From contig CAUJGP010000024.1 in assembly GCA_963170155.1 (NCBI GenBank), forward strand, positions 186,001-250,000: DNA of 64,000 nt. Reading direction: 5' to 3'. This DNA is from Bdellovibrionota bacterium. Its GTDB lineage: Bacteria; Bdellovibrionota; Bdellovibrionia; Bdellovibrionales; Bdellovibrionaceae. The notes under the pieces are model-generated. The model did no database searches and was not told the origin of the DNA. It saw only the letters and a list, made by a program, of their open reading frames with translations. A program made the position numbers and the translations under genes. Of the stretch, positions 1 through 64,000 are shown piece after piece. The stretch's first letter is position 1. Each line of letters starts with the position of its first letter.

Positions 1-180
1 GATTCTTTAATAGAAATCTTCACAAGTAAAAGTCTCAAAATGTTGGTCTAGAAAAACCTTAATTTGGTCCTATTTTACTTATAAAAAGTAAAGCTCATTT
101 TATGAAGAGCCGAGTAGTTCTTAGAGAACAATTAGTCCCCAAACGACTATGGTGTCTTTAGGAATGCGGAGGAAAGCTCT

Positions 181-2598
181 ATGAGTTTTGATGATAAGCC
201 AGTTGTTGAAATGCCAGCAGTAATGCCCATGTTACCCGTGAGAGATATTGTGGTATTTCCGTACATGATTTTACCTCTTTTTGTTGGAAGAGAAGTCTCT
301 ATCCGGTCTGTAGAGGATGCACTTACTAAAAATAGACTGATCTTTTTAGTATCTCAAAAAGAAGTTACGGATGAAAATCCGCAGCCTGATAATATCTTTG
401 AAGTTGGTACTGTCGCTGAAATTATGAGAATGAGAAAGCTCTCAGATGGCAGAGTGAAGATACTGATTAAAGGCGTCGCAAAAGCACGAATAAAGAAGTA
501 TATCAAAACAGCCCCATCCTACGAAGCAGAAGTGGAAGTGATCGAAGAAAATCAAGGTTCCACAGCTCATGTTGAATACGAAGCGATGATTCGTACAGCT
601 AAAGAACAGATAGAAAAGGTCATTGCGTTGGGTCGAGTTCTTTCACCCGATATTTTATTAGTTCTGGATGATGTCACGGATCCTGGAAGGTTAGCGGATT
701 TGATTGCTAGTAACATAGGATTAAAAATTACAGATGCGCAAAAAATACTTGAGACGGTCAATCATAAAGAGCGTTTAAAGTTAGTGAATGATCTTTTATC
801 AGCTGAATTAGAAGTTTTGCAAATGCAACAAAAAATTCGAAATCAAGCTAAAGACGAAATGTCAAAATCGCAGAGGGAATATTTTTTACGCGAACAAATG
901 AGAGCCATTAAAAGTGAGCTTGGTGAGCAAGATTCTAAAGCAGAAGAGATGGATGAGCTGCGCGATAAAATTATTAAATGTCAAATGCCCTCAGCAGTAG
1001 AAATTGAGGCTTTGAAACAATTAGGTCGTCTTGAGAGAATGCATCCAGATGCTTCTGAAGCTTCTATGGTTCGTACATATCTTGACGTGTTAGCGGATCT
1101 TCCTTGGACCAAGAAAACAGAAGACAATCTTGATTTGGACCGAGCAAAAACAATTCTTGATGAAGATCACTATGACCTGCAAAAAGTTAAAGATCGTATT
1201 TTAGAATTCTTGGCCGTGAGGAAGTTGAAAAGCAGTATGAAGGGACCTATTCTCTGCTTTGCAGGTCCTCCAGGCGTCGGCAAGACCTCTCTTGGTAAAT
1301 CTATTGCTCGTTCCATGGGACGGGAATATTTTAGAGTGGCTTTAGGAGGAGTGAAAGACGAAGCTGAAATTCGAGGTCATCGAAGAACTTATGTTGGCGC
1401 TATGCCAGGTAAAATTGTTCAAGCTTTGAGACAGGTGAAAACAAAAAATCCAGTGATTGTCTTGGATGAAATTGATAAACTAGGAAGTGATTTCCGAGGT
1501 GATCCAAGTGCGGCAATGTTGGAGGTTTTGGATCCTGAACAGAATGTAGCTTTTCGTGACAATTACCTCAACGTGGATTTTGATCTCAGTAATGCCCTTT
1601 TTATAGCGACGGCCAATGTGCTTGAGAATATTCCGCCGGCATTGAGGGATCGAATGGAGATCATTCAAATCTCAGGCTATACAGAAAATGATAAATTACT
1701 CATTGCTAATAAACACCTTATTGAAAGACAAATTGAAAACAACGGTATTTCCAAAGAGAATATCACTTTTACAGATCCCGGTTTGGAATACGTTATCTCC
1801 CATTATACAAGAGAAGCTGGGCTTAGAAATTTGGAAAGAGAAGTGGGTTCCATTTGCCGAAAAGTAGCTAAAAAAATCGTTATGAATGAAACTAAACACA
1901 TGACGATTACCCCTGAAACAGTGGTTGAGTTATTGGGGCCACCTCGATTTTTAAGAGATGAGGTGTTGAAAGATCCTCAGGTTGGTATCGTAACAGGTCT
2001 GGCTTGGACGCAAGCGGGTGGTGACGTGCTGTATGTTGAGGCGCTAAAAATGAAAGGGACTGGCGGATTGCGTTTAACAGGCCAACTGGGAGATGTGATG
2101 AAAGAGTCCGCCCAGGCAGCGTGGAGCTATGCTAAGGCTCACTACAAAGAGCTGGGAATAGCTGAGGATTTTTTTGAGAAGTATGAAGTTCATGTTCATT
2201 TGCCAGCGGGAGCGATCCCTAAAGATGGTCCTTCCGCAGGGGTAACATTAACTACAGCCCTTGTCAGCTTGGCCGCAGACGTTCCCGTGCGCCATGATAT
2301 CGCTATGACAGGCGAAGTGACTTTACAGGGCCGAGTGTTGCCAGTGGGTGGCATTCGAGAAAAGTGCTTGGCGGCATTATCTGCAGGAGTGAAAAACATT
2401 GTCATTCCGTTGCCTAATAAAAAAGATATCGTGGATATACCAAAAGAATTTAAAGACAAAATGAATTTTGTTTTTGTAGAAAATGTAGATGAAGTTTTTA
2501 GCGTTGCTTTTGATAAAACGGCTAAAGGTAAAAAAGCCAATTTACCCAAGGGTGGTGGTAAAAAACCGAAGGCTCCGACAGCAGCATCAGCGGCATGA
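181..2598 (+). CDS. lon: ATP-dependent Lon protease
   Basis: Cytosolic AAA+ serine protease that unfolds and degrades damaged and regulatory proteins. The 805-residue length is normal for bacterial LonA. The N-terminal substrate-binding LON domain covers about residues 14-205. The Walker A motif GPPGVGKT is at 362-369, and the Walker B (VIVLDEIDKLG) lies some 60 residues further on. The C-terminal protease domain has catalytic Ser685 in KDGPSAG and Lys728 in GGIREK. The tail after about residue 780 is Lys/Gly/Pro-rich and looks disordered. The ATG is preceded by GGAGG at a 7-base distance. It stands alone on this strand and ends in a strong stem-loop. No classical heat-shock promoter was recognised in the 180 bases upstream. 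Confidence 0.98.
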   Translation: MSFDDKPVVEMPAVMPMLPVRDIVVFPYMILPLFVGREVSIRSVEDALTKNRLIFLVSQKEVTDENPQPDNIFEVGTVAEIMRMRKLSDGRVKILIKGVAKARIKKYIKTAPSYEAEVEVIEENQGSTAHVEYEAMIRTAKEQIEKVIALGRVLSPDILLVLDDVTDPGRLADLIASNIGLKITDAQKILETVNHKERLKLVNDLLSAELEVLQMQQKIRNQAKDEMSKSQREYFLREQMRAIKSELGEQDSKAEEMDELRDKIIKCQMPSAVEIEALKQLGRLERMHPDASEASMVRTYLDVLADLPWTKKTEDNLDLDRAKTILDEDHYDLQKVKDRILEFLAVRKLKSSMKGPILCFAGPPGVGKTSLGKSIARSMGREYFRVALGGVKDEAEIRGHRRTYVGAMPGKIVQALRQVKTKNPVIVLDEIDKLGSDFRGDPSAAMLEVLDPEQNVAFRDNYLNVDFDLSNALFIATANVLENIPPALRDRMEIIQISGYTENDKLLIANKHLIERQIENNGISKENITFTDPGLEYVISHYTREAGLRNLEREVGSICRKVAKKIVMNETKHMTITPETVVELLGPPRFLRDEVLKDPQVGIVTGLAWTQAGGDVLYVEALKMKGTGGLRLTGQLGDVMKESAQAAWSYAKAHYKELGIAEDFFEKYEVHVHLPAGAIPKDGPSAGVTLTTALVSLAADVPVRHDIAMTGEVTLQGRVLPVGGIREKCLAALSAGVKNIVIPLPNKKDIVDIPKEFKDKMNFVFVENVDEVFSVAFDKTAKGKKANLPKGGGKKPKAPTAASAA

Positions 2599-2610
2599 GC
2601 CTTCGAAATT

Positions 2611-2676
2611 GAGAGCTTGTTGAGATCAGGGTTACCGGTATCTGTTGGTGACAACAATAGGTAACTCTGGGCTCTC
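2611..2676 (+). terminator. nested stem-loop downstream of lon
   Basis: Three collinear helices nest in 66 bases: GAGAGC (2611-2616) with GCTCTC (2671-2676), GTTACC (2631-2636) with GGTAAC (2660-2665), and TGTTG (2643-2647) with CAACA (2652-2656) around a GTGA tetraloop. A T-run follows only about ten bases later (GTTTTTT). It may end the lon transcript or protect its 3' end. An independent small RNA is not excluded. Confidence 0.5.
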
Positions 2677-2782
2677 TAAGCAGTGTTTTTTAAAAATCTC
2701 ATGTCTTCTTTGAAACGACGGCAAATCATGCCGATTCTTATTTTTATGCCCTCAATGACATCCGTTCTTTCGTGAAATATAT

Positions 2783-3376
2783 CTAGCGTAGAGATGAATT
2801 CTTGGCCGAGAATTGGATATCAAGCTTAAGCCCATGGCGTGCAAAAGCCTCTTTAAATTTTTCAAATTCTGGAAAGGTATTTATATACCAATTACCATTG
2901 GAAACATATGGAAATATAGAGGACGTACAGGACATCTTTAGTGCTTTATTATTGTCATTATCGTGAAAGAACACGGTAAATATTTTTTGGGGGCCAAAGA
3001 ATAAAGTGCCGGAGATTCGGAATGTTTTCGTAGGACTCAATGATTCAACTGATAAAATGGATCCTGATTGAAGCGTTATTTCTTTCTGGTCATAGGGGTC
3101 AAAAAAACAGTAAGAATGTTTATCTATAGTGATTCCGTTCGTAAGATTTTGTACTGCATTAACGACAATATGGTCTGTTTTAAAAGAGACGACAAAGTCA
3201 TTGTTCAGTGGAGAGATAGTGATGAAAAAAGAATCTGATGATTCTAAGTTTCGAAGAGAACTTTTGTTGTCTAGCGGTTGCGATTCAATTGGTTCTGTGA
3301 TGGCAAATGAAAAAGAAAAAAGTGTGACAGTTAATAAAAATAATATCGCTTTTGCTTTGAAAATGATTGAATTCAT
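2783..3376 (-). CDS. secreted protein of unknown function
   Basis: I do not recognise this family. The 197-residue product begins with a clear Sec signal peptide: Lys-containing n-region, hydrophobic core LFLLTVTLFSFSFA, and cleavage probably after the FA near residue 25. The mature part is rich in Ser, Phe, Asp and Thr, appears mostly beta-strand, and has two cysteines (in HSYCFF and KMSCTS) that could form a disulfide in the periplasm. No enzyme motif is visible. A 97-residue ORF lies antisense to its N-terminal half, but the signal peptide on the minus strand supports this strand as the coding one. It lies convergent with lon and divergent from the deaminase gene, so it is probably monocistronic. 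Confidence 0.7.
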   Translation of the reverse strand: MNSIIFKAKAILFLLTVTLFSFSFAITEPIESQPLDNKSSLRNLESSDSFFITISPLNNDFVVSFKTDHIVVNAVQNLTNGITIDKHSYCFFDPYDQKEITLQSGSILSVESLSPTKTFRISGTLFFGPQKIFTVFFHDNDNNKALKMSCTSSIFPYVSNGNWYINTFPEFEKFKEAFARHGLKLDIQFSAKNSSLR

Positions 3377-3574
3377 AAGTCCTCCAGAAAATGCTAGAAA
3401 GGCGGTGTTGCTGCACCGATAATTAGCTTTTCACAACAAGGAATATAAATGAAATTTGATTAAAAAAATAGGTGTTATTATTTTGACAGGAAACAATTTT
3501 TGTCAGTAACTTCTTTGAAGTCAAGAGATCACAACATCATTGTGGCGTTGGTATTAAGAATGAGGTTTTGTAAA

Positions 3575-4042
3575 GTGCAGAATAAATTTATGGCTAAGGC
3601 GATTGAATTATCACGAGAATACATGCAGTTGGGTCAAGGGGGCCCTTTTGGAGCCGTTATAGTAAAAGATGGAAAAATCATTGCTGAAGGTTGGAATCGG
3701 GTGACCTCTGCAAATGATCCCACAGCTCATGCGGAAGTTGAAGCTATTCGAAAAGCTTGTCAGGTTTTGAATTCATTTGAATTGACAGGTTGTGAAATTT
3801 ACACAAGTTGTGAACCGTGTCCGATGTGTTTGGCCGCCATATATTGGTCGCGAATTGAGCGAATTTATTTTGCGAATACCAGGGAGGACGCTGCTGAAAT
3901 TGATTTTGATGATGAGTTTCTTTATCAAGAGATCAGTCGTTCTTTGGAACAGAGAAAAATTCCTACCGTGCAATTGGATCGTTCTGAAGCGTTGAAGATT
4001 TTTGAGGAATGGAAGCAAAAAGCAAATAAAATCCAATATTGA
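3575..4042 (+). CDS. guaD: guanine deaminase-like nucleobase deaminase
   Basis: Zinc-dependent deaminase of the cytidine/deoxycytidylate deaminase fold. It resembles the short Bacillus-type guanine deaminase (guanine to xanthine), including GGPFGAVIVKDG, NDPTAHAEV and a C-terminal WK..ANK.QY end. Zinc ligands and catalytic residues are His52-Ala-Glu54 and Cys82-Pro-Met-Cys85. I chose the GTG at 3575: GAGG lies 9 bases upstream, and the resulting 155 residues match the family length. An in-frame ATG at 3560 and a TTG at 3500 are alternatives. A tRNA adenosine deaminase (TadA) is the main rival, but the C-terminal segment (FDDEFLYQEI, EWKQKAN) fits GuaD better. It is followed closely by a PAP2 phosphatase. 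Confidence 0.8.
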   Translation: MQNKFMAKAIELSREYMQLGQGGPFGAVIVKDGKIIAEGWNRVTSANDPTAHAEVEAIRKACQVLNSFELTGCEIYTSCEPCPMCLAAIYWSRIERIYFANTREDAAEIDFDDEFLYQEISRSLEQRKIPTVQLDRSEALKIFEEWKQKANKIQY

Positions 4043-4080
4043 GCATTTCAATAAAAATATATAAGGCAATAACAACAAAA

Positions 4081-4770
4081 ATGGTTTTAAATAACGATAA
4101 AAAACAGTTTTTATTTTTTTTGAACCGAAAGCGAATCATCGTTTTGGGTTTCATATTGGGCATCAGCTCAATTCTTTCAATTTTTTATGTGGATCAGCCT
4201 CTTTCTCATTGGTTTCATGAATCTATCAATGGCAGGCTTGACCCTGTTGCCAAAGTTTTCACGACCTTGGGAGCGGGTGATATCTATTTTTTTATTTCTG
4301 TGGTGGGATATCTGATCGCTAGGTTGTTTTCTTATTCACTGACTCATTTAACTTGGGCCCAGCGATTGGCAGAAACTCGCCATCGTTTTGGTTTTATGTT
4401 TCTCTGTTTTTTAATCTCGGGAATTTTAGTCCTTGTATTGAAAGCTATTTTTGGAAGGGCTCGGCCTTATGTAAATCCTGATTTTTATCCGATACAATTT
4501 CAACCCTTTACTTTGGATTGGAATTACCAGTCTTATCCTTCGGGACACACGCAGGTGGGTTTCACGTTGGCGACTTTTCTTGCGATTTTATATCCCAAGT
4601 GGAGCTGGGCCTTTTTTCTCTTTGCTATTTGTGTGGGCCTATCACGAATTATTTTAAAAAATCATTATTTGGGAGATGTTTTTGCTGGGGCTTATATTGG
4701 TATTCTAGGGACTTTTTTGGCCTGGCAGTGGAAAGGGCAAATGCTGAAGCTCAATATGAGGTCAGAATAA
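4081..4770 (+). CDS. PAP2-family membrane phosphatase
   Basis: Integral membrane phosphatase of the PAP2 superfamily (phosphatidic acid, undecaprenyl-pyrophosphate or PGP phosphatases). All three signature motifs are present: KAIFGRARP (K-x6-RP), YPSGH, and SRIILKNHYLGD (SR-x5-H-x3-D). Five or six hydrophobic segments are visible, with the catalytic motifs expected at the periplasmic face. The first ATG at 4081 gives 229 residues; a TTG at 4039 overlapping the deaminase stop would add 14 residues. Substrate cannot be told from sequence. Recycling of undecaprenyl pyrophosphate (BacA-independent, PgpB-like) is the usual role. Confidence 0.88.
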   Translation: MVLNNDKKQFLFFLNRKRIIVLGFILGISSILSIFYVDQPLSHWFHESINGRLDPVAKVFTTLGAGDIYFFISVVGYLIARLFSYSLTHLTWAQRLAETRHRFGFMFLCFLISGILVLVLKAIFGRARPYVNPDFYPIQFQPFTLDWNYQSYPSGHTQVGFTLATFLAILYPKWSWAFFLFAICVGLSRIILKNHYLGDVFAGAYIGILGTFLAWQWKGQMLKLNMRSE

Positions 4771-4969
4771 TTCATTTTTAATGGAACGTTGAGTTTAATA
4801 ATTTTTCATGTCCACCAAATTAAAAATAGATTTCATTGCCTTGCTCAAAGCTCACTTCAAGGTATGAGGGATATAAACCTCCATTTGGTTTGAGTTATGG
4901 AAATTTCTTTTTTCCAATGTGGCGATGTCAACGGCTTGAAAAAAATCAGATCAAAATAAAAATAAGGGA

Positions 4970-6049
4970 TCACTTTTTCTTTTGATATTGTATTTTATAT
5001 ATTAGACCTGCATGGTCGTCCGAGACCAATAAAGAACCATCGGGAGCATTGATAATGTCCACGGGCCTACCCATCGCTTTACCTTGCTGAAGCCAACCTT
5101 CAGCGAAAACTTCATATTTTTTTGCATGGCCATCATCGCTTAAAGTAACGAGACCGATGCGGTATCCAATGGGGCTGCTGCGATTCCAGGAGCCATGCTC
5201 TGCAATGAAAATTTGGCGATGGTATTTTGATGGAAAGGTTTTTCCTGTGTAAAAACGCATTCCAAGGGCCGCCACATGAGCTCCTAGTTTTTGTTCTGGT
5301 TTTTCATAGTCAGAGCATTTTTTGCCTTGGCCGAACTGAGGGTCCAATAAATCCCCTCCGTGGCAGTAAGGATATCCAAAATGTAAACCCACTTTTGAAA
5401 TGCGATTCAATTCATCGGGTGGGCTATCGTCACCTAGATGATCGCGTCCATTATCAGTAAACCAAAGTTCTTTTGTTGAGGGATTCCAATCAAAACCCAC
5501 AGAATTTCTGATCCCTCGTGCTAAAATTTTTTGATTCTTGCCATTTTTATCAATGCTAAAAATAGTTCCGTAGGGATCTTTGGACTCACAGATGTTGCAA
5601 GGAACTCCCTGAGAAACGTACAGAAGGTTATTCGGTCCCAAAGACAAATATTTCCAGCCGTGGTGGACGTCTTTGGGAAAAGTTGTGACGACTTGAGGCT
5701 GAGGTGGCAATGAAAGCTTAGATTCAATATTAGGAAATTTGATTAATCTGTGAATTTCAGCGACGTAGAGAATACCATCTGAAAAAGCAACTCCATTGGG
5801 CATATTGAGGCTTTGAGCTAAGAGATGAACGGTGCCGTTTGAATCTATGGCGTAAACCTTTCCTTCATTACGAGACCCCACAAACAAAGTTCCTTTAGAC
5901 CCCCAAGTTAACGAGCGGGCACCGGTGATGTTTTTTGCAAAAACATTAATTTTGAATTGAGGAGGGAGTTTGATTTTTTCAAGATCGATGGTGCCATAGC
6001 CTGTTGATAAGAATAAAAATGACAAGATCAAGACAGCGAATGGTTTCAT
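4970..6049 (-). CDS. periplasmic PQQ-type sugar dehydrogenase-like beta-propeller
   Basis: A 359-residue protein with a Sec signal peptide (MKPFAVLILSFLFLSTGYG) and a six-bladed propeller typical of the soluble glucose/L-sorbosone dehydrogenase (YliI-like) family. Recognisable blocks are LPPQFKINVFA at the start, then LTWGSKGTLFVGSR, NGVAF..GILYVAEIHRL, VGFDWNPSTKELWFTDNGRDHLGDD, FGYPYCHGG, and a C-terminal GRPVDI..APDGSLLVSDDHAGLIYKI. Family members oxidise aldoses in the periplasm using pyrroloquinoline quinone. Whether this one binds PQQ is not shown, and no PQQ synthesis gene is in the window. It is monocistronic and convergent with the PAP2 gene. Confidence 0.83.
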   Translation of the reverse strand: MKPFAVLILSFLFLSTGYGTIDLEKIKLPPQFKINVFAKNITGARSLTWGSKGTLFVGSRNEGKVYAIDSNGTVHLLAQSLNMPNGVAFSDGILYVAEIHRLIKFPNIESKLSLPPQPQVVTTFPKDVHHGWKYLSLGPNNLLYVSQGVPCNICESKDPYGTIFSIDKNGKNQKILARGIRNSVGFDWNPSTKELWFTDNGRDHLGDDSPPDELNRISKVGLHFGYPYCHGGDLLDPQFGQGKKCSDYEKPEQKLGAHVAALGMRFYTGKTFPSKYHRQIFIAEHGSWNRSSPIGYRIGLVTLSDDGHAKKYEVFAEGWLQQGKAMGRPVDIINAPDGSLLVSDDHAGLIYKIQYQKKK

Positions 6050-6133
6050 TTGAAATCCTTTCTAAGAGATTTTTAATGGAAAACCGCAATTTGCAATAAA
6101 ACTCATTTTAGATAACATCTAAAAATAAAGCCA

Positions 6134-6307
6134 ATGACAAAAGCTTCACCTCGTTCTTTACGGCTACAACACTTTTCTTGCATTGAGCTGGTCGAGAGAG
6201 ATTCACTCTATCTTGTCAGTTACGGTGAAACAAGGATAATGAAATTTTGGGATTTTAAGGCAAAAAATCGATTCTTGTCAGTCGCGTGGGATTCAGATAT
6301 CTTCTGA
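6134..6307 (+). CDS. possible 57-residue small protein abutting selO
   Basis: An ATG-started open frame of 57 codons ends with TGA at 6305-6307, directly against the GTG (6308) and ATG (6311) start codons of selO. The protein is Arg/Lys- and aromatic-rich (begins MTKASPRSLRLQHF, ends AWDSDIF) and has no signal peptide. Neither this ORF nor selO has a convincing Shine-Dalgarno, so translational coupling would make sense of the junction. I do not recognise the sequence and it may be chance. Confidence 0.35.
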   Translation: MTKASPRSLRLQHFSCIELVERDSLYLVSYGETRIMKFWDFKAKNRFLSVAWDSDIF

Positions 6308-6310
6308 GTG

Positions 6311-7780
6311 ATGAAACTAATAGGTGGGTTTAATCTACAAAATAGTTATGCTGCTCTTCCAAAGATTTTCTATTCGGAACAGTCTCCTGCTATCGTTCGT
6401 AATCCCCAGTTGATTCTTTTTAATACGCCTTTAGCAGACTCATTAGGATTGGATTTCAATGGATTATCCATTGAAAAACAGGCTCAATTTTTTTCGGGTC
6501 ATTGGGTGCCAGAAGGAGCAAAACCTTTGGCACAAGCTTATGCAGGTCATCAGTTTGGTCATTTTAATATGTTAGGGGATGGCCGAGCTCTTTTGCTGGG
6601 AGAACATCTTTCTCCTCAAGGGGAACTTTGGGATGTTCAGCTGAAGGGATCGGGACCAACTCCTTATTCACGGGGCGGCGATGGACGAGCTGCTTTAGGA
6701 CCCATGCTAAGGGAATATATTATGAGCGAGGCCATGCATGCTTTGGGTATTCCTACGACGCGCAGTTTGGCAGTCGTGACAACAGGTGAGCCTGTGCAGA
6801 GAGAAAAAATTTTATCAGGAGCTATTCTGACGCGCATTGCTTCTAGTCATATTAGGGTGGGTACTTTTGAATATTTACATTTTCATAAAGATCTAGAGTT
6901 CCTTAAAATTTTCACCCAGTACACTATAAATCGGCATTATCCTGATTTAAAAGATCGTGAAAATCCTGTGCTTGATTTTTTATATGCTGTTATTGAACGT
7001 CAAGTTCAACTCATTGTGCATTGGTGGCGCGTGGGTTTTATTCACGGAGTGATGAACACCGATAATATGTCCATTGCGGGTGAAACCATTGATTATGGTC
7101 CTTGTGCATTTATGAATACCTATGATCCTTCTACGGTGTTTAGCTCCATTGATCGCTCGGGACGTTATCGTTTTGAAAACCAACCCGCAATGGCGCAGTG
7201 GAATCTGGCTCGGTTAGCAGAGGTGTTGCTTCCTCTTTTGCATTCCGATCAGCAAAAAGCATTGGAACTAGCAGAAGGGGCCCTTTATTTTTTTGGAGAA
7301 TTTTTTCAAAAAAATTGGCTCGCCATGATGAGAAAAAAAATAGGCCTTACAACAGAGGAAGATCAGGATCGTCAGCTCATTCAAGATTTACTTCATTGGA
7401 TGCAAAAAAATAAAGTTGATTATACAAATACCTTTAGAATGTTGAGTGTATCTTTGTTAAAAAAAGAAGATTTATTGAATTCCGATAAGGATGAGGAATT
7501 TGTTTCTTGGCAAAAACGTTGGCGCGAGCGCCTTGGCCGCCAAAGTGATGCGATAGAGGGTGCTGTGGCCTTGATGCATGCAAGCAACCCTGCTTTTATT
7601 CCGCGGAACCATAAAGTGGAAGAGGCTTTGAGCGAAGCCACAATGACAGGAGATTTGACTTTGGTGCATCGGCTATTAGGGGTATTGAAGCAACCTTATT
7701 CGGAATCCCCATCTTTTTCAGATTACCAGATGTTGCCTCCCTTCGGTGACAGTCATTATAAAACCTTTTGTGGGACTTAA
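6311..7780 (+). CDS. selO: protein adenylyltransferase SelO (YdiU/UPF0061)
   Basis: Pseudokinase-fold enzyme that transfers AMP to protein hydroxyls and is linked to redox stress. The 489-residue length is typical. Diagnostic blocks are AQAYAGHQFGHF near residue 77, LGEHLSPQGELWDVQLKGSGPTPYSR, GRAALGPMLREYIMSEAMHALGIPTTRSLAVV, RIASSHIRVGTFEYL, and the metal-binding GVMNTDNMSIAGETIDYGPCAFMN. The protein ends in TFCGT, the family's terminal motif in which the Cys replaces the eukaryotic selenocysteine. The ATG at 6311 follows an in-frame GTG at 6308, and the upstream small ORF stops at 6307. Confidence 0.95.
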   Translation: MKLIGGFNLQNSYAALPKIFYSEQSPAIVRNPQLILFNTPLADSLGLDFNGLSIEKQAQFFSGHWVPEGAKPLAQAYAGHQFGHFNMLGDGRALLLGEHLSPQGELWDVQLKGSGPTPYSRGGDGRAALGPMLREYIMSEAMHALGIPTTRSLAVVTTGEPVQREKILSGAILTRIASSHIRVGTFEYLHFHKDLEFLKIFTQYTINRHYPDLKDRENPVLDFLYAVIERQVQLIVHWWRVGFIHGVMNTDNMSIAGETIDYGPCAFMNTYDPSTVFSSIDRSGRYRFENQPAMAQWNLARLAEVLLPLLHSDQQKALELAEGALYFFGEFFQKNWLAMMRKKIGLTTEEDQDRQLIQDLLHWMQKNKVDYTNTFRMLSVSLLKKEDLLNSDKDEEFVSWQKRWRERLGRQSDAIEGAVALMHASNPAFIPRNHKVEEALSEATMTGDLTLVHRLLGVLKQPYSESPSFSDYQMLPPFGDSHYKTFCGT

Positions 7781-7934
7781 GAACGCCTTTGAAAAGGCAT
7801 CCATTTTCTACTAAAAAAACGATTCGGTTCTGAATGAGTCGACATCGCGGAATTCTTTTCAAATTTGCGATGCTGACAAATTAAATGGGTGTCCTATCTT
7901 TACAAAGGAGGGGGTTTTAAGCTATACGGACCGA

Positions 7935-8846
7935 ATGTCAGCTTATTGCATCACCACTTATTATAAATTCATGAAACTTGAGCACCTTGAACAAGTTCAG
8001 CAAGAATTGGAAGAAAAAGCATTGTCCTTGGGAATCAGTGGTTTGGTTATTATAGGTTCGGAAGGTTTGAACTCTACAATAGCGGCTCCTAATGAAGAGG
8101 CTTTAAAAAATTTCAAAGAATGGCTGAAAATACGTTTTAGAGCTCCAGATCTTTTATTTAAAGATTCTTTTGCACCAAAGCCTCCTTTTCGTCGTTTTAA
8201 AGTTAAAGTTCGGGAAGAAATTGTGACTTTAGGGACCCCTGAATTAATGCCAGAGAGTGCGGACAATCATCATCTAACTCCGAGCCAATGGAATCAGGTT
8301 TTAAAAGAGGAGTCTGACTTTCTTTTGATTGATACCCGTAATTGGTATGAAACTAAAGTAGGAACTTTTAAAGGGGCGATCAATCCAGGAATTGATAAAT
8401 TTACAGAATTCCCTCAATGGCTTGAAAGCCAGAATTATTCCAAAGATAAGAAGATGCTGATTTTTTGCACGGGTGGTATCCGCTGTGAAAAGGGTATTTT
8501 AGAATTGCAGCGTCAAGGCTATAACAATGTTTTTCAACTCGAGGGGGGAATTCTCAAGTATATTGAAGAGCGTCCTCATGATCAATTTGAAGGAGAGTGT
8601 TTTGTCTTCGACCACCGTGTCGCTGTTAATCAAGATTTACAACCATCGACTCAATACAAATTATGTCCTCACTGCGGTCAACCTGCTGCAACGTTTGTAG
8701 AATGCAAGCGCTGCGATACAAAGGCTGTGATTTGTGAGGATTGTGAAACCAAGGATTGGAAAAAAGAAACTTGCTCTAAGCATTGCGCTTATCAATTGGA
8801 GCTTCATCCTGACCGAAAAGGCCCCCCACAGATCATTCCCTTTTGA
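7935..8846 (+). CDS. trhO: tRNA uridine(34) hydroxylase TrhO (YceA, rhodanese-like)
   Basis: Oxygen-dependent enzyme that makes 5-hydroxyuridine at the wobble base of tRNA, the first step to cmo5U/mcmo5U. The 303 residues contain an N-terminal UPF0176 domain (ITTYYKF), then a rhodanese domain with DTRNWYE, GAINPGIDKFTEFP and the active-site loop Cys178-TGGIR-Cys184-EK. A C-terminal zinc-ribbon-like segment has three CxxC pairs (CPHC, CKRC, CEDC) and CSKHC. The ATG at 7935 has only a weak ribosome site (GGA at 7928-7930); a stronger AAAGGAGGGGG lies too far upstream (about 7903-7914) to serve it. Confidence 0.93.
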   Translation: MSAYCITTYYKFMKLEHLEQVQQELEEKALSLGISGLVIIGSEGLNSTIAAPNEEALKNFKEWLKIRFRAPDLLFKDSFAPKPPFRRFKVKVREEIVTLGTPELMPESADNHHLTPSQWNQVLKEESDFLLIDTRNWYETKVGTFKGAINPGIDKFTEFPQWLESQNYSKDKKMLIFCTGGIRCEKGILELQRQGYNNVFQLEGGILKYIEERPHDQFEGECFVFDHRVAVNQDLQPSTQYKLCPHCGQPAATFVECKRCDTKAVICEDCETKDWKKETCSKHCAYQLELHPDRKGPPQIIPF

Positions 8847-8870
8847 AGTAGAACGGCAAGCTCTACCTAT

Positions 8871-10649
8871 TTAAGACGAGCGATGGTAGTGTCTCACGGA
8901 GTGTTCTCTACGGCGGCCTTGGCTGAAAGAGGAGACCTTTTTTAAATAACCAATGATTCGTGTTGCATGATCGATTTCTTGCGAACCGCATTGAGGGCAG
9001 TGACTATAGGTTCTTTTATCAATGTGTTCGCAGTCGCGACAAATTGTAATCTTTACGTTGGTGCAAAAATAGTTGCAGCCTGTGGTGGCCGCAAAGTCCA
9101 ACAGTTTCAAGAATTGAGGTGCGCTTAAATATTCTTCGAGATTGAGATGGAGGGCTGAACCGCCATCTAAATATTGAAGAATGTCTGACCCATGTAACAT
9201 GAACTTATCTACTATGTTCACGTCCTCATCTTCAACAGCATAAAAATAAGAATTATAACATTCGCGGGGAACGCGATAACCGTCTTCTTGATCCCATTTG
9301 GCATTTTTAACACCTAAGTTTTCAGCGGGTACGAACTCTGTATTGAACATATAGCCTGTATCGACCGAAATTTGGCGGTTTAAATCATAGATGGTTTTTA
9401 AATGTTGGCGAACAAATTTTTTGTACTCTTCGTTATTTTTTGCTGAAATTCCACGGAATTCAGCAGCTTCAACCATGCCATTGATTCCAATTGTTAAATA
9501 TTGTTTATCCATGGAAATGAACCCTGCATTGTAGGCCGTTAAAAAACCATGGTGTTGGAAGTCCTCCATGAGTTTACGATAGGCTATTTGATATTTATGA
9601 ATTTTTTGAACTTCTTCAGTTAAATTGCGTTGGTCTTGAATAAGTCGATTCATATTCAGTGTGATTACATTAATGCTTCCCGTTGCCACTCCTCCGGCTC
9701 CGAGAGAGTAAGAAAAGGTATGGTCTTTGATTTCGTTTCTCAAACGACAGCAACTTGCCAAACTATCAGCGCTATCAGAGAGATATGTAAAAAATGAATT
9801 TCCTTCACTGAGTTCTTGAGCGGCCCATTGGGCCATGGAGCGATCTTTGACTTTTCCCTGATCAGTTAATAATGCCAGCGTGACTACGGGAAACGTTAAA
9901 ACTGATTTGGTGCGCTCGCGATTAAACCAATTCATGAAGAACTTCTGCAGTTCACAGACTGAGCTCCATTGTGGGCGATCTCCGTCAGGAAACACAAAAT
10001 CTCGAAACATGGAATTAAAATAGGGTTCATCATATAGAGAAATATTCCAAAAAACGGATTGATAACCACGAGCAGAGGCTGGTTGATTGATGGAATAAAT
10101 AACCTGTTGAAAGTGGTTATTGATCTCTCGAAAGTGTTGTTTTAAGTAATTAGAACCATATTCTTTACGTGCAAAATGATCAAAATAAGTTAAAAACTCC
10201 ACAGTAGCCACTGCACCCGCAAATTGTGAACTAATTGCAAAAACAAAATTAATAAAACTCCCACAAAAAGAAGACAAATGTTTTGGAGGATCGGATTCTC
10301 CCCCTAATTTTTTCATTCCATCCAAAAGCAGGGGATACATTGTGACGGAAACACAATAGGGTTTTAATGAGGTTTCGTCATGGACGTAAATTTCATGTTG
10401 TTGTATCTGCCGCAAATACTCTGAGGCTAATTTTTCCCCGAATAGGTCACAAATTTTATTTGACACCATGGCACGATTGATTTGGATATTAATATCTTTA
10501 TGAATCTCTGCCTCTAACGTAGCGATATTTTTTGAAGTTACATTGGCATTAGCATCAAATTTAGATCCATCTGCTGCATTGAAGCTGGTCATGTAGTTTT
10601 TAATAAAGTTGAGTTTTTGATTCACTTGTTGATCATTGAGTAAGACCAT
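8871..10649 (-). CDS. nrdD: anaerobic (class III) ribonucleoside-triphosphate reductase
   Basis: Glycyl-radical enzyme that reduces ribonucleotides to deoxyribonucleotides without oxygen. The 592 residues include the conserved core and a C-terminal zinc site made of CRDC and CPQC. The radical loop is RIIGYL, with Gly567 as the predicted radical site, followed by the usual basic tail. The enzyme is about 120 residues shorter than E. coli NrdD and I see no N-terminal ATP-cone, so allosteric control of overall activity by ATP/dATP may be absent or different. Its start overlaps the end of nrdG by 17 bases, so the two are translated from one mRNA, with the activase first. Confidence 0.95.
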   Translation of the reverse strand: MVLLNDQQVNQKLNFIKNYMTSFNAADGSKFDANANVTSKNIATLEAEIHKDINIQINRAMVSNKICDLFGEKLASEYLRQIQQHEIYVHDETSLKPYCVSVTMYPLLLDGMKKLGGESDPPKHLSSFCGSFINFVFAISSQFAGAVATVEFLTYFDHFARKEYGSNYLKQHFREINNHFQQVIYSINQPASARGYQSVFWNISLYDEPYFNSMFRDFVFPDGDRPQWSSVCELQKFFMNWFNRERTKSVLTFPVVTLALLTDQGKVKDRSMAQWAAQELSEGNSFFTYLSDSADSLASCCRLRNEIKDHTFSYSLGAGGVATGSINVITLNMNRLIQDQRNLTEEVQKIHKYQIAYRKLMEDFQHHGFLTAYNAGFISMDKQYLTIGINGMVEAAEFRGISAKNNEEYKKFVRQHLKTIYDLNRQISVDTGYMFNTEFVPAENLGVKNAKWDQEDGYRVPRECYNSYFYAVEDEDVNIVDKFMLHGSDILQYLDGGSALHLNLEEYLSAPQFLKLLDFAATTGCNYFCTNVKITICRDCEHIDKRTYSHCPQCGSQEIDHATRIIGYLKKVSSFSQGRRREHSVRHYHRSS

Positions 10650-11109
10650 AAGACCCTCCTTGGATCTGAAATAAATGATTAAGATTCTCCCTTGTTTTCA
10701 CGTCAATGAGTTTTTGATTGGTATGAGGTGATTGAAGTCCCCCTAGTCCAGACCGATAGGGACCTGTTTTCAAATAGTCCAAGTGCTCTTCTAGGGATGT
10801 GGAAATATTTTCTCTGCCTGTGTAAAGAGCTGTTTTCAGTGAGAATTTTTTTTGTGCTATTTTTAAAAAGAAAATAAGCTCTATTGGATGCCATTCTCCT
10901 CCCAGAAAAAGAACGCAGGTTATGAGTTGACGATTCTTTTCTATGTCTTTGCAAAATCTTTCCTCCTTGAGCGGGGTTCCCATTTTTGGATTCCAGGATG
11001 AACTGGAGTGACAGCTAGGACATCGCAAGGGACACCCGGAAATCAAATAAGAGAGGGAGATTTCGTGAGGAATTTCCTGGAAGGTGATTAAACTGGAGGT
11101 AAAATTCAT
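10633..11109 (-). CDS. nrdG: anaerobic ribonucleotide reductase activase (radical SAM)
   Basis: Radical-SAM protein that generates the glycyl radical on NrdD. The cluster motif is Cys26-x3-Cys30-x2-Cys33 (GCPLRCPSC), followed by a GGEW motif that binds S-adenosylmethionine. At 158 residues it has normal NrdG length. It is the promoter-proximal gene of the nrdG-nrdD pair. A 14-base FNR-like palindrome lies about 143 bases upstream of its ATG. Confidence 0.93.
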   Translation of the reverse strand: MNFTSSLITFQEIPHEISLSYLISGCPLRCPSCHSSSSWNPKMGTPLKEERFCKDIEKNRQLITCVLFLGGEWHPIELIFFLKIAQKKFSLKTALYTGRENISTSLEEHLDYLKTGPYRSGLGGLQSPHTNQKLIDVKTRENLNHLFQIQGGSYGLTQ

Positions 11110-11251
11110 GGACCCATCCGTAATGCAGACAAAGGATTTCGCGAGTGCTCGTGTCGAACCCAGAGATTTTTTAAAAAATTCTTTATCCGATGAGGATGCT
11201 GAGAAATGCTTTCCATTGATCTAAAGTAACAAGGAATAAGAATCCACCCCT

Positions 11252-11265
11252 ATGATCTAGATCAT
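11252..11265. promoter_or_regulatory. FNR/CRP-family-like palindrome upstream of nrdGD
   Basis: ATGATCTAGATCAT is a perfect 14-base palindrome holding the TGAT-N4-ATCA core of FNR-family sites. It sits upstream of the anaerobic reductase operon on the minus strand, which is the biologically expected place. No clear -10 element was recognised beside it. Confidence 0.5.
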
Positions 11266-11353
11266 CTTGACGCTCAGAAATTATCTTTTTCTTCATTTAA
11301 GCTGTAAAGATTAAGTTTTGGTATGTAGGTTATTTTTAATTATAAACTTTTAT

Positions 11354-11395
11354 AATTCGCAACAATAGTTTGGGTTGCAGCTATTATTGCGAATT
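11354..11395. terminator. long stem-loop after the M48-like gene
   Basis: A 15-base arm (11354-11368) pairs with 11381-11395 with one mismatch around a 12-base loop. It lies 48 bases beyond the stop of the minus-strand M48-like gene. In plus-strand orientation it is followed by GAATTTTT, but no plus-strand gene ends here. The 333-base gap 11110-11442 otherwise holds the FNR-like palindrome and AT-rich promoter sequence for nrdG. Confidence 0.5.
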
Positions 11396-11442
11396 GAATT
11401 TTTGATTGTACCCCTTTTAATTTAGTGCTGTTGCTACACTGG

Positions 11443-13491
11443 TTAATTAAAAACCGTGCGACAACTCACTGGTATTCTCGGTCCTGCTTTTCGGATACCA
11501 GAGTATTCAGTTAATGAAGCCCTTAAGTTTTGAAGCTTTTTTAAATTTGCATCAGAGAGTTCTGTTGATGAGGCTGTCGTAATTTGTTCAATCCGTTGTG
11601 CTATATTGCGTTTTACATGCGTAGTTAAGCCTTTTTCCAAAAGATATTTATTATAAGCTTCATTTAACTGACTCAGTAGGCGATCTCCTAATTGGATATC
11701 TTTTTTTAACTCTTCAAGAGCTGAAGTGAGTTGTTGAACCCGCTCTTCCTTCAGAGCTTTGCTGAGCTGATTTGTTGTTTCTTCATTGGAAATTTTTTGA
11801 ATTTCAGAAGTCACTTCTTGATATGTTCTGAAGCTTTGTTCTTTATGGAACAGTAAATATTGAATTAAATTATCAAAGCGAGGATTTCTATTGCTCTTGA
11901 GTAATTTAGGCTCAACCTCAAGAACGAGGTTAGAAATAGTTTTTGTAACTAAAACCAAATTTTGATTTAATTTTTCTATTTCTTTGTTAAGAACATCTTT
12001 CATTTCATTGAGTTGATCACCATTTTCTTTCATTATTTTATCAACGATAAGTTGAGTTTTATAAAGTTCTCTTTCGATGATTAAAATTCTAATAAAGGGG
12101 TTTGCAAAGAAAATTTCAGGAGTTTTAGATAAGTTAAGTATTTTAAAGGCACGGAGAATAGGAGGAGGGTGAGAACCACTTTCAAAATAGGGTTTGAATT
12201 CTTCAGGCATCAATTTATAGTAATCAAGGGCTTGCTGAACAATTTTTTCTAAGATGAAATCCCGCTTTTCTTTTTTAAAGGGAACTCCCAATAATTTAGC
12301 AATTGCAGAAGCCATGTTTTGGTTTGATGAGACTGAGCTTGCAAAGCGATCGGAGGTTATTTCTTGAGAGGGAGATATCAATCCCAAAGTAATCTCTAAA
12401 TGATTTTTAAATTCATTAGGGTGTAAAAGAGGGGAGGTTGCATTTTGTAGGCGACCTTGCAGTGTTTTAAAATAATTAATAGTTGCAAGGGGAGCTTGTT
12501 TTAATTTAAGAATTTCGACATTAAGGCTGAGAAACTTGTGAAACAAATTTAAGATTTCTTGTTGAGGTAAGCGTAGAATAGCTTTTTGAGCCTCCATGAT
12601 AAGTTGGCTTTCATACTGAGCCATTTGCGTCTCCAGAGGATTCATGTAGATTTTCTTTTTATGGATATCAGCAATCATATGGGGATTGAGTTTATCTAAC
12701 AAAGTTTCAAAATTTTTGGTGGAAGTTGTTTTTTCTCCAGCAAGATATTCAAAAAGCATCTTGTACAAAATATTTAATGCATATTGATTTACAGTGTGCC
12801 TCGCTCTAATGTGCCCCATTTCGTGAGCCAGTACGGCTCGAACTTCCATCTCCGTCATTTTGTCTAAGATTTCAGTATTAACAACTACGATAATCTTATC
12901 TTGGGAGCCACTTACTGTAAAAGCATTCAAGGCTCCTTGTCCATTAGCGATGTAGACGTTCCTATTTAGGATAGCCTCTTCTGAAAATCCCAATGCTCTG
13001 GCTGTTTCTTTTATGATTTTATCGAAGTTTTCATAAGAGTCTCTGATTTTTATGGCATCTTTATTTTGTATTTTATCATTATCATCCGTAATTTTAAACA
13101 TATTGATATTGGCTGAAGCTGTAAAAAAATTTAAAGATTTGGTCTGATTATTTAAAATTAAATTATAGAATTCAATGAGTTCAGGAGTTTTGGTTAAAAA
13201 ATTGATAATAGACCGATCAACTTCATCTGTAAGATGACTGAGCTGAGCTTCATGGAAAGTTTGGTGAAGAAAAGGGTTATTCATTAATTGACTGAATACG
13301 GCTCGTGATCCATTTTCAATATTAATATTGTTTTCTACGCTAGAAGTTTCTGCATTAGAAATCCCTTGATTGCTTGTTGCACCTTTTGTTTGGGCTCCCA
13401 CTAAGCCTAGGCACGCAAAAAGAGACATAAATACTTTTACTGTTATCTTGGATAGAGCATCTAATCTTAATTGAATCACTTTAAACCTCAT
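11443..13491 (-). CDS. secreted M48-like metalloprotease, possibly altered active site
   Basis: A 682-residue exported protein with an N-terminal hydrophobic segment (KVFMSLFACLGLVGAQ). The zinc-binding helix is VLAHEMGHIRARH, giving His223, Glu224 and His227, and a late SGSHPPPILRAFKIL matches the HPP segment of M48 peptidases. The third zinc ligand is normally the Glu of an E-[AS]-D-R motif. The aligned stretch here reads ITSDRFASS, with Thr379 in that place and 150 residues separating it from HExxH, so the site may be incomplete. After about residue 470 the protein is largely helical and charged, probably coiled coil. It could act on periplasmic or outer-membrane proteins (BepA/YcaL-like), or be a non-catalytic relative. 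Confidence 0.72.
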   Translation of the reverse strand: MRFKVIQLRLDALSKITVKVFMSLFACLGLVGAQTKGATSNQGISNAETSSVENNINIENGSRAVFSQLMNNPFLHQTFHEAQLSHLTDEVDRSIINFLTKTPELIEFYNLILNNQTKSLNFFTASANINMFKITDDNDKIQNKDAIKIRDSYENFDKIIKETARALGFSEEAILNRNVYIANGQGALNAFTVSGSQDKIIVVVNTEILDKMTEMEVRAVLAHEMGHIRARHTVNQYALNILYKMLFEYLAGEKTTSTKNFETLLDKLNPHMIADIHKKKIYMNPLETQMAQYESQLIMEAQKAILRLPQQEILNLFHKFLSLNVEILKLKQAPLATINYFKTLQGRLQNATSPLLHPNEFKNHLEITLGLISPSQEITSDRFASSVSSNQNMASAIAKLLGVPFKKEKRDFILEKIVQQALDYYKLMPEEFKPYFESGSHPPPILRAFKILNLSKTPEIFFANPFIRILIIERELYKTQLIVDKIMKENGDQLNEMKDVLNKEIEKLNQNLVLVTKTISNLVLEVEPKLLKSNRNPRFDNLIQYLLFHKEQSFRTYQEVTSEIQKISNEETTNQLSKALKEERVQQLTSALEELKKDIQLGDRLLSQLNEAYNKYLLEKGLTTHVKRNIAQRIEQITTASSTELSDANLKKLQNLRASLTEYSGIRKAGPRIPVSCRTVFN

Positions 13492-13686
13492 TTGCTTTCT
13501 TTATTAGTGGGTTCTGCAAATGTGGTACAATTCACGAATGTAAAAAAAGACCATTTAAATTAAGGATTTAGACTTTAAAATAAATAATCATCTAAGGTCA
13601 TTTTGTTGATCTTTATGACTTAGATAACAAAAATTGTTCCATTGCAAACCTCGCCTTCTTTGGGGAGACGAGGTATTAGTTTGAAA

Positions 13687-14193
13687 TCAATAACAGGTGT
13701 CTGGTCCATACCCTCGACATTCGCCATCGGACCAACGACTTGTGCAATTTGTAATACACTTAGCGTTTGGACCACAAAAATCAGATTCATATCCTCGACA
13801 TGTTCCATCGGACCAGCGGCTTGTACACTTTGCGACGCACTTGGCATCAGGGCCACAAAAATCGGGTTCATACCCTCGACATTCACCGTCGGACCAGCGA
13901 GATTTACAATGCTTGACGCATTGGTAGCGATCACGTCCTCGGTCATCACAACGATCCCATGACGTTGGGTCCATGTCGAACAATTGATTAAAGTGAGAGA
14001 GATCATTTTTTATTTCTGTTTTGGAAGATTTCAGCCTTCTAATTTCTTCTAAAAGTATAGTTTTTGTTTCTTCAGAGGCTCTTTTTTGAGCTTCCATAGC
14101 TAATTGCGCTTCATCCATAGAAGAAAAGCTTACAACTCCAAAGCTGTAAGTCGTGAAAGTAAGAGTTAACACCATAATTATTTTTTTGACCAT
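13687..14193 (-). CDS. secreted protein with three cysteine-rich tandem repeats
   Basis: Family not recognised. The 168-residue product has a Sec signal peptide (MVKKIIMVLTLTFTTYSFG) and a charged, helical region to about residue 75. Three near-identical 27-residue repeats then run to the C-terminus. Each repeat is built as C-x3-C-x8-C-x7-C with the signature SRWSDG-x-CRGY-x2-D. The even number of cysteines suggests a disulfide-bonded extracellular or periplasmic module; metal binding is a second possibility. It is upstream of, and on the same strand as, the M48-like protease gene, 195 bases apart. Divergent from the outer-membrane-like protein gene at 14545. Confidence 0.75.
   Translation of the reverse strand: MVKKIIMVLTLTFTTYSFGVVSFSSMDEAQLAMEAQKRASEETKTILLEEIRRLKSSKTEIKNDLSHFNQLFDMDPTSWDRCDDRGRDRYQCVKHCKSRWSDGECRGYEPDFCGPDAKCVAKCTSRWSDGTCRGYESDFCGPNAKCITNCTSRWSDGECRGYGPDTCY
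13707..13950 (-). repeat. three 81-base tandem repeats inside the cysteine-rich gene
   Basis: The CRGY-encoding word recurs at 13707, 13788 and 13869, exactly 81 bases apart, with most third positions also conserved. That degree of nucleotide identity suggests fairly recent duplication, and the unit length keeps the reading frame. Confidence 0.85.
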
Positions 14194-14544
14194 ATTGCCC
14201 CCTTTTTATGATAATTTTTATGCCAAACATTTTGACACCATAGCGAGTGATTGGTTTGAATCATTAATATTGAAGAATTCAAACATGTTTTATTTTTCAG
14301 CAGAGCGGCGTCCTCTCAAGATTGGTTTGTTGTATCGTCGGACTGCGTGCTCCCTCAAATTTTTAAGGTGCCATTATTTGTTCTTTTGTATAAATAATAA
14401 CAGTTTACATATAAACATGAATCATGTAAATTCGCCATCTGTGTGAAGAGGTATAAACAATTTTGTCAACTCATCCAAAGAAAAACTTCTTGTGGAGAAT
14501 TTTATTTTGAATTGTACAAATCATTTGAATTGAGGCCATTTTTT
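14194..14544. other. divergent intergenic region
   Basis: About 350 bases between two divergently transcribed genes for exported proteins. It is AT-rich and must hold both promoters, but no convincing sigma-factor match or repeat was identified. A possible in-frame N-terminal extension of the downstream gene (from 14443) covers its last part and lacks a ribosome site. Confidence 0.4.
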
Positions 14545-16107
14545 ATGAAAAAAAGATATAAAATGCTAAAGCAAATACAGTCGATAATAATACCCATGGC
14601 AATGATTATGCCATACCATTTAGTTCAAGCAGAAGATCCCCGTCGTTCTGGCTTAAGCTCAGAAGTTTTAGATAAAGCGATGCGACCCCAACTTCCAGAT
14701 GGAATGAAGTTACCAAGTCATTTGGATGAGTCTATTCCTAATAAAATTGAATTGAAACCAAATGAGTATACGTCACAATTTCTTAAATATTTTCATATTG
14801 AAATTCAATCACATACAGCTTTAACGAATAATGAACGTAAAGCTTTGGATATCACCAGAAGTTATTTTGGCCTCACCATAGGAAATAAAATCAATGATGT
14901 TTTGAGTGATCCAGAGGTTTATAGTAAAGATCAAAAATTTTATATAGGACTGAATGTAAAAGCGTCGTTAGCTCCGGTAATGCTGAAGAACAGTGTAAAA
15001 AAAGAAGTTAAACACGAAGTGATGGAAAAGGTTCGTGAAGGAGCTTCAACAGCCGCTGCGGCCAAAGTTTTACAAGCCTTTGAAGCCCAAGTAAAGCCTG
15101 GCATTGGTGCAGGCCTGATCACAGAGGCAGAATATCAAGCAATGCTCTATAAAAATGTTGAACAAACGGTTCAAGCTGTTTCAAATAATGAATCGCTTAT
15201 CAAGTCTTTGGCTCATTCTCATATTCAAAAAATGGATAAAAGAATTGATACCATCGCGAGAGAAACTATTCTCCAGCAACTCAGTGTTAAATTTGCCTGG
15301 CTTCCATCTGATAACCATAATGTGATCATTTTTGGCACGGTTGGAAAGGATCAGGTGAATGGAAATTTTGATCAGGGGCTTAAGGCGCTGACGACTTTTG
15401 GTGGCTGGGCGAATATTGCGAATACAACTCAGGGAACGGGAGTGGCCCATTTAGGAGTTACGACGGCATTGAGTGACAATATGAAAGTTTCTTTTGAATC
15501 TTGGGTTTTTCATGATCGTGCTCCATTTCGTGGGGCTCAATCTTTGGTTTATAACGTAACAACGATGTCAGAAATGGAATATCAAAATCAAAAAGATTTT
15601 ATGGAACTTGATTCCAATATGCAGAGAATCAGCATTGAATTTCCTTCTCCTCATTTGGATGTAGATACAAAGAATCGAAAAAATAATGTGTATTTAACAA
15701 CAGGTAATTTTAATGGCTCCAGGGCTTTTGGTGGAGGAGCCATTTTTCAAATTACACCTCGGATTTCAGTTCAAGTGGAAGGAATCACGGGCCGTTCTGA
15801 GTTACTTGAGTACGCTTTGATGCAATCACTGATGTTTGAAGTGAATTCTGACTTAACTCTTTATATCTCCAATGAGAACGTAAAGGGTTTAAAAAGTTCC
15901 TATCATTTAGATGATTCCACTCAATCCGCCAATGTTGGTAGAGTGGCTGTGGGTGGTGCTTATAAGCTTTTATCAGGAAAAATAAAATGGATTAACTACG
16001 CCCTGAACATTGTTGCTAGTCTTGGTTACTTATACGAAAAATCGGGTCTCTATGGAGATCAAAGGCTCGATGTTTCTGGTGGTGCACAACTGCTTATTCA
16101 ATTTTAG
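14545..16107 (+). CDS. probable outer-membrane beta-barrel protein, unknown function
   Basis: Not assigned to a family. I chose the ATG at 14545 because GAGG lies 9 bases upstream and it places a Sec signal peptide at the N-terminus (KQIQSIIIPMAMIMPYHLVQA, cut before EDPRRSG). An ATG-less extension to 14443 is possible. Of 520 residues, the first 300 are largely helical and charged (EVKHEVMEKVREG..). From about residue 300 amphipathic beta strands alternate, and the chain ends QLLIQF with a terminal phenylalanine, as bacterial outer-membrane barrels do. The strand region contains repeated aromatic-Gly motifs (FGGWANI, FGGGAIF, AVGGAYKL). Suggested location is the outer membrane with a long periplasmic N-terminal domain. 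Confidence 0.65.
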   Translation: MKKRYKMLKQIQSIIIPMAMIMPYHLVQAEDPRRSGLSSEVLDKAMRPQLPDGMKLPSHLDESIPNKIELKPNEYTSQFLKYFHIEIQSHTALTNNERKALDITRSYFGLTIGNKINDVLSDPEVYSKDQKFYIGLNVKASLAPVMLKNSVKKEVKHEVMEKVREGASTAAAAKVLQAFEAQVKPGIGAGLITEAEYQAMLYKNVEQTVQAVSNNESLIKSLAHSHIQKMDKRIDTIARETILQQLSVKFAWLPSDNHNVIIFGTVGKDQVNGNFDQGLKALTTFGGWANIANTTQGTGVAHLGVTTALSDNMKVSFESWVFHDRAPFRGAQSLVYNVTTMSEMEYQNQKDFMELDSNMQRISIEFPSPHLDVDTKNRKNNVYLTTGNFNGSRAFGGGAIFQITPRISVQVEGITGRSELLEYALMQSLMFEVNSDLTLYISNENVKGLKSSYHLDDSTQSANVGRVAVGGAYKLLSGKIKWINYALNIVASLGYLYEKSGLYGDQRLDVSGGAQLLIQF

Positions 16108-16440
16108 TAAATACAAGTTAGGGATTATATTCTTCTTCATTGAGAAGGCCAATAAGCCGTTGTCGTGACAGAGACCTATTAGAGAGCAGTTTTAATTGGC
16201 GTTATTATTGTAGTTTAATATTAGAAAAGTATTGTAATAACCATAATAGAGACAAGTCATTTTCGGGCAGACTTTTGTTTGTACTGGACTTGATAGGACT
16301 CTGGTCGAATCGCTCATAGTGCCTCGACAAGAGTCTAGAAAATCCCTTCTTTGGTCGAGTTTCAGACTCGCTGATTGTCGTGTTTCACTCGCATTAAGTC
16401 TAGTTTTCATCGGGCTTTAGTCCAGTTTGTATTTCCTCGA
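16108..16440. other. non-coding stretch upstream of the flagellin promoter
   Basis: This 333-base stretch has no credible gene; a 72-codon minus-strand frame lacks a ribosome site and protein-like composition. It contains scattered copies of short related words (AGTC/GACT, GTCGA/TCGAC). One inverted pair is ACTGGACT at 16283-16290 with AGTCCAGT at 16419-16426, and GAGTCTAG/AAGTCTAG recur at 16331 and 16396. Confidence 0.4.
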
Positions 16441-16441
16441 C

Positions 16442-16468
16442 TAAAGGGAAACAAGACCCGGCCGATAG
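16442..16468 (+). promoter_or_regulatory. sigma-28 (FliA) promoter of the flagellin gene
   Basis: TAAAGGGA, an 11-base spacer, then GCCGATAG. This matches the flagellar sigma-28 consensus (TAAAGTTT-N11-GCCGATAA) in spacing and in almost every conserved base. It implies a leader of about 115 bases before the flagellin ATG, which contains five GGA motifs. Confidence 0.88.
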
Positions 16469-16588
16469 GTTTGGTGTGAAAACAATAACAAAGCTCGATG
16501 GAAGGGCGGCCTCAATAGATAAGGAGTAGGAACCTTAATCTGTTGATAGGGCTGGAAAGGAATTCTCAACACATCATTGGAGGTCCTT

Positions 16589-17422
16589 ATGGGAATGAGA
16601 GTTACAACAAACGTGGCATCAGTGAATGCACAACGGAGCATGGCGGGAGCACAAAGAGAGATTCAAAAAAGCTTTGCTCAATTGGCTTCTGGAAGCCGGA
16701 TCACGAAAGCGGCTGATGATGCCGCTGGTTTGAGTATCAGCGAAAATTTAAAGTCTGTCGGCAGGAGCTTGCAACAAGCGGCTCGTAACGCCAACGATGG
16801 AATCTCCATGGTTCAGGTGGCTGAAGGGGGTTTGAATGAAATTTCAAATATCATGACTCGTCTGCGCGAACTCGGCATTCAGGCCGCTTCAGATACAGTG
16901 AGTGATCGAGAAAGAGTCTTTATCAATAAAGAGGTCACGCACTTGACTGAAGAAGCCGATCGTATCGCTAAAACAACGCGGTTTAGTGGTGTGAATCTTT
17001 TGGATGGGACAGGTGTTAAGTTTGATTTCCAAGTGGGGATCAATAACGATCAAAAATTGGATCGGATTTCGTTTGACGCCGCAGAAACCAATGCAACGGC
17101 GGATGCTTTGGGGCTGGCAGGCATCGACTTTTCTTCTAAAGAAGGTGCTCAAGACGCTTTAAGCGTTATCGATGAAGCTCAAGTGCGCTCTAACGGTTTT
17201 AGAGCTTCTCTCGGAGCTCTTCAAAATCGATTGGCGTCGACAGTAGATAATCTAGGTGTGTCTTATGAAAATTTGGCTGCGGCAAATTCCCGCATTAGAG
17301 ACACAGATGTGGCTATGGCTACAGCGGAGTTAACAAGAAACAATATTTTATTGAATGCGTCTGTCAGTACTTTATCTCAGGCGAACGCGGCTCCCCAAAT
17401 GGCGATGAAATTGATTGGATGA
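16589..17422 (+). CDS. fliC: flagellin
   Basis: Filament subunit of the flagellum, 277 residues. The N-terminal D0/D1 helix is complete (MGMRVTTNVASVNAQR, then QLASGSRITKAADDAAGLSISENL), as is the C-terminal D0/D1 (NLAAANSRIRDTDVAMATAELTRNNIL). The central variable domain is very short, giving a minimal flagellin. I chose the ATG at 16589, with GGAGG five bases upstream; the ATG at 16595 is the alternative. It is transcribed alone from a sigma-28 promoter with a long leader, and so is expressed late in flagellar assembly. Organisms of this type often carry several flagellin copies; only one is in this window. Confidence 0.97.
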   Translation: MGMRVTTNVASVNAQRSMAGAQREIQKSFAQLASGSRITKAADDAAGLSISENLKSVGRSLQQAARNANDGISMVQVAEGGLNEISNIMTRLRELGIQAASDTVSDRERVFINKEVTHLTEEADRIAKTTRFSGVNLLDGTGVKFDFQVGINNDQKLDRISFDAAETNATADALGLAGIDFSSKEGAQDALSVIDEAQVRSNGFRASLGALQNRLASTVDNLGVSYENLAAANSRIRDTDVAMATAELTRNNILLNASVSTLSQANAAPQMAMKLIG

Positions 17423-17610
17423 TGATTGCATTGGGCGCCATGAATTGAGTTTTCAGTTTTACGGCCTCGATTTATTAGTGGATTAAAATTACACAGGTGA
17501 AAAACGTAAGTTCAGAAATTAAAAACGTAAAAATAAATATAAACATCTTTTTAAGGTATCATTTTTTAAATAAGAATAGTTACTAAGGGGTGGACCTCCC
17601 AAGACCCCGC

Positions 17611-17650
17611 GGTACCTACCTACCGGAGGGAGCAATTCCCTCCGGGTACC
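17611..17650. terminator. GC-rich hairpin downstream of flagellin
   Basis: GGTAC and CCGGAGGGA on the 5' side pair with TCCCTCCGG and GTACC on the 3' side, with a seven-base bulge and a short loop. It lies about 190 bases past the flagellin stop and about 110 bases past the stop of the convergent punA, so it could end either transcript. There is only a weak T-run after it (CTTCTTT). The rest of the gap 17423-17757 shows nothing else recognisable. Confidence 0.5.
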
Positions 17651-17757
17651 CTTCTTTAAAAAGCAAGGGATGAAATTGTTGTTTTACCATGATGATTTTC
17701 AACAACGGCGAGCGAAGGATTCGTATTTTTACCAAACGAAAAAGTACAAGCCGCGAA

Positions 17758-18585
17758 TTATTGAACTGAACTCAAAGAGGCGACGAAGTCTTTTACGAAA
17801 GCGATGAATTGCGCCTCTACTTTTTTTGCGGTTTCCGTGACTTCATCATGAGAGAGTTTATGCTTTGAGATGCCAGCGGCTTTATTGGTGATGCAACTCA
17901 CCCCACACACTTTAATTCCCATGTGATTAGCTACAATGACTTCTGGAACCGTGCTCATACCCACAGCGGAGCCACCCAGAAGCTTTATATAGTTTACTTC
18001 AGCAGGTGTTTCGTAAGTGGGGCCCGTTAAAGCGCAGTAAACGCCTTTATGATAGGGAATTTTGTGGATGCGCAAAAAATGTTCCATTTTATCTTGGAGT
18101 TCTAAAGGATAGGCTTCCGTCATATCAGGAAAACGAGGCCCCAATGAAGCCTCATTGGCGCCTATCAAAGGATTGGTGCCCATAAGATTAATGTGATCTT
18201 TGATGATCATCAAATCGCCTGGCTCCATATTGAGTTGCAAACCTCCCGCTGCATTTGTGACAAGAAGGGTTTTGATACCAAGCGCTGCTAATGTGCGTGT
18301 CGGGTAAGCGACAGAAGCTATCGAATGACCTTCATAATAATGAATACGTCCTTGAAGACAGGCCACAGGTGTTTTGCCAACATGGCCAAGAAGTAAATGA
18401 CCCCGATGTCCTTCAATGCTAGGGACGGAAAAATGAGGGATGTCTTTATAGGGAATAGAGACTTCAGTTTGAATTTGTGAGGAAAAACTTCCTAGCCCTG
18501 AACCGAGAATAATTCCTACTTGGGGCCTTAGGGCACTTTGAGACTGAATATAGGAAACAGTTTGCGTGAGTTTTTCCACCAACAT
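17758..18585 (-). CDS. punA: purine nucleoside phosphorylase (trimeric PNP-I type)
   Basis: Splits inosine, guanosine and their deoxy forms with phosphate into base and (deoxy)ribose-1-phosphate. Family motifs are GIILGSGLGSF, EGHRGHLLLG, ACLQGRIHYYEGH, VTNAAGGL and GMSTVPEVIVANHMG. The start was placed at the ATG 18585 because AGGGAG lies immediately upstream; an ATG six codons earlier (18603) lacks one. It is the last gene of deoC-deoA-punA, and its product feeds the same ribose/deoxyribose-phosphate pool. Confidence 0.95.
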   Translation of the reverse strand: MLVEKLTQTVSYIQSQSALRPQVGIILGSGLGSFSSQIQTEVSIPYKDIPHFSVPSIEGHRGHLLLGHVGKTPVACLQGRIHYYEGHSIASVAYPTRTLAALGIKTLLVTNAAGGLQLNMEPGDLMIIKDHINLMGTNPLIGANEASLGPRFPDMTEAYPLELQDKMEHFLRIHKIPYHKGVYCALTGPTYETPAEVNYIKLLGGSAVGMSTVPEVIVANHMGIKVCGVSCITNKAAGISKHKLSHDEVTETAKKVEAQFIAFVKDFVASLSSVQ

Positions 18586-18686
18586 AAATTCTCCCTTGGT
18601 CATTTGAACGTGAGACAGAGATTTGACATTGCAGGAACATTAAAATCACATTCGTATGGCAATGAAAATCAGTTCACCTGAGTTTC

Positions 18687-20018
18687 TTAGTACAGAATTT
18701 CTTTGATTAGTTCAAATGGCATTGGCTTATTTTTTTCAATAACAACATTTGTTAAAAGGGATTCACCCACGGATTCAATCAACTCTTCAGACTCTCCGTA
18801 GATTGTGCATAAAGTATCTTCAGGCTTTACTGGATCACCAATTTTAAAATGCAATTGAAAGCCTGATGTGGGGATGATGCTATCTGTGACCTTGGCTCTT
18901 CCTGCTCCTAATTTGATCGCTAGCATGCCAATTTCTTCGCCATTGAATTTTGTGACATAACCCGTTTTTTTTGCTTTCACTTCAATGGAATAGGTCGCTT
19001 TTGGCAAACGAGAGAGGTGCCCACCTTGCCATTGGCAAACGTCTTCAAAAACACGCAGCGCCTGACCGCTGAGGAGAGTTTGCTTCGCTAAATGATAAGC
19101 GCTGGTGATATTTTCAGCTTTGCCTGCAAGATTGATCATATGAGCCGCTAAGATGAGGCTTAGCTCTCTCGTATCTTCATAAAGATCTGTTCCAACGGAA
19201 TTGATTAATGTTTGCCCTGATAAAATTTCAAGACATTCTTGAATTTCGAGGGAGTTTCCAATGTAAGCTCCCAGGGGCTGATTCATGTTGGTCAATAGGG
19301 CCGTGACTTTTTTTCCATCACTTTTTCCAATAGTTTGTAAAGATTGAGCCAAGGTTTTTGCAGCTTCAAAGGTTTTCATAAAAGCGCCGCTGCCAAACTT
19401 GACGTCTAAAACAAGCCCATCCAAATCTTCTGCAAGTTTTTTTGACATGATAGAAGCTGAGATGAGCTCAACACTTTCTACCGTACCGGTGACATCCCGA
19501 AGGGAATACATTTTTTTATCTGCAGGACAAATATCTTTTGTTTGTCCTATAAAAGAGATGCCGTGTTGACTGAGGATTTTTTTGAATGTGAGGTGATCTA
19601 ATTGAGTGTTGAACCCTGGAATGCTTTCAAGTTTATCTAAAGTGCCTCCTGTGTGACCGAGTCCTCGGCCTGACATCATGGGTACAGCGACACCACAGGC
19701 AGCCACTATGGGACCTAAGATTAAACTTGTTTTATCGCCAATTCCTCCTGTGGAGTGTTTGTCAATTTTTGGTTTGTGAATGGATTTTAAATCTAAGGTG
19801 GAACCCGAGTGCAACATGGCTTTTGTGAGCGCATAAGTTTCTTGGTGAGTCAGTCCTTTCAAAACGACGGCCATTAACCATGCACTCATTTGATAGTCGG
19901 GGATCGCTCCTTTGGTATAATGGTCGATAAGGCTGTGAATGTCTTCTGTGGAAAGAGGAATACGATCTCGTGTTTTCTTGATGATTTCAACAGGTAAAAA
20001 GGGGAGACTTGATGACAT
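18687..20018 (-). CDS. deoA: thymidine (pyrimidine-nucleoside) phosphorylase
   Basis: Glycosyltransferase family 3 enzyme of 443 residues that phosphorolyses thymidine and deoxyuridine (and perhaps uridine). Signature blocks are KHSTGGIGDKTSLILGP and MSGRGLGHTGGTLDKLESIPG. The C-terminal domain (VKAKKTGYVTKFNGEEIGMLAIKLGAGR) is standard. AGGAGG sits 9 bases before the ATG. It lies 15 bases downstream of deoC and 101 bases upstream of punA. A broader pyrimidine specificity (Pdp-type) cannot be excluded from sequence. Confidence 0.95.
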   Translation of the reverse strand: MSSSLPFLPVEIIKKTRDRIPLSTEDIHSLIDHYTKGAIPDYQMSAWLMAVVLKGLTHQETYALTKAMLHSGSTLDLKSIHKPKIDKHSTGGIGDKTSLILGPIVAACGVAVPMMSGRGLGHTGGTLDKLESIPGFNTQLDHLTFKKILSQHGISFIGQTKDICPADKKMYSLRDVTGTVESVELISASIMSKKLAEDLDGLVLDVKFGSGAFMKTFEAAKTLAQSLQTIGKSDGKKVTALLTNMNQPLGAYIGNSLEIQECLEILSGQTLINSVGTDLYEDTRELSLILAAHMINLAGKAENITSAYHLAKQTLLSGQALRVFEDVCQWQGGHLSRLPKATYSIEVKAKKTGYVTKFNGEEIGMLAIKLGAGRAKVTDSIIPTSGFQLHFKIGDPVKPEDTLCTIYGESEELIESVGESLLTNVVIEKNKPMPFELIKEILY

Positions 20019-20033
20019 GGCGATGGGCCTCCT

Positions 20034-20714
20034 TTAATAAGAGTGTGAAGAAATGCTTTGATGAGTGACAAGTTGAACGCCAGAGCTGGTTCCTAATCGA
20101 GTGGCCCCCGCACTGAGAAGAGCGAACGCTTGCTCTGCGGTTTTGATTCCGCCACTGGCCTTGACTTGGACGTGTTCAGCAACAGAGGCGCGCATGAGTG
20201 TGACATGTTCCACTGTGGCCACACCTGGGGCGAATCCTGTGCATGTTTTGACAAAAAGAGCTCCAGCGGACTCTGAAGCGTGGCAAGCCCGTTTGATTTC
20301 TTCATTTGTTAAAAAACCTGTTTCTAAAATCACTTTGACGGGAATATCCACAGATTTAACCACAGCTCTGATATCTGTTTCGACTTCTTTCCAAAGGCCC
20401 TCTTTGGCGAAACCAATATTGATGACCATATCGATTTCTTGAGCTCCTTTTTGGGCGGCTAATTGGGCTTCAAAAGATTTAGCTTCACTCAAACCCGCTC
20501 CAAGAGGAAATCCTACAACAGCAACAAGAAGAGGTTTTTCTCCTTTGAGGCGTGAAGCTGATAAAGGAACGTAACAGGAGTTCACGCAAACTCCTTGGAA
20601 TGAATATTGGATGGCTTCTTCGCAAAGTTTTTCGATTTGTTGGCGAGTGGTTTCTGGTTTTAGTAAAGTGTGCTCAATATAAGGAGCCAGGGTTAATATT
20701 TTAGTTGTCACCAC
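20034..20714 (-). CDS. deoC: deoxyribose-phosphate aldolase
   Basis: Class I aldolase that cleaves deoxyribose-5-phosphate to glyceraldehyde-3-phosphate and acetaldehyde, the final step of deoxynucleoside catabolism. The Schiff-base lysine is in LFVKTCTGF, and KASGGIKT is the second conserved Lys motif. EIDMVINIG and the N-terminal IEHTLLKPETT complete the family pattern. No ATG starts this gene. I prefer GTG 20714, nine bases after GGAG; a TTG at 20729 would add five residues and GTG 20711 would remove one. It is the first gene of the operon, with a 26-base palindrome just upstream. Confidence 0.95.
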   Translation of the reverse strand: MVTTKILTLAPYIEHTLLKPETTRQQIEKLCEEAIQYSFQGVCVNSCYVPLSASRLKGEKPLLVAVVGFPLGAGLSEAKSFEAQLAAQKGAQEIDMVINIGFAKEGLWKEVETDIRAVVKSVDIPVKVILETGFLTNEEIKRACHASESAGALFVKTCTGFAPGVATVEHVTLMRASVAEHVQVKASGGIKTAEQAFALLSAGATRLGTSSGVQLVTHQSISSHSY

Positions 20715-20739
20715 GATGAAGATCTCCAAGAATAAAAGT

Positions 20740-20765
20740 GTGCGGGTGATTCAAATCATTCGCAC
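20740..20765. promoter_or_regulatory. 26-base palindrome upstream of the deoCA-punA operon
   Basis: The arms GTGCG and CGCAC (20740-20744, 20761-20765) flank TGAT-TCAA-ATCA with two-base spacers that pair as G-T. In RNA it is an 11-bp stem with a TCAA loop; in DNA it is a two-fold symmetric operator-like site. It is 26 bases from the deoC start and so overlaps the region where a promoter or leader must lie. A deoxynucleoside repressor or an FNR/CRP-type regulator are candidates. Confidence 0.5.
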
Positions 20766-20828
20766 GTAAAAAACAAAGCGACAATTTGACATCATCATAA
20801 ACTTTCAAAGAGTTCAAGGAGTGGTTCA

Positions 20829-21236
20829 GTGTTCGGCAGTAAAACAAAGAGGCTTTTTCTTACAGGTTTGTTCGTGTTGCAGTTCAGCTTATGGGGTTTT
20901 TCCAGTGATGCCATGGAGGGAGGGTCGCGAGTTGAGGCTCCTTCGGTTAAATCTCAAGTGGCTAAAATACTGTTGAGCAGTTTGGGTGGAGCTGTTTTGG
21001 GGATCAGCACTTTGAGTTTTTATGAAACCCCTCAGGATCATCTTTCCAATGTCGCTATCGGTGGAGCTATTGGGATTTTACTGGGCTCTATGTATGTGAC
21101 CAATGAATCTTTAAATCAGAAGGCCCTCTCCACATTTGAATCTGGTGGGACTGTAAACTTGGCTTTTTTGAGCTCCCACACCAAGAGTTCAAAAACTCTG
21201 GATGGAGTGGGTATTTCCTGGAGCTTCGTTTTTTAA
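20829..21236 (+). CDS. small exported or membrane protein, unknown function
   Basis: Unrecognised 135-residue protein. It starts at GTG 20829, with AGGAG seven bases upstream. The N-terminus is a signal peptide or anchor (KRLFLTGLFVLQFSLWGFSS). A Gly-rich hydrophobic pair follows: LLSSLGGAVLGISTLSF and VAIGGAIGILLGSMYV, resembling glycine-zipper membrane segments. The protein ends in beta-like sequence finishing SFVF, an aromatic end seen in outer-membrane proteins. It is divergent from deoC and convergent with pilT, overlapping its end by 4 bases. Confidence 0.6.
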   Translation: MFGSKTKRLFLTGLFVLQFSLWGFSSDAMEGGSRVEAPSVKSQVAKILLSSLGGAVLGISTLSFYETPQDHLSNVAIGGAIGILLGSMYVTNESLNQKALSTFESGGTVNLAFLSSHTKSSKTLDGVGISWSFVF

Positions 21237-22279
21237 GCAACTTTGTCGTCGGTGTGGCCGAAGAAGACATCCATCTCTTTTTTGCTGATGACTCCTCGTT
21301 TAACAAGCTCTCCAAGTGATTTTTCGAACAAAATCATTCCATACTTGGCGCCCATTTGAATTTGAGATGCAATTTGGTAGGTTTTCTTTTCTCGAATCAA
21401 ACTGGCAATCGCTCGTGTGTTTCTCATAATTTCATAAGCAGCCACTCGTCCAGGTCGATCTGTGCGGGCAAAAAGAGATTGAGCAACAACACCTCTTAAG
21501 CTTTCGGCTAACATCGCTCGAATTTGATCTTGCTGATCACCAGGGAACACGTCAATAAGACGATCAATGGTTTTTCCAGCACTGTTGGTGTGGAGAGTGC
21601 CAAAGACCAAGTGTCCAGTTTCAGCTGCGGTAATCGCAAGGGAAATTGTCTCGAGATCCCGAAGCTCGCCCACTAAAATCACATCAGGATCTTCGCGTAA
21701 AGAAGCTTTGAGAGCGTTGGCAAACGATTTTGTATGGCTTCCGAGTTCTCTTTGATTGATCAGAGATTTGAGATTGGGATGAATAAATTCTATAGGATCT
21801 TCAATAGTGATAATATGAGCTTCCCGTGTCGTATTAAGATGATTGATGAGTGCGGCGAGAGTGGTTGATTTACCGGACCCAGTAGGGCCGGTCACGAGAA
21901 TTAAACCTCGATCGCATTCAATCAAATCAATGATAGAGGACGGGAGATTAAGGTCTTGTGCCGTGAGTATCTTCTCTGGGATCACCCGAAACACGCCCCC
22001 CAGCCCTTTTCGTTGCATGAAAATATTACCTCTGAAGCGAGCTAAGCCGACAACGCCATAAGCAAAGTCAAGTTCCCACCGTTCAATAAATGATTTTTTT
22101 TGTTTTTCCGTGAGAATTTCAAATAAAATGCCTTGGACGTCCTGATTGCTAAGTTCGCGATAATTCACGGCTCTCATGTCACCATGAACTCTCAAATAGG
22201 GAGGAGCCCCACTGGTAATATGGAGATCTGAAGCCTTATGCTCAATCATGAGTTTTAATAAATCATCAATGACAGCCAT
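21233..22279 (-). CDS. pilT: type IV pilus retraction ATPase PilT
   Basis: Hexameric ATPase that depolymerises type IV pili and drives twitching, DNA uptake and surface contact. It is 348 residues with the PilT-type N-terminal PAS-like domain (HKASDLHITSG). Walker A is GPTGSGKST, the Asp box ITIEDPIEF, and Walker B VGELRDLETIS. The His box is GHLVFGTLHTNSA, and the C-terminal PilT-specific AIASLIREKK lies near residue 290. Length and the last motif favour PilT over PilB or PilU. It stands alone. Confidence 0.96.
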   Translation of the reverse strand: MAVIDDLLKLMIEHKASDLHITSGAPPYLRVHGDMRAVNYRELSNQDVQGILFEILTEKQKKSFIERWELDFAYGVVGLARFRGNIFMQRKGLGGVFRVIPEKILTAQDLNLPSSIIDLIECDRGLILVTGPTGSGKSTTLAALINHLNTTREAHIITIEDPIEFIHPNLKSLINQRELGSHTKSFANALKASLREDPDVILVGELRDLETISLAITAAETGHLVFGTLHTNSAGKTIDRLIDVFPGDQQDQIRAMLAESLRGVVAQSLFARTDRPGRVAAYEIMRNTRAIASLIREKKTYQIASQIQMGAKYGMILFEKSLGELVKRGVISKKEMDVFFGHTDDKVA

Positions 22280-22391
22280 ACTTTCCTTCTCGGTAAAGTC
22301 TCTGTAAATCTGAGTCTAGCTCATGAGTGTTGCAACTCTTTTTTCGTTATCGAGAAATTCTTTTTTATATCGGATCATTCAGGATCGTCCC

Positions 22392-22489
22392 ATTGGAGGT
22401 AGGCGAAGAGCCTGTAGCTCAATTCAAACGGAGGTAGTCCCTTTGCGTTGGAGTGAGATTTGAGCAAGGCAACGAAGTCCACCTCCAAT
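22392..22489 (+). ncRNA. candidate multi-branched structured leader of the RNase E/G gene
   Basis: A 9-bp perfect closing helix (22392-22400 with 22481-22489) encloses two hairpins. One pairs AGGC 22401-22404 with GCCT 22410-22413. The other pairs GCTCAA 22417-22422 with TTGAGC 22460-22465 and contains an inner CAAA/TTTG stem at 22425-22445. A further CACTGA/TCAGTG pair closes 22498-22543. It lies 125 bases before the RNase gene. RNase E genes are known to be autoregulated through structured leaders, so a similar role is plausible. No known riboswitch consensus was recognised. Confidence 0.45.
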
Positions 22490-22613
22490 TTGGCGACACT
22501 GACTAGCTAATTCAGCGTAAGGGTGTTATAGAGGTCTTCAGTGGAATAGCAGGTCGACTCAACTAATGCCTTCCGACGGATTATTGCGTTTTGACTAAGA
22601 TTGAGGAGAATCA

Positions 22614-24128
22614 ATGCCAGCTGAAATTTTAATTAATATTAAAGCACAAGAAACCAGAGTTGCTTATCTTGAAGGTGGGGTTCTTGCCGATCTAAAAATT
22701 GAACGAAAAACATCCCCGACCTTGGTGGGTTCGATTTATAAAGGAAAGGTCAGTCGTGTTCTGCCAGGAATGCAAGCTGCTTTTGTAGACATTGGCCTCG
22801 AAAAGGCAGCTTTTTTATATGTTGGGGATATCCTGGCTGATGGTGGAAATCTTGAAGAGGAAAGACCTGTTGGTGATGCGGAGAATGATTCAGAGGAGCA
22901 AACATCTTCAGACTCGAGTAAGTACCCTCCGATTCAAGAGCTCATCCGTGAAGGACAATTGATCTTGGTTCAGGTGGCAAAAGACCCCATTGGAACCAAG
23001 GGGGCTCGAATTACGATGCAGATCTCGTTGGCGGGGCGTTTTGTTGTGTATTTGCCGGAGGTGAAACATATTGGAGTAAGCCGAAGAATTGAAGCGGAAG
23101 CTGAGAGAGAACGACTTCGCGAATTGGTTGCCAAAATAAATCCTTCGGGAGGAGTTATTGTACGCACGGCTGGAGAAAGCGCGACTGAAGAGAGCTTAAA
23201 GAATGACATTGAGTATCTCGATCGTCTGAGTAAAGACATTTTGAAAGCGGCAGAAAAGAAAAAGAACCCAGGCCTTGTTCATTCGGAGATGGATGTTGAG
23301 TTACAAGCTCTGCGAGACATGCTCAACGAAGACGTTGTGAGCGTGTATGTTGATAATGAAGATGTCTATCGTAAAGTGACTAAATTTGTGGGGCAGCTGA
23401 TGCCAAAATACAAGCAAAACGTAGTGCTTTACCAGGATCAAAGGCCTTTGTTTGATTTGTATGACATTGATCTTGAAATTTCTCGGTCATTGGATCGTAA
23501 AATTTGGCTTAAATCAGGGGGCTACATCGTTATTGATGAAGCGGAAGCCCTTGTTGTGGTTGATGTGAATACCGGTCGTTATGTAGGAAAAAAAGATCTT
23601 GAAGATACCATTTTAAAAACGAATATGGAGGCCGTTAAAGAGATTGCCCACCAGTTGAGGATTAGAAACTGTGGAGGAATTATCATTATTGATTTTATTG
23701 ATATGGAAAAACAATCCCATAGAGACAAAGTCATGGCTCATTTGAATGAAGAGTTGCAAAAAGATCGCGCCCGCACTCATGTGGTTTCCATGTCCTCTCT
23801 TGGCTTGGTGGAGATGACCCGCAAAAGAACGCGGCCGAGCTTGATCAAGACTTTGTGTAATCCATGCTCTTATTGTGATGGAAAAGGTTATGTGAAAAAG
23901 AAATCTACTGTTGCTCATGAGATTTTCCTTGAACTAGAGCGAGATTTGATGACCTATCGTCATCAAAGAGGCAACATCGTTGTTCATTGTCATCGTGATG
24001 TGGTGGATTGGATTTATGAAGTTGAGGGGGCCCTTCTCGATAGCATTGAGAAGAAAATGAGCAAATCAGTGGCTTTTAAAGTAGAGCCCGCTTATCACGT
24101 TGAGCAGTACGAAATATTTACTATTTAG
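22614..24128 (+). CDS. rng: ribonuclease E/G family endoribonuclease
   Basis: Single-strand endoribonuclease for rRNA maturation and mRNA decay. At 504 residues without a long C-terminal scaffold it resembles RNase G. An S1-like RNA-binding domain near residues 36-130 (GSIYKGKVSRVLPGMQAAFVDIG) carries an acidic insert rich in Glu/Asp/Ser around residues 85-105. Catalytic-site blocks are VVVDVNTGRYVGKK and IIIIDFIDME, with the magnesium-binding aspartates. The Zn-link CNPCSYCDGKG is complete. ATG 22614 has GAGGAG upstream. It is preceded by a 334-base gap carrying a strongly folded leader. Confidence 0.93.
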   Translation: MPAEILINIKAQETRVAYLEGGVLADLKIERKTSPTLVGSIYKGKVSRVLPGMQAAFVDIGLEKAAFLYVGDILADGGNLEEERPVGDAENDSEEQTSSDSSKYPPIQELIREGQLILVQVAKDPIGTKGARITMQISLAGRFVVYLPEVKHIGVSRRIEAEAERERLRELVAKINPSGGVIVRTAGESATEESLKNDIEYLDRLSKDILKAAEKKKNPGLVHSEMDVELQALRDMLNEDVVSVYVDNEDVYRKVTKFVGQLMPKYKQNVVLYQDQRPLFDLYDIDLEISRSLDRKIWLKSGGYIVIDEAEALVVVDVNTGRYVGKKDLEDTILKTNMEAVKEIAHQLRIRNCGGIIIIDFIDMEKQSHRDKVMAHLNEELQKDRARTHVVSMSSLGLVEMTRKRTRPSLIKTLCNPCSYCDGKGYVKKKSTVAHEIFLELERDLMTYRHQRGNIVVHCHRDVVDWIYEVEGALLDSIEKKMSKSVAFKVEPAYHVEQYEIFTI

Positions 24129-24613
24129 TTATTGGTATCATGAAAAGCGAAAAAGACACCTTATGACCGTGCTCAAATCTCAGCACTCTATTTTATCGCA
24201 TTGAGTCAGGTGTTAAGAGGGAGTTAATGTTTTTATTATTTTTTAGGACCTAGCTTGACAATATTTCACTAAACACCAATGTAGTTCTTGTGGTTTATGC
24301 CAAGGTAATTTTATAAATCTTTATAAGGTTTTTTCTGATTTTTGGATTTTTTAGGATGTGAAGATGAAATTCGCCTCATCTGGAGCGAAACTTTAAGAGT
24401 CAGTATCAAACTTTATAGGGGTTTAAATTAATTCATTTATAAATTAGAAGTGGTCTTAAAAACGATTCTCATCAGCAGCTAAGAAAGCCTTCTAAAGACG
24501 CTCCTCTGGGAGTTGCAAAAGGAAGGTGAGTGATGGCAACGAGGTTTGGTCGTGTTTAAGGGCTTTTCTAAATAAAATACAATAAAACAAAACCTAGTTT
24601 AAGGAGGTACTTA
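24129..24613. other. long leader and promoter region of groESL
   Basis: A 485-base gap. No CIRCE element was found. CTTGACA at 24254-24260 followed by CACCAATG at 24274-24281 has the layout of a heat-shock sigma-32 promoter with imperfect -10 agreement, and would give a leader of about 325 bases. A short palindrome (TTATAAA-TC-TTTATAA) lies near 24315, followed by a T-run. AAGGAGG precedes the groES ATG. Confidence 0.4.
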
Positions 24614-24916
24614 ATGGGTAATAAAGAAGTTGGCGTTCGTCCTTTGCACGATCGTATTTTAGTAAGACGTACTACGGAGGAAGATAAAACTCCGGGTGGA
24701 TTGTATATTCCAGATACAGCAAAAGAAAAGCCTCAAAAGGGAGAAGTTGTTGCTGCTGGTAAAGGGCGCGTTCTTGAGGATGGAAAAGTTTTACCATTGG
24801 AAATCAAGGTAGGCGATCGAATCCTTTTCAGTAAATATGCGGGTACAGAGTTAAAGTTGGATGGTGAAGAGTATTTAATGATGCGTGAAGAAGACGTCTT
24901 AGGAATCGTACACTAA
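24614..24916 (+). CDS. groS: co-chaperonin GroES
   Basis: Heptameric lid of the GroEL chamber. The 100-residue protein has the standard beta-barrel pattern ([11 protein letters not shown]), the mobile-loop region [19 protein letters not shown] and the C-terminal [21 protein letters not shown] lies six bases before the ATG. It is followed after 120 bases by groEL, forming the usual groESL unit. Confidence 0.98.
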
Positions 24917-25027
24917 GTCTTAAAGAGATTGGTGTGAAAATTAGTTTTTTTAAGACAATTATATTGAATTATTAAGTAACGTTATAAGTAATAGATTTTT
25001 TAGAGATCAATATTGATTTTATATTAA

Positions 25028-26686
<1,659 letters not shown>

Positions 26687-26723
26687 TATCGCATCCGTTC
26701 ATACGTTCTTGTCATTAAGAAAT

Positions 26724-26757
26724 AAAAAAACCCGAGAATAATTCTCGGGTTTTTTTA
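26724..26757. terminator. bidirectional rho-independent terminator
   Basis: AAAAAAACCCGAGAATAA is followed by TTCTCGGGTTTTTTT: a 10-bp CCCGAGAATA/ATTCTCGGG-type stem with A-run before and T-run after. It ends groEL on the plus strand and the sulfatase-like gene on the minus strand. Confidence 0.93.
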
Positions 26758-26794
26758 TTGGTAGATAAGTGGAATACGATAGGGATAATGACTA

Positions 26795-28636
26795 TTAATA
26801 GGGGCCGATTTTGTGTTCTATTTGCTGGGCTCCTTTTTGATACTTGGGAAGATTTAAAATCATTTTATAAGTTATAATTTCTTTCAATTTTGTGGTGTTA
26901 GGGCCTAAAACAACTCCCCCTTTTGAAAGATCAAAATAAATCATTTTTAGTTGTAATTCATAAATTCGGACGACTGAAAGAATTTGATCCAGTAGCGAAT
27001 CGGTTTTTTCAGTTGCTGCACTCAAATAATCATACAGTAAATTAAAGTTTTTATTTTTGCAGATTTTTTGAGAGTGTGGGTTTGTATTCGCAGTATCTTT
27101 CATTGGGTCAAATAAAGATAAGCAAGGATCAAGTTCATAAGATGTTGGTATTGCGTGATTGTTTGCCTTGAGATTGAGGACTTGATCAAGGGTGGGATTG
27201 TTCCATATTGGGTTTAATTGTTCAATTTGAGTCCAATTTTTTTGGCGGAGCAATTGATCAATAACAAGATATTGAAAATTTTCGGAAATGACACTTTCTT
27301 CAATTTGTGGTCGAAAATCGTTAATGATATCGAGTTTTTTTTGGCCTTCGTTTTCTATTATATATTGGGCGAACAGAATTTCATTATTTAAATGAATTTC
27401 GTGTCTTTCAAAAAATGCAGGATGAATATTTGAGGTATGAGATTGAAATCGATTTAAAATAGTTTGATAGGAAGAATCTTTGGTTGAAAGTTTATTGAAT
27501 TCATTGCGGTCGGATACGGTATTGTAAATCAAAGGTTTTTTGTCGTAAATGACAAGCCATTGGTCGTCGCGTAGAGAGTATCGTGGGGAAGAGTTGAGAG
27601 ACCAAATTCCCCATGAAGATTCAATTAAAATTGTTTTGTCATTCAGTTTAGGGTCACTTTTTCCTCGGATTAAAGGCAATAAACTAACGCCAGATAAAAG
27701 AGGGTCTGTTGAAGCGGATATAGATTGGTTTTTAACATTAAAAATTTCAAAGAGTGTGACTCCCAAGTCTTGAAGACTCACATGGGCATCGACTTTCCAT
27801 TGATGTGGTATTTCTTCTCTTCCTTTGGGAGGTTTAATAAAAAGGGGAATTGCGACATTTTCTGAATATAAGTTGGTTCCTGGTAATTCATAAAGCCTCG
27901 ATGGATTCGTCGTGCCATTGAGACCGGTTAAGATAATGAAGCTTTGATCCCAGACTTTGCTTTTTTTTAAAAAAGAGAAAAAAGAAAATAAATTTTCATC
28001 AATTTCTTCTAGTTGGCCATCAACGCCCCGAGGTCTAGGTTCAAGAAGCTCCGTTTGAGTGATCACTTGCGGATAAAGCAAATCAGCAACATGGATCACG
28101 GAAAAATAAGATTTGTTTTTAACTTCAAAATTCAGCCAATGTTTAAAAATTCGAATGGAATCAGAAATGGGGCGGTAAAAGTTTTTATTATTTAAATCAT
28201 AGTTGTCATGAAAGTTTTCGAAGCCTTGATGCAATCTTGAGTACCGCTTAACGGTTGGAGCTGATGCGATAAAAAGGGTGCTGACGTCTCTGCGATAAAG
28301 GTCTTCAGGAAGAGTTTCTATTTTTGCTTGGAGAAAGGTATGAACGTTATCACGCAGTCCATTGGTTAAAGGAGCGACGCCTGTCAAAATAGAACCTAAG
28401 CCGGCTTGAGAGAGAGGGGACGTGGTGTAAGCATGTGTAAAGCGTACAGCTTCATTACAAAGAACCTGAAAACCAGATCGTTCCGTATCTTCAAAGGGGT
28501 GGCAAGAAAAGGAACTTCCGGAGAGTCCTTCGACAGCAATGACTAAGACAGAATTTGATCCTGTTGATTTTTTCTGACAGGAACAAAGATTAACGATAAA
28601 TAAAGTTAATAGAAGGCTAATCATACCGAGGTGCAT
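26795..28636 (-). CDS. sulfatase-fold lipoprotein with degraded active site
   Basis: A 613-residue protein with a lipobox (VNLCSC, lipidated Cys20) and an alkaline-phosphatase/sulfatase-like N-terminal domain. The first metal site appears as VIAVEGLSG (Glu36). The nucleophile segment C-x-P-x-R is here T72-S-P-L-S76, followed by the usual SILTG. The second metal-ligand loop, normally TSDHG, reads T237-GLNG, losing both Asp and His. A C-terminal region of about 250 residues is helical and unknown. It is therefore probably not an active sulfatase and may bind its ligand or act as a structural surface protein. It is monocistronic, ending at the shared terminator after groEL. Confidence 0.7.
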   Translation of the reverse strand: MHLGMISLLLTLFIVNLCSCQKKSTGSNSVLVIAVEGLSGSSFSCHPFEDTERSGFQVLCNEAVRFTHAYTTSPLSQAGLGSILTGVAPLTNGLRDNVHTFLQAKIETLPEDLYRRDVSTLFIASAPTVKRYSRLHQGFENFHDNYDLNNKNFYRPISDSIRIFKHWLNFEVKNKSYFSVIHVADLLYPQVITQTELLEPRPRGVDGQLEEIDENLFSFFSFLKKSKVWDQSFIILTGLNGTTNPSRLYELPGTNLYSENVAIPLFIKPPKGREEIPHQWKVDAHVSLQDLGVTLFEIFNVKNQSISASTDPLLSGVSLLPLIRGKSDPKLNDKTILIESSWGIWSLNSSPRYSLRDDQWLVIYDKKPLIYNTVSDRNEFNKLSTKDSSYQTILNRFQSHTSNIHPAFFERHEIHLNNEILFAQYIIENEGQKKLDIINDFRPQIEESVISENFQYLVIDQLLRQKNWTQIEQLNPIWNNPTLDQVLNLKANNHAIPTSYELDPCLSLFDPMKDTANTNPHSQKICKNKNFNLLYDYLSAATEKTDSLLDQILSVVRIYELQLKMIYFDLSKGGVVLGPNTTKLKEIITYKMILNLPKYQKGAQQIEHKIGPY

Positions 28637-28715
28637 GGTGGGATGATATCTTGACCTTATTGAGAGAGCCAGAAATAATTGTAAATCTAAACAAAATCAT
28701 GGAGGGACAAAAGGT

Positions 28716-29345
28716 ATGTTAACAGAGCGTTTCTTAGCCGTTGCGCAAATTGGGGATCAATTTGTTCTTTGGTTGTTGGTGGTTTTAAGTATCGTAAGTA
28801 TTGCTCTTATTTTAGAACGCCTTTTCGTCCTTCGTTCTGTGAGTTCACAAAGCGAAAAAGTGAGAGAAAAAGTTAAAATTGCCCTCAGCAGTCAAAATTA
28901 TGAAATTGTGGAAGAACTAGGAAAAGACGTTACAACCCTTGAAGGGCGGGCTTTGAATTATGGTTTAAAACATGTGAAAGAATCAGGGTCTAAAGGACTG
29001 GAGGAGCTTTTTAATTCCATTATGCTCATTGAAAAGCCGGAACTTGAAAAATATTTAAGTTTTATGGCAACGATTGGATCCAATGCTCCCTACATCGGTC
29101 TATTGGGAACGGTCATGGGGATCATGAAGGCTTTCCACGATCTTTCGGTCTCTTCAGATGCTGGTCAGCAGACAGTGATGGCGGGCATATCCGCTGCATT
29201 GGTAGCAACGGCAGCGGGTCTGTTTGTCGCGATTCCGGCTGTTTTAGCATATAATTATTTTTCTAAAAAATCGAAAGGGATACTTCAAAACCTTGATTTG
29301 ATGAAGGAGCTTTGTCTCTCTTTAGCAAAAAAGCGCGGCTTATAA
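28716..29345 (+). CDS. exbB: MotA/TolQ/ExbB proton channel subunit
   Basis: Inner-membrane energy-transducing channel of 209 residues with three transmembrane segments (QFVLWLLVVLSIVSIALILE; NAPYIGLLGTVMGIMKAF; a segment ending VAIPAVLAYNYF). The family motif around TAAGLFVAIPAVLAYN is present. It works with ExbD or TolR-type partners to use the proton gradient. It is followed 19 bases later by exbD. No tonB or tolA gene is adjacent. GGAGGGA precedes the ATG at 28716. Confidence 0.92.
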   Translation: MLTERFLAVAQIGDQFVLWLLVVLSIVSIALILERLFVLRSVSSQSEKVREKVKIALSSQNYEIVEELGKDVTTLEGRALNYGLKHVKESGSKGLEELFNSIMLIEKPELEKYLSFMATIGSNAPYIGLLGTVMGIMKAFHDLSVSSDAGQQTVMAGISAALVATAAGLFVAIPAVLAYNYFSKKSKGILQNLDLMKELCLSLAKKRGL

Positions 29346-29364
29346 ATACAAAAAAGGATAGGCA

Positions 29365-29778
29365 ATGGGATCATCTCAATGGAATAATAATGATGAAGGC
29401 GCTATTTCAGATATCAACGTTGTCCCTCTTGTGGATATCATTTTAGTTGTTCTCATTATATTTATGGTGACGGCACCTATGATTATGAAGCCAAGCATTC
29501 CTGTTAATTTACCCAAGGCTTCGAGCGGAGAAAGTTCTGAAAAAACACCTTTTACCATCACAATGGCTGGTGATGGACGTATGTTTTTAAATGACAAAGA
29601 AACAGATTTAGCTGGAATTTTAACAGCAGCCCAATCGGAAGCACAAAAAAACCCAGAGGTTCAAGCTGTTATTTCAGCGGATAAAGAAGTGGCTCATGGC
29701 AAAGTGGTTTCAGTGATGGACGCCGTTAAGCAAGGCGGAATCAAAAAATTTGCCATTTCTATCGATAAAAATAAATAA
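29365..29778 (+). CDS. exbD: ExbD/TolR-family energy transducer
   Basis: A 137-residue single-pass inner-membrane protein. The N-terminal AISDINVVPLVDIILVVLIIFMV contains the functional Asp of the transmembrane helix, followed by a periplasmic domain with PEVQAVISADKEVAHGKVVSVMD. It pairs with the preceding ExbB-type protein to power TonB-dependent transport, or Tol/gliding-type functions. It is the last gene of the two-gene operon. Confidence 0.92.
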   Translation: MGSSQWNNNDEGAISDINVVPLVDIILVVLIIFMVTAPMIMKPSIPVNLPKASSGESSEKTPFTITMAGDGRMFLNDKETDLAGILTAAQSEAQKNPEVQAVISADKEVAHGKVVSVMDAVKQGGIKKFAISIDKNK

Positions 29779-29843
29779 AATATAGTTATAATTGATTTTA
29801 AATTCTATGAGTTGAGGTAAAAGGGATTTTTAATCAAAATTCT

Positions 29844-29878
29844 CTGTTATTTCATAAGCATTGTTAATGAAATAACAG
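29844..29878. terminator. 12-bp perfect inverted repeat overlapping a stop codon
   Basis: CTGTTATTTCAT (29844-29855) and ATGAAATAACAG (29867-29878) form a perfect AT-rich stem around an 11-base loop. It includes the last codons and stop of the minus-strand gene at 29864 and lies 66 bases after exbD. It may terminate exbBD, or act as a DNA-level site. Confidence 0.5.
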
Positions 29879-31120
29879 ATGACATTTGTTATTTGAAGGC
29901 AGAGGAAACCATTTTACCAAAAAAGCTTCAATATCTGCAGATCTTCTCTTCATAAATGGGGGACCGACTGAATATAAAATAGCGCCTGTACCGAGAAGCA
30001 ACGCAAAGGAAACATAGGAGGCGGGAACACCTGTCATAGAGCCTGCGACGCCGAGAAAAGATAAGATGGATCCTAAGAAAGAGAGAGTCTTTTTTGCTTT
30101 GGATATTTGCCCCGATAAATGGGGTTTGAGAGTTTCTAGATCATTTGCTTTTTTGAAAACTTCTTTATTATAAAAACCCTGCGAGGCGATTGATTTTGCT
30201 GCTGTTGCAAAAAGATTTTCCGTGATAGGAATATGAGTGAAAAACATAGCTAATTGAATAACGCTCAAAAAGGTTACTTCCAAGAGAGCCACTTTTCCGA
30301 AGCTTTCAATTTCGTTTAAGCGGGCTTCAGTTTTATGCAACTGGGCTTTATTTAATTGGGCATCAATTTTTTCGAGTTGAAGGTTTTCCTTGTGAGATAA
30401 AAGGTTTAATTTTTTTGCCATCGAAGCTAAATAAACAGAATTTGTTATAATTTTTGAAAAAGCTTCTGTATTATATTGAATGGCGCCGGTGATGGCACCG
30501 GCAAGAAGTCCTACCAAGAGAGCGTTTTCGAGAGGGCTTCCGTATTGATGGATAATGCTTGTTGTAAGAACTGTGGTGCCTGTTAAAAAACGCACAACAG
30601 TCAATTTTGCATTGTAATCTGTGATCCAATTTTTTGTTTTCTCTTTGAAATCAAATAAAACTTCTTTAAAAATAAAAGATCTTTTTGGATAAGTGGAAGA
30701 GCCCATTGTTTTCAGTGCCTGATGTGTCGGTTCTTCAAGAGGGTGCTGCTCTTGGCTGCTGGGCTTGAGTTTGACAACAATGATAGGGTGAGATTCTTTT
30801 GTGGAAAGCTCATCAGCATTAGATGTCCGTTCTTTTGAACCCTCTTCCAATAGTTGAGGCTGAGATTCGCTTTTAATGAGGTCTATAATTTGATTGAGGT
30901 TCTCTGGGTTCGCACTATAAGTGACAACTTCGAGCACTGGAGGTTTATCTTGTCCGTTGGGATTTGTAGTGTTGGGATGCGCTAATAGTCTTATTTCAGA
31001 GAGGGAATTTATATCGTTGTTATTTGAGTTTTTTGACAAGTCACCTGAAGCGCTGATTGTCATAGGATGAAAGATAAGGACAAAAACTTGAAAAATGATC
31101 ATTATTTTGTGAAAGCTCAT
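29864..31120 (-). CDS. membrane protein of unknown function
   Basis: Not recognised. The 418 residues begin with a signal peptide or anchor (IFQVFVLIFHPMTISASG), then a polar, Asn/Ser/Glu-rich region to about residue 150 that looks disordered. Next come four or five hydrophobic segments with Gly and Ala (VVRFLTGTTVLTTSIIHQYG; NALLVGLLAGAITGAI; VTFLSVIQLAMFF; FLGSILSFLGVAGSMTGVPASYVSFALLLG). Between them is a Lys/Glu/Gln amphipathic helix (HKENLQLEKIDAQLNKAQLHKTEARLNEI) typical of coiled coil. It is probably an inner-membrane protein with a periplasmic arm. No pathway link is visible. Confidence 0.6.
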   Translation of the reverse strand: MSFHKIMIIFQVFVLIFHPMTISASGDLSKNSNNNDINSLSEIRLLAHPNTTNPNGQDKPPVLEVVTYSANPENLNQIIDLIKSESQPQLLEEGSKERTSNADELSTKESHPIIVVKLKPSSQEQHPLEEPTHQALKTMGSSTYPKRSFIFKEVLFDFKEKTKNWITDYNAKLTVVRFLTGTTVLTTSIIHQYGSPLENALLVGLLAGAITGAIQYNTEAFSKIITNSVYLASMAKKLNLLSHKENLQLEKIDAQLNKAQLHKTEARLNEIESFGKVALLEVTFLSVIQLAMFFTHIPITENLFATAAKSIASQGFYNKEVFKKANDLETLKPHLSGQISKAKKTLSFLGSILSFLGVAGSMTGVPASYVSFALLLGTGAILYSVGPPFMKRRSADIEAFLVKWFPLPSNNKCHLLFH

Positions 31121-31311
31121 TCGAGTTCAATCCTTCAATTTTATATTCTTTATGGAATCATTGTACTAATCTATGACTCAGCAATAAATATGCCTTCGAC
31201 AGGAGTTGGGAAATCCTATTAAATCAGATTTAAAGACGAGTATCGGTGATTGGATTCTTTTTAAAGGTGGACTACCAAAAGTGGGCATCGGGCTGTCAAA
31301 AAGTTAACAGT

Positions 31312-31336
31312 TACAAACTTCTTTCTGAAGTTTGTA
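31312..31336. terminator. stem-loop terminator after lipB
   Basis: TACAAACTTC and GAAGTTTGTA form a perfect 10-bp stem with a five-base loop, 23 bases past the lipB stop on the minus strand. A T-run on that strand appears about nine bases beyond it. It likely ends the lipA-E2-lpd-lipB transcript. Confidence 0.6.
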
Positions 31337-31359
31337 CATTGCTTTTACTGCAGAGACAC

Positions 31360-32082
31360 TTACAGGCGTTTTTGCAGATATTTCGTCAGTAAATTTATAA
31401 TATGTTCACGATTGGGAGGTGTCCCTAGAAGCTCTTCGATGCTCGTCATGATGGAAGGGCTAAATCCACAAGGTTTAATCCCTTGGAAGGCTTTGGGATC
31501 ATGTTCAACATTGAGAGCTGCTCCATGAAAGGTAATCCAATGGCGGATTGATAAGCCTAGAGAAGCGATTTTTCGATCTCCCACCCAAACGCCTGTCTCT
31601 TCTTTTTTGGCGGGTTCTTGATGAGTAACATTCAGTGTATTTGAATTGGTTTCATTTGAGAATGTTTGAGATTTTTCGCTCTTTTCTTCAAATTTTCTTT
31701 GGTCGCTTTTACCTTGAGCTTCTATCCCAAAATCTCTCAAGGTATCTACAATCGCTAATTCAAATTGTCTGAGAAAAGATCCCACATCGGAGGGTGTTCG
31801 TTCTTTGGATGCATGATAGAGGGGAATAATCGGGTAAATCATTAGTTGATTGGGTCCGTGATAGGTCGCTCTTCCTCCGCGATTGATTTCATAAACGGGC
31901 CCATCCCAATGGGTGATATCACCTTCTTGGGTGGCTCTCCCTTTGGTGACAAGGGGTGGGTGGGTGCAAAAAATAAGAGTGGGAGGACTTTGTTTCTGGT
32001 GGACTGACTCCACTAGTAATTCTTGTTTTTGAAGAGCCTGGGTATAATTAATGAACCCCCAGTTTTCAAAGGCGAAATCCAT
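31360..32082 (-). CDS. lipB: octanoyltransferase LipB
   Basis: Moves octanoate from acyl carrier protein to lipoyl domains. Family blocks are FCTHPPLVTKGR, EINRGGRATYHGPNQL, KIASLGLSIRHWITFHGAALNV and the catalytic-cysteine segment GIKPCGFSPS. The 240-residue length exceeds the usual ~215 because a polar, Lys/Glu/Ser/Asn-rich insertion of about 35 residues (starting near residue 122, DQRKFEEKSEKS..) sits before TGVWVG. It overlaps the lpd stop by one base, so both belong to one operon with lipA and the E2 gene. Confidence 0.94.
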   Translation of the reverse strand: MDFAFENWGFINYTQALQKQELLVESVHQKQSPPTLIFCTHPPLVTKGRATQEGDITHWDGPVYEINRGGRATYHGPNQLMIYPIIPLYHASKERTPSDVGSFLRQFELAIVDTLRDFGIEAQGKSDQRKFEEKSEKSQTFSNETNSNTLNVTHQEPAKKEETGVWVGDRKIASLGLSIRHWITFHGAALNVEHDPKAFQGIKPCGFSPSIMTSIEELLGTPPNREHIINLLTKYLQKRL

Positions 32083-33539
32083 TAAGGATGAACTCCGCCT
32101 GTGGACTTAGTATTTTTTGTCAGAGGTTTTTGGATAATATGAATGGCATGTCCCAGGGTTGCTTCCGCGGCTTCCATCATGGTTTCACCGAGAGTGGGGT
32201 GTGGATGAATCGTGAGAGCAAGGTCTTCAAGGCGAGCTGCCATTTCAATTGCAAGAGCGGCTTCTGAAATAAGATTGCTGGCCTCGGGGCCAACAATGTG
32301 CACTCCTAGCACGATATGAGTATCCGCAGTGGCAATGATTTTTACGAAGCCTTCTGTTTCCATCATTGAGACGGCGCGGCCATTGGCCCCAAAGGGAAAC
32401 TTAGAAATGAGCAAATTTTTGTGACCTTTTGCTTGAGCTTCTTCTTCTGTCATACCGGCAGACGCGATTTCTGGGTCAGTGAAAACAACGGCAGGAATTG
32501 TTTTGGCATCAAACACACGATTCATACCTTTGAGAATTTCAGCGACCATGACACCCTCATGACTGGCTTTATGAGCCAGCATAGGTTGACCGACGAGATC
32601 ACCAATCGCATAAATATGAGGAATATTGGTTTGGCGCTGAGAATTGGTTTTAATAAAACCCCGCTCATCTATATTTAGACCGATTTCTTTCAGATTTGCT
32701 TGGTCAGAATTAGGACGACGCCCGACGGTGACGAGGAGTTTGTCACAGGTGAGAGTTTGTACTTTCCCTTCCACATCGATTGTGACTTCTATTCCATTGG
32801 ATGTGCGTTTTTGTTGAGTGGCTTTAGCATTCAAAAGGACTGTAATGCCATTTTTTTTCAAACGACGGCTCACAACTTGTGAACATTCGGCATCAACCAC
32901 CCCTGCCAGGAGGCTCGAATTAAATTCTACGACAGTGACTTCGGCTCCAAGTTTAGCCAGGTAGCTGCTAATTTCTAATCCAATGTAGCCGCCACCAATG
33001 ACCACGAGTTTTTTCGGTACGGCATCCAGAGCGAGAGCTCCCGTTGAGGATAAAATATTTTTTTCATCAAAAGTAAAACCTGGAATTTCTACAGGTCGTG
33101 ATCCCGTTGCTAAAATGAATTTTTGTGCTGAAAAAGTTTTTGTTCCTTCTTTGGAAGTCACTGTAATTTCTTTATCAGTCTTAAAGCGAGCCTCTCCTTT
33201 AATAATCGTTACATTATTACCTTTGAGAAGTTGGCCAACACCACCAGACATCTTAGCAACCACACTGTCTTTCCAAGAAAGAAGCTTTTTCATGTTCACT
33301 TTAATGGGGCCTGAGATTTCAAATCCCATCTCGGGAGCATCATGTTGGGCGCGGTGTAAAAAATGGCTGGCAGAAATCATGGCTTTAGAGGGAATGCATC
33401 CTACATTGAGGCAAACTCCTCCAAGAGCTTCTCGTTCTATAATCGCTGTTTTAAATCCAAGTTGAGCCGCGCGAATGGCAGCGACATAACCTCCGGGGCC
33501 AGATCCAACAACAATAACCTCAAAATTTTGTGAAGACAT
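32082..33539 (-). CDS. lpdA: dihydrolipoyl dehydrogenase (E3)
   Basis: Flavoprotein that reoxidises dihydrolipoyl groups of 2-oxoacid dehydrogenases using NAD. The 485 residues carry the FAD motif VGSGPGGYVAAIRAAQLG, the redox-active disulfide GGVCLNVGCIPSK and the NAD motif VIGGGYIGLEISS. The C-terminal His-Glu dyad is in HPHPTLGE, followed by the dimer interface. It lies 44 bases downstream of the E2 gene and overlaps lipB by one base. Confidence 0.97.
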   Translation of the reverse strand: MSSQNFEVIVVGSGPGGYVAAIRAAQLGFKTAIIEREALGGVCLNVGCIPSKAMISASHFLHRAQHDAPEMGFEISGPIKVNMKKLLSWKDSVVAKMSGGVGQLLKGNNVTIIKGEARFKTDKEITVTSKEGTKTFSAQKFILATGSRPVEIPGFTFDEKNILSSTGALALDAVPKKLVVIGGGYIGLEISSYLAKLGAEVTVVEFNSSLLAGVVDAECSQVVSRRLKKNGITVLLNAKATQQKRTSNGIEVTIDVEGKVQTLTCDKLLVTVGRRPNSDQANLKEIGLNIDERGFIKTNSQRQTNIPHIYAIGDLVGQPMLAHKASHEGVMVAEILKGMNRVFDAKTIPAVVFTDPEIASAGMTEEEAQAKGHKNLLISKFPFGANGRAVSMMETEGFVKIIATADTHIVLGVHIVGPEASNLISEAALAIEMAARLEDLALTIHPHPTLGETMMEAAEATLGHAIHIIQKPLTKNTKSTGGVHP

Positions 33540-33583
33540 AAAATAACCTCTTTCTCTTTGGCGATATAGATTTATTGGCGTTT

Positions 33584-34927
33584 TTAAATCATATCGGCCA
33601 TTAAAACACCGGGCTGTTCAATGCGCTGAAAGAAAACTTTTAAAAAGTTTGCGGCTACCGCGCCATCAATCAAGCGATGATCGGCTGTAATTGTAAAGTT
33701 CATGGCTTTAATCACCTTGAAATCATCATTTTCAAGAATCACTTTATCTTGGATTTTGTACATACCTAAAATGGCAACTTCAGGATGATTAATGATGGGA
33801 GTTGCATAAGTTCCGCCAACCGATCCAATATTGGTGATGGTGATGGTCGCTCCTTTCATTTCTTCCGGCTTCAGTTTACCTTCACGGGCCCGTTTAGAAA
33901 GATCAATAATCTCTTTGCTGATCTCAACGATAGTTTTTTGATCCGCATTTTTAATCACAGGTACGACTAATCCGTTTGGCGTGTCAGCAGCAAAGCCAAT
34001 ATTGAAGTATTTCTTGTAAACAATTTCTTGAGAAGCGTCGTCAATAGAGGCGTTGAATTGAGGAAAGTGTCGAATGCTGGCAATTAAAGCTTTCATCACG
34101 AAGGGGAGATAAGTGATTTTAGTCCCTTCCTTTTCTGCGAGGCCTTTAAGGCTTTCACGTAATTGAACAAGCTGACTGACATTGGCTTCATCCATTAATG
34201 TAAAATGAGGGATGATTTGTTTTGCCATTTGTAAGTTTTCAGCAATTTTCTTTCGAATCCCACGAAGAGGAATTCGTTCCTCAACTGCGCCAACAGGTCC
34301 TTGGTAGGCTTGACGAGGGATATTAATGCTGGAGGTTGTTGCCGATGTCGTGGTTGGAGCGGCATGTGTTTGATTTTGTAAAATATCTTCCCGAGTGACT
34401 CTTCCAGCAAGTCCACTTCCCTTAAGTTGATTGATATCGACGTTCATTTCTCGAGCCAAGCGACGAGTTGCAGGAGTTGCAAGAACATGAAGATCCGCAG
34501 GTGGTAATAGAGTCTTTGTCTCCTGACGAGTCGTATTGACTGAAGATAATCCTGCTGAAGCTAGATTCGCAGATGGAGGAGGTGCGACTGTTGCTGTGGT
34601 CCGACCATTCGCGGTAGGAGCTGTTGGTGTGTGAGCATTCGATTTTGCGGAAGACGGAGTGGGATGTACGGATGCGCCAGCAGGAGCTCCTGCAGCTTCA
34701 AGCTCAACAAGAACTTGTTCAACTTTAATCACATCGCCTTCTTTAGCTTTTAAAGCTTTTACAGTTCCAGCAGTGGGAGTTGGGACTTCGACAGTAGCCT
34801 TATCGGTCATAACTTCAACAATGGATTGATCTGCTTTGACAAGATCGCCCACCTTAACAAGCCATCGGACCAATTCTCCCTCGGTAACACCTTCACCAAT
34901 TTCTGGAAGTTTAACTTCTATGGACAT
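33584..34927 (-). CDS. pdhC: 2-oxoacid dehydrogenase E2 (dihydrolipoamide acyltransferase)
   Basis: Core acyltransferase of a pyruvate- or branched-chain-type dehydrogenase complex. One N-terminal lipoyl domain occupies residues 1-78, with the lipoylated lysine in EVMTDKATVEVP. A long Ala/Pro/Thr linker leads to a peripheral subunit-binding domain (ATPATRRLAREMNVDINQLKGSGLAGRVTREDI). The catalytic domain has the active-site DHRLIDGAVAANF (His and Asp). Whether the substrate is acetyl or a branched acyl group cannot be decided, since no E1 gene is present. Its start overlaps lipA by 17 bases. Confidence 0.93.
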   Translation of the reverse strand: MSIEVKLPEIGEGVTEGELVRWLVKVGDLVKADQSIVEVMTDKATVEVPTPTAGTVKALKAKEGDVIKVEQVLVELEAAGAPAGASVHPTPSSAKSNAHTPTAPTANGRTTATVAPPPSANLASAGLSSVNTTRQETKTLLPPADLHVLATPATRRLAREMNVDINQLKGSGLAGRVTREDILQNQTHAAPTTTSATTSSINIPRQAYQGPVGAVEERIPLRGIRKKIAENLQMAKQIIPHFTLMDEANVSQLVQLRESLKGLAEKEGTKITYLPFVMKALIASIRHFPQFNASIDDASQEIVYKKYFNIGFAADTPNGLVVPVIKNADQKTIVEISKEIIDLSKRAREGKLKPEEMKGATITITNIGSVGGTYATPIINHPEVAILGMYKIQDKVILENDDFKVIKAMNFTITADHRLIDGAVAANFLKVFFQRIEQPGVLMADMI

Positions 34928-35843
34928 TTTGTTGCTCCTGTTCCTTTAATCGATTTTTATTTATAACACCCTTCATGAAGAACTCACCAGCACGATAAGA
35001 ACTTCGCACCAGAGGCCCTGAGGCTACATAGAGAAAACCCATGCTTTCGGCGATCTCTTGCCATTTTTTAAAGGCTTCTGGTGTTACATATTTTTCCACC
35101 TTTAGATGTCTTTCTGTGGGCTGTAGATATTGTCCGAAGGTAACGACATCACAGTCAATAGATCTTAGATCTTTCAACGTTTGCAGCACTTCCGGATCTT
35201 CTTCTCCCAGGCCGAGCATGAGAGATGTTTTGGTATAGCGAGAAGGATCTTTCTCTTTAACAGCCTTTAAAACGCTCAATGATTGTGCATACCCAGCGCG
35301 AGGATCCCTGACTTTCTTTTGAAGGCGCTCTACTGTTTCTACATTGTGAGCAAAAACGTCTGGTTGTGCCTCAACAAGAAGATCGACGAGAGGTCTCTCT
35401 CCTCTAAAGTCAGGAGTAAGGACTTCTACAATAAGTCGAGGTGAAAACTTTTTAATAGTTTTGATTGTACGAGCGAAATGATTGGCTCCTTGATCAGGAA
35501 GATCATCACGATCAACACTGGTGAGGACAACATATTCTAAATTCATTTGAGAGATGGAGTACCCTACTTTTTCAGGTTCCATCTCATCAATTTTACCTCG
35601 TGGATTTCCAGTTTTAACAGCACAAAACTTGCATCCTCGAGTGCAAACTTCACCCATGAGCATAAAGGTGGCAGTTCCTCCTCCCCAACATTCGCTAATG
35701 TTTGGGCATCGAGCTTCTTGGCATACTGTTGCGAGTCCTAGAGAGGATAACATACCTTTGATTTTATGGTATTCGCCACCTGAGGGAGCTCGAACTTTGA
35801 GCCATTCCGGTTTGGCAGTACGAGGTTTAGAGTTCGATTCCAT
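34911..35843 (-). CDS. lipA: lipoyl synthase
   Basis: Radical-SAM enzyme inserting two sulfurs into octanoylated lipoyl domains. The auxiliary cluster cysteines are in CQEARCPNISEC and the radical-SAM cluster in CTRGCKFC. The family's terminal Ser motif, SGPLVRSSYRAGEF, is present. The 310-residue length is normal. It is the first gene of lipA-E2-lpd-lipB and overlaps E2 by 17 bases. Grouping insertion, attachment and target proteins suggests coordinated supply of lipoate to the complex made from the same mRNA. Confidence 0.97.
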   Translation of the reverse strand: MESNSKPRTAKPEWLKVRAPSGGEYHKIKGMLSSLGLATVCQEARCPNISECWGGGTATFMLMGEVCTRGCKFCAVKTGNPRGKIDEMEPEKVGYSISQMNLEYVVLTSVDRDDLPDQGANHFARTIKTIKKFSPRLIVEVLTPDFRGERPLVDLLVEAQPDVFAHNVETVERLQKKVRDPRAGYAQSLSVLKAVKEKDPSRYTKTSLMLGLGEEDPEVLQTLKDLRSIDCDVVTFGQYLQPTERHLKVEKYVTPEAFKKWQEIAESMGFLYVASGPLVRSSYRAGEFFMKGVINKNRLKEQEQQNVHRS

Positions 35844-36134
35844 AAGGCAAGTCTCCTTGAGGCGTTATTTATAATCCTATAGCTGGCAGTGTTAGTATAG
35901 TTTTTAAATCTCGTAAAGTTGCAGATTGTTAGGGGGTTGTTAGCGAAAAAGCAATTTATATTGTGATCAAGTCATTCTTTAAACAGTTTCTCTGGAGCCC
36001 AAGGGTTGCCATCTTGAACACGGTTCATTATTGTGAGTGAGTTTAAGGAATTATTTGAAAAAATTTCAATTATAACAAAATTTCGGATCATTTTGAACAA
36101 TCCATTATTCAGAATGGGGTTTTTAAGGAGCGTT

Positions 36135-37091
36135 ATGAAACCATCAGTCCTTGTTACTGGAGCTGCAGGGTTTATTGGTTCTCACCTTTGTGAGGCCTTA
36201 GTTGAAGAGGGTTTTTTTGTTATTGGAGTAGATGATTTATCTTCAGGACACTTAGATCGTTTGTCGGCAGTGATAGATCGCATGGAATTTATCAGAGGCA
36301 ATATTCTCGATTCATCCGTGTTGGATCAGGCGTGTTCTGTGCGATCAAAACCAGAAGTGATTTTTCATTTGGCGGCAGTTCCTTCCGTGATTAGCTCCAT
36401 TGAGGAGCCAGAGATTTCTCATCATGCGAATATTAATGGAACTTTTCAGATTCTAATGGCGGCCAAGAAACATGGCGTGCGTCGTGTGATTTATTCGGCC
36501 TCTTCGAGTGTTTATGGCCAAAGTTCGGAAGAGTATAAAACAGAAGATTTATGCCCTGATCTTATCTCTCCCTATGGTTTACAAAAATGGGTGGGTGAAA
36601 AATATTGTGAATTATTTATGAAGTATCATCAAATCGAGACTATTGCCTTAAGGTACTTCAATGTTTTTGGTCCACGGCAAGATCCAAATTCTTTGTATGC
36701 TGCTGTTATCCCTAAATTTATTACCAGCGTTTTGGATAACTCTCCCGTAACGATTCATGGGGATGGCTTACAATCAAGAGATTTCACTTATGTTACGAAT
36801 ATTGTGGAGGGTAATCTATTAGCTCTTCGTGCCCCAAAAGAGGCTTGTGGCAGAGCTTATAATTTAGCCCTTGGAAAAAGTGAAACTTTGCTTTCTCTCT
36901 TAGAGGCCGTTGAGGGTATCATAGGAAAAAAATCACAACGTGTATTTGCTCCATCACGAGCAGGAGATATCAGAGACTCTAAAGCATCTATTGAATTGGC
37001 TGTGAAAATGTTAGGCTACAAGCCTGCAGTTGATTTTCAGGAGGGGCTGCGGTTAACGATAGAATCCTTTAAAAACAAAAATCATCAGTGA
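36135..37091 (+). CDS. NAD-dependent sugar epimerase (UDP-hexose 4-epimerase type)
   Basis: Short-chain dehydrogenase-type nucleotide-sugar epimerase of 318 residues. It has the Rossmann motif VTGAAGFIGSHL, the catalytic Y-G-L-Q-K (SPYGLQKWVGE), and the family's YFNVFGPRQDPNS and GDGLQSRDFTYV. I chose the ATG at 36135 because AAGGAG sits four bases upstream; a longer frame from 36033 adds 34 residues with no ribosome site. Likely substrates are UDP-glucose/galactose or their N-acetyl forms, for cell-surface polysaccharide. It stands alone and is convergent with the IscA-type gene. Confidence 0.9.
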   Translation: MKPSVLVTGAAGFIGSHLCEALVEEGFFVIGVDDLSSGHLDRLSAVIDRMEFIRGNILDSSVLDQACSVRSKPEVIFHLAAVPSVISSIEEPEISHHANINGTFQILMAAKKHGVRRVIYSASSSVYGQSSEEYKTEDLCPDLISPYGLQKWVGEKYCELFMKYHQIETIALRYFNVFGPRQDPNSLYAAVIPKFITSVLDNSPVTIHGDGLQSRDFTYVTNIVEGNLLALRAPKEACGRAYNLALGKSETLLSLLEAVEGIIGKKSQRVFAPSRAGDIRDSKASIELAVKMLGYKPAVDFQEGLRLTIESFKNKNHQ

Positions 37092-37099
37092 CAATGAAT

Positions 37100-37145
37100 A
37101 AGTTGTTTTAAGATAGAAAAAAATTTTGTTATCTTACTTCAACTT
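37100..37145. terminator. bidirectional terminator between epimerase and IscA-type gene
   Basis: AAGTTG pairs with CAACTT and AAGATA with TATCTT around an A/T-rich loop containing runs of A and T. It fills the short convergent gap and slightly overlaps the stop codon of the minus-strand gene. Confidence 0.6.
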
Positions 37146-37515
37146 AAGACCCACATGAGCCAGTTGCTTTTGTTGGAGTAGGGTTTGGTTTGACATTAAA
37201 AGAAGTACCACATCCACAAGTTTTGGTAGCATTCGGATTAGAAAAAACAAAGCCTTTTCCATTCAGGCCTCCGGAGTAATCCAGAGTGAGTCCTGCAATA
37301 TATAGAAATGAAGTATTATCGATGACTACTCTTTGTCCATATTGCTCAAAAACTTTATCAGCGGGGTAAAGGGTTGAGTCAAAATTCATTTTATAAGACA
37401 AACCCGAACAACCGCCTTTTTTAACTTCGACACGCAAAAATGATTCTTGTGTTTGCGATTCTTCATCTTTTAAAACTTGGATTCTTTTGGCTGCTTTTTC
37501 AGAAATTGTAATCAT
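37144..37515 (-). CDS. erpA: A-type iron-sulfur cluster assembly protein (IscA/ErpA/HesB)
   Basis: Carrier that delivers Fe-S clusters to apoproteins. The 123-residue protein has the three invariant cysteines: one in KKGGCSGLSYKM and two in KTCGCGTSFNV. It ends in a short Pro/Thr-rich tail closing TGSCGS, an extra cysteine not usual in the family. No other isc or suf gene is close by. The window itself encodes several likely clients (LipA, RimO, NrdG). Confidence 0.92.
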   Translation of the reverse strand: MITISEKAAKRIQVLKDEESQTQESFLRVEVKKGGCSGLSYKMNFDSTLYPADKVFEQYGQRVVIDNTSFLYIAGLTLDYSGGLNGKGFVFSNPNATKTCGCGTSFNVKPNPTPTKATGSCGS

Positions 37516-37952
37516 TTTGTTTTTACCTCGATTTTATAAATATCTTAGCGTTTATTGACAGAAGATTCCTTTTCTCCGTTATTTCACCCTAATTTCATAT
37601 TCAGGCTAACGACACCCTTATTTATGATCCTATCAAAAAAAGCATCATTTTGGAATGACTTTTGTTTTTTCAATAGGTTTTCAGTGCCAATCAAGCCTGG
37701 AGGGTTTTTAGGTCCCAAAAGGGGTGATGCTTATTATAACCATAGGGAGAATCAATTACTCTCTGTCTTTAGTTATCATTATATTAAGGCCCAATGACGA
37801 AGGGGACCAAAGAGAGGGATTCGTTTCGTCAGGTCATTTATAGAGTGATTCCAACATCATTGTGAAGTGAGTAGGGACGATATTAATTAAAAAGTGGGTC
37901 GATCGATCAACTAGGGCTAAGTAAAAACAATGAATCTAAAAGGAGATAAGCT
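37516..37952. other. intergenic region, no feature recognised
   Basis: A 437-base divergent gap. An 80-codon plus-strand frame (37555-37797) has no ribosome site or recognisable motifs and looks spurious. The region must carry promoters for the Fe-S protein (minus) and the dioxygenase (plus). AAAGGAG precedes the dioxygenase ATG. Confidence 0.4.
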
Positions 37953-38621
37953 ATGAAACGAAGAGAGTTATTAAAATGGAGTTTGGGTGCAGGAAGTGCG
38001 TTAGGTGTTGCGACGTTAGCAGGCGCAGCCCCTCTATGCGCAGGTAAAACACCAGCGCAGACGGAGGGACCTTTTTACCCTGTGGCAGATCAAATAGACA
38101 AGGACTGGGATTTGACCTTTGTGAAAGGCATAACGCAAAAAGCGCAAGGTGAAGAGATTGTTGTTTTAGGTCAAGTGTCAGATCAAAACTGTCAGCCACT
38201 AAAAGAGACTTTAGTAGAAATATGGCAAGCTTGCGCCAGTGGTAAGTATAATCATCCTAATGATCCCAATAATGCACCTTTAGACAAAAACTTTCAATAC
38301 TGGGGGAGAGCCATGACCAATGAAGAGGGTTTTTATCTTTTCAAAACTATTTTACCGGGAGATTACCCTGCGGATACCCATTGGATCCGTCCTCCTCATA
38401 TTCACTATAAGGTACAAAAATGGGGCTTTAGGGAGCTGACCACTCAACTCTATTTTGCGGGTAATAAATATAACGATACAGACCATATTTTGAATCAAAT
38501 ACCGCGAGCTGAAAGAGGCAAAGTCGTTCGTCCTATCGAACTCCAAGATATTGAATTACCTGGGGAACAAAGAGCTCGCTATCCTGTGGTTCGGTTTGAT
38601 ATTGTACTGACAAAGGCATAG
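37953..38621 (+). CDS. exported intradiol ring-cleavage dioxygenase
   Basis: Non-heme Fe(III) enzyme of the protocatechuate 3,4-dioxygenase/catechol 1,2-dioxygenase family. It begins with a twin-arginine-type signal (MKRRELLKWSLGAGSALGVATLAGAAPLC), so it is probably Tat-exported. The core shows TEGPFYP, GQVSDQNCQPLKETLVEIWQA, GKYNH (Tyr ligand), GRAMTNEEGFYLFKTILPG and RPPHIHYKV with the two His ligands. The 222 residues match the short secreted subclass. No other aromatic-degradation gene is near, so its substrate (a catechol or catecholate-type compound met outside the cell) is unknown. Confidence 0.9.
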   Translation: MKRRELLKWSLGAGSALGVATLAGAAPLCAGKTPAQTEGPFYPVADQIDKDWDLTFVKGITQKAQGEEIVVLGQVSDQNCQPLKETLVEIWQACASGKYNHPNDPNNAPLDKNFQYWGRAMTNEEGFYLFKTILPGDYPADTHWIRPPHIHYKVQKWGFRELTTQLYFAGNKYNDTDHILNQIPRAERGKVVRPIELQDIELPGEQRARYPVVRFDIVLTKA

Positions 38622-38689
38622 GTGATAAGGAGTCGGATAGAAAAAAGATGGTGAAGACTTCATAGGTTGTCACTCGTCCCATCTCTTGA

Positions 38690-38723
38690 CTCCCTTAATA
38701 AATCGACGATTAAATTAAGGGGG
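38690..38723. terminator. stem-loop after the dioxygenase gene
   Basis: CTCCCTTAAT pairs with ATTAAGGGGG (one G-T pair) around a 14-base loop. It lies 68 bases past the dioxygenase stop and separates that gene from the bufferin-like operon. It has no T-run. Confidence 0.5.
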
Positions 38724-38789
38724 TGAATCAAGTCAATAAGATTTGATTATTTACTAAGAGCTTACTTGAAAAGGATCTGGTTCAAGATA

Positions 38790-38890
38790 TCTGAAGTTCA
38801 AAGCAAACAGAGATATAGGCTCTCTATGCTGAAGTGAAATTGGACCAAGGTGGCGAAATGGATTTCGTTTTCAATAAGTTCTGAAGTTCA
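38790..38890 (+). promoter_or_regulatory. direct repeats upstream of the bufferin-like operon
   Basis: TCTGAAGTTCA occurs at 38790-38800 and again at 38880-38890, and the shorter CTGAAGT also at 38829. The last copy abuts the ribosome site (AAGGAGGA) of the precursor gene. Between them CGAAAT-GG-ATTTCG (38854-38867) is a perfect inverted repeat. These are candidate operator sites, with the regulator unknown. Confidence 0.4.
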
Positions 38891-38906
38891 GTAAGGAGGA
38901 ACTTTT

Positions 38907-39206
38907 ATGAATACCAAGATTGCATCGTTACTCACAACAGCGGTTGTGACAGGGTTATTAGCCTCTCAAGCCGTAAAGGCGGAAGGCACAGCAAAGCCCG
39001 GAAATACCTCAGAGAAGGCAGCGGGAGAAAAGGGAGCTTGCTGTGGTGAAGAGGGAATGAAAAAAATGAAAAAGGAAGGAAAATCCGGTTGTTGTGGTAA
39101 AGGTGGATGCGGAGGACGCGCCACGGGAGAAACGAATGCGGTTGATGCTAAAGCAACAAACGAGTCGGCAACACCAACAACAAAGCCTGCTGGCAAAGGT
39201 AGATAA
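38907..39206 (+). CDS. secreted Cys-rich RiPP precursor (bufferin/HvfA-like)
   Basis: A 99-residue precursor with a Sec signal peptide ending in VKA near residue 25. After a Gly/Lys/Glu-rich stretch come the cysteines: C45-C46 in GACCGEEG, and C62-C63 and C68 in GCCGKGGCGG. A Lys-Met segment lies between (MKKMKKEGK), and a Thr/Ala/Pro-rich tail without Cys follows. Together with the next two genes it matches precursors whose cysteines are oxidised by a DUF692 enzyme to heterocycles (oxazolone/thioamide in HvfA-type, thiooxazole in bufferins) that bind copper. The EGKSGCCG stretch recalls the EGKCG motif of HvfA but is not identical, and it is unlike the DUF2282-type bufferins. AAGGAGGA precedes the ATG. 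Metal identity and modification are inferred. Confidence 0.8.
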   Translation: MNTKIASLLTTAVVTGLLASQAVKAEGTAKPGNTSEKAAGEKGACCGEEGMKKMKKEGKSGCCGKGGCGGRATGETNAVDAKATNESATPTTKPAGKGR

Positions 39207-40102
39207 TGAATCCGCTTTTTAAGGATTTGGGTGTTGGGGTGGGACTACGTCCTGCCCACCGCTCGATTTTTTTGGAATCTCCTCCCAAGTCAGTATCGTG
39301 GGTGGAGGTTGTGACTGAAAATTATATGCCTTGGGAAAAAGAAGGCTGGGGAAAGTCGTTTCAAATGCTTTCTCGAATCAGAAAAAACTTTCCAGTAGCA
39401 TTGCATGGAGTCTCACTCAACCTTGGTTCTGTTGATACATTGGATCCTCATTATCTTTTTCGTTTGAAACAGTTGGTGAACCAAATCGAGCCTGTCATTA
39501 TTTCAGATCATCTCGCTTGGACAGGCATTAATGGTGAAACGCTTCATGATCTTCTGCCGTTGCCTTACACGCAAGAAGCGCTGAATAATATTATTTTCAA
39601 AATTGATCAGGTGCAAAACTATTTAGGTCGAAGAATCCTGATTGAAAATCCATCCAGCTATCTTGAATTCAAAAACCCTGAAATGTCAGAGGTTGAATTT
39701 CTCAAGCAAGTATTGAAAGCCGCGGATTGCGGCCTCTTATTGGACATAAATAATATTTATGTTAGTTCTGTGAATCATGGATTTAATCCGAAAGAGTATT
39801 TAAAAGAAATTCCTGGTGATCGCGTTGGCCAGATTCATTTGGCGGGCCATAGTGATCAAGGAGATCATTTGATCGACACTCATGATGCTCCTGTTGATCC
39901 CAAGGTATGGGATCTTTACAACTATTCCCTCGAATTATTTGGAGTCAAAAGCACGATGCTTGAGCGGGATGAAAAAATTCCAGAATGGAGCGAACTAGAA
40001 ATCGAGCTTTTAAATATTGGAGTGATACAAAATGAATTCATTAAATCTAACCGAACTTCAGATCTTGCTTCACGCATCCATTCGCCATCAGCAACCTTAT
40101 GA
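39206..40102 (+). CDS. DUF692 multinuclear non-heme iron oxidase (MNIO, BufB/HvfB)
   Basis: TIM-barrel enzyme of the MbnB/BufB/HvfB family that oxidises cysteines of the partner precursor using an iron cluster. All family blocks are intact in the 298 residues: VGLRPAHRSIFLE, VEVVTENYM, ALHGVSLNLGS, ISDHLAW, HDLLPLPYT, LIENPSSYL, LLLDINNIYVSSVNHGF, IHLAGHS, DTHDAPVDPKVW and TMLERDEKIPEW, which supply the His/Glu/Asp iron ligands. Its ATG shares a base with the precursor stop (TAATG). Its last 71 bases overlap the DUF2063 gene. This is the catalytic centre of the operon. Confidence 0.95.
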   Translation: MNPLFKDLGVGVGLRPAHRSIFLESPPKSVSWVEVVTENYMPWEKEGWGKSFQMLSRIRKNFPVALHGVSLNLGSVDTLDPHYLFRLKQLVNQIEPVIISDHLAWTGINGETLHDLLPLPYTQEALNNIIFKIDQVQNYLGRRILIENPSSYLEFKNPEMSEVEFLKQVLKAADCGLLLDINNIYVSSVNHGFNPKEYLKEIPGDRVGQIHLAGHSDQGDHLIDTHDAPVDPKVWDLYNYSLELFGVKSTMLERDEKIPEWSELEIELLNIGVIQNEFIKSNRTSDLASRIHSPSATL

Positions 40103-40745
40103 TGAATTATTCGAAGTCATTAAGGAAGCCCCTCCTATTTCTTCTCAGAAACGGATTGATATTTACCGGAGGGCTTATCAGATTCGTCTAAGTGAGTGTT
40201 TACGAGAAGACTTTACGGACACTTGTCAGAAAATGGGAGAAGTCGCTTTTGAAAAAATAATTCAAATGTACATTGATGAAATTCCGCCGAAGACGAGTCA
40301 GCTTGCGGAATACAGCGAAGGTTTCGTGGAATATTTAAAAAACAGCTCGGGGGATGTTTATGAAACAGCTGCAAAAGAGTGGATGGTGATTCTCTCTCAA
40401 AGAGCTCAAGAACCTCTGTATAAGCTTACCTCGGATCAAATTCAAATGGGGGAACCTTATCTCATCCAACTTCATCCTGCCACTCAAATAAAGAAGCTGG
40501 TCCATACCACAGTGGTTTCTTATCGGCTTAATGAAGAGATATTTTTTTTAGATGTAGAGGCTTCAGAATCACACTGGATTGTTTATTTTCGAGAACCTCG
40601 GTCTTTGGATGATTTGAAGGGGCTTATCGGAAAAGGGGAAATCTTGGAAGAAGAACTGATGAATTTACTATTTCAATGGATGAAGAAAGAAATTATTTAT
40701 TGTTTACCTCCCTTTGCCAAACAGAACGATTTTTATCGTTTTTAA
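40032..40745 (+). CDS. DUF2063 partner protein (BufC/HvfC)
   Basis: Precursor-recognition and helper protein that acts with DUF692 enzymes. The 237 residues start with a helical region typical of DUF2063 (SSQKRIDIYRRAYQIRLSECLREDFTDTC), and continue with a second domain of mixed structure (LIQLHPATQIKK.., IVYFREPRSL..) resembling a winged or RRE-like fold. No metal motif is seen. It starts inside the preceding gene, with a 71-base overlap, and runs 42 bases into the 3' end of the convergent sugar transferase. No DoxX (HvfD-like) gene follows. Confidence 0.9.
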   Translation: MNSLNLTELQILLHASIRHQQPYDELFEVIKEAPPISSQKRIDIYRRAYQIRLSECLREDFTDTCQKMGEVAFEKIIQMYIDEIPPKTSQLAEYSEGFVEYLKNSSGDVYETAAKEWMVILSQRAQEPLYKLTSDQIQMGEPYLIQLHPATQIKKLVHTTVVSYRLNEEIFFLDVEASESHWIVYFREPRSLDDLKGLIGKGEILEEELMNLLFQWMKKEIIYCLPPFAKQNDFYRF

Positions 40746-42053
40746 AATGATAATCATATCCAATTTGAAGGAATAATTTTTAATATAATAGAGTTCATAT
40801 TGAAGTTTTTCGATGGCGTCTTCCACGGAGGCTCCATAGGGGTATTTGACCTGGGCCCAGCCTGTAATTCCTGGAGAAAGAAGATGACGGAGTTGATAGT
40901 ATGGGATTTCTTTTTCTAGTTGCGTGTTAAACTCGGGGCGTTCGGGCCTCGGACCAATAAAACTCATTTCACCTTTTAAGACGTTAAAAATTTGAGGGAG
41001 TTCATCGATCCGAGTCAGGCGGATCCATTTTCCGATGCGAGTGATTCTTGCATCGGATTTTTGGGCCCACTGCACTCCATCTTTTTCCGCGTCCGTCGTC
41101 ATGGAGCGGAATTTGATAATAGAGAAATCAAGGCCGTTTTTTCCTGTTCGAACTTGTCGGTAAAAAACAGGACCCGAACTATCAATTTTTATGAGAATCA
41201 TGGTGACGATAAAAAGAGGCCAAGTCGCCAGGAAGAGAAGCACAGATAGGATAATATCCATTAAACGTTTAATACGAAGACCTACGGGGTTGTGAGTGAT
41301 ACTGAATCCTTCGGTGGTCAGGAGCCAGGAGTTCTCAAGAAAATGCACAGGCAATTGACCCCAGAAGTGTTCATAGATTTGGGTGAGATTCACAACTTGT
41401 AGGCCATGGAGACGTCGTCGGAGAAGTTCGTTAGAGATTTCTTCAGATAACGGGATTTTACACGCAATGATGACGCCGGACCAAGGGTTTTGAATCTGAT
41501 CCATAACGAGTTTAAAATCCCTGGGCTCTTCGACCAGAAGGGTTTCTAGTTTTCCAATATTAGAGTTCTTTTTAGCATCTTGAGTGAGTCGATTCAGGCT
41601 GGATTTTTCGCCAAAGGCGAACCAATTCCAACGAAAAGCTCTTAAATAAGAAAGTCTTTGGTGAAAAAGAGTCCTTAATCCAAAGGCATAGAACATAAAA
41701 ATAAAAAAGGAAGATAGAAAGACACCCCTTCCCAGGAGCCCATAAACTTCAGAACGGCTGATATAAATAAATCCCACAAAAAGGCCAAAGCCCAAAAGAA
41801 CCGAGAAAAAAACTCTGAGAAATCTTTCAATAGGGCTGATTTCTCCACCGATATCGTAAGCTCCAAAAATATAGAGGGAGGTGAGATGAAAAAAGGCTAT
41901 AAGGATCAAATGTGGTTGATTCAAAGCTGTATGCAGGGGAGTGTTCATTCTCAAGCTCAATGCAACGGAAAAAATAAGTATGATTCCTACAAGATCGAAA
42001 AGAAGAAGAATTTTTTTGTAGTATTGTATTTTTTTAATCTGTATTGGAGTCAT
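40704..42053 (-). CDS. polyprenyl-phosphate hexose-1-phosphate transferase (WbaP/WcaJ type)
   Basis: Initiating transferase that moves a sugar-1-phosphate onto undecaprenyl phosphate for exopolysaccharide or O-antigen synthesis. The 449 residues have four or five N-terminal membrane helices, a central CoA-binding-like domain, and the C-terminal bacterial sugar transferase domain. That domain has a re-entrant helix (RLMDIILSVLLFLATWPLFIVTMILIK) and the blocks GPVFYRQVRTGKNG, IKFRSM, RIDELPQIFNVLKGEMSFIGPRPERPEF and PGITGWAQV. Its 3' end overlaps the DUF2063 gene tail by 42 bases, convergently. A polymer operon is not adjacent; the nearest related gene is the epimerase at 36 kb. Confidence 0.93.
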   Translation of the reverse strand: MTPIQIKKIQYYKKILLLFDLVGIILIFSVALSLRMNTPLHTALNQPHLILIAFFHLTSLYIFGAYDIGGEISPIERFLRVFFSVLLGFGLFVGFIYISRSEVYGLLGRGVFLSSFFIFMFYAFGLRTLFHQRLSYLRAFRWNWFAFGEKSSLNRLTQDAKKNSNIGKLETLLVEEPRDFKLVMDQIQNPWSGVIIACKIPLSEEISNELLRRRLHGLQVVNLTQIYEHFWGQLPVHFLENSWLLTTEGFSITHNPVGLRIKRLMDIILSVLLFLATWPLFIVTMILIKIDSSGPVFYRQVRTGKNGLDFSIIKFRSMTTDAEKDGVQWAQKSDARITRIGKWIRLTRIDELPQIFNVLKGEMSFIGPRPERPEFNTQLEKEIPYYQLRHLLSPGITGWAQVKYPYGASVEDAIEKLQYELYYIKNYSFKLDMIIILKTIKIVLFGKGR

Positions 42054-42319
42054 TTCAGGTACTTTACGCTTTTTTTTAAATCTTCATCAAGGTTTGTAAA
42101 ATCCTTTTTCAAGGAATTTATTGAAGTGCGTTAACCCTTCCAGCATTCCTGTGAAATAAATATGAAAAGAAAGTTGTGACTCTTTTTGAAACAACTGAAA
42201 ATTTTGATCTTATTTTATTTGATTTGCCAAACTTGACAGCACTTTTTTAGTAATCAGTATTACAATAGTAATTGGGTAGGCTTTTCTTATGGCTTTTCTC
42301 ATTCTGCTAGGAGGTTCGT

Positions 42320-42691
42320 ATGGAAAAGAGACAGTCGGAGATAGTCGAAATTGAAGAAACACCCGAGGTGAAGTCATTCATCTATCAACAGATCGTAGAT
42401 TTTGAACCTTTTTTAACGGCAAAGAGCCTAATCTCGGTGATTTCTAAGAAACCAGAAGAGGTTGATCGAGGAAAAAGGAAAAATCAACATCATCATCAAA
42501 TTCAAATCACCATCAAAGAAGATGGGATTAGCCTGATGGAAGAAGGGACTTCAGAAAATATTTATGAGGCTATTTTAGAGGCTAAAAATAAACTTTATCA
42601 AAAATTAGTAACCATTCAAGATAGTGTTGTGAGCGAACGGGACCGTATGGCTCAAATCAAGTTTGCTCAGTCAGGGATTATGATTCATTAA
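42320..42691 (+). CDS. S30EA-like ribosome hibernation factor, divergent
   Basis: A 123-residue protein whose layout fits short HPF/RaiA proteins. An amphipathic N-terminal helix (TPEVKSFIYQQIVDFEPF) is followed by strands (KSLISVISKK.., HHHQIQITIKEDGISLMEEG). The characteristic SENIYEAILEAKNKLYQKL corresponds to the D-x-Y-A-A-I-D-x-A-x-x-K-L segment. Such proteins inactivate or store ribosomes in non-growing cells. The sequence is divergent and rests mainly on this last segment and overall pattern. AGGAGG lies before the ATG. A TTGACA at 42232 may be the -35 of its promoter, though no good -10 was found. Confidence 0.6.
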   Translation: MEKRQSEIVEIEETPEVKSFIYQQIVDFEPFLTAKSLISVISKKPEEVDRGKRKNQHHHQIQITIKEDGISLMEEGTSENIYEAILEAKNKLYQKLVTIQDSVVSERDRMAQIKFAQSGIMIH

Positions 42692-42693
42692 AA

Positions 42694-42749
42694 GGGCGCG
42701 GTGGACATGGGGCTCGGGCGGGGCGTCGGCGCGCGAGGTCTCCCCGCCG
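42694..42749. terminator. very GC-rich hairpin island
   Basis: These 56 bases are overwhelmingly G and C in an AT-rich neighbourhood. GGCGGGG (42717-42723) pairs perfectly with CCCCGCC (42742-42748), and the loop contains GCGCGC. It starts three bases after the S30EA-like stop codon. There is no T-run. It may stall or protect transcripts, or be a remnant of inserted DNA. The rest of the gap to 43041 is AT-rich and contains one isolated DnaA-box-like TTATCCACA at 42903. Confidence 0.5.
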
Positions 42750-43041
42750 TAGAAAGAGAGTAGGGTGTTGCGATACTAGTGAATTCTATGGTTAATGGTT
42801 TGTGTGAAGAGATCATTCAAAAGAATAATTAAGCAGACTGAATCCTGAGAGAATTTCATTTTTGTAAAGATTTAATAAAGTATGTTCACTTGCTCCACAG
42901 AGTTATCCACAAAATTTCATAATGTGTGTTCATTGAAAGCGATAAAGCCGATCGTTTCACCCTCATCAGCTCTATTATTGAATGTTTAAGAGACTAAAAG
43001 TGAAATACTCAAAAAATCAGAAAGACAGATCTTAACAGTCT

Positions 43042-43785
43042 TTAAAGATTGGATAAAGGCCATTGAATTTCTTTGATATTCTTTGATTTGAGATAAGCAT
43101 TGATTTTTGAAAAAGGCTTGGAACCAAAAAATCCACGATGAGCGGAGAGAGGCGAGGGATGAGGTCCTTCGAGGACAAAATGTTTTTTCCTATCGATAAA
43201 GGCTCCCTTTTTTTGAGCGTAACTCCCCCATAATACAAAAACTAAATTTTCGCGTTGGTCATTGAGAGCATGAACAATGGCATCTGTAAATCGCTCCCAT
43301 CCTCTATTTTGATGAGAGGCCGCATTGCTCGCGCGAACAGTTAAAACGGCATTTAAGAGAAGAACACCTTGTTGAGCCCAACTCAGTAAATAACCATGGT
43401 TGGGGGTTGGGAGGCCTAGATCGCTGTGCATCTCTTTGAAAATATTCACAAGAGAAGGCGGCGGTGGCACTCCTGGTTTCACGGAGAACGAGAGTCCATG
43501 GGCTTGACCGGGGCCATGGTAAGGATCTTGTCCAATGATGACGACTTTGACTTCATGAAAAGGAGTCGTGTTCAAGGCAGCAAAATACTCATCCCCTTTT
43601 GGAAAAATGATTTTTCCCGCTTTTTTCTCATCAACTAAAAATTGTTTAAGTTGGCTCATGTAATCTTGGGAAAACTCTTTATGAAGAACCTGAGCCCAAG
43701 AGTTTTCCAGTTTGAGGTTGGAGTGAGATGAAGTGGTGGTAGATTCGCTAGGAATTTCGGAAGAAAATGTTTTCGGATCAAACAC
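43042..43785 (-). CDS. ung: uracil-DNA glycosylase (family 1)
   Basis: Base-excision repair enzyme removing uracil from DNA. The 247 residues include the water-activating loop VVIIGQDPYHGPGQAHGLSFSV, GVLLLNAVLTVR, VFVLWGSYAQKKG and the Leu-intercalation loop GPHPSPLSAHRGFFGSKPF. The N-terminus is extended by about 25 Ser/Thr-rich residues compared with typical bacterial Ung. It follows the membrane-anchored HSP20-like gene by three bases, so the two are co-transcribed. Confidence 0.96.
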   Translation of the reverse strand: MFDPKTFSSEIPSESTTTSSHSNLKLENSWAQVLHKEFSQDYMSQLKQFLVDEKKAGKIIFPKGDEYFAALNTTPFHEVKVVIIGQDPYHGPGQAHGLSFSVKPGVPPPPSLVNIFKEMHSDLGLPTPNHGYLLSWAQQGVLLLNAVLTVRASNAASHQNRGWERFTDAIVHALNDQRENLVFVLWGSYAQKKGAFIDRKKHFVLEGPHPSPLSAHRGFFGSKPFSKINAYLKSKNIKEIQWPLSNL

Positions 43786-43788
43786 GAT

Positions 43789-44364
43789 TTACCTCGTTAG
43801 TTTAGGGAATTTTAGAATTAACTTGTGATCTTCGTAGAACATATCGACTTTGGAAGCGTCCGTGCCTTCTGGAACGGGAAAGGATTGGTAGAAGTGGGAA
43901 CTAGTGCTGCTGTTGCTGTCTTCAGATTTTTGTATTCCTTCAATGACTAGAGTGTCATTTTCAACTTTTGCGCTTAGAGAATCCTTATCAAAAGAGGTGA
44001 GGTCAATATCCATGTAAATAAAATTTTCATCTTCTCGAGTGGAGATGTTGAGCTGTGCATTCTTCAAGCCGAAAAAAGAAAGAGAGTGGTTAAAGAAAGA
44101 ATCGCTGGGAGACGCTGACAATCTATTTTCTTGAGATTCATTATGAAACCATTTTTTGAAGAAGCGATCCAAGATTGAAGGGGATTTTTCGTGATCAGGA
44201 TCATTGGGAAAGGGAATTCCAAAGAGGTGAGATAAATCATCAACTCGATGGTATCGAGCCAAATTTTCTTCTGTCTTCTTTTTTCCCATATAAAAACCGA
44301 TGCTCCAACCCACGAAAACACATACGAGGGCGATGAAAAACTTTTGTCTGTTGAATTTAATCAT
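43789..44364 (-). CDS. membrane-anchored HSP20/alpha-crystallin-like protein
   Basis: The 191-residue product has an N-terminal transmembrane anchor (FFIALVCVFVGWSIGFYMG) followed by a charged linker and a C-terminal alpha-crystallin-type domain from about residue 105. That domain is NISTREDENFIYMDIDLTSFDKDSLSAKVENDTLVIEG, a Ser-rich loop, then FYQSFPVPEGTDASKVDMFYEDHKLILKFPK. Ordinary small heat-shock proteins are soluble, so a tethered version would act at the inner membrane or in the periplasm. The chain lacks the usual C-terminal I-x-I anchor. It lies just upstream of ung and is divergent from pgi. Confidence 0.75.
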   Translation of the reverse strand: MIKFNRQKFFIALVCVFVGWSIGFYMGKKKTEENLARYHRVDDLSHLFGIPFPNDPDHEKSPSILDRFFKKWFHNESQENRLSASPSDSFFNHSLSFFGLKNAQLNISTREDENFIYMDIDLTSFDKDSLSAKVENDTLVIEGIQKSEDSNSSTSSHFYQSFPVPEGTDASKVDMFYEDHKLILKFPKLTR

Positions 44365-44476
44365 CGGAGAATCTCCTTGTGCGTGAGGCTATATCATAAA
44401 GAGGTTGCGACGGTAAAATGCTTATGGATCATCCTGGTTCCTTGACTTTTTGGGTCATAATTTCTACTTTGTGAGC

Positions 44477-45706
44477 ATGATGCAAATAAGAAATTCTCAA
44501 TTCCAAGTGAACTCTGACTTTTTGACTGAAGCTCAGGCCGCCGTTGAATCTGTTTTAAGAAATTCCGCCCTCGGCTTTCACCAGCTTCCTGAGAGATTTT
44601 TATTGTGGGAATCCTGTCAGGCATTGGCAAAGCAGCTTCGAGCTAATTACACCAAAATGGTGGTTCTGGGCATTGGAGGAAGTTCATTGGGAGGCAAAGT
44701 CTTACAAGAGGCTTGTCGTTCACAGGCCGATCGTTCTGTCATATTTTTAGATTCTATTGATCCTTTGTTCATCCATCAGTTTTTATTATCTATTGAATCG
44801 GAGTTGAAATCAGTTTGTTGGGCCTTGATTTCCAAGAGCGGTAATACCATTGAAACGTTGACTCAAGCGGATTATATTCATCAATTTTATCAAGAACAAA
44901 ACTTGGATTGGCCTCAACAGTGTGTTGTGGTGACAGAACCGAAGGAAAGCCCTTTAGGCAGCTTTGCTCATCAATACAATTTGCCGCGGTTAGAGGTTCC
45001 TTTAGATGTGGGTGGGCGTTTTTCAGTCCTATCTCCGGTGGGATTGTTACCCGCTGCCTTTATGGGATTGGATTTGGAAGCTTTGAGGCGAGGAGCCATT
45101 CAGGCCCGTCAATCCCTTTCGCTTCTTTCTCAATTGGTGGCTCAATGTGAAATGAGCTTTCAGCGAGAAGAGTGGATTACGGTCTTTTGGTCTTACTCCA
45201 GCAGTTTAAAAGAGTTTGGTTTTTGGGTTCAACAGCTGTGGGCGGAGTCTCTCGCAAAAAAGCGGGATCGTAATGAGAGACCAGCGCCTCGAGTAAGCTC
45301 TCCTCTGCCTTGTTTGGGGCCCGCTGATCAACACTCCATTTTGCAACAAATCGCTGAAGGAGCGAAAGATAAGTTTGTGATCTTTCTTCGAAATGAAGCT
45401 GCAGAAAAAGCAGGGAGTATTATTTCTAAAACGCTTTTTTCAGGTGGCGAGTTGATGGTGGGAAAAAAATTAGGGGAGCTTTTAGCAGCAGAAGCCCAAG
45501 CAACCCAGCTCGGCCTTGAACAACAGAGCGTATCGACTTTGACACTTCAAATCTCTGCTGTAACCGAGAAAGAACTCGGATTTTTATTTATGTTTTTTGA
45601 GTTGGTGGTTGCAGCGCTGGGAGAAAGGTTGAATATCGATGCCTTTAATCAACCAGGGGTGGAACTCGGTAAGCTCATTGCAAAAAAGATTTTATCGGAA
45701 AGATAG
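44477..45706 (+). CDS. pgi: glucose-6-phosphate isomerase
   Basis: Interconverts glucose-6-phosphate and fructose-6-phosphate. The short form (409 residues) has VLGIGGSSLGGKVLQEA, SKSGNTIETLTQ, DVGGRFSVLSPVGLLPAAFMG, CLGPADQHSILQQIAEG and the C-terminal NQPGVELGK. The start is uncertain: ATG 44477 and 44480, GTG 44471 and TTG 44450 are all in frame, and none has a strong ribosome site. It overlaps the recD2 GTG start by one base, so pgi, recD2 and ctaA form one operon. Confidence 0.93.
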   Translation: MMQIRNSQFQVNSDFLTEAQAAVESVLRNSALGFHQLPERFLLWESCQALAKQLRANYTKMVVLGIGGSSLGGKVLQEACRSQADRSVIFLDSIDPLFIHQFLLSIESELKSVCWALISKSGNTIETLTQADYIHQFYQEQNLDWPQQCVVVTEPKESPLGSFAHQYNLPRLEVPLDVGGRFSVLSPVGLLPAAFMGLDLEALRRGAIQARQSLSLLSQLVAQCEMSFQREEWITVFWSYSSSLKEFGFWVQQLWAESLAKKRDRNERPAPRVSSPLPCLGPADQHSILQQIAEGAKDKFVIFLRNEAAEKAGSIISKTLFSGGELMVGKKLGELLAAEAQATQLGLEQQSVSTLTLQISAVTEKELGFLFMFFELVVAALGERLNIDAFNQPGVELGKLIAKKILSER

Positions 45707-47925
45707 TGGCGAAAAAATCTCCTCCTTCTTATCGGCTGCCAGAACTAGAGCAAATAACAACGGAGTCGAAGGCCCTTAAAATAGAAGGGGTTGTCGAAAA
45801 GATTACATTTCATAATTCAGAAAATGGGTTTTCTGTCCTCAAAGTAGGAATTAAAGACAAAAATGATTTAGTCACAGTGGTGGGCCATGTTGGTTCGGTG
45901 GCGTTAGGAGAATCTCTTTCGGCAACGGGTTTTTGGACAACCAATAAAGATTATGGAGTGCAGTTCGCGGCGGATGTGATTCATCTTCTTCCTCCCAATT
46001 CATTGGAAGAAATTGAAAAATATTTAGCTTCGGGGGTCATTGAGGGCATTGGCGAGCACTTTTCTAAAAAGTTAGTGGAGGCGTTTGGTTCAGAGATTTT
46101 CGACGTCATTGAGAATTCACCGAAAAAATTGTTAACTGTGGAAAACGTCGGTCAGCAACGTTTGAAAAAAATTCAAGACAGTTGGAAGGAGAAGGGGTTT
46201 GTTCGGAAGATCATGGTGTTTTTGCAAAACCATGGGGTTTCTCCTAGCAAATCCATGAAGATTTTTAATAAATACGGCGAGTGCGCCATAGAATTAATGA
46301 AGTCCAATCCTTATCAATTATGTAGGGATATTCCAGGGATTGGCTTTAAAATAGCGGATCAAATTGCTCTTCGTCTTGGATTGGATCACCAATCGCATTT
46401 AAGAGCCAGAGCCGGTCTTAATTACATTCTTTCGGAAAAAAGCAACCGTGGCCATTGCGCATATCCTCGCGAAGCTTTGGTTTCAGAAGCGGGATCCATA
46501 TTGAATATTGATCGGAGCATTATTAGCAATGAACTTGAACAAGAGTTGAAAGAAGGATTTTTAGTCGCCGAGAGCATTGAAGGTTTTGATTGTGTGTATC
46601 TAAAGGTTCTTTATAAAACAGAACAATCTGTCGCATCTCAGTTAAAGAGATTGAAGGAAGGGGTGGCTCCTTGGCCTTATCCGGAACATTTGGATAAAAA
46701 TCTTTCTAAAACAGAAAAAAAATTAAAACTCACGTTGGCTCCTCTTCAAAAATTGGCTATTCATACCGCCCTAACAAATAAAATCAGTGTGATTACCGGT
46801 GGCCCAGGCACGGGAAAAAGCACTTTGACCCAGGCCTTAACGAGTTATTTAGAGAGTTTGGATATGCGCTTGACGTTGTGTTCTCCAACAGGTCGAGCAG
46901 CCAAGCGCCTCAGTGAGTGCACACATTTGGAAGCAAAGACCATTCACAGAACACTTCTCTTTGATTCAGACACCGGAAATTTTAAATACAACCTATTAAA
47001 TCCCTTGGAGACGGATTTTGTTCTCATTGACGAAGCATCTATGCTGGATATTTTTTTGGCCAACTCTCTACTCAAAGCCATTCCAGATCATGCGGCTCTT
47101 GTTATGGTTGGTGATGTGGATCAACTTCCCTCTGTGGGACCAGGTCAGGTGCTTAGGGATGTCATTCGATCCGAGATGGCACCGGTGGTGTCCTTGAAAC
47201 AAATTTTTCGACAGGCCAAGGAAAGTCAAATTGTTCAAGTGGCGCACAAAATCAATGAAGGTCAAATGCCTGATTTAACGCCGCATCGTCAAAGCGATTT
47301 TTTCTTCATAGAAAAAAACACATCTGAAGAAATTGAGAAGACAATTGTGGAACTTATCAGCCGCCGTTTACCCGCAGCTTACAATTTGAATCCTATTCAC
47401 GATATCCAAATTTTAAGTCCCATGCAAAAAGGGTTGGCAGGAGTTAAAAACTTGAATTTGAAGGTTCAGCAAGTGATTAACCCACAACCCATCGCTAAAA
47501 TTGAAAAATTCGGTAATTTGTATGGAGTGGGTGATAAAGTGATGATCACTGAGAATAATTATGATAAAGACGTTTTCAACGGTGACATGGGGATTATTGA
47601 GACAATACAGCTCGATCAACAAATTATTAAAGTGATCATTGATGGTCGTATCGTAGAGTTTTCTTTTTCTCAGTTGGAGGCCGTGCAGCCGGCTTATGCC
47701 ATTACGATTCATAAATCACAGGGATCGGAGTACCCGATGGTTGTTATTCCATTGACTGTAGAACATTTGATGATGATGCAAAGAAATTTAATTTATACGG
47801 CTATCACGCGCGGGAAAAAATTAGTGGTTTTAGTGGGGCAACCTAGAGCCTTGCACGTGGCTGTTCATGATTTTAAGAAGAGAAAACGATGGACCAAATT
47901 AAGAGAATGGTTGAATCCAATATGA
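45706..47925 (+). CDS. recD2: RecD2-type 5'-3' DNA helicase
   Basis: Superfamily 1B helicase acting in repair outside RecBCD. The 739 residues contain an N-terminal OB-like segment (KIEGVVEKITFHNSENGFSVLKV), helix-hairpin-helix repeats (GIGEHFSKKLVEAFG, IPGIGFKIADQIALRLG) and Walker A VITGGPGTGKSTL. Motif II is DFVLIDEASMLD, followed by GDVDQLPSVGPGQVL and the C-terminal UvrD-like AYAITIHKSQGSEYPMVVI. The start is GTG 45706, sharing a base with the pgi stop. The long N-terminal domain distinguishes RecD2 from the RecBCD subunit, and no recB or recC is nearby. Confidence 0.93.
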   Translation: MAKKSPPSYRLPELEQITTESKALKIEGVVEKITFHNSENGFSVLKVGIKDKNDLVTVVGHVGSVALGESLSATGFWTTNKDYGVQFAADVIHLLPPNSLEEIEKYLASGVIEGIGEHFSKKLVEAFGSEIFDVIENSPKKLLTVENVGQQRLKKIQDSWKEKGFVRKIMVFLQNHGVSPSKSMKIFNKYGECAIELMKSNPYQLCRDIPGIGFKIADQIALRLGLDHQSHLRARAGLNYILSEKSNRGHCAYPREALVSEAGSILNIDRSIISNELEQELKEGFLVAESIEGFDCVYLKVLYKTEQSVASQLKRLKEGVAPWPYPEHLDKNLSKTEKKLKLTLAPLQKLAIHTALTNKISVITGGPGTGKSTLTQALTSYLESLDMRLTLCSPTGRAAKRLSECTHLEAKTIHRTLLFDSDTGNFKYNLLNPLETDFVLIDEASMLDIFLANSLLKAIPDHAALVMVGDVDQLPSVGPGQVLRDVIRSEMAPVVSLKQIFRQAKESQIVQVAHKINEGQMPDLTPHRQSDFFFIEKNTSEEIEKTIVELISRRLPAAYNLNPIHDIQILSPMQKGLAGVKNLNLKVQQVINPQPIAKIEKFGNLYGVGDKVMITENNYDKDVFNGDMGIIETIQLDQQIIKVIIDGRIVEFSFSQLEAVQPAYAITIHKSQGSEYPMVVIPLTVEHLMMMQRNLIYTAITRGKKLVVLVGQPRALHVAVHDFKKRKRWTKLREWLNPI

Positions 47926-49001
47926 ATACAGATGAAAAAAACAGTAAAGTAATTTTATGGGCTCTGGTGTTGTGTGGCATGGTCATCATGATGATTATTA
48001 TTGGTGGGGTCACAAGGTTAACAGGTTCTGGTTTATCCATTGTGGAATGGAAGCCTTTGATGGGAGCTATCCCCCCATTGACCTTGGAAGACTGGATGGA
48101 GGTGTTTGCTAAATACCAAGCTTCGCCCCAATACCAGTTGGTGAATAAGGGAATGAGTTTAGCGGAGTTTCAATGGATTTATTTTTGGGAGTATTTTCAC
48201 CGACTGATAGGTCGTTTGTTAGGGGTGGTGTTTTTTATCCCATGGATTTACTTTTGGCGTAAGGGTTTTATCGGCCACAAAATGGCTCTGAAGTTTTTAG
48301 GGGGGTTTTTATTAGGAGGTTTACAAGGTTTAATGGGTTGGATCATGGTTGTAAGTGGTTTAGTGGATCAACCTCATGTGAGTCACTTTCGCTTGGCCGC
48401 TCATCTTGCTTTGGCTTTTTTTATTTTGGCTTATTTTTGGCGCTTGATATGGGAGTTAAAAAGCTCAGTCAATATTGATTCGATGTCCGATCAAAATAAA
48501 ATTTCTAAAGAGTTCGCTAAAAGCAGTTCTATTATCAGTTTAAAAACAGCATTGAATGGAATGTTGACTCTGTTAATTATCCAAATTTTTTATGGAGCTT
48601 TTGTTGCTGGGCTGCGTGCGGGTTTTATTGCCAATACCTTTCCAGATATGCAAGGAAGTTTTTTTCCTTTGGGAGGTTGGTCTTTATCTCCCCAATGGCT
48701 GAATATTTTAGAAAACCCTCTGACAGTTCAGTGGATCCATCGGATATTGGCATGGTCATTATTATTTTTGAGTTTAGGGCTTTATATTAAGGCCGCTCTC
48801 AATCATTTTCCTCGGTCAATTCAAAGAGGCCTTTTGGGACTTATTGGTATTCTTCTCTTTCAATTTGCATTAGGTGTGATGACATTGATTTTAAGGGTCC
48901 CATTGCCACTGGCTGTTTTACACCAGGTTGGGGCAGCGATGGTTTTATTATATTTGCTCTGGTTGCGATGGCAAATATCAGATCAACATCTCATCCAATA
49001 G
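47922..49001 (+). CDS. ctaA: heme A synthase (CtaA/COX15)
   Basis: Inner-membrane enzyme oxidising the methyl of heme O to formyl heme A for aa3-type cytochrome oxidase. About eight transmembrane helices are present. The four heme-ligand histidines lie in EYFHRLIGRLLG, VSHFRLAAHLALAF, WIHRILAWSL and LHQVGAAMVL, and GGVTRLTGSGLSIVEWKP is the family's N-terminal block. No CxxxxxxC loop pair was seen, as in COX15-like class B enzymes. The ATG at 47922 overlaps the recD2 stop (ATGA); an ATG at 47889 would add 11 residues. It implies an aerobic aa3 oxidase encoded elsewhere. It is convergent with the acyltransferase-PilZ gene, overlapping its end by 11 bases. Confidence 0.93.
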   Translation: MNTDEKNSKVILWALVLCGMVIMMIIIGGVTRLTGSGLSIVEWKPLMGAIPPLTLEDWMEVFAKYQASPQYQLVNKGMSLAEFQWIYFWEYFHRLIGRLLGVVFFIPWIYFWRKGFIGHKMALKFLGGFLLGGLQGLMGWIMVVSGLVDQPHVSHFRLAAHLALAFFILAYFWRLIWELKSSVNIDSMSDQNKISKEFAKSSSIISLKTALNGMLTLLIIQIFYGAFVAGLRAGFIANTFPDMQGSFFPLGGWSLSPQWLNILENPLTVQWIHRILAWSLLFLSLGLYIKAALNHFPRSIQRGLLGLIGILLFQFALGVMTLILRVPLPLAVLHQVGAAMVLLYLLWLRWQISDQHLIQ

Positions 49002-50253
49002 CAGACTCCTTTTTTGTTGAGTGCTCTTTATAGCAATGATGAGCATGATCGAGAAGTTCGAGGATTTTTTGCGAAGATTGCAATAACTTCACTCCATAAC
49101 CGCTAGGAAGGCGTTTACTTGTCATGGATTGGGATCGAACAATCTTTCCTTTGAGAGGGATTGGTTGTTGATCCAGTATTAATTGAATATGGATCTCTTG
49201 TCCTATGGGTAAAGAAACATTTGTTTTAAGGTATAAGCCATTCACAGAGAGATCAAAAATTTCGGCAATTAAAAAATTATTTTCATTATTGACAGAAGCT
49301 TTAATTTTAGTGGGGTAGCGAAAGTACCGGCGATCTTTTATGAAGCGAAATAAATTCCATTGCTCAAAGTGATGAGGATAATTGAGGCTGTAAGCTGATT
49401 TAATGAGTGAGAGTTGATCTCTTTCCAATTCCATGAGAAGATTTGTTTTAAACATAAAAAAATACTCTAACAATTCTGGAGTCATTACAGAGTCCAAAGA
49501 CAGAGCCGTGCTTCTCTGAGGAAAAATGAGATTAGTTAAACACTCTAAGTGCCAAAATCGGTAAAAATTTTTGTTTCGAGATTCTTGGCCTGTTGTTGCC
49601 TTGAACCACTCCGGAAGGGTTCTCAAGTTCAGAGAAAGATAAGCGGCTAAGGCGTTTTTAACGAAGCCATATTGGATAATTTGACCTTCTTGCTTGAAGT
49701 TAAAAAAAGCTTCGTAAAATAGAATGGATCTTGGGTGGATAGTGCAAACAAGATGATCTCCATCTATGAATTTTATGGCATATTCATAAAGGTAGCGCAT
49801 GAGTAGGAGGCTCACGGTACTTCCTGATTGGCTTTTTCTGTATTCATAGTCAACAGCGAGTGCTGAAACTTCTACTAATTTATCGCCGACAATGCGGTGT
49901 TCATCGTTTTCTGTACGATACGAAGAGTCGGAGGGAAGGCCTATTGGAGAATCTTTGATTAAACTCACTGTTCCAATCACCTTACTGTCTTTTTTTGCAA
50001 TGATGACAGAAGTAAAGGGAAGTGTGGAGTAGATGTTCACTCGTATTTTGGAAGGATGAGGGTCCATAATGCGAATTCCGACATAGGCCTCATGGAGAAG
50101 GTGGTAAGCGGCTTCTAGTTCTTCTTTGGTAGTGGCAAGTTTAACGGTAATGCCATTGGCTTCGTAAGCAGCATTAAGATTAACTTGTTTGCGAAGAATT
50201 TTATGTTTGGTATTCTTAGGTAACAACGTGAGTAATTTTTTTAATATTGCCAT
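48991..50253 (-). CDS. GNAT/FeeM-like acyltransferase fused to PilZ domain
   Basis: A 420-residue cytosolic protein. The N-terminal half has an acyltransferase fold resembling N-acyl amino acid synthases (EELEAAYHLLHEAYV near residue 40, TSVIIAKKDSKVIGTVSLI, KLVEVSALAVDYEYRKS, FYEAFFNFKQEG). The C-terminal PilZ domain has the c-di-GMP motifs R308-R-x2-R312 and D334-x-S336-x2-G339. It could therefore be an enzyme switched by cyclic di-GMP. Start ATG 50253 follows a strong GGGGGG site; a longer frame to 50388 is less likely. It is divergent from the tolC-type gene. The acyl donor and acceptor are unknown. Confidence 0.75.
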   Translation of the reverse strand: MAILKKLLTLLPKNTKHKILRKQVNLNAAYEANGITVKLATTKEELEAAYHLLHEAYVGIRIMDPHPSKIRVNIYSTLPFTSVIIAKKDSKVIGTVSLIKDSPIGLPSDSSYRTENDEHRIVGDKLVEVSALAVDYEYRKSQSGSTVSLLLMRYLYEYAIKFIDGDHLVCTIHPRSILFYEAFFNFKQEGQIIQYGFVKNALAAYLSLNLRTLPEWFKATTGQESRNKNFYRFWHLECLTNLIFPQRSTALSLDSVMTPELLEYFFMFKTNLLMELERDQLSLIKSAYSLNYPHHFEQWNLFRFIKDRRYFRYPTKIKASVNNENNFLIAEIFDLSVNGLYLKTNVSLPIGQEIHIQLILDQQPIPLKGKIVRSQSMTSKRLPSGYGVKLLQSSQKILELLDHAHHCYKEHSTKKESAIG

Positions 50254-50546
50254 ATGTATCCCCCCTGAGATTAAAAATAACGATGTTAGATTTAGGTTAG
50301 AAGAAATAAGCTGGTCATAATAGATAAAATGGAAGGCATAAAAAGATAAAAAATGAAATAATTCTAATGGTTTGAGCAAAAATCTCAAGCTGAAACATTT
50401 TTTCTGTATTTCAATAGAAAAAGTTTCCTGTTCTACAAGGAAATCGGATTTTCATTTTGTTTTCTAATTTTGTTATTCTGTTTGTTTATAAATAAAACTA
50501 AATGATATAGTGATTTTTGAATGAATTATCATCCAAGGATGGGATT

Positions 50547-51911
50547 TTGATTAATAAAAAAAGCTTTTCTGCATTCATACTTATTTTCTGGGGATTTTGG
50601 GGTGTAGCCATAGAAAAGGGTTTATCTCCGGCCCCCATTGGTTCTTTGCCTCAGTCTTTAACGATAGATGAGGCGGAGGCGAAAACTCTTTCATATTCTC
50701 AACAGATTTTATCTGCGGACTTTCATTTAAAAAGCGCAAGAGAAGAGCTTGAGTCCTTGCAGGCTTCACGGTATCCAAAATTAAGTTTAACAGGTCATTT
50801 TCAAAGCATCGAAGATGTCCCAAAGATCAAGGTTGGTCTTATTGAGCAAAACTTGAGTGATCATCATCAGTATAGTATTGGTCCTACTCTGACATACAAT
50901 CTTTGGGACGGTGGTTATAAAAAACATCTCGCAGAGAGTTTACAGTGGGCAGAAAAATCAGCGCTAATAGAGAAAAAAATAGCGGAAACGGATACCAAGT
51001 TTCGTTTACGTTCATCTTATGTCAAAGCGCAGCTTGCTGTCGTTACGTATAAATTATCTCAGGACTCTCTTCGGGTCGCCAAAGAACAGGCAATGGACAT
51101 TCAAAATAAATATCGAGCGGGAGCTATCAGTCGAGTGGATTTATTGAGTTCGCGACTAGAATTATCGCATGCAGAAATTCGGGAAAGCCAAGCCAAATCA
51201 GATTTGAATTCGGCATTTATGAATTTATCTCGATTGATGGGAGTATCTGATTATAAAATTCATTGGAAACTGACAGCCTGGGAGAATGAAATTACTGCGT
51301 TAATTCATCAATCTTCTGATCCGAAACATGAATTGGAACCCACTTTCATGGCTGAAAATTTAAAAGTGAAAGCGATGGAGATCAAAGCAAAAAGTCTTCA
51401 AAGCCTTGCTGAAAGTAAAACATCAGGATATTGGCCGCAAATTCAATTGTCAGCTCGTTCAAGTTTAGATTATCCTTTTGGTTCACAAAAAACACAAATC
51501 CATCAGAATACCTTAATGGCCACTCTTCAGTGGGATTTATTTGATTTCAGCAGTTCTCGCCTTGAAAAATCAAAACACCTGGCAGAAGCCTCGGCAGTGG
51601 AGTATCAAGCGGCGGCGCTGCGGGAAGAGTTAGAACAGCAGTACAGAGAAACTCAAGAGTTACAAAAAAGTTTGATGGACCAGTTGAAAAGCGCAACACA
51701 GGCGGAAGATAATAGCGCTCAATTGGCTCAATTAAAGAAGCAAACCTATCATATGGGAAAATTGAGTTTTATTGATGTGGCTTTGTCACAGGTTCAGCAT
51801 TTGGAGTCACAGGTGCGTCGAGCGAAAATCGAAGCTCAACTTTTGATCCAAAAACATCAATTGGACTATTTGCAAAGTAAGATTTCTTTTAATGATGAAC
51901 AAACCCGCTAG
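50547..51911 (+). CDS. TolC-family outer-membrane efflux protein
   Basis: Trimeric outer-membrane channel of type I secretion and efflux. The 454 residues show two internal repeats of long amphipathic helices and strands (LTIDEAEAKTLSYSQQILSADFHLKSAREELE; YNLWDGGYKKHLAESLQ; MATLQWDLFDFSSSRLEKSKHLAEAS). The frame begins with hydrophobic SFSAFILIFWGFWGV, a signal peptide. TTG at 50547 has AAGGA seven bases upstream; TTG 50517 is the alternative. It is first in an operon with a membrane fusion protein and an ABC transporter. Confidence 0.9.
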   Translation: MINKKSFSAFILIFWGFWGVAIEKGLSPAPIGSLPQSLTIDEAEAKTLSYSQQILSADFHLKSAREELESLQASRYPKLSLTGHFQSIEDVPKIKVGLIEQNLSDHHQYSIGPTLTYNLWDGGYKKHLAESLQWAEKSALIEKKIAETDTKFRLRSSYVKAQLAVVTYKLSQDSLRVAKEQAMDIQNKYRAGAISRVDLLSSRLELSHAEIRESQAKSDLNSAFMNLSRLMGVSDYKIHWKLTAWENEITALIHQSSDPKHELEPTFMAENLKVKAMEIKAKSLQSLAESKTSGYWPQIQLSARSSLDYPFGSQKTQIHQNTLMATLQWDLFDFSSSRLEKSKHLAEASAVEYQAAALREELEQQYRETQELQKSLMDQLKSATQAEDNSAQLAQLKKQTYHMGKLSFIDVALSQVQHLESQVRRAKIEAQLLIQKHQLDYLQSKISFNDEQTR

Positions 51912-51937
51912 TAAACTTTTTTGATGGAGAAGGCTGT

Positions 51938-52696
51938 ATGAATCCCCCTAAAATTTCTTCTGCCTCTACGGCTCGTAAACGTTCCCTTCTTTTTTTGGTA
52001 ATATTGATCGTTATTTGTGTCATCGTGTACATCAGGTTGAAAAACTCAGATCATTTTAGCTATGCTGGAACACTGGAAGTCACGCGCATTGACCTTCCAG
52101 CTAGGGTTGGGACAGTGATTGATGAAATTTTTGTAGAAGAAGGCGAAATAGTTAAGAAGGGGCAGGTTCTTGCGAAGTTAGCGTGCGAAGAATTAAAAAT
52201 CGCTGGTCAGAGAGCCAATGATGATTTTGAAAGGGCTTCTCGTCTTCGGGCTTCACAAGCCTTGTCTCAGGAAGCCTTTGAATTGACCAGCACTAAGAAA
52301 AAAGAAATCGATATGCGGCTTTCTTGGTGCTCTATCGAGACTCCTTTTGATGGAGTGGTGATGAGTCGTTATTTGGAGCCAAAAGAGTGGGTGAACCCTG
52401 GTTCGAAAGTTGTTTCTGTGGCGGATGTTCAAAAGGTTTGGGCTTATATTTATGTCACTGCCCATGAAGCGGCACAAATAAAATTAAATGATTTATTAAC
52501 GGCGGAAATTCCAGAATTGGATGGAAAAATTATTCAGGGACGCATTCAAAAAATCAATGATGAAGCGGAATTCACACCTAAAAATGTTCAAACTCGTTCT
52601 GAGAGATCACGCTTAGTCTACGGTATAAAAGTTGCTTTTGAAAACCAAGACCGACATTTAAAATCTGGGATGACGGTAGAAGTGAAATTAAAGTAA
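51938..52696 (+). CDS. HlyD/YbhG-type membrane fusion protein, short form
   Basis: Periplasmic adaptor linking the inner-membrane ABC transporter to TolC. The 252 residues have one N-terminal transmembrane helix (LLFLVILIVICVIVYI), a split lipoyl-like domain (LPARVGTVIDEIFVEEGEIVKKGQVLAKL and SIETPFDGVVMSRYLEPKEWVNPGSKVVSV) and a beta-barrel domain ending MTVEVKLK. The helical hairpin between the lipoyl halves is only about 50 residues, much shorter than in YbhG, so contact with TolC may be made differently. It ends directly against the first ATPase gene. Confidence 0.88.
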   Translation: MNPPKISSASTARKRSLLFLVILIVICVIVYIRLKNSDHFSYAGTLEVTRIDLPARVGTVIDEIFVEEGEIVKKGQVLAKLACEELKIAGQRANDDFERASRLRASQALSQEAFELTSTKKKEIDMRLSWCSIETPFDGVVMSRYLEPKEWVNPGSKVVSVADVQKVWAYIYVTAHEAAQIKLNDLLTAEIPELDGKIIQGRIQKINDEAEFTPKNVQTRSERSRLVYGIKVAFENQDRHLKSGMTVEVKLK

Positions 52697-53452
52697 ATGT
52701 CTTTAGAAATTGAAGTGAGTCATTTATATAAAAACTTCGGCCCCCGACAAGCCTTGTCAGGAGTTTCGGTCGTCTTTGGAGCGCAACGGATGCATGGTTT
52801 GATCGGGCCTGAGGGCGCTGGTAAAACAACTTTATTAAGGCATGTTGCAGGTCTTTTGCAACCGAGTGCAGGAGTCATCGAATTTAAAGAAAAAAAGACC
52901 AGCTCCTCATTAAGCCAGTCGATAGAAAGGGCTGTTCCTTTTGCGGAAATCAGAGCTCAAATTTCTTATATGCCCCAACAGCCTTGTTTGTACCCAGATC
53001 TTTCTATTCAAGAGCATTTGGATTTTTTTAGAGCATTGTATGAGTTATCGAATGAAGATTTTGAAAGAAAAAAAACAGATCTTTTGAATATGACGAGACT
53101 GGGTCCTTTTTTAGACCGACCCGCGCGCAAATTATCTGGGGGCATGTATAAAAAATTAGGTTTGATGTGCGCCCTGATCTCTTCGCCGAAAATTTTGTTA
53201 TTGGATGAACCAACAAACGGAGTCGATCCAATCAGCCGTCGGGAGTTTTGGGATCTGTTATATCAATTGCACCAGCAAGGGATTCTTATCGTATTTGCCA
53301 CAGCCTATATGGATGAGGCGGAGAGGTGTACGGAGGTTCATTTGATTAATAAAGGAAAAATTCTCAAATCAGGGGAGCCTAAGAATCTTCTGATGGAAAC
53401 AGGAGTGGTTGATTTCAATGAGTTCTTTATTGAACTTGTTGGAGAGGCCTAG
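52697..53452 (+). CDS. ABC transporter ATPase, YbhF N-terminal-half type
   Basis: First of two ATPases that in YbhF are fused in one chain. The 251 residues have Walker A GPEGAGKTT at 37-45, Q-loop region SYMPQQPC, a canonical signature L146-S-G-G149 and Walker B LLLDEP with Asp170-Glu171. The switch histidine is missing: the normal STHYMDEAE reads ATAYMDEAE, with Ala203. It starts with an ATG right after the fusion-protein stop and ends three bases before the second ATPase. Confidence 0.9.
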   Translation: MSLEIEVSHLYKNFGPRQALSGVSVVFGAQRMHGLIGPEGAGKTTLLRHVAGLLQPSAGVIEFKEKKTSSSLSQSIERAVPFAEIRAQISYMPQQPCLYPDLSIQEHLDFFRALYELSNEDFERKKTDLLNMTRLGPFLDRPARKLSGGMYKKLGLMCALISSPKILLLDEPTNGVDPISRREFWDLLYQLHQQGILIVFATAYMDEAERCTEVHLINKGKILKSGEPKNLLMETGVVDFNEFFIELVGEA

Positions 53453-53455
53453 CCA

Positions 53456-54400
53456 ATGGAAGCACTCAGAGTCAATCGTTTGAGTGTGAAGTTTGGCGAT
53501 TTTGTCGCCGTTAATAATATTAGTTTCAGTGTTGAAAAAGGTGAAATCTTTGGATTTCTTGGCGCTAATGGCGCGGGTAAGACGACAACCATCCGTGTGC
53601 TCTGTGGGTTAATTACCCCAACGCAAGGAGAGATTCAGTTAAGAGGGGTGGAAGATCATTCTAAACCAATCGAATTAAGACGTTCCATTGGTTACATGTC
53701 TCAAAAATTCACTCTTTGGGATGATATGAGTATTGAGGAAAATTTGCGTTTTACTTCCGAGCTGCACAAAATGGACCCTCAGAAGTTTCAGCGCTCTCGT
53801 GATCAGTTGCTTGGAATGATTTCTTTTCAACTTGAAACTAAAACGTTGGTTAAAGATTTGCCCGGCGGATTAAAACAACAAGTTTCATTGGTTGCGGCTC
53901 TTTTGCACGATCCAGAGATTATTTTTCTTGATGAACCTACAGCAGGCGTGACACCAGCGAATCGTGCTCACTTCTGGGATTTGATTCGAAAAATTACGGC
54001 ACAGGGAAAAACAGTATTCGTGACGACTCATTATATGGATGAAGCGGAACACTGTGATCGCGTGGCATTAATGCGATCAGGGGAAATCGTGGCCATGGAG
54101 TCACCATCTATTTTGAAAAAAATGGCGTTTCCCGCAGGTGTTTTGGAAATTGAAAATGGAGGCTCTTGCCCTTCTCAAGAAGTGGTTCATTTCCTACAAC
54201 AAATGTTAGCTCAAGGAGTATTTTCAATGCTTAAGCCCTATGGACTGCGGTTTCATGCTGAAGTTGTTAAGCCAGAAAAATGGCAGCGAGCATTAATGGA
54301 GACAGGAATGATGGATCATATCCATGTTAAAAACATCATTCCTTCTTTGGAAGATGTTTTTATCCGTATGGTTGAAGGGACTCGTGAGTGGCAAGTTTAG
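53456..54400 (+). CDS. ABC transporter ATPase, YbhF C-terminal-half type
   Basis: Second ATPase of the exporter, 314 residues. Walker A GANGAGKTT is at 36-44, Walker B FLDEP at 157-161 with catalytic Glu160, and the switch histidine His192 is intact (TTHYMDEAE). The signature is L135-P-G-G138 instead of LSGG, and the D-loop reads GVTP instead of GVDP (Thr166). A C-terminal regulatory-like extension of about 90 residues follows the ATPase core. It overlaps the first permease gene by 13 bases. Confidence 0.9.
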   Translation: MEALRVNRLSVKFGDFVAVNNISFSVEKGEIFGFLGANGAGKTTTIRVLCGLITPTQGEIQLRGVEDHSKPIELRRSIGYMSQKFTLWDDMSIEENLRFTSELHKMDPQKFQRSRDQLLGMISFQLETKTLVKDLPGGLKQQVSLVAALLHDPEIIFLDEPTAGVTPANRAHFWDLIRKITAQGKTVFVTTHYMDEAEHCDRVALMRSGEIVAMESPSILKKMAFPAGVLEIENGGSCPSQEVVHFLQQMLAQGVFSMLKPYGLRFHAEVVKPEKWQRALMETGMMDHIHVKNIIPSLEDVFIRMVEGTREWQV

Positions 54401-55587
54401 ATTCCTCGTCGAACAATCCTAAGGCGTTTTCATCAGCTTTGGCTTCATCCCGTGGTTTTAACTTGAGACGGACTTTGGCAATGGCTCGAAAAGAGGTCTT
54501 TCATATTGTAAGAGATCCTTTTACAATGTCGTTAGCTCTGGTTTTGCCGGCCATTATGGTTGTCATTTTCGGCATGGCTATTGAATTTGATCTTACGAGC
54601 ATCCCCACTTCTTTTTTGGATTTCAATCAAACAGAGTCTTCCAGAAATTTAATCTCAACCTTTAAAAGTTCCGATTACTTTTTAGCGAGGCAGGTTAGAA
54701 GTTCAACAGAGGGGTTTCATGATCTTGAATCAGAAATCTCGAGAGCTCTCGTTATTATTCCCCCTGATTTTGAAAAAAATTTTCAGTCAGCTCAAGGAAC
54801 TCAAGTTCAAATTTTGATTGATGCGGCTGACAACGCTTCTGCTAGCTCCATTATGGGTTATCTGGGTCGCATTCAACGGCATTTTTTGGAACATCAAGCG
54901 TTTCAGCAATCAGACATCAATCCTTCTTATGGGCGTCATGAATTACAAATAAAAACACGTTATTTGTTTAATCCAGAATTGAGTTCCAAGTGGTTTTCTG
55001 TTCCCGGCTTGGCGGTTGTGGTGATGGCTATTCTTTCCATTCTATTGACCTCACTCACTGTCGCCCGTGAGTGGGAAACAGGCTCCATGGAGTTGCTGTT
55101 GTCGACACCCATCCGCCCTATTGAAGTGATTCTAGGAAAAATCCTACCCTACGGAGTTCTTTGCTTGATGGCTGTTTCCATTGTGTATGTTCTGGCTCGA
55201 TTATTGTTTGGGGTTCCTTTTGTTGGAAATCATTTTGTTTTTTTATTAGGCTGCGTTCTTTTTTTGATGACATATTTAGCCGGCGGACTTTTGATTTCCA
55301 TTATGGTGCGTAAGCAGACCATTGCTATGCAACTCGCTATTATTGTGGGAATGCTACCCTCACAATTGCTTTCGGGATTTATTTTTCCTGTTGAGAGCAT
55401 GCCAAAGGGTTTTCAATACTTTACAATGATTCTACCCGCTCGTTGGTTTATGGATATTTCACGAGCCTGCTTTTTACAGGGGTCAACATTGTGGGATCTG
55501 CGGGTGCCTTTTTTGGCTTTAATCCTGATCGGAGTGCTTTTGATTACCATAAGTGTTCGCCGCTTTAAAAAGGATGTTGAGCCATGA
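54388..55587 (+). CDS. ABC-2 permease, YbhS type
   Basis: Inner-membrane permease of 399 residues. One N-terminal helix (TMSLALVLPAIMVVIFGMAIEF) is followed by a large periplasmic domain and five C-terminal helices. The ABC-2 motif TVAREWETGSMELLLSTPIRPIEVILGKILPY is present, and SGFIFPVESMPKGFQYFTMILPARWFMDISR is typical of the YhgE/YbhS/YbhR group. Start is GTG 54388 within the previous gene; the stop overlaps the next ATG (ATGA). Confidence 0.9.
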   Translation: MASLDSSSNNPKAFSSALASSRGFNLRRTLAMARKEVFHIVRDPFTMSLALVLPAIMVVIFGMAIEFDLTSIPTSFLDFNQTESSRNLISTFKSSDYFLARQVRSSTEGFHDLESEISRALVIIPPDFEKNFQSAQGTQVQILIDAADNASASSIMGYLGRIQRHFLEHQAFQQSDINPSYGRHELQIKTRYLFNPELSSKWFSVPGLAVVVMAILSILLTSLTVAREWETGSMELLLSTPIRPIEVILGKILPYGVLCLMAVSIVYVLARLLFGVPFVGNHFVFLLGCVLFLMTYLAGGLLISIMVRKQTIAMQLAIIVGMLPSQLLSGFIFPVESMPKGFQYFTMILPARWFMDISRACFLQGSTLWDLRVPFLALILIGVLLITISVRRFKKDVEP

Positions 55588-56669
55588 ATCGCACATTGAT
55601 CGGCTTTATCAGAAAAGAAATTCGTCAAACGCTTCGAGATTACCGCATGCGAGTGGTTCTTTTTCTAGCTCCTGTATTTCAACTGACCTTGTTTGGAGTT
55701 GCGCTTTCGAATGAAGTGAGAAATGTGCGCTTGGCCGCGACTTTTAAACCGACCGATCAGGTGACTCAGGAAATTTATCAAAAGAGTTTGTCTTCAGGGT
55801 GGTTTGTTCCAGCAGAGACCACAGGATCTGATATTTTTGAATGGATTCGGAGCCATCAAGCGGATGCCGTATTGGTGGCTCCAGAAAAGGGATTGAGCCA
55901 TGATCTTAATAAAGGAGACGCACAACTTCAGCTTTTGATTAATTCGCAGAACGTGATTAAGGCTCAGGCTATAGAACGCTACGTTGGTATGATTGTGGAT
56001 AAAGTGGTGAACAGCGGTCAAAAACCCATTTTAGAGTTTAAAGTTCGTACCCTTTATAATCCGTCATTTGAAACTTCTATTTATATGGTTCCAGGCGTGA
56101 TGAGCATGTTGGTGTGTATGGTGGCCGTGTTGATGACAAGTTCCTCTGTGGCTCGAGAAAGGGAATCTGGAACTTTAGAAACACTTTTGGTAGCACCCAT
56201 CGAGCGTTGGGAAATTGTTTTAGGCAAAACCTTACCCTACCTCTTTTTGGGGCTTTGTCAGATTCCTTTGATCCTTCTGGTTGCTGTTGTTGTTTTTTCT
56301 GTTCCCATGCAAGGGTCTTTATTGATTTTATTTATCACTTCTTTGCTCTTTTTAATGAGCACAGTTTCAATTGGACTACTGATTTCAACGATTGCGATCA
56401 ACCAGCAGCAGGCCATGCTAGGAGGGTTTTTATTTTTATTTCCGGCGATTTTATTATCGGGCCTTATGTTTCCTGTCGATAGCATGCCTTGGATCATGAG
56501 AATGATTGCCGAGCTTAATCCGCTCACTCATTACATAGGCCTTTTGCGTAATATTATGCTTAAAGGAGGTGATATGAATTACATTCTTACTCATAGTGGA
56601 ATGCTTTTCCTACTCGCGGTTTTCTTTATTGGAATCGCTTTAAAGCGGTTCAACAAAATTTTGGTATGA
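55584..56669 (+). CDS. ABC-2 permease, YbhR type
   Basis: Second permease of 361 residues that pairs with the preceding one. It has the same layout: an N-terminal helix (VVLFLAPVFQLTLFGVALSN), a periplasmic domain, and helices with SSSVARERESGTLETLLVAPIERWEIVLGKTLPY and LSGLMFPVDSMPWIMRMIAELNPLTHYI. It is last in the tolC-MFP-ATPase-ATPase-permease-permease operon, which resembles YbhGFSR-type drug or metabolite efflux. The natural substrate is unknown. Confidence 0.9.
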   Translation: MNRTLIGFIRKEIRQTLRDYRMRVVLFLAPVFQLTLFGVALSNEVRNVRLAATFKPTDQVTQEIYQKSLSSGWFVPAETTGSDIFEWIRSHQADAVLVAPEKGLSHDLNKGDAQLQLLINSQNVIKAQAIERYVGMIVDKVVNSGQKPILEFKVRTLYNPSFETSIYMVPGVMSMLVCMVAVLMTSSSVARERESGTLETLLVAPIERWEIVLGKTLPYLFLGLCQIPLILLVAVVVFSVPMQGSLLILFITSLLFLMSTVSIGLLISTIAINQQQAMLGGFLFLFPAILLSGLMFPVDSMPWIMRMIAELNPLTHYIGLLRNIMLKGGDMNYILTHSGMLFLLAVFFIGIALKRFNKILV

Positions 56670-56724
56670 TGAGCCGTTGTTGCGCGAGATTCTTTTTCTA
56701 GTTTAGCAGTAGCGGCTCATTCAT

Positions 56725-57111
56725 TCAGTTCATGATTTGAGTTGCTTCTTTAATCTTAATGGCTAGAACAGAGGGCTCCTGGAGCTGGCATTGGTCGTTG
56801 GCGATAGATTGTAATTCATTGAGCACATGTTGTAAATTTCTGGTCTCGAGCCCTGTTAAGAAGTCGTTTTTCTGTTGGCAAGATTGAAATTCCAACTCTG
56901 ACTCCGTAGGGCAGCTGTATTCAAAAAGTCCTTTTTCAAATTTTCTCGAAATATCTGTGAGAGCTTTGCAAGTATCTTGAGTGTCTAAGCTGTTTGTGTG
57001 TTTAGAAATAGAGGAAATCTGTGAGCGAGCTTCTTGATAAAAAGAAGCAGCAAAAGTAGTGTTAAGAAAAAAATTTGATAGTAAGAAAAATCCTAATAAT
57101 TTGTAAAACAT
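56725..57111 (-). CDS. small exported protein, unknown function
   Basis: Not recognised. The 128 residues from ATG 57111 (GGGGAG upstream) start with a Sec signal peptide (LLGFFLLSNFFLNTTFAAS). The mature part is helical and polar with four cysteines (DTCKALTD, YSCPTE, QSCQQ, DQCQLQ) that could make two disulfides. It stands alone and is convergent with the ABC operon. It is probably a periplasmic helical bundle. Confidence 0.6.
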   Translation of the reverse strand: MFYKLLGFFLLSNFFLNTTFAASFYQEARSQISSISKHTNSLDTQDTCKALTDISRKFEKGLFEYSCPTESELEFQSCQQKNDFLTGLETRNLQHVLNELQSIANDQCQLQEPSVLAIKIKEATQIMN

Positions 57112-57568
57112 ACTCTCCCCATTTCTATAAATAAAATTCATTTCAATATTGCGTCTGGTTTTTGATGTCCCGTGATAACGATCCGTTAGTTATAGTGATA
57201 TTCAAAACGCATGCCAAATAGCACTTCAGGATCTTTTATAAATAAGAAGATAACCCCTCCGAAGAGACCTTAAGATTCTCAAAGATGTTTGTTAGCGGAA
57301 ATTTGTTGGTCATGTGCTCGTCTTTTTTCAATTTGACGACGCTAGCAAAAAATTTCACGACAGCGACTGGCTTTAAATAATGTTTCTTTTTGAGACGAGA
57401 GAGTGTCTTAATCTCAAAAAAATCCATATTCACAGAATGGAATCAGCCCAATGGCGGACAAAGCGGATGCCATGGATGTTATTTGCGATTTTAGGCAGGC
57501 CTGGGGTTTGTAAGGTGTCTCAAATTGGCAGAGCTAACCCCTCTGATTTGAGAAGGAGGAATGCGAGC
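57112..57568. other. region between small exported protein and comF
   Basis: About 460 bases. A 65-codon minus-strand frame (57236-57433) is Lys/Phe-rich but has no ribosome site. A plus-strand extension of comF from 57380 is open but unlikely to be translated, since the strong ribosome site lies at 57553-57560. No repeats or promoters were recognised with confidence. Confidence 0.35.
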
Positions 57569-58276
57569 TTGTGGCTTTGTTTAAAAAAATATTTTAGGTT
57601 ATTGTTTCAACATTGTTGCTTTTGTGGCGGTGCGAGTTATCGAAACAGTCATTTATGTGAACATTGCTACATTGATCTTTTTCAAAAACCCCAGAATATT
57701 TGGCTTCGGTCTCTTATAAAAAACTCCATGAATGGATTTTATTGTCTTGCTCTTGGGAGCTATCGCTGTCCTCAACTTCAAGCCTGGGTTCTCGCTCTTA
57801 AAGAGGGAGACGGCCCTAGCGAAGATTATAGAAGAATTGCGAGGGAGTGGATTCGTCAGCGTCATCTGGATTCATCAAGAGATTCTCTGAAGGCCCCCAT
57901 CGTAATCATCCCCTCTCCCTCACGAATCAGAGGTGCTCAAGATCATGCGTATCGCCTCTCTAAGGCCTTAGCTGATGAAACGGGCTGGAATTGGCAGAAT
58001 ATTTTGGAGTTTCAGAGCTTCGAGACAGGGAGTCAAAAAAAGAAGGGGATTCATCAGAGAACTCAAAGAGTCTTTCAACAAAAGAAGGTATGGATTGAGG
58101 AAAAAGGCGAGAAAACCATTGAAAATTCTATGACTTTTCATAATGGAACTATTATTTTTGTAGATGATGTGGTAACGACAGGGAGCACGGCCTTAGCAGC
58201 AAGGGACGCTCTTCATCATCCACCTTTCTTTGAGGTTTGGTGTATGGCTCTACAACCTAAAAAATCGGGGCTGTGA
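57569..58276 (+). CDS. comF: ComF-family phosphoribosyltransferase-like protein
   Basis: Competence-associated protein needed for uptake or processing of DNA in naturally transformable bacteria. From TTG 57569 (AAGGAGGA eight bases upstream) it is 235 residues. An N-terminal zinc finger comes first (CCFCGG..HLCEHC), then a type I phosphoribosyltransferase fold with ALGSYRCPQLQAWVLALKEG and the PRPP-binding loop IIFVDDVVTTGSTALAAR. The open frame runs back to 57380 but lacks start signals. PilT in the same window suggests that pili, and possibly DNA uptake, are present. Confidence 0.85.
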   Translation: MWLCLKKYFRLLFQHCCFCGGASYRNSHLCEHCYIDLFQKPQNIWLRSLIKNSMNGFYCLALGSYRCPQLQAWVLALKEGDGPSEDYRRIAREWIRQRHLDSSRDSLKAPIVIIPSPSRIRGAQDHAYRLSKALADETGWNWQNILEFQSFETGSQKKKGIHQRTQRVFQQKKVWIEEKGEKTIENSMTFHNGTIIFVDDVVTTGSTALAARDALHHPPFFEVWCMALQPKKSGL

Positions 58277-58315
58277 GTTTGTTCAGATAAAAAGGCAACA
58301 GGAGAGAGGTTATCA

Positions 58316-58987
58316 GTGAAAGTATTTCATCGTCATTGCTTTTTGATTGTGGGGGCTATTTTTCTGTTCAGTATCTGGAGGCCAGTCATGGCATCTGCGG
58401 TTCCTGCGGAGCTCAGTGGAATTTTAGACGTGTATCGACAGTCAGAGAGCATTATCCTTGAAGTTCGCAAAACACAGAAAAATCCAATTTTAGATAAAGA
58501 AGTGGTACAGAAAGGCATGATTCGTTTTGTAAAGGGTAAATTTTACTGGGAAACAACGGATCCCGAAAAAAATCTTGTCGTTTATGACGGAACAACGTTA
58601 TGGACAGTTCAATATCCGCCCGCTGAGTTTAAGGAGATGCCTTTGCAAGTGGCTAAGATGAAAATTAAAAATAAGAAAAACTCTCCTATCATCTTAGCGG
58701 AAATTTTTGGTATTCGCCCTATACAATCCATTTTTAGTGTGAAGCAGAAATCAAAAGATGGAACTTTAATCAATTATGAGCTGAAAGAAAAAAAATCTGA
58801 ATTGGGTTTGAAGAATTTAATGTTAAAAGTCGATGTGAAAACAAAAAGAGTGGCATCCCTTGAGTATCTTGATGAAGTTGAAAATGAAGTCAAATTGGAG
58901 TTTAGATCAACTCAATTTAATGTTAAAGTGAAGCAAAGCATTTTTGATTATAAACCACCTAAGACAGCTAAAGTTACGGAGTATTGA
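58316..58987 (+). CDS. lolA: LolA-like outer-membrane lipoprotein carrier
   Basis: Periplasmic carrier that moves lipoproteins from LolCDE to the outer membrane. The 223 residues have a signal peptide (FLIVGAIFLFSIWRPVMASA). The beta-barrel pattern includes GMIRFVKGKFYWETTDPEKNLVVYDGTTLWTV, followed by late strands (VASLEYLDEVENEVKLEFRSTQFN). The C-terminal FDYKPPKTAKV is usual for LolA. It starts at GTG 58316 after an AGGAGAGAGG site. It lies 39 bases after comF and may be co-transcribed with it. Confidence 0.85.
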   Translation: MKVFHRHCFLIVGAIFLFSIWRPVMASAVPAELSGILDVYRQSESIILEVRKTQKNPILDKEVVQKGMIRFVKGKFYWETTDPEKNLVVYDGTTLWTVQYPPAEFKEMPLQVAKMKIKNKKNSPIILAEIFGIRPIQSIFSVKQKSKDGTLINYELKEKKSELGLKNLMLKVDVKTKRVASLEYLDEVENEVKLEFRSTQFNVKVKQSIFDYKPPKTAKVTEY

Positions 58988-59154
58988 TCGTGAATGAATG
59001 ATCGGGCGGGTGGCCATTGTAGACGCGGGTTTGAATGTTGCGAATTTGTAAAAACCTTCAGAGATCACAAATAGTATAATGTTTAGATTTTTGAAAAAAG
59101 TTTGGTTTGTTTAAATTTTAATGAAAGATCATTGAGTAAAAAAGAAGGTCGTGA

Positions 59155-60579
59155 ATGGAAACAGCAATAGAAAAAAATGAGATTAAAAAGAAAGTACATT
59201 TCATCAGTCTTGGTTGTCCTAAGAATTTGGTAGACAGCGAGATCATGGCGGGCACCTTGATGAAAGAAGGTTATGAGGTGGTCTCAGAAGCTGAAGAGGC
59301 TGAAACCGTTGTGGTTAATACCTGCGGATTCATTGAAGATTCTAAAAAAGAATCGATTCAAAAAATTTTAGAAGTTTCGGAATTGAAAAGCTCTGGTAAT
59401 GTGAAGAGAGTTGTCGTTGCGGGATGTTTAACTCAAAGATATAAAAATGAACTGGTGGAAGGGCTTCCCGAAGCTGATCTTTTTATAGGTTCAGGAGAGT
59501 TTCAAAATATTGGCCAAATTCTCAAGGGTCATTCCAAGGGAAATAAACAAAAGACTTTCTTTAATCTTCCTACTTATTTACAGGAGGAGAGTACACCTCG
59601 GGTGAATTCACAGCCAGGTCATCGTGCCTATCTCAAAATTTCAGAGGGATGTTTAAAGCGGTGTTCTTTTTGTGCTATTCCTATGATTCGAGGTAATTTG
59701 CAAAGTCGTTCATTAAGCGCCATTGTGAGCGAGGCAAAACTTTTAGCAGCAGGCGGTGTGAAAGAGCTGATTATTATTTCGCATGATTTTACGGATTATG
59801 GTTGGGATTTAAGAAGAAAAAATCCGGAGGCGAAAGAAAACCCGGTGTCTTTGCTGCAGTCCTTATCTGAAGTTGAAGGCATTGAATGGGTACGAGTTTT
59901 ATATTTGTATCCTGATGGGATCACTCCTGAGATGATTGATTTGATTAAAAACAATAAAAAATTAGTAAAGTATTTTGATATGCCTTTGCAACACATCAAC
60001 AATGATGTGTTGAAGAAAATGAATCGTAAAATGACACGTGAAGAAATCATGTCTGTTGTACAATTGATCCGAAAAGAAATTCCCGAAGCGGTGATTCGAA
60101 CGCAGTTCATTGTGGGATTTCCTGGTGAAACAGAAGAGGCTTTTGAAGAATTGCTGGATTTTATTGACGAGCAGCAATTTGATCGAGTGGGTTGTTTTAA
60201 ATATTCCCCGGAAGAGAATACTCCAGGGGGCCGCATGACAGATCAAATTGATGAAGAAACTAAACAAAATCGTTATGATGCATTGATGAGCTTACAGCAA
60301 GAAATCAGCAGAGCCAAACAACAAGAAATGGTTGGCAAAGTCGTGGATGTTCTTGTGGAAGGGTTGAGCGAAGAGACCGATTTACTCTTGCAAGGCAGAA
60401 CATCTCAACAAGCTCCAGAAATTGATGGAATTGTTTTGATCAATGACGGAGATGTCGCATTGGGTACTATTTGCCAAGTGGAAATCACGGAGGCGACAGA
60501 GTATGACCTTATTGGTAGAGTTGTAAATCAAAGTAAAAATCAGGCTCAAGAAGTGAAGGCATCTTCTTGTGAGATTTGA
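59155..60579 (+). CDS. rimO: ribosomal protein S12 methylthiotransferase RimO
   Basis: Radical-SAM enzyme adding a methylthio group to the conserved aspartate of ribosomal protein S12. The 474 residues contain an N-terminal UPF0004 domain with three auxiliary-cluster cysteines (SLGCPKN, NTCGF, VAGCL) and the radical-SAM cysteines in GCLKRCSFCAIPMIRG. A C-terminal TRAM domain starts near residue 385. The pattern DYGWDL and absence of the MiaB signature favour RimO over MiaB. It stands between lolA and the ABC genes with gaps of 167 and 91 bases. Confidence 0.95.
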   Translation: METAIEKNEIKKKVHFISLGCPKNLVDSEIMAGTLMKEGYEVVSEAEEAETVVVNTCGFIEDSKKESIQKILEVSELKSSGNVKRVVVAGCLTQRYKNELVEGLPEADLFIGSGEFQNIGQILKGHSKGNKQKTFFNLPTYLQEESTPRVNSQPGHRAYLKISEGCLKRCSFCAIPMIRGNLQSRSLSAIVSEAKLLAAGGVKELIIISHDFTDYGWDLRRKNPEAKENPVSLLQSLSEVEGIEWVRVLYLYPDGITPEMIDLIKNNKKLVKYFDMPLQHINNDVLKKMNRKMTREEIMSVVQLIRKEIPEAVIRTQFIVGFPGETEEAFEELLDFIDEQQFDRVGCFKYSPEENTPGGRMTDQIDEETKQNRYDALMSLQQEISRAKQQEMVGKVVDVLVEGLSEETDLLLQGRTSQQAPEIDGIVLINDGDVALGTICQVEITEATEYDLIGRVVNQSKNQAQEVKASSCEI

Positions 60580-60670
60580 CAAGCTCTGTGAACGGTTCTG
60601 TTGTCATTGCGCACTGGCTTGATCATGCTCTGCCGTGCCAACCCTTGATTGGCCTTGATAGATTAAAGAG

Positions 60671-61387
60671 ATGGATTGTATGGTTGTAAAAATTAAAGAT
60701 TTATCTTTTAAATATTCAAAGACTTCGTCTCAATCATTGTTGGAGATTCCTTCTTTTTGTTTAGAAAAAGGGGAGACTGTTTTTTTGCATGGGCCCAGCG
60801 GCTGCGGCAAGACGACGTTTCTTGAAATTTTAGCGGGAGTCATAGCCCCTCAATCCGGTGAGTTGTTTTTGCTGAATCAAGATTTGACGAAAATGACGTC
60901 TCAAGAGCGGGATCGATTTCGAGCGGATCACCTTGGTTATATTTTCCAAAACTTCAATTTGATTTCGTATCTCAATGTTATTGAAAACATCACTTTGCCT
61001 CTTTATCTTAGTCTTCGCAAGCGTGCTAAAGTTTCAATCTCAGAAGAAAAAGACAGAGCTTTGGAATTATGTTCCCATCTGGGCTTGGAGAAATTTGCGT
61101 TTAAAAATGTAACGGAATTATCTGTGGGACAGCAACAAAGAGTGGCGGCGGCGAGGGCTATTCTTGGATCGCCCGAGCTTATTTTTGCAGACGAACCTAC
61201 ATCAGCCTTGGATGATGAACATCGTGGAAAATTCATCGAATTATTATTTAAGCTGTGTAAAGCCAATAACAGTTCATTGCTCTTCGTCAGTCATCAACGT
61301 TCTTTACAGGGTCTTTTTAATCGTTCGGTGGGATTTCAGGACATCAATAAAAGCTTCTTACATCAGAAAGCGGATGTGAAAGCATGA
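60671..61387 (+). CDS. ABC transporter ATPase, LolD/MacB-like (zinc-linked type)
   Basis: ATPase of a MacB/LolCDE-type transporter, 238 residues. Walker A is LHGPSGCGKTTFLEI, the signature is LSVGQQQRVAAARAI, Walker B is ELIFADEPTSALD, and the switch histidine is in FVSHQ. The ATG overlap at its end (ATGA) couples it to the permease. A pair of this kind next to a zinc-regulated protein occurs in Pseudomonas (PA4064/PA4065) and Vibrio. No Zur box was identified here. Confidence 0.9.
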   Translation: MDCMVVKIKDLSFKYSKTSSQSLLEIPSFCLEKGETVFLHGPSGCGKTTFLEILAGVIAPQSGELFLLNQDLTKMTSQERDRFRADHLGYIFQNFNLISYLNVIENITLPLYLSLRKRAKVSISEEKDRALELCSHLGLEKFAFKNVTELSVGQQQRVAAARAILGSPELIFADEPTSALDDEHRGKFIELLFKLCKANNSSLLFVSHQRSLQGLFNRSVGFQDINKSFLHQKADVKA

Positions 61388-62685
61388 TATTATTAAAGCT
61401 TGCATTAAAATCAATTAAAAATCGTATTGGTTCTGCTCTTCTCACAGTGGTTTCTATTTCTTTAAGCGTGGCACTTATTTTTGCAGTAGAGCGAATTAAA
61501 AGAGCCGCTGAAGAGAGCTTCACCCAATCCGTCAGCCAAGTTGATTTAGTGGTTGGTGCAAAAACCAGTCCTTTAAATCTGCTATTGTTTACGGTATTTA
61601 ATATGGGAAGCTTTTCCAACAATGTTTCATGGAAGAGTTACAACGAGATTAAGTCCAAACCCGAGGTCGCTTGGACCATTCCTTATTCTTTGGGAGATGG
61701 GCACCGTGGTTTTCGAGTGATCGGGACAGATGAAAACTTCTATGAGCATTATCGGTATCGAGGGGATAAAAAAGTGGAGTTTTTAGAAGGAAAGCCCGCT
61801 TTGGATGTTTGGGACGTTGTGATCGGCTCAGAAGTGCATAAGCAACTGAAATATAAAATGGGAGACCCCATCGTGGTGGATCACGGCGTGACAAAAACCA
61901 TAGGGGTGCAACGTCATGATGATAAACCGTTTCGAATATCCGGTATCATGAAACCAACAGGAACCGCTATTGATCAGAGTTTATATATTTCACTCCATGG
62001 TATGGAGGCCATGCATAGTGAGTGGGGCTCTGGGGGTCTTAAAAACGAATCAAAGGACACTCATGATCACCATCACGATCATCATCATGGCCATGATGAA
62101 CACCATGATCACGGAGAAGAGGAATTTCAGGTCAAAAGTATCACATCATTCTTTTTAAGGACTCAAAACCGCATTGAAACACTTCAACTTCAGAGAGAAA
62201 TTAATGAGTTTTCAAAAGAACCCCTCTTAGCGGCAATTCCAGGGGTGACATTGGCTGAATTATGGAGAGGATTGAGTCAGTTGGGCTATGCACTGAGTTT
62301 TATTTCAGTGATGGTTTTGATTGTTGGTTTGGCTGCTATGGTGAGCACTCTCTTATCAGGATTGAATGAGAGACGAAGAGAAATGGCGATACTGAGATCA
62401 ATCGGCGCCGGCCCAAGGAAAATTCTTTTATTGTTAGTCCTTGAAAGCAGTGTTTTGACCATCGGGGGAGTTTTTCTCGGATTGGTTATAGAAATTTTTG
62501 GATTTTCAATTTTATCCCATTGGCTTGAAGCTCAATTTGATTTTTCTATTGCAGGCTCCATGTTTACATCGACAGAAATTTTTTATGTGATGGCAATTAT
62601 TATTTGCGGCAGTCTCGTTGGTCTTATTCCAGCATGGAAGGCCATGCGCTTAGCCCTTAAAGACGGATTAGCTTTGAAGGTTTAG
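61384..62685 (+). CDS. FtsX-like ABC permease with histidine-rich loop
   Basis: Permease of the MacB/LolC-type family with 433 residues and four transmembrane helices. One is near the N-terminus (SALLTVVSISLSVALIFAVER) and three are at the C-terminus (ALSFISVMVLIVGLAAMVSTLLS, ILLLLVLESSVLTIGGVFLGL, EIFYVMAIIICGSLVGL). The large periplasmic domain carries a striking histidine-rich stretch: eleven His between residues 227 and 243, mixed with Asp, Glu and Gly. Such loops bind zinc or other transition metals. The YknZ/PA4065-like relatives are Zur-linked, so zinc handling or zinc-responsive lipoprotein transport is the likely theme. The ATG overlaps the ATPase stop. Confidence 0.9.
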   Translation: MILLKLALKSIKNRIGSALLTVVSISLSVALIFAVERIKRAAEESFTQSVSQVDLVVGAKTSPLNLLLFTVFNMGSFSNNVSWKSYNEIKSKPEVAWTIPYSLGDGHRGFRVIGTDENFYEHYRYRGDKKVEFLEGKPALDVWDVVIGSEVHKQLKYKMGDPIVVDHGVTKTIGVQRHDDKPFRISGIMKPTGTAIDQSLYISLHGMEAMHSEWGSGGLKNESKDTHDHHHDHHHGHDEHHDHGEEEFQVKSITSFFLRTQNRIETLQLQREINEFSKEPLLAAIPGVTLAELWRGLSQLGYALSFISVMVLIVGLAAMVSTLLSGLNERRREMAILRSIGAGPRKILLLLVLESSVLTIGGVFLGLVIEIFGFSILSHWLEAQFDFSIAGSMFTSTEIFYVMAIIICGSLVGLIPAWKAMRLALKDGLALKV

Positions 62686-62867
62686 AGCTTATTAAGCGCG
62701 ATATTGAATTTCTCGTCTAGGGCAGGTTCTTTAAACCTGTTGTTGGCGCTAAAACCACGACTCACAGATTTTGCAACAGCAACAAAGCAATAAGCGAGAT
62801 AGAAGACTATTCATTGAAATAGTCATAATGGTTCAAGCTATTGTATTACAAACCATATTCCAATCAA

Positions 62868-63992
62868 CTAAGCTGGAATCCCCAAATCTTTTCTTGTTAA
62901 GTTCAGTCGCTTCAAGGATAGGTCAACAGATTGGCTAACAAAGTGCCCTGTTTTGGCGGCGTACTCTGTCATTTCAAAAATACTTCTCCAAAATACTGGA
63001 TCTGCTTTACCTCTGCGAACCATTTCTGAAAATTCCCCTTCAAAGCTGCAATATTTAAGTTGAATCATATCAACAATAGTCATGAGGGGTATGAGTTGAT
63101 TATTGGTTAAGAGCGGGCTTTGTGAATACGGAGGAAAAATATTCCATTCCGTAACTTTTTTTATGATATAATTTTCTTCATAATCCCAAGCATGAAAGGG
63201 AAATAAAACTCTAGGACGATTTTCATGGATGCTACCATCCCACCAGTAATGCATTTCATCCGTATTAAAGATATGATCCAATGGGATTTCTGCCACATGA
63301 GTTCTTTTTTTAGCTTCATCTTCTTGCGGGGATTCGAAGTGCTTGAGCCCGAGTATTCGTTCCACTTGGGTCTTAGAACATCCACTGATTAAAAAAGGAA
63401 TACGATACATTTGAGCGAAGTTTCGGCCCATGTCATGAATTAAATCGCCATCAAATTGATCGACAGTTCCGGAACAACCTTTGCTATTGAGATGCAAAAA
63501 TGCGTAACGGAACATTTTTTCACAGATAGATGCGGGTGGTCTGAGTTGAACATGCTCGAGGTCAAACTTTTCCACCATTGCTGCGATGTTTTTAAGGGCG
63601 TAAGGGCTCATAAAAGTATTATCCACCGTCAGCAATAGCAGTCGGAGATGGGGAAAAGTATGTTTTAAGTAGTGAATTAAATAACTACTGTCTTTACCTC
63701 CACTAAAGAGTACAGCCGCATCATGATCGCTGTTATTCGTTCTTTTGTGTCCCTGAAGAATAGACTCTAACTCTTTTGCGTATTCAGTATTCGAAGGATT
63801 ATTCGAGAAGGAAGCGGTATTATTTTTTGAGTGATTGATTCCTTTTCGAGTTTCTTCTACACAGATCTGACAAAGGCCGTCTGCATTTAAAGGAATCAAA
63901 TGAGCGGAAACAACACAATTGTTACAACGAGGAGTGATGATGTTTTTTGCTAATTTTCGATGAGTGGGCCAGACCCATTGAGAGTAAAACAA
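62868..63992 (-). CDS. N-acetyl sugar amidotransferase-like PP-loop protein, start uncertain
   Basis: ATP-pyrophosphatase of the WbpG/PseA-like family, which with a glutaminase partner amidates sugars of surface polysaccharides or flagellin glycans. It has a zinc-ribbon N-terminus (CNNC..GLCQIC) and the PP-loop AVLFSGGKDSSYLIHY. A downstream helical domain holds LPS-type motifs (GRNFAQMYRIPFLISGCS, HYWWDG). The frame stays open to the window edge: TTG 63992 is the first possible start, and upstream sequence is not seen, so the true start may lie outside. About 374 residues are visible. Confidence 0.8.
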   Translation of the reverse strand: MFYSQWVWPTHRKLAKNIITPRCNNCVVSAHLIPLNADGLCQICVEETRKGINHSKNNTASFSNNPSNTEYAKELESILQGHKRTNNSDHDAAVLFSGGKDSSYLIHYLKHTFPHLRLLLLTVDNTFMSPYALKNIAAMVEKFDLEHVQLRPPASICEKMFRYAFLHLNSKGCSGTVDQFDGDLIHDMGRNFAQMYRIPFLISGCSKTQVERILGLKHFESPQEDEAKKRTHVAEIPLDHIFNTDEMHYWWDGSIHENRPRVLFPFHAWDYEENYIIKKVTEWNIFPPYSQSPLLTNNQLIPLMTIVDMIQLKYCSFEGEFSEMVRRGKADPVFWRSIFEMTEYAAKTGHFVSQSVDLSLKRLNLTRKDLGIPA

Positions 63993-64000
63993 AAATTGTT

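Follow-up and report, generated by a model that had tools for sequence, protein, structure and literature searches.

A three-gene operon of a Bdellovibrionota bacterium, a relative of the predatory Bdellovibrio, probably represents a RiPP cluster of the captophorin/bufferin type, in which the cysteines of a C-x-G core would be modified, the product would chelate copper in the periplasm, and additional cysteines would have arisen by replacement of lysine. The operon lies within a window of 64,000 nucleotides, by which we mean the whole stretch of DNA that was analyzed. By analogy with characterized relatives, its product very probably belongs to a known class of secreted metal-binding peptides, and the unusual paired cysteines of the precursor look like a small change within that class and not like a system of a new kind.

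The precursor, MNIO and DUF2063 genes are tightly packed (Table 1). The ATG of the MNIO gene begins at the final A of the precursor TAA codon (TAATG), and the MNIO and DUF2063 reading frames overlap by 71 bases, the latter having its own GGAG; overlaps are usual at this second junction in relatives. A preliminary description of the locus had reported a secreted 99-residue precursor with five cysteines and overlaps of 1 and 71 bases, and we confirmed these features base for base. The cysteines occur in the contexts ACCG (C45, C46), GCCG (C62, C63) and GCGG (C68). Scanning the operon yielded neither repeats nor a convincing promoter or terminator, and neither a second MNIO nor a second precursor was found in the same 2.85-Mb genome. 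A gene of the intradiol-dioxygenase family with a possible twin-arginine signal (window positions 37953-38621, same strand) is located 285 bases 5' of the precursor; it probably does not belong to the operon, because a different gene stands upstream of the related precursor at locus L002.

Table 1. Features of the operon, in window coordinates.
Feature	Coordinates	Strand	Basis and remarks
5' leader with strong Shine-Dalgarno AAGGAGG, ahead of the precursor ATG	38881..38906	+	read from the sequence
RiPP precursor gene, ATG start, 99 aa	38907..39206	+	phmmer match to L002 precursor; precursor alignment
Signal peptide, codons 1-25	38907..38981	+	Sec type, cleavage AVKA/EG; carries [AT]x[hydrophobic]xG[LIMF]; probable recognition leader
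CCG, codons C45-C46-G47	39039..39047	+	alignment of ten precursors
CCGKGGCGG, codons 62-70	39090..39116	+	alignment of ten precursors
MNIO (DUF692) maturase gene, BufB type, 298 aa	39206..40102	+	PF05114, NF050167, conserved residues
DUF2063 + RRE-type partner gene (PME type 1), 237 aa	40032..40745	+	PF09836, 3DEE profile match

The MNIO matches the Pfam family MbnB_TglH_ChrH (PF05114) with an E-value of 3.2e-99, passes the NCBIfam MNIO_BufB model (NF050167; 344 bits, cut-off 310) and keeps the conserved motif positions, including the predicted base in ERD. Its partner matches the DUF2063 domain (PF09836, E 1.4e-14), and a profile of the partner family has a single PDB match, the gonococcal DUF2063+RRE protein 3DEE, with the match spanning both domains (positions 1-241, E 0.0022). 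An AlphaFold model of the lone DUF2063 protein, built from the single sequence, was too poor (pLDDT 44) and was set aside. Judged by its sequence, the partner combines a DUF2063 with an RRE-type domain, as in type 1 PMEs, and with an MNIO, a PME1 partner and a secreted Cys-rich precursor encoded directly upstream, the operon can be assigned by gene anatomy to the MNIO-PME1 class. The family and cut-off results, together with a recurring gene order, bear out the earlier view of the locus as a RiPP operon that joins MNIO and DUF2063 genes to a secreted precursor rich in cysteine.

MNIO enzymes were searched for at the level of the order, class and phylum in 369 genomes, together with their flanking DNA. 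We obtained 110 distinct enzymes, 81 of which have a credible secreted Cys-rich precursor encoded upstream; back-translated MNIO peptides, used to scan GTDB contigs, gave no match. The order precursor-MNIO-DUF2063 is met repeatedly in the phylum, the precursor being secreted and rich in cysteine, and the window precursor matches that of the nearest relative, L002 (49% over 47 aa in BLAST; E 5e-10 in phmmer with a set of 80), therefore it is no chance open reading frame. Many phylum precursors are BufA2-like (ECHGxNSCKGKGxCGG...) and come near the NCBIfam cut-off for BufA2; with this model (NF050166) other phylum precursors score 55-68 bits and that of L126 scores 23.8. The window precursor has no Pfam match at E<=1, hence none of the DUF2282 domain that marks BufA1, no meaningful match in NCBIfam and none to NF050166 at E<=1. 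Searching the genome of the window with NF050166 likewise gave no match, and the precursor carries five cysteines versus six conserved in BufA2.

In a quick tree the window MNIO falls within a clade of 12 (support 91), whose precursors (those of L002, L003, L106, L004, L005, L111 and others) are short, mostly Lys-rich, and carry CKG, CGG, CSG or CNG motifs. The six named loci, with unclassified Lys-rich CKG precursors, have the nearest enzymes (up to 62% identity), and their precursors share the signal-peptide motif described below and alignable cysteine positions, that of L002 being clearly homologous. They differ from the window precursor in having CKG or CGG, never CC, and some are followed by a DoxX gene. 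The lack of a DoxX-like partner had been listed earlier as a feature of the window operon. Indeed there is none at the locus (two weak DoxX-like genes occur elsewhere in the genome), but several relatives (L005, L028, L029, L014 and others) also have none directly after the operon, so this absence does not mark a new subtype.

Other loci in the phylum depart from the common arrangement. At L025 and L027 one MNIO is preceded by two tandem Cys-bearing precursor genes, and an MNIO copy at L021 (genome G030) has several altered motifs (SDSICW, LTNVASY, no ERD) and looks like a decaying gene. Within the genus Bdellovibrio, a secreted YceI gene is followed by MNIO and DUF2063 genes at L011-L013, L015, L032, L033, L036, L038, L039, L042, L163, L172 and L176, with no Cys-rich precursor between YceI and the enzyme pair at those loci. 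Nine of the 11 Bdellovibrio genomes scanned have no match over the cut-off of the BufA2 model; genomes G067 and G078 show the order YceI-BufA2-MNIO-DUF2063. Either the substrate was lost from the Bdellovibrio YceI-MNIO-DUF2063 loci and the enzymes were kept, or these enzymes act on another substrate.

Most of the phylum MNIO precursors (58 of 81) carry the motif [AT]x[LIVMAF]xG[LIMF] within the hydrophobic stretch of the signal peptide. Of 120 control reading frames with secreted-like starts, 4 have it, a contrast that is indicative only, because the controls were called mechanically. In the window precursor the motif lies within TAVVTGLL. HvfBC acts far better on full-length HvfA than on HvfA without its signal peptide (PMC13419390), which makes this motif a good candidate for a recognition leader, a role that it may have on the strength of a correlation.

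The arrangement of the cysteines is best read, from the alignment and the tree, as a CKG core in which lysine was replaced by cysteine, and not as an HvfA-like EGKCG core. Across all phylum precursors the most frequent residues following a cysteine are KG (121), GG (44) and AG (39), therefore the CCG, CCG and CGG of the window precursor fit a C-x-G core. In an alignment of this precursor with nine related ones, C45, C62 and C68 occupy nearly invariant cysteine columns, and C46 and C63 stand opposite mostly lysine. The Cys-Lys motif itself is absent, Cys or Gly replacing Lys at all three sites. Among the 81 Bdellovibrionota precursors, to which the rarity of the pair applies, a CC within the core occurs in only one other, that of L125 (KDGCCGEGEKC), which belongs to another family of the class. 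Its sister L126 has the core GCKGKGECKG (KSGCKGKGECKG), so that the change from lysine to cysteine can be read directly there. In the enzyme tree, a quick version with many weak forks, the two CC carriers do not group together, and the branches that separate them with good support require CC to have arisen twice. The paired cysteines are seen in one genome of this lineage and in one distant parallel. A CC at L009 was considered as a further case and set aside, as it lies upstream of the likely start and outside the core.

These results alter several points of the preliminary description. Its observation that the core differs from EGKCG and from DUF2282 types stands, but EGKCG as the closest core is not supported; the relatives have C-x-G, mainly CKG. 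Conservation of the cysteines among homologs holds for C45, C62 and C68 and fails for C46 and C63. The proposed "distinct subtype" is not upheld: the core is C-x-G, and lysine gave way to cysteine twice independently, each time beside CKG or CGG precursors.

Published work distinguishes MNIOs by substrate type. In FonB, Arg15/Arg16 and Phe250 are tied to the Lys-Cys type and Asp249 is the catalytic base; Cys-Lys MNIOs do not conserve Arg16 and have Asp at the Phe250 site, whereas Lys-Cys MNIOs have Arg and Phe (PMC13097082). The window MNIO has R15, P16 in place of Arg16, D255 as the predicted catalytic base and E256 at the Phe250 site, a pattern that favours the Cys-Lys group, with Glu instead of Asp at the variable site. 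Because the residue there varies widely across the phylum (E in 34 and D in 31 of 108 MNIOs, together 65; A in 16, G in 8, S in 5, Phe in none), this clue is a soft one. The leaning towards the Cys-Lys group makes C45, C62 and C68 the predicted targets. No residue is shared specially by the enzymes of the two CC loci; the window MNIO has Ala104 within SDHLAW, where 98 of the 108 MNIOs have Cys, and L125 retains that Cys.

The sequences themselves establish the gene anatomy, the families of the two enzymes, the homology of the precursor to CKG-type precursors and the pattern in which its cysteines are conserved. For the chemistry, the role of the leader, the order of export and the involvement of copper, we infer from published relatives (PMC13097082, PMC12452194) the following course. 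Translation of the coupled genes would yield the precursor in the cytoplasm, where the DUF2063/RRE partner would recognize it, probably via the signal peptide. The MNIO would then carry out a four-electron oxidation of C45, C62 and C68 in the C-x-G core to 5-thiooxazoles, which occur in all characterized MNIO-PME1 products (PMC13097082). Sec would export the modified peptide to the periplasm, where it would chelate copper, probably as Cu(I). C46 and C63, at the sites of ancestral CKG lysines, could either be thiols beside the heterocycle, serving as extra soft-metal ligands, or be modified as well. A copper-binding product, tentatively proposed at first, is most likely by analogy with characterized relatives. 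Against the explanation as a whole speak the occurrence of the CC pairs in one genome and one distant parallel, the softness of the Phe250-site clue, the weak forks of the tree, the lack of a metal-resistance gene beside the operon, and the finding that a related Microbulbifer cluster was not induced by copper (PMC12538549).

The preferred reading has to be weighed against others that assign the cysteines differently. The CCG could represent EGKCG with the preceding lysine replaced, in which case the second cysteines, C46 and C63, would be modified. EGKSGCCG does resemble EGKCG by eye, and FonBC tolerates Ala, Arg or Thr before the cysteine (PMC13097082). We consider this Lys-Cys register quite unlikely, however, as it would place the modification on the cysteines that are not conserved in the alignment, while close relatives have CKG and not KCG; the enzyme lacks Arg16 and Phe250, a residue seen at that site in 0 of the 108 phylum MNIOs, and scores 252 bits with the HvfB model of NCBIfam, below its cut-off of 360. 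The two cysteines of each pair might instead both be converted, giving directly linked tandem 5-thiooxazoles with up to five modified residues and a new chelating chemotype. The glycine after each second cysteine is the residue favoured after the modified cysteine in FonA, FonBC is fairly broad on residues preceding the cysteine (PMC13097082), and the twofold origin of CC would fit a gain of function. Still, the literature examined holds no example of tandem thiooxazoles, the first cysteine alone suffices for the conserved pattern, and a ring on it may block the enzyme at its neighbour; full conversion is considered unlikely. A broader proposal is that each CC pair forms a single processing unit, yielding either tandem 5-thiooxazoles or a thiooxazole-thiol pair, and that it was gained twice independently by Lys-to-Cys change in CKG precursors, perhaps with a shift in metal preference; this likewise has a rather small chance of being correct.

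It is also conceivable, although very improbable, that the CC pairs serve chiefly as simple thiol ligands or form a disulfide, with enzymatic modification partial or lost. Relevant here are the HMA-domain proteins of Geobacteraceae L071 and L090, which end in GGCCGKGGCGGKN or have SGCCGKGGCG near the end; these tails seem to be independent metal-binding elements whose sequence coincides with a portion of the window core, and the stretch CCGKGGCG is therefore in use elsewhere without an MNIO nearby. A search for the exact pattern CCGKGGCG in 84,980 GTDB species genomes gave 60 matches, none with an MNIO near; they are mostly unrelated or spurious reading frames, some resemble methylamine-dehydrogenase light chains by eye, and two are the HMA-domain tails just named. 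The occurrence in Bdellovibrio of MNIOs without a Cys precursor would also agree with plain thiols. Against this stand the intact enzyme pair, its overlap with the precursor gene and the retention of conserved residues.

Among known systems, the Cys-Lys captophorins (BufA2/BufB2/BufC2 and relatives; PMC13097082, PMC12452194) share with the window operon its gene order, in which a secreted Cys-rich precursor is followed by the MNIO and then the DUF2063/RRE partner, as well as the C-x-G core and a BufB-type enzyme that has lost Arg16 and is acidic where FonB has Phe250. The window precursor differs from them in its lack of an NF050166 match, its five cysteines with two CC pairs, the replacement of the post-Cys lysine by cysteine and a C-terminal tail unlike that of BufA2. 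HvfA/oxazolin and fontiphorin (Lys-Cys, EGKCG) agree with it in the superfamily of the enzyme, the type of partner and the secretion of the precursor, but the window precursor has no EGKCG repeat, and Pro16, Glu256 and the HvfB score speak against membership. The DUF2282 bufferins (BufA1) follow the same operon logic and differ in the DUF2282 domain with its four conserved cysteines, which the window precursor lacks, and in sigma/anti-sigma genes, none of which adjoin the window precursor. Vicinal cysteines are also present in the proposed MNIO substrate of adjamnio-IV (PMC12452194), which differs in its CxxCC motif, in lacking a signal peptide and in being reported as precursor-MNIO only.

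The window operon would extend the copper-peptide RiPP class in the Bdellovibrio lineage. It also offers a natural experiment on the residue following the modified cysteine, which is lysine in most relatives and cysteine in the window precursor and, independently, in L125. The interest lies in whether the CC pair is modified once or twice; if both cysteines are modified, a tandem bis-thiooxazole would result. Either a tandem thiooxazole or a thiooxazole-thiol pair, if true, would be a chelating unit new to the class.
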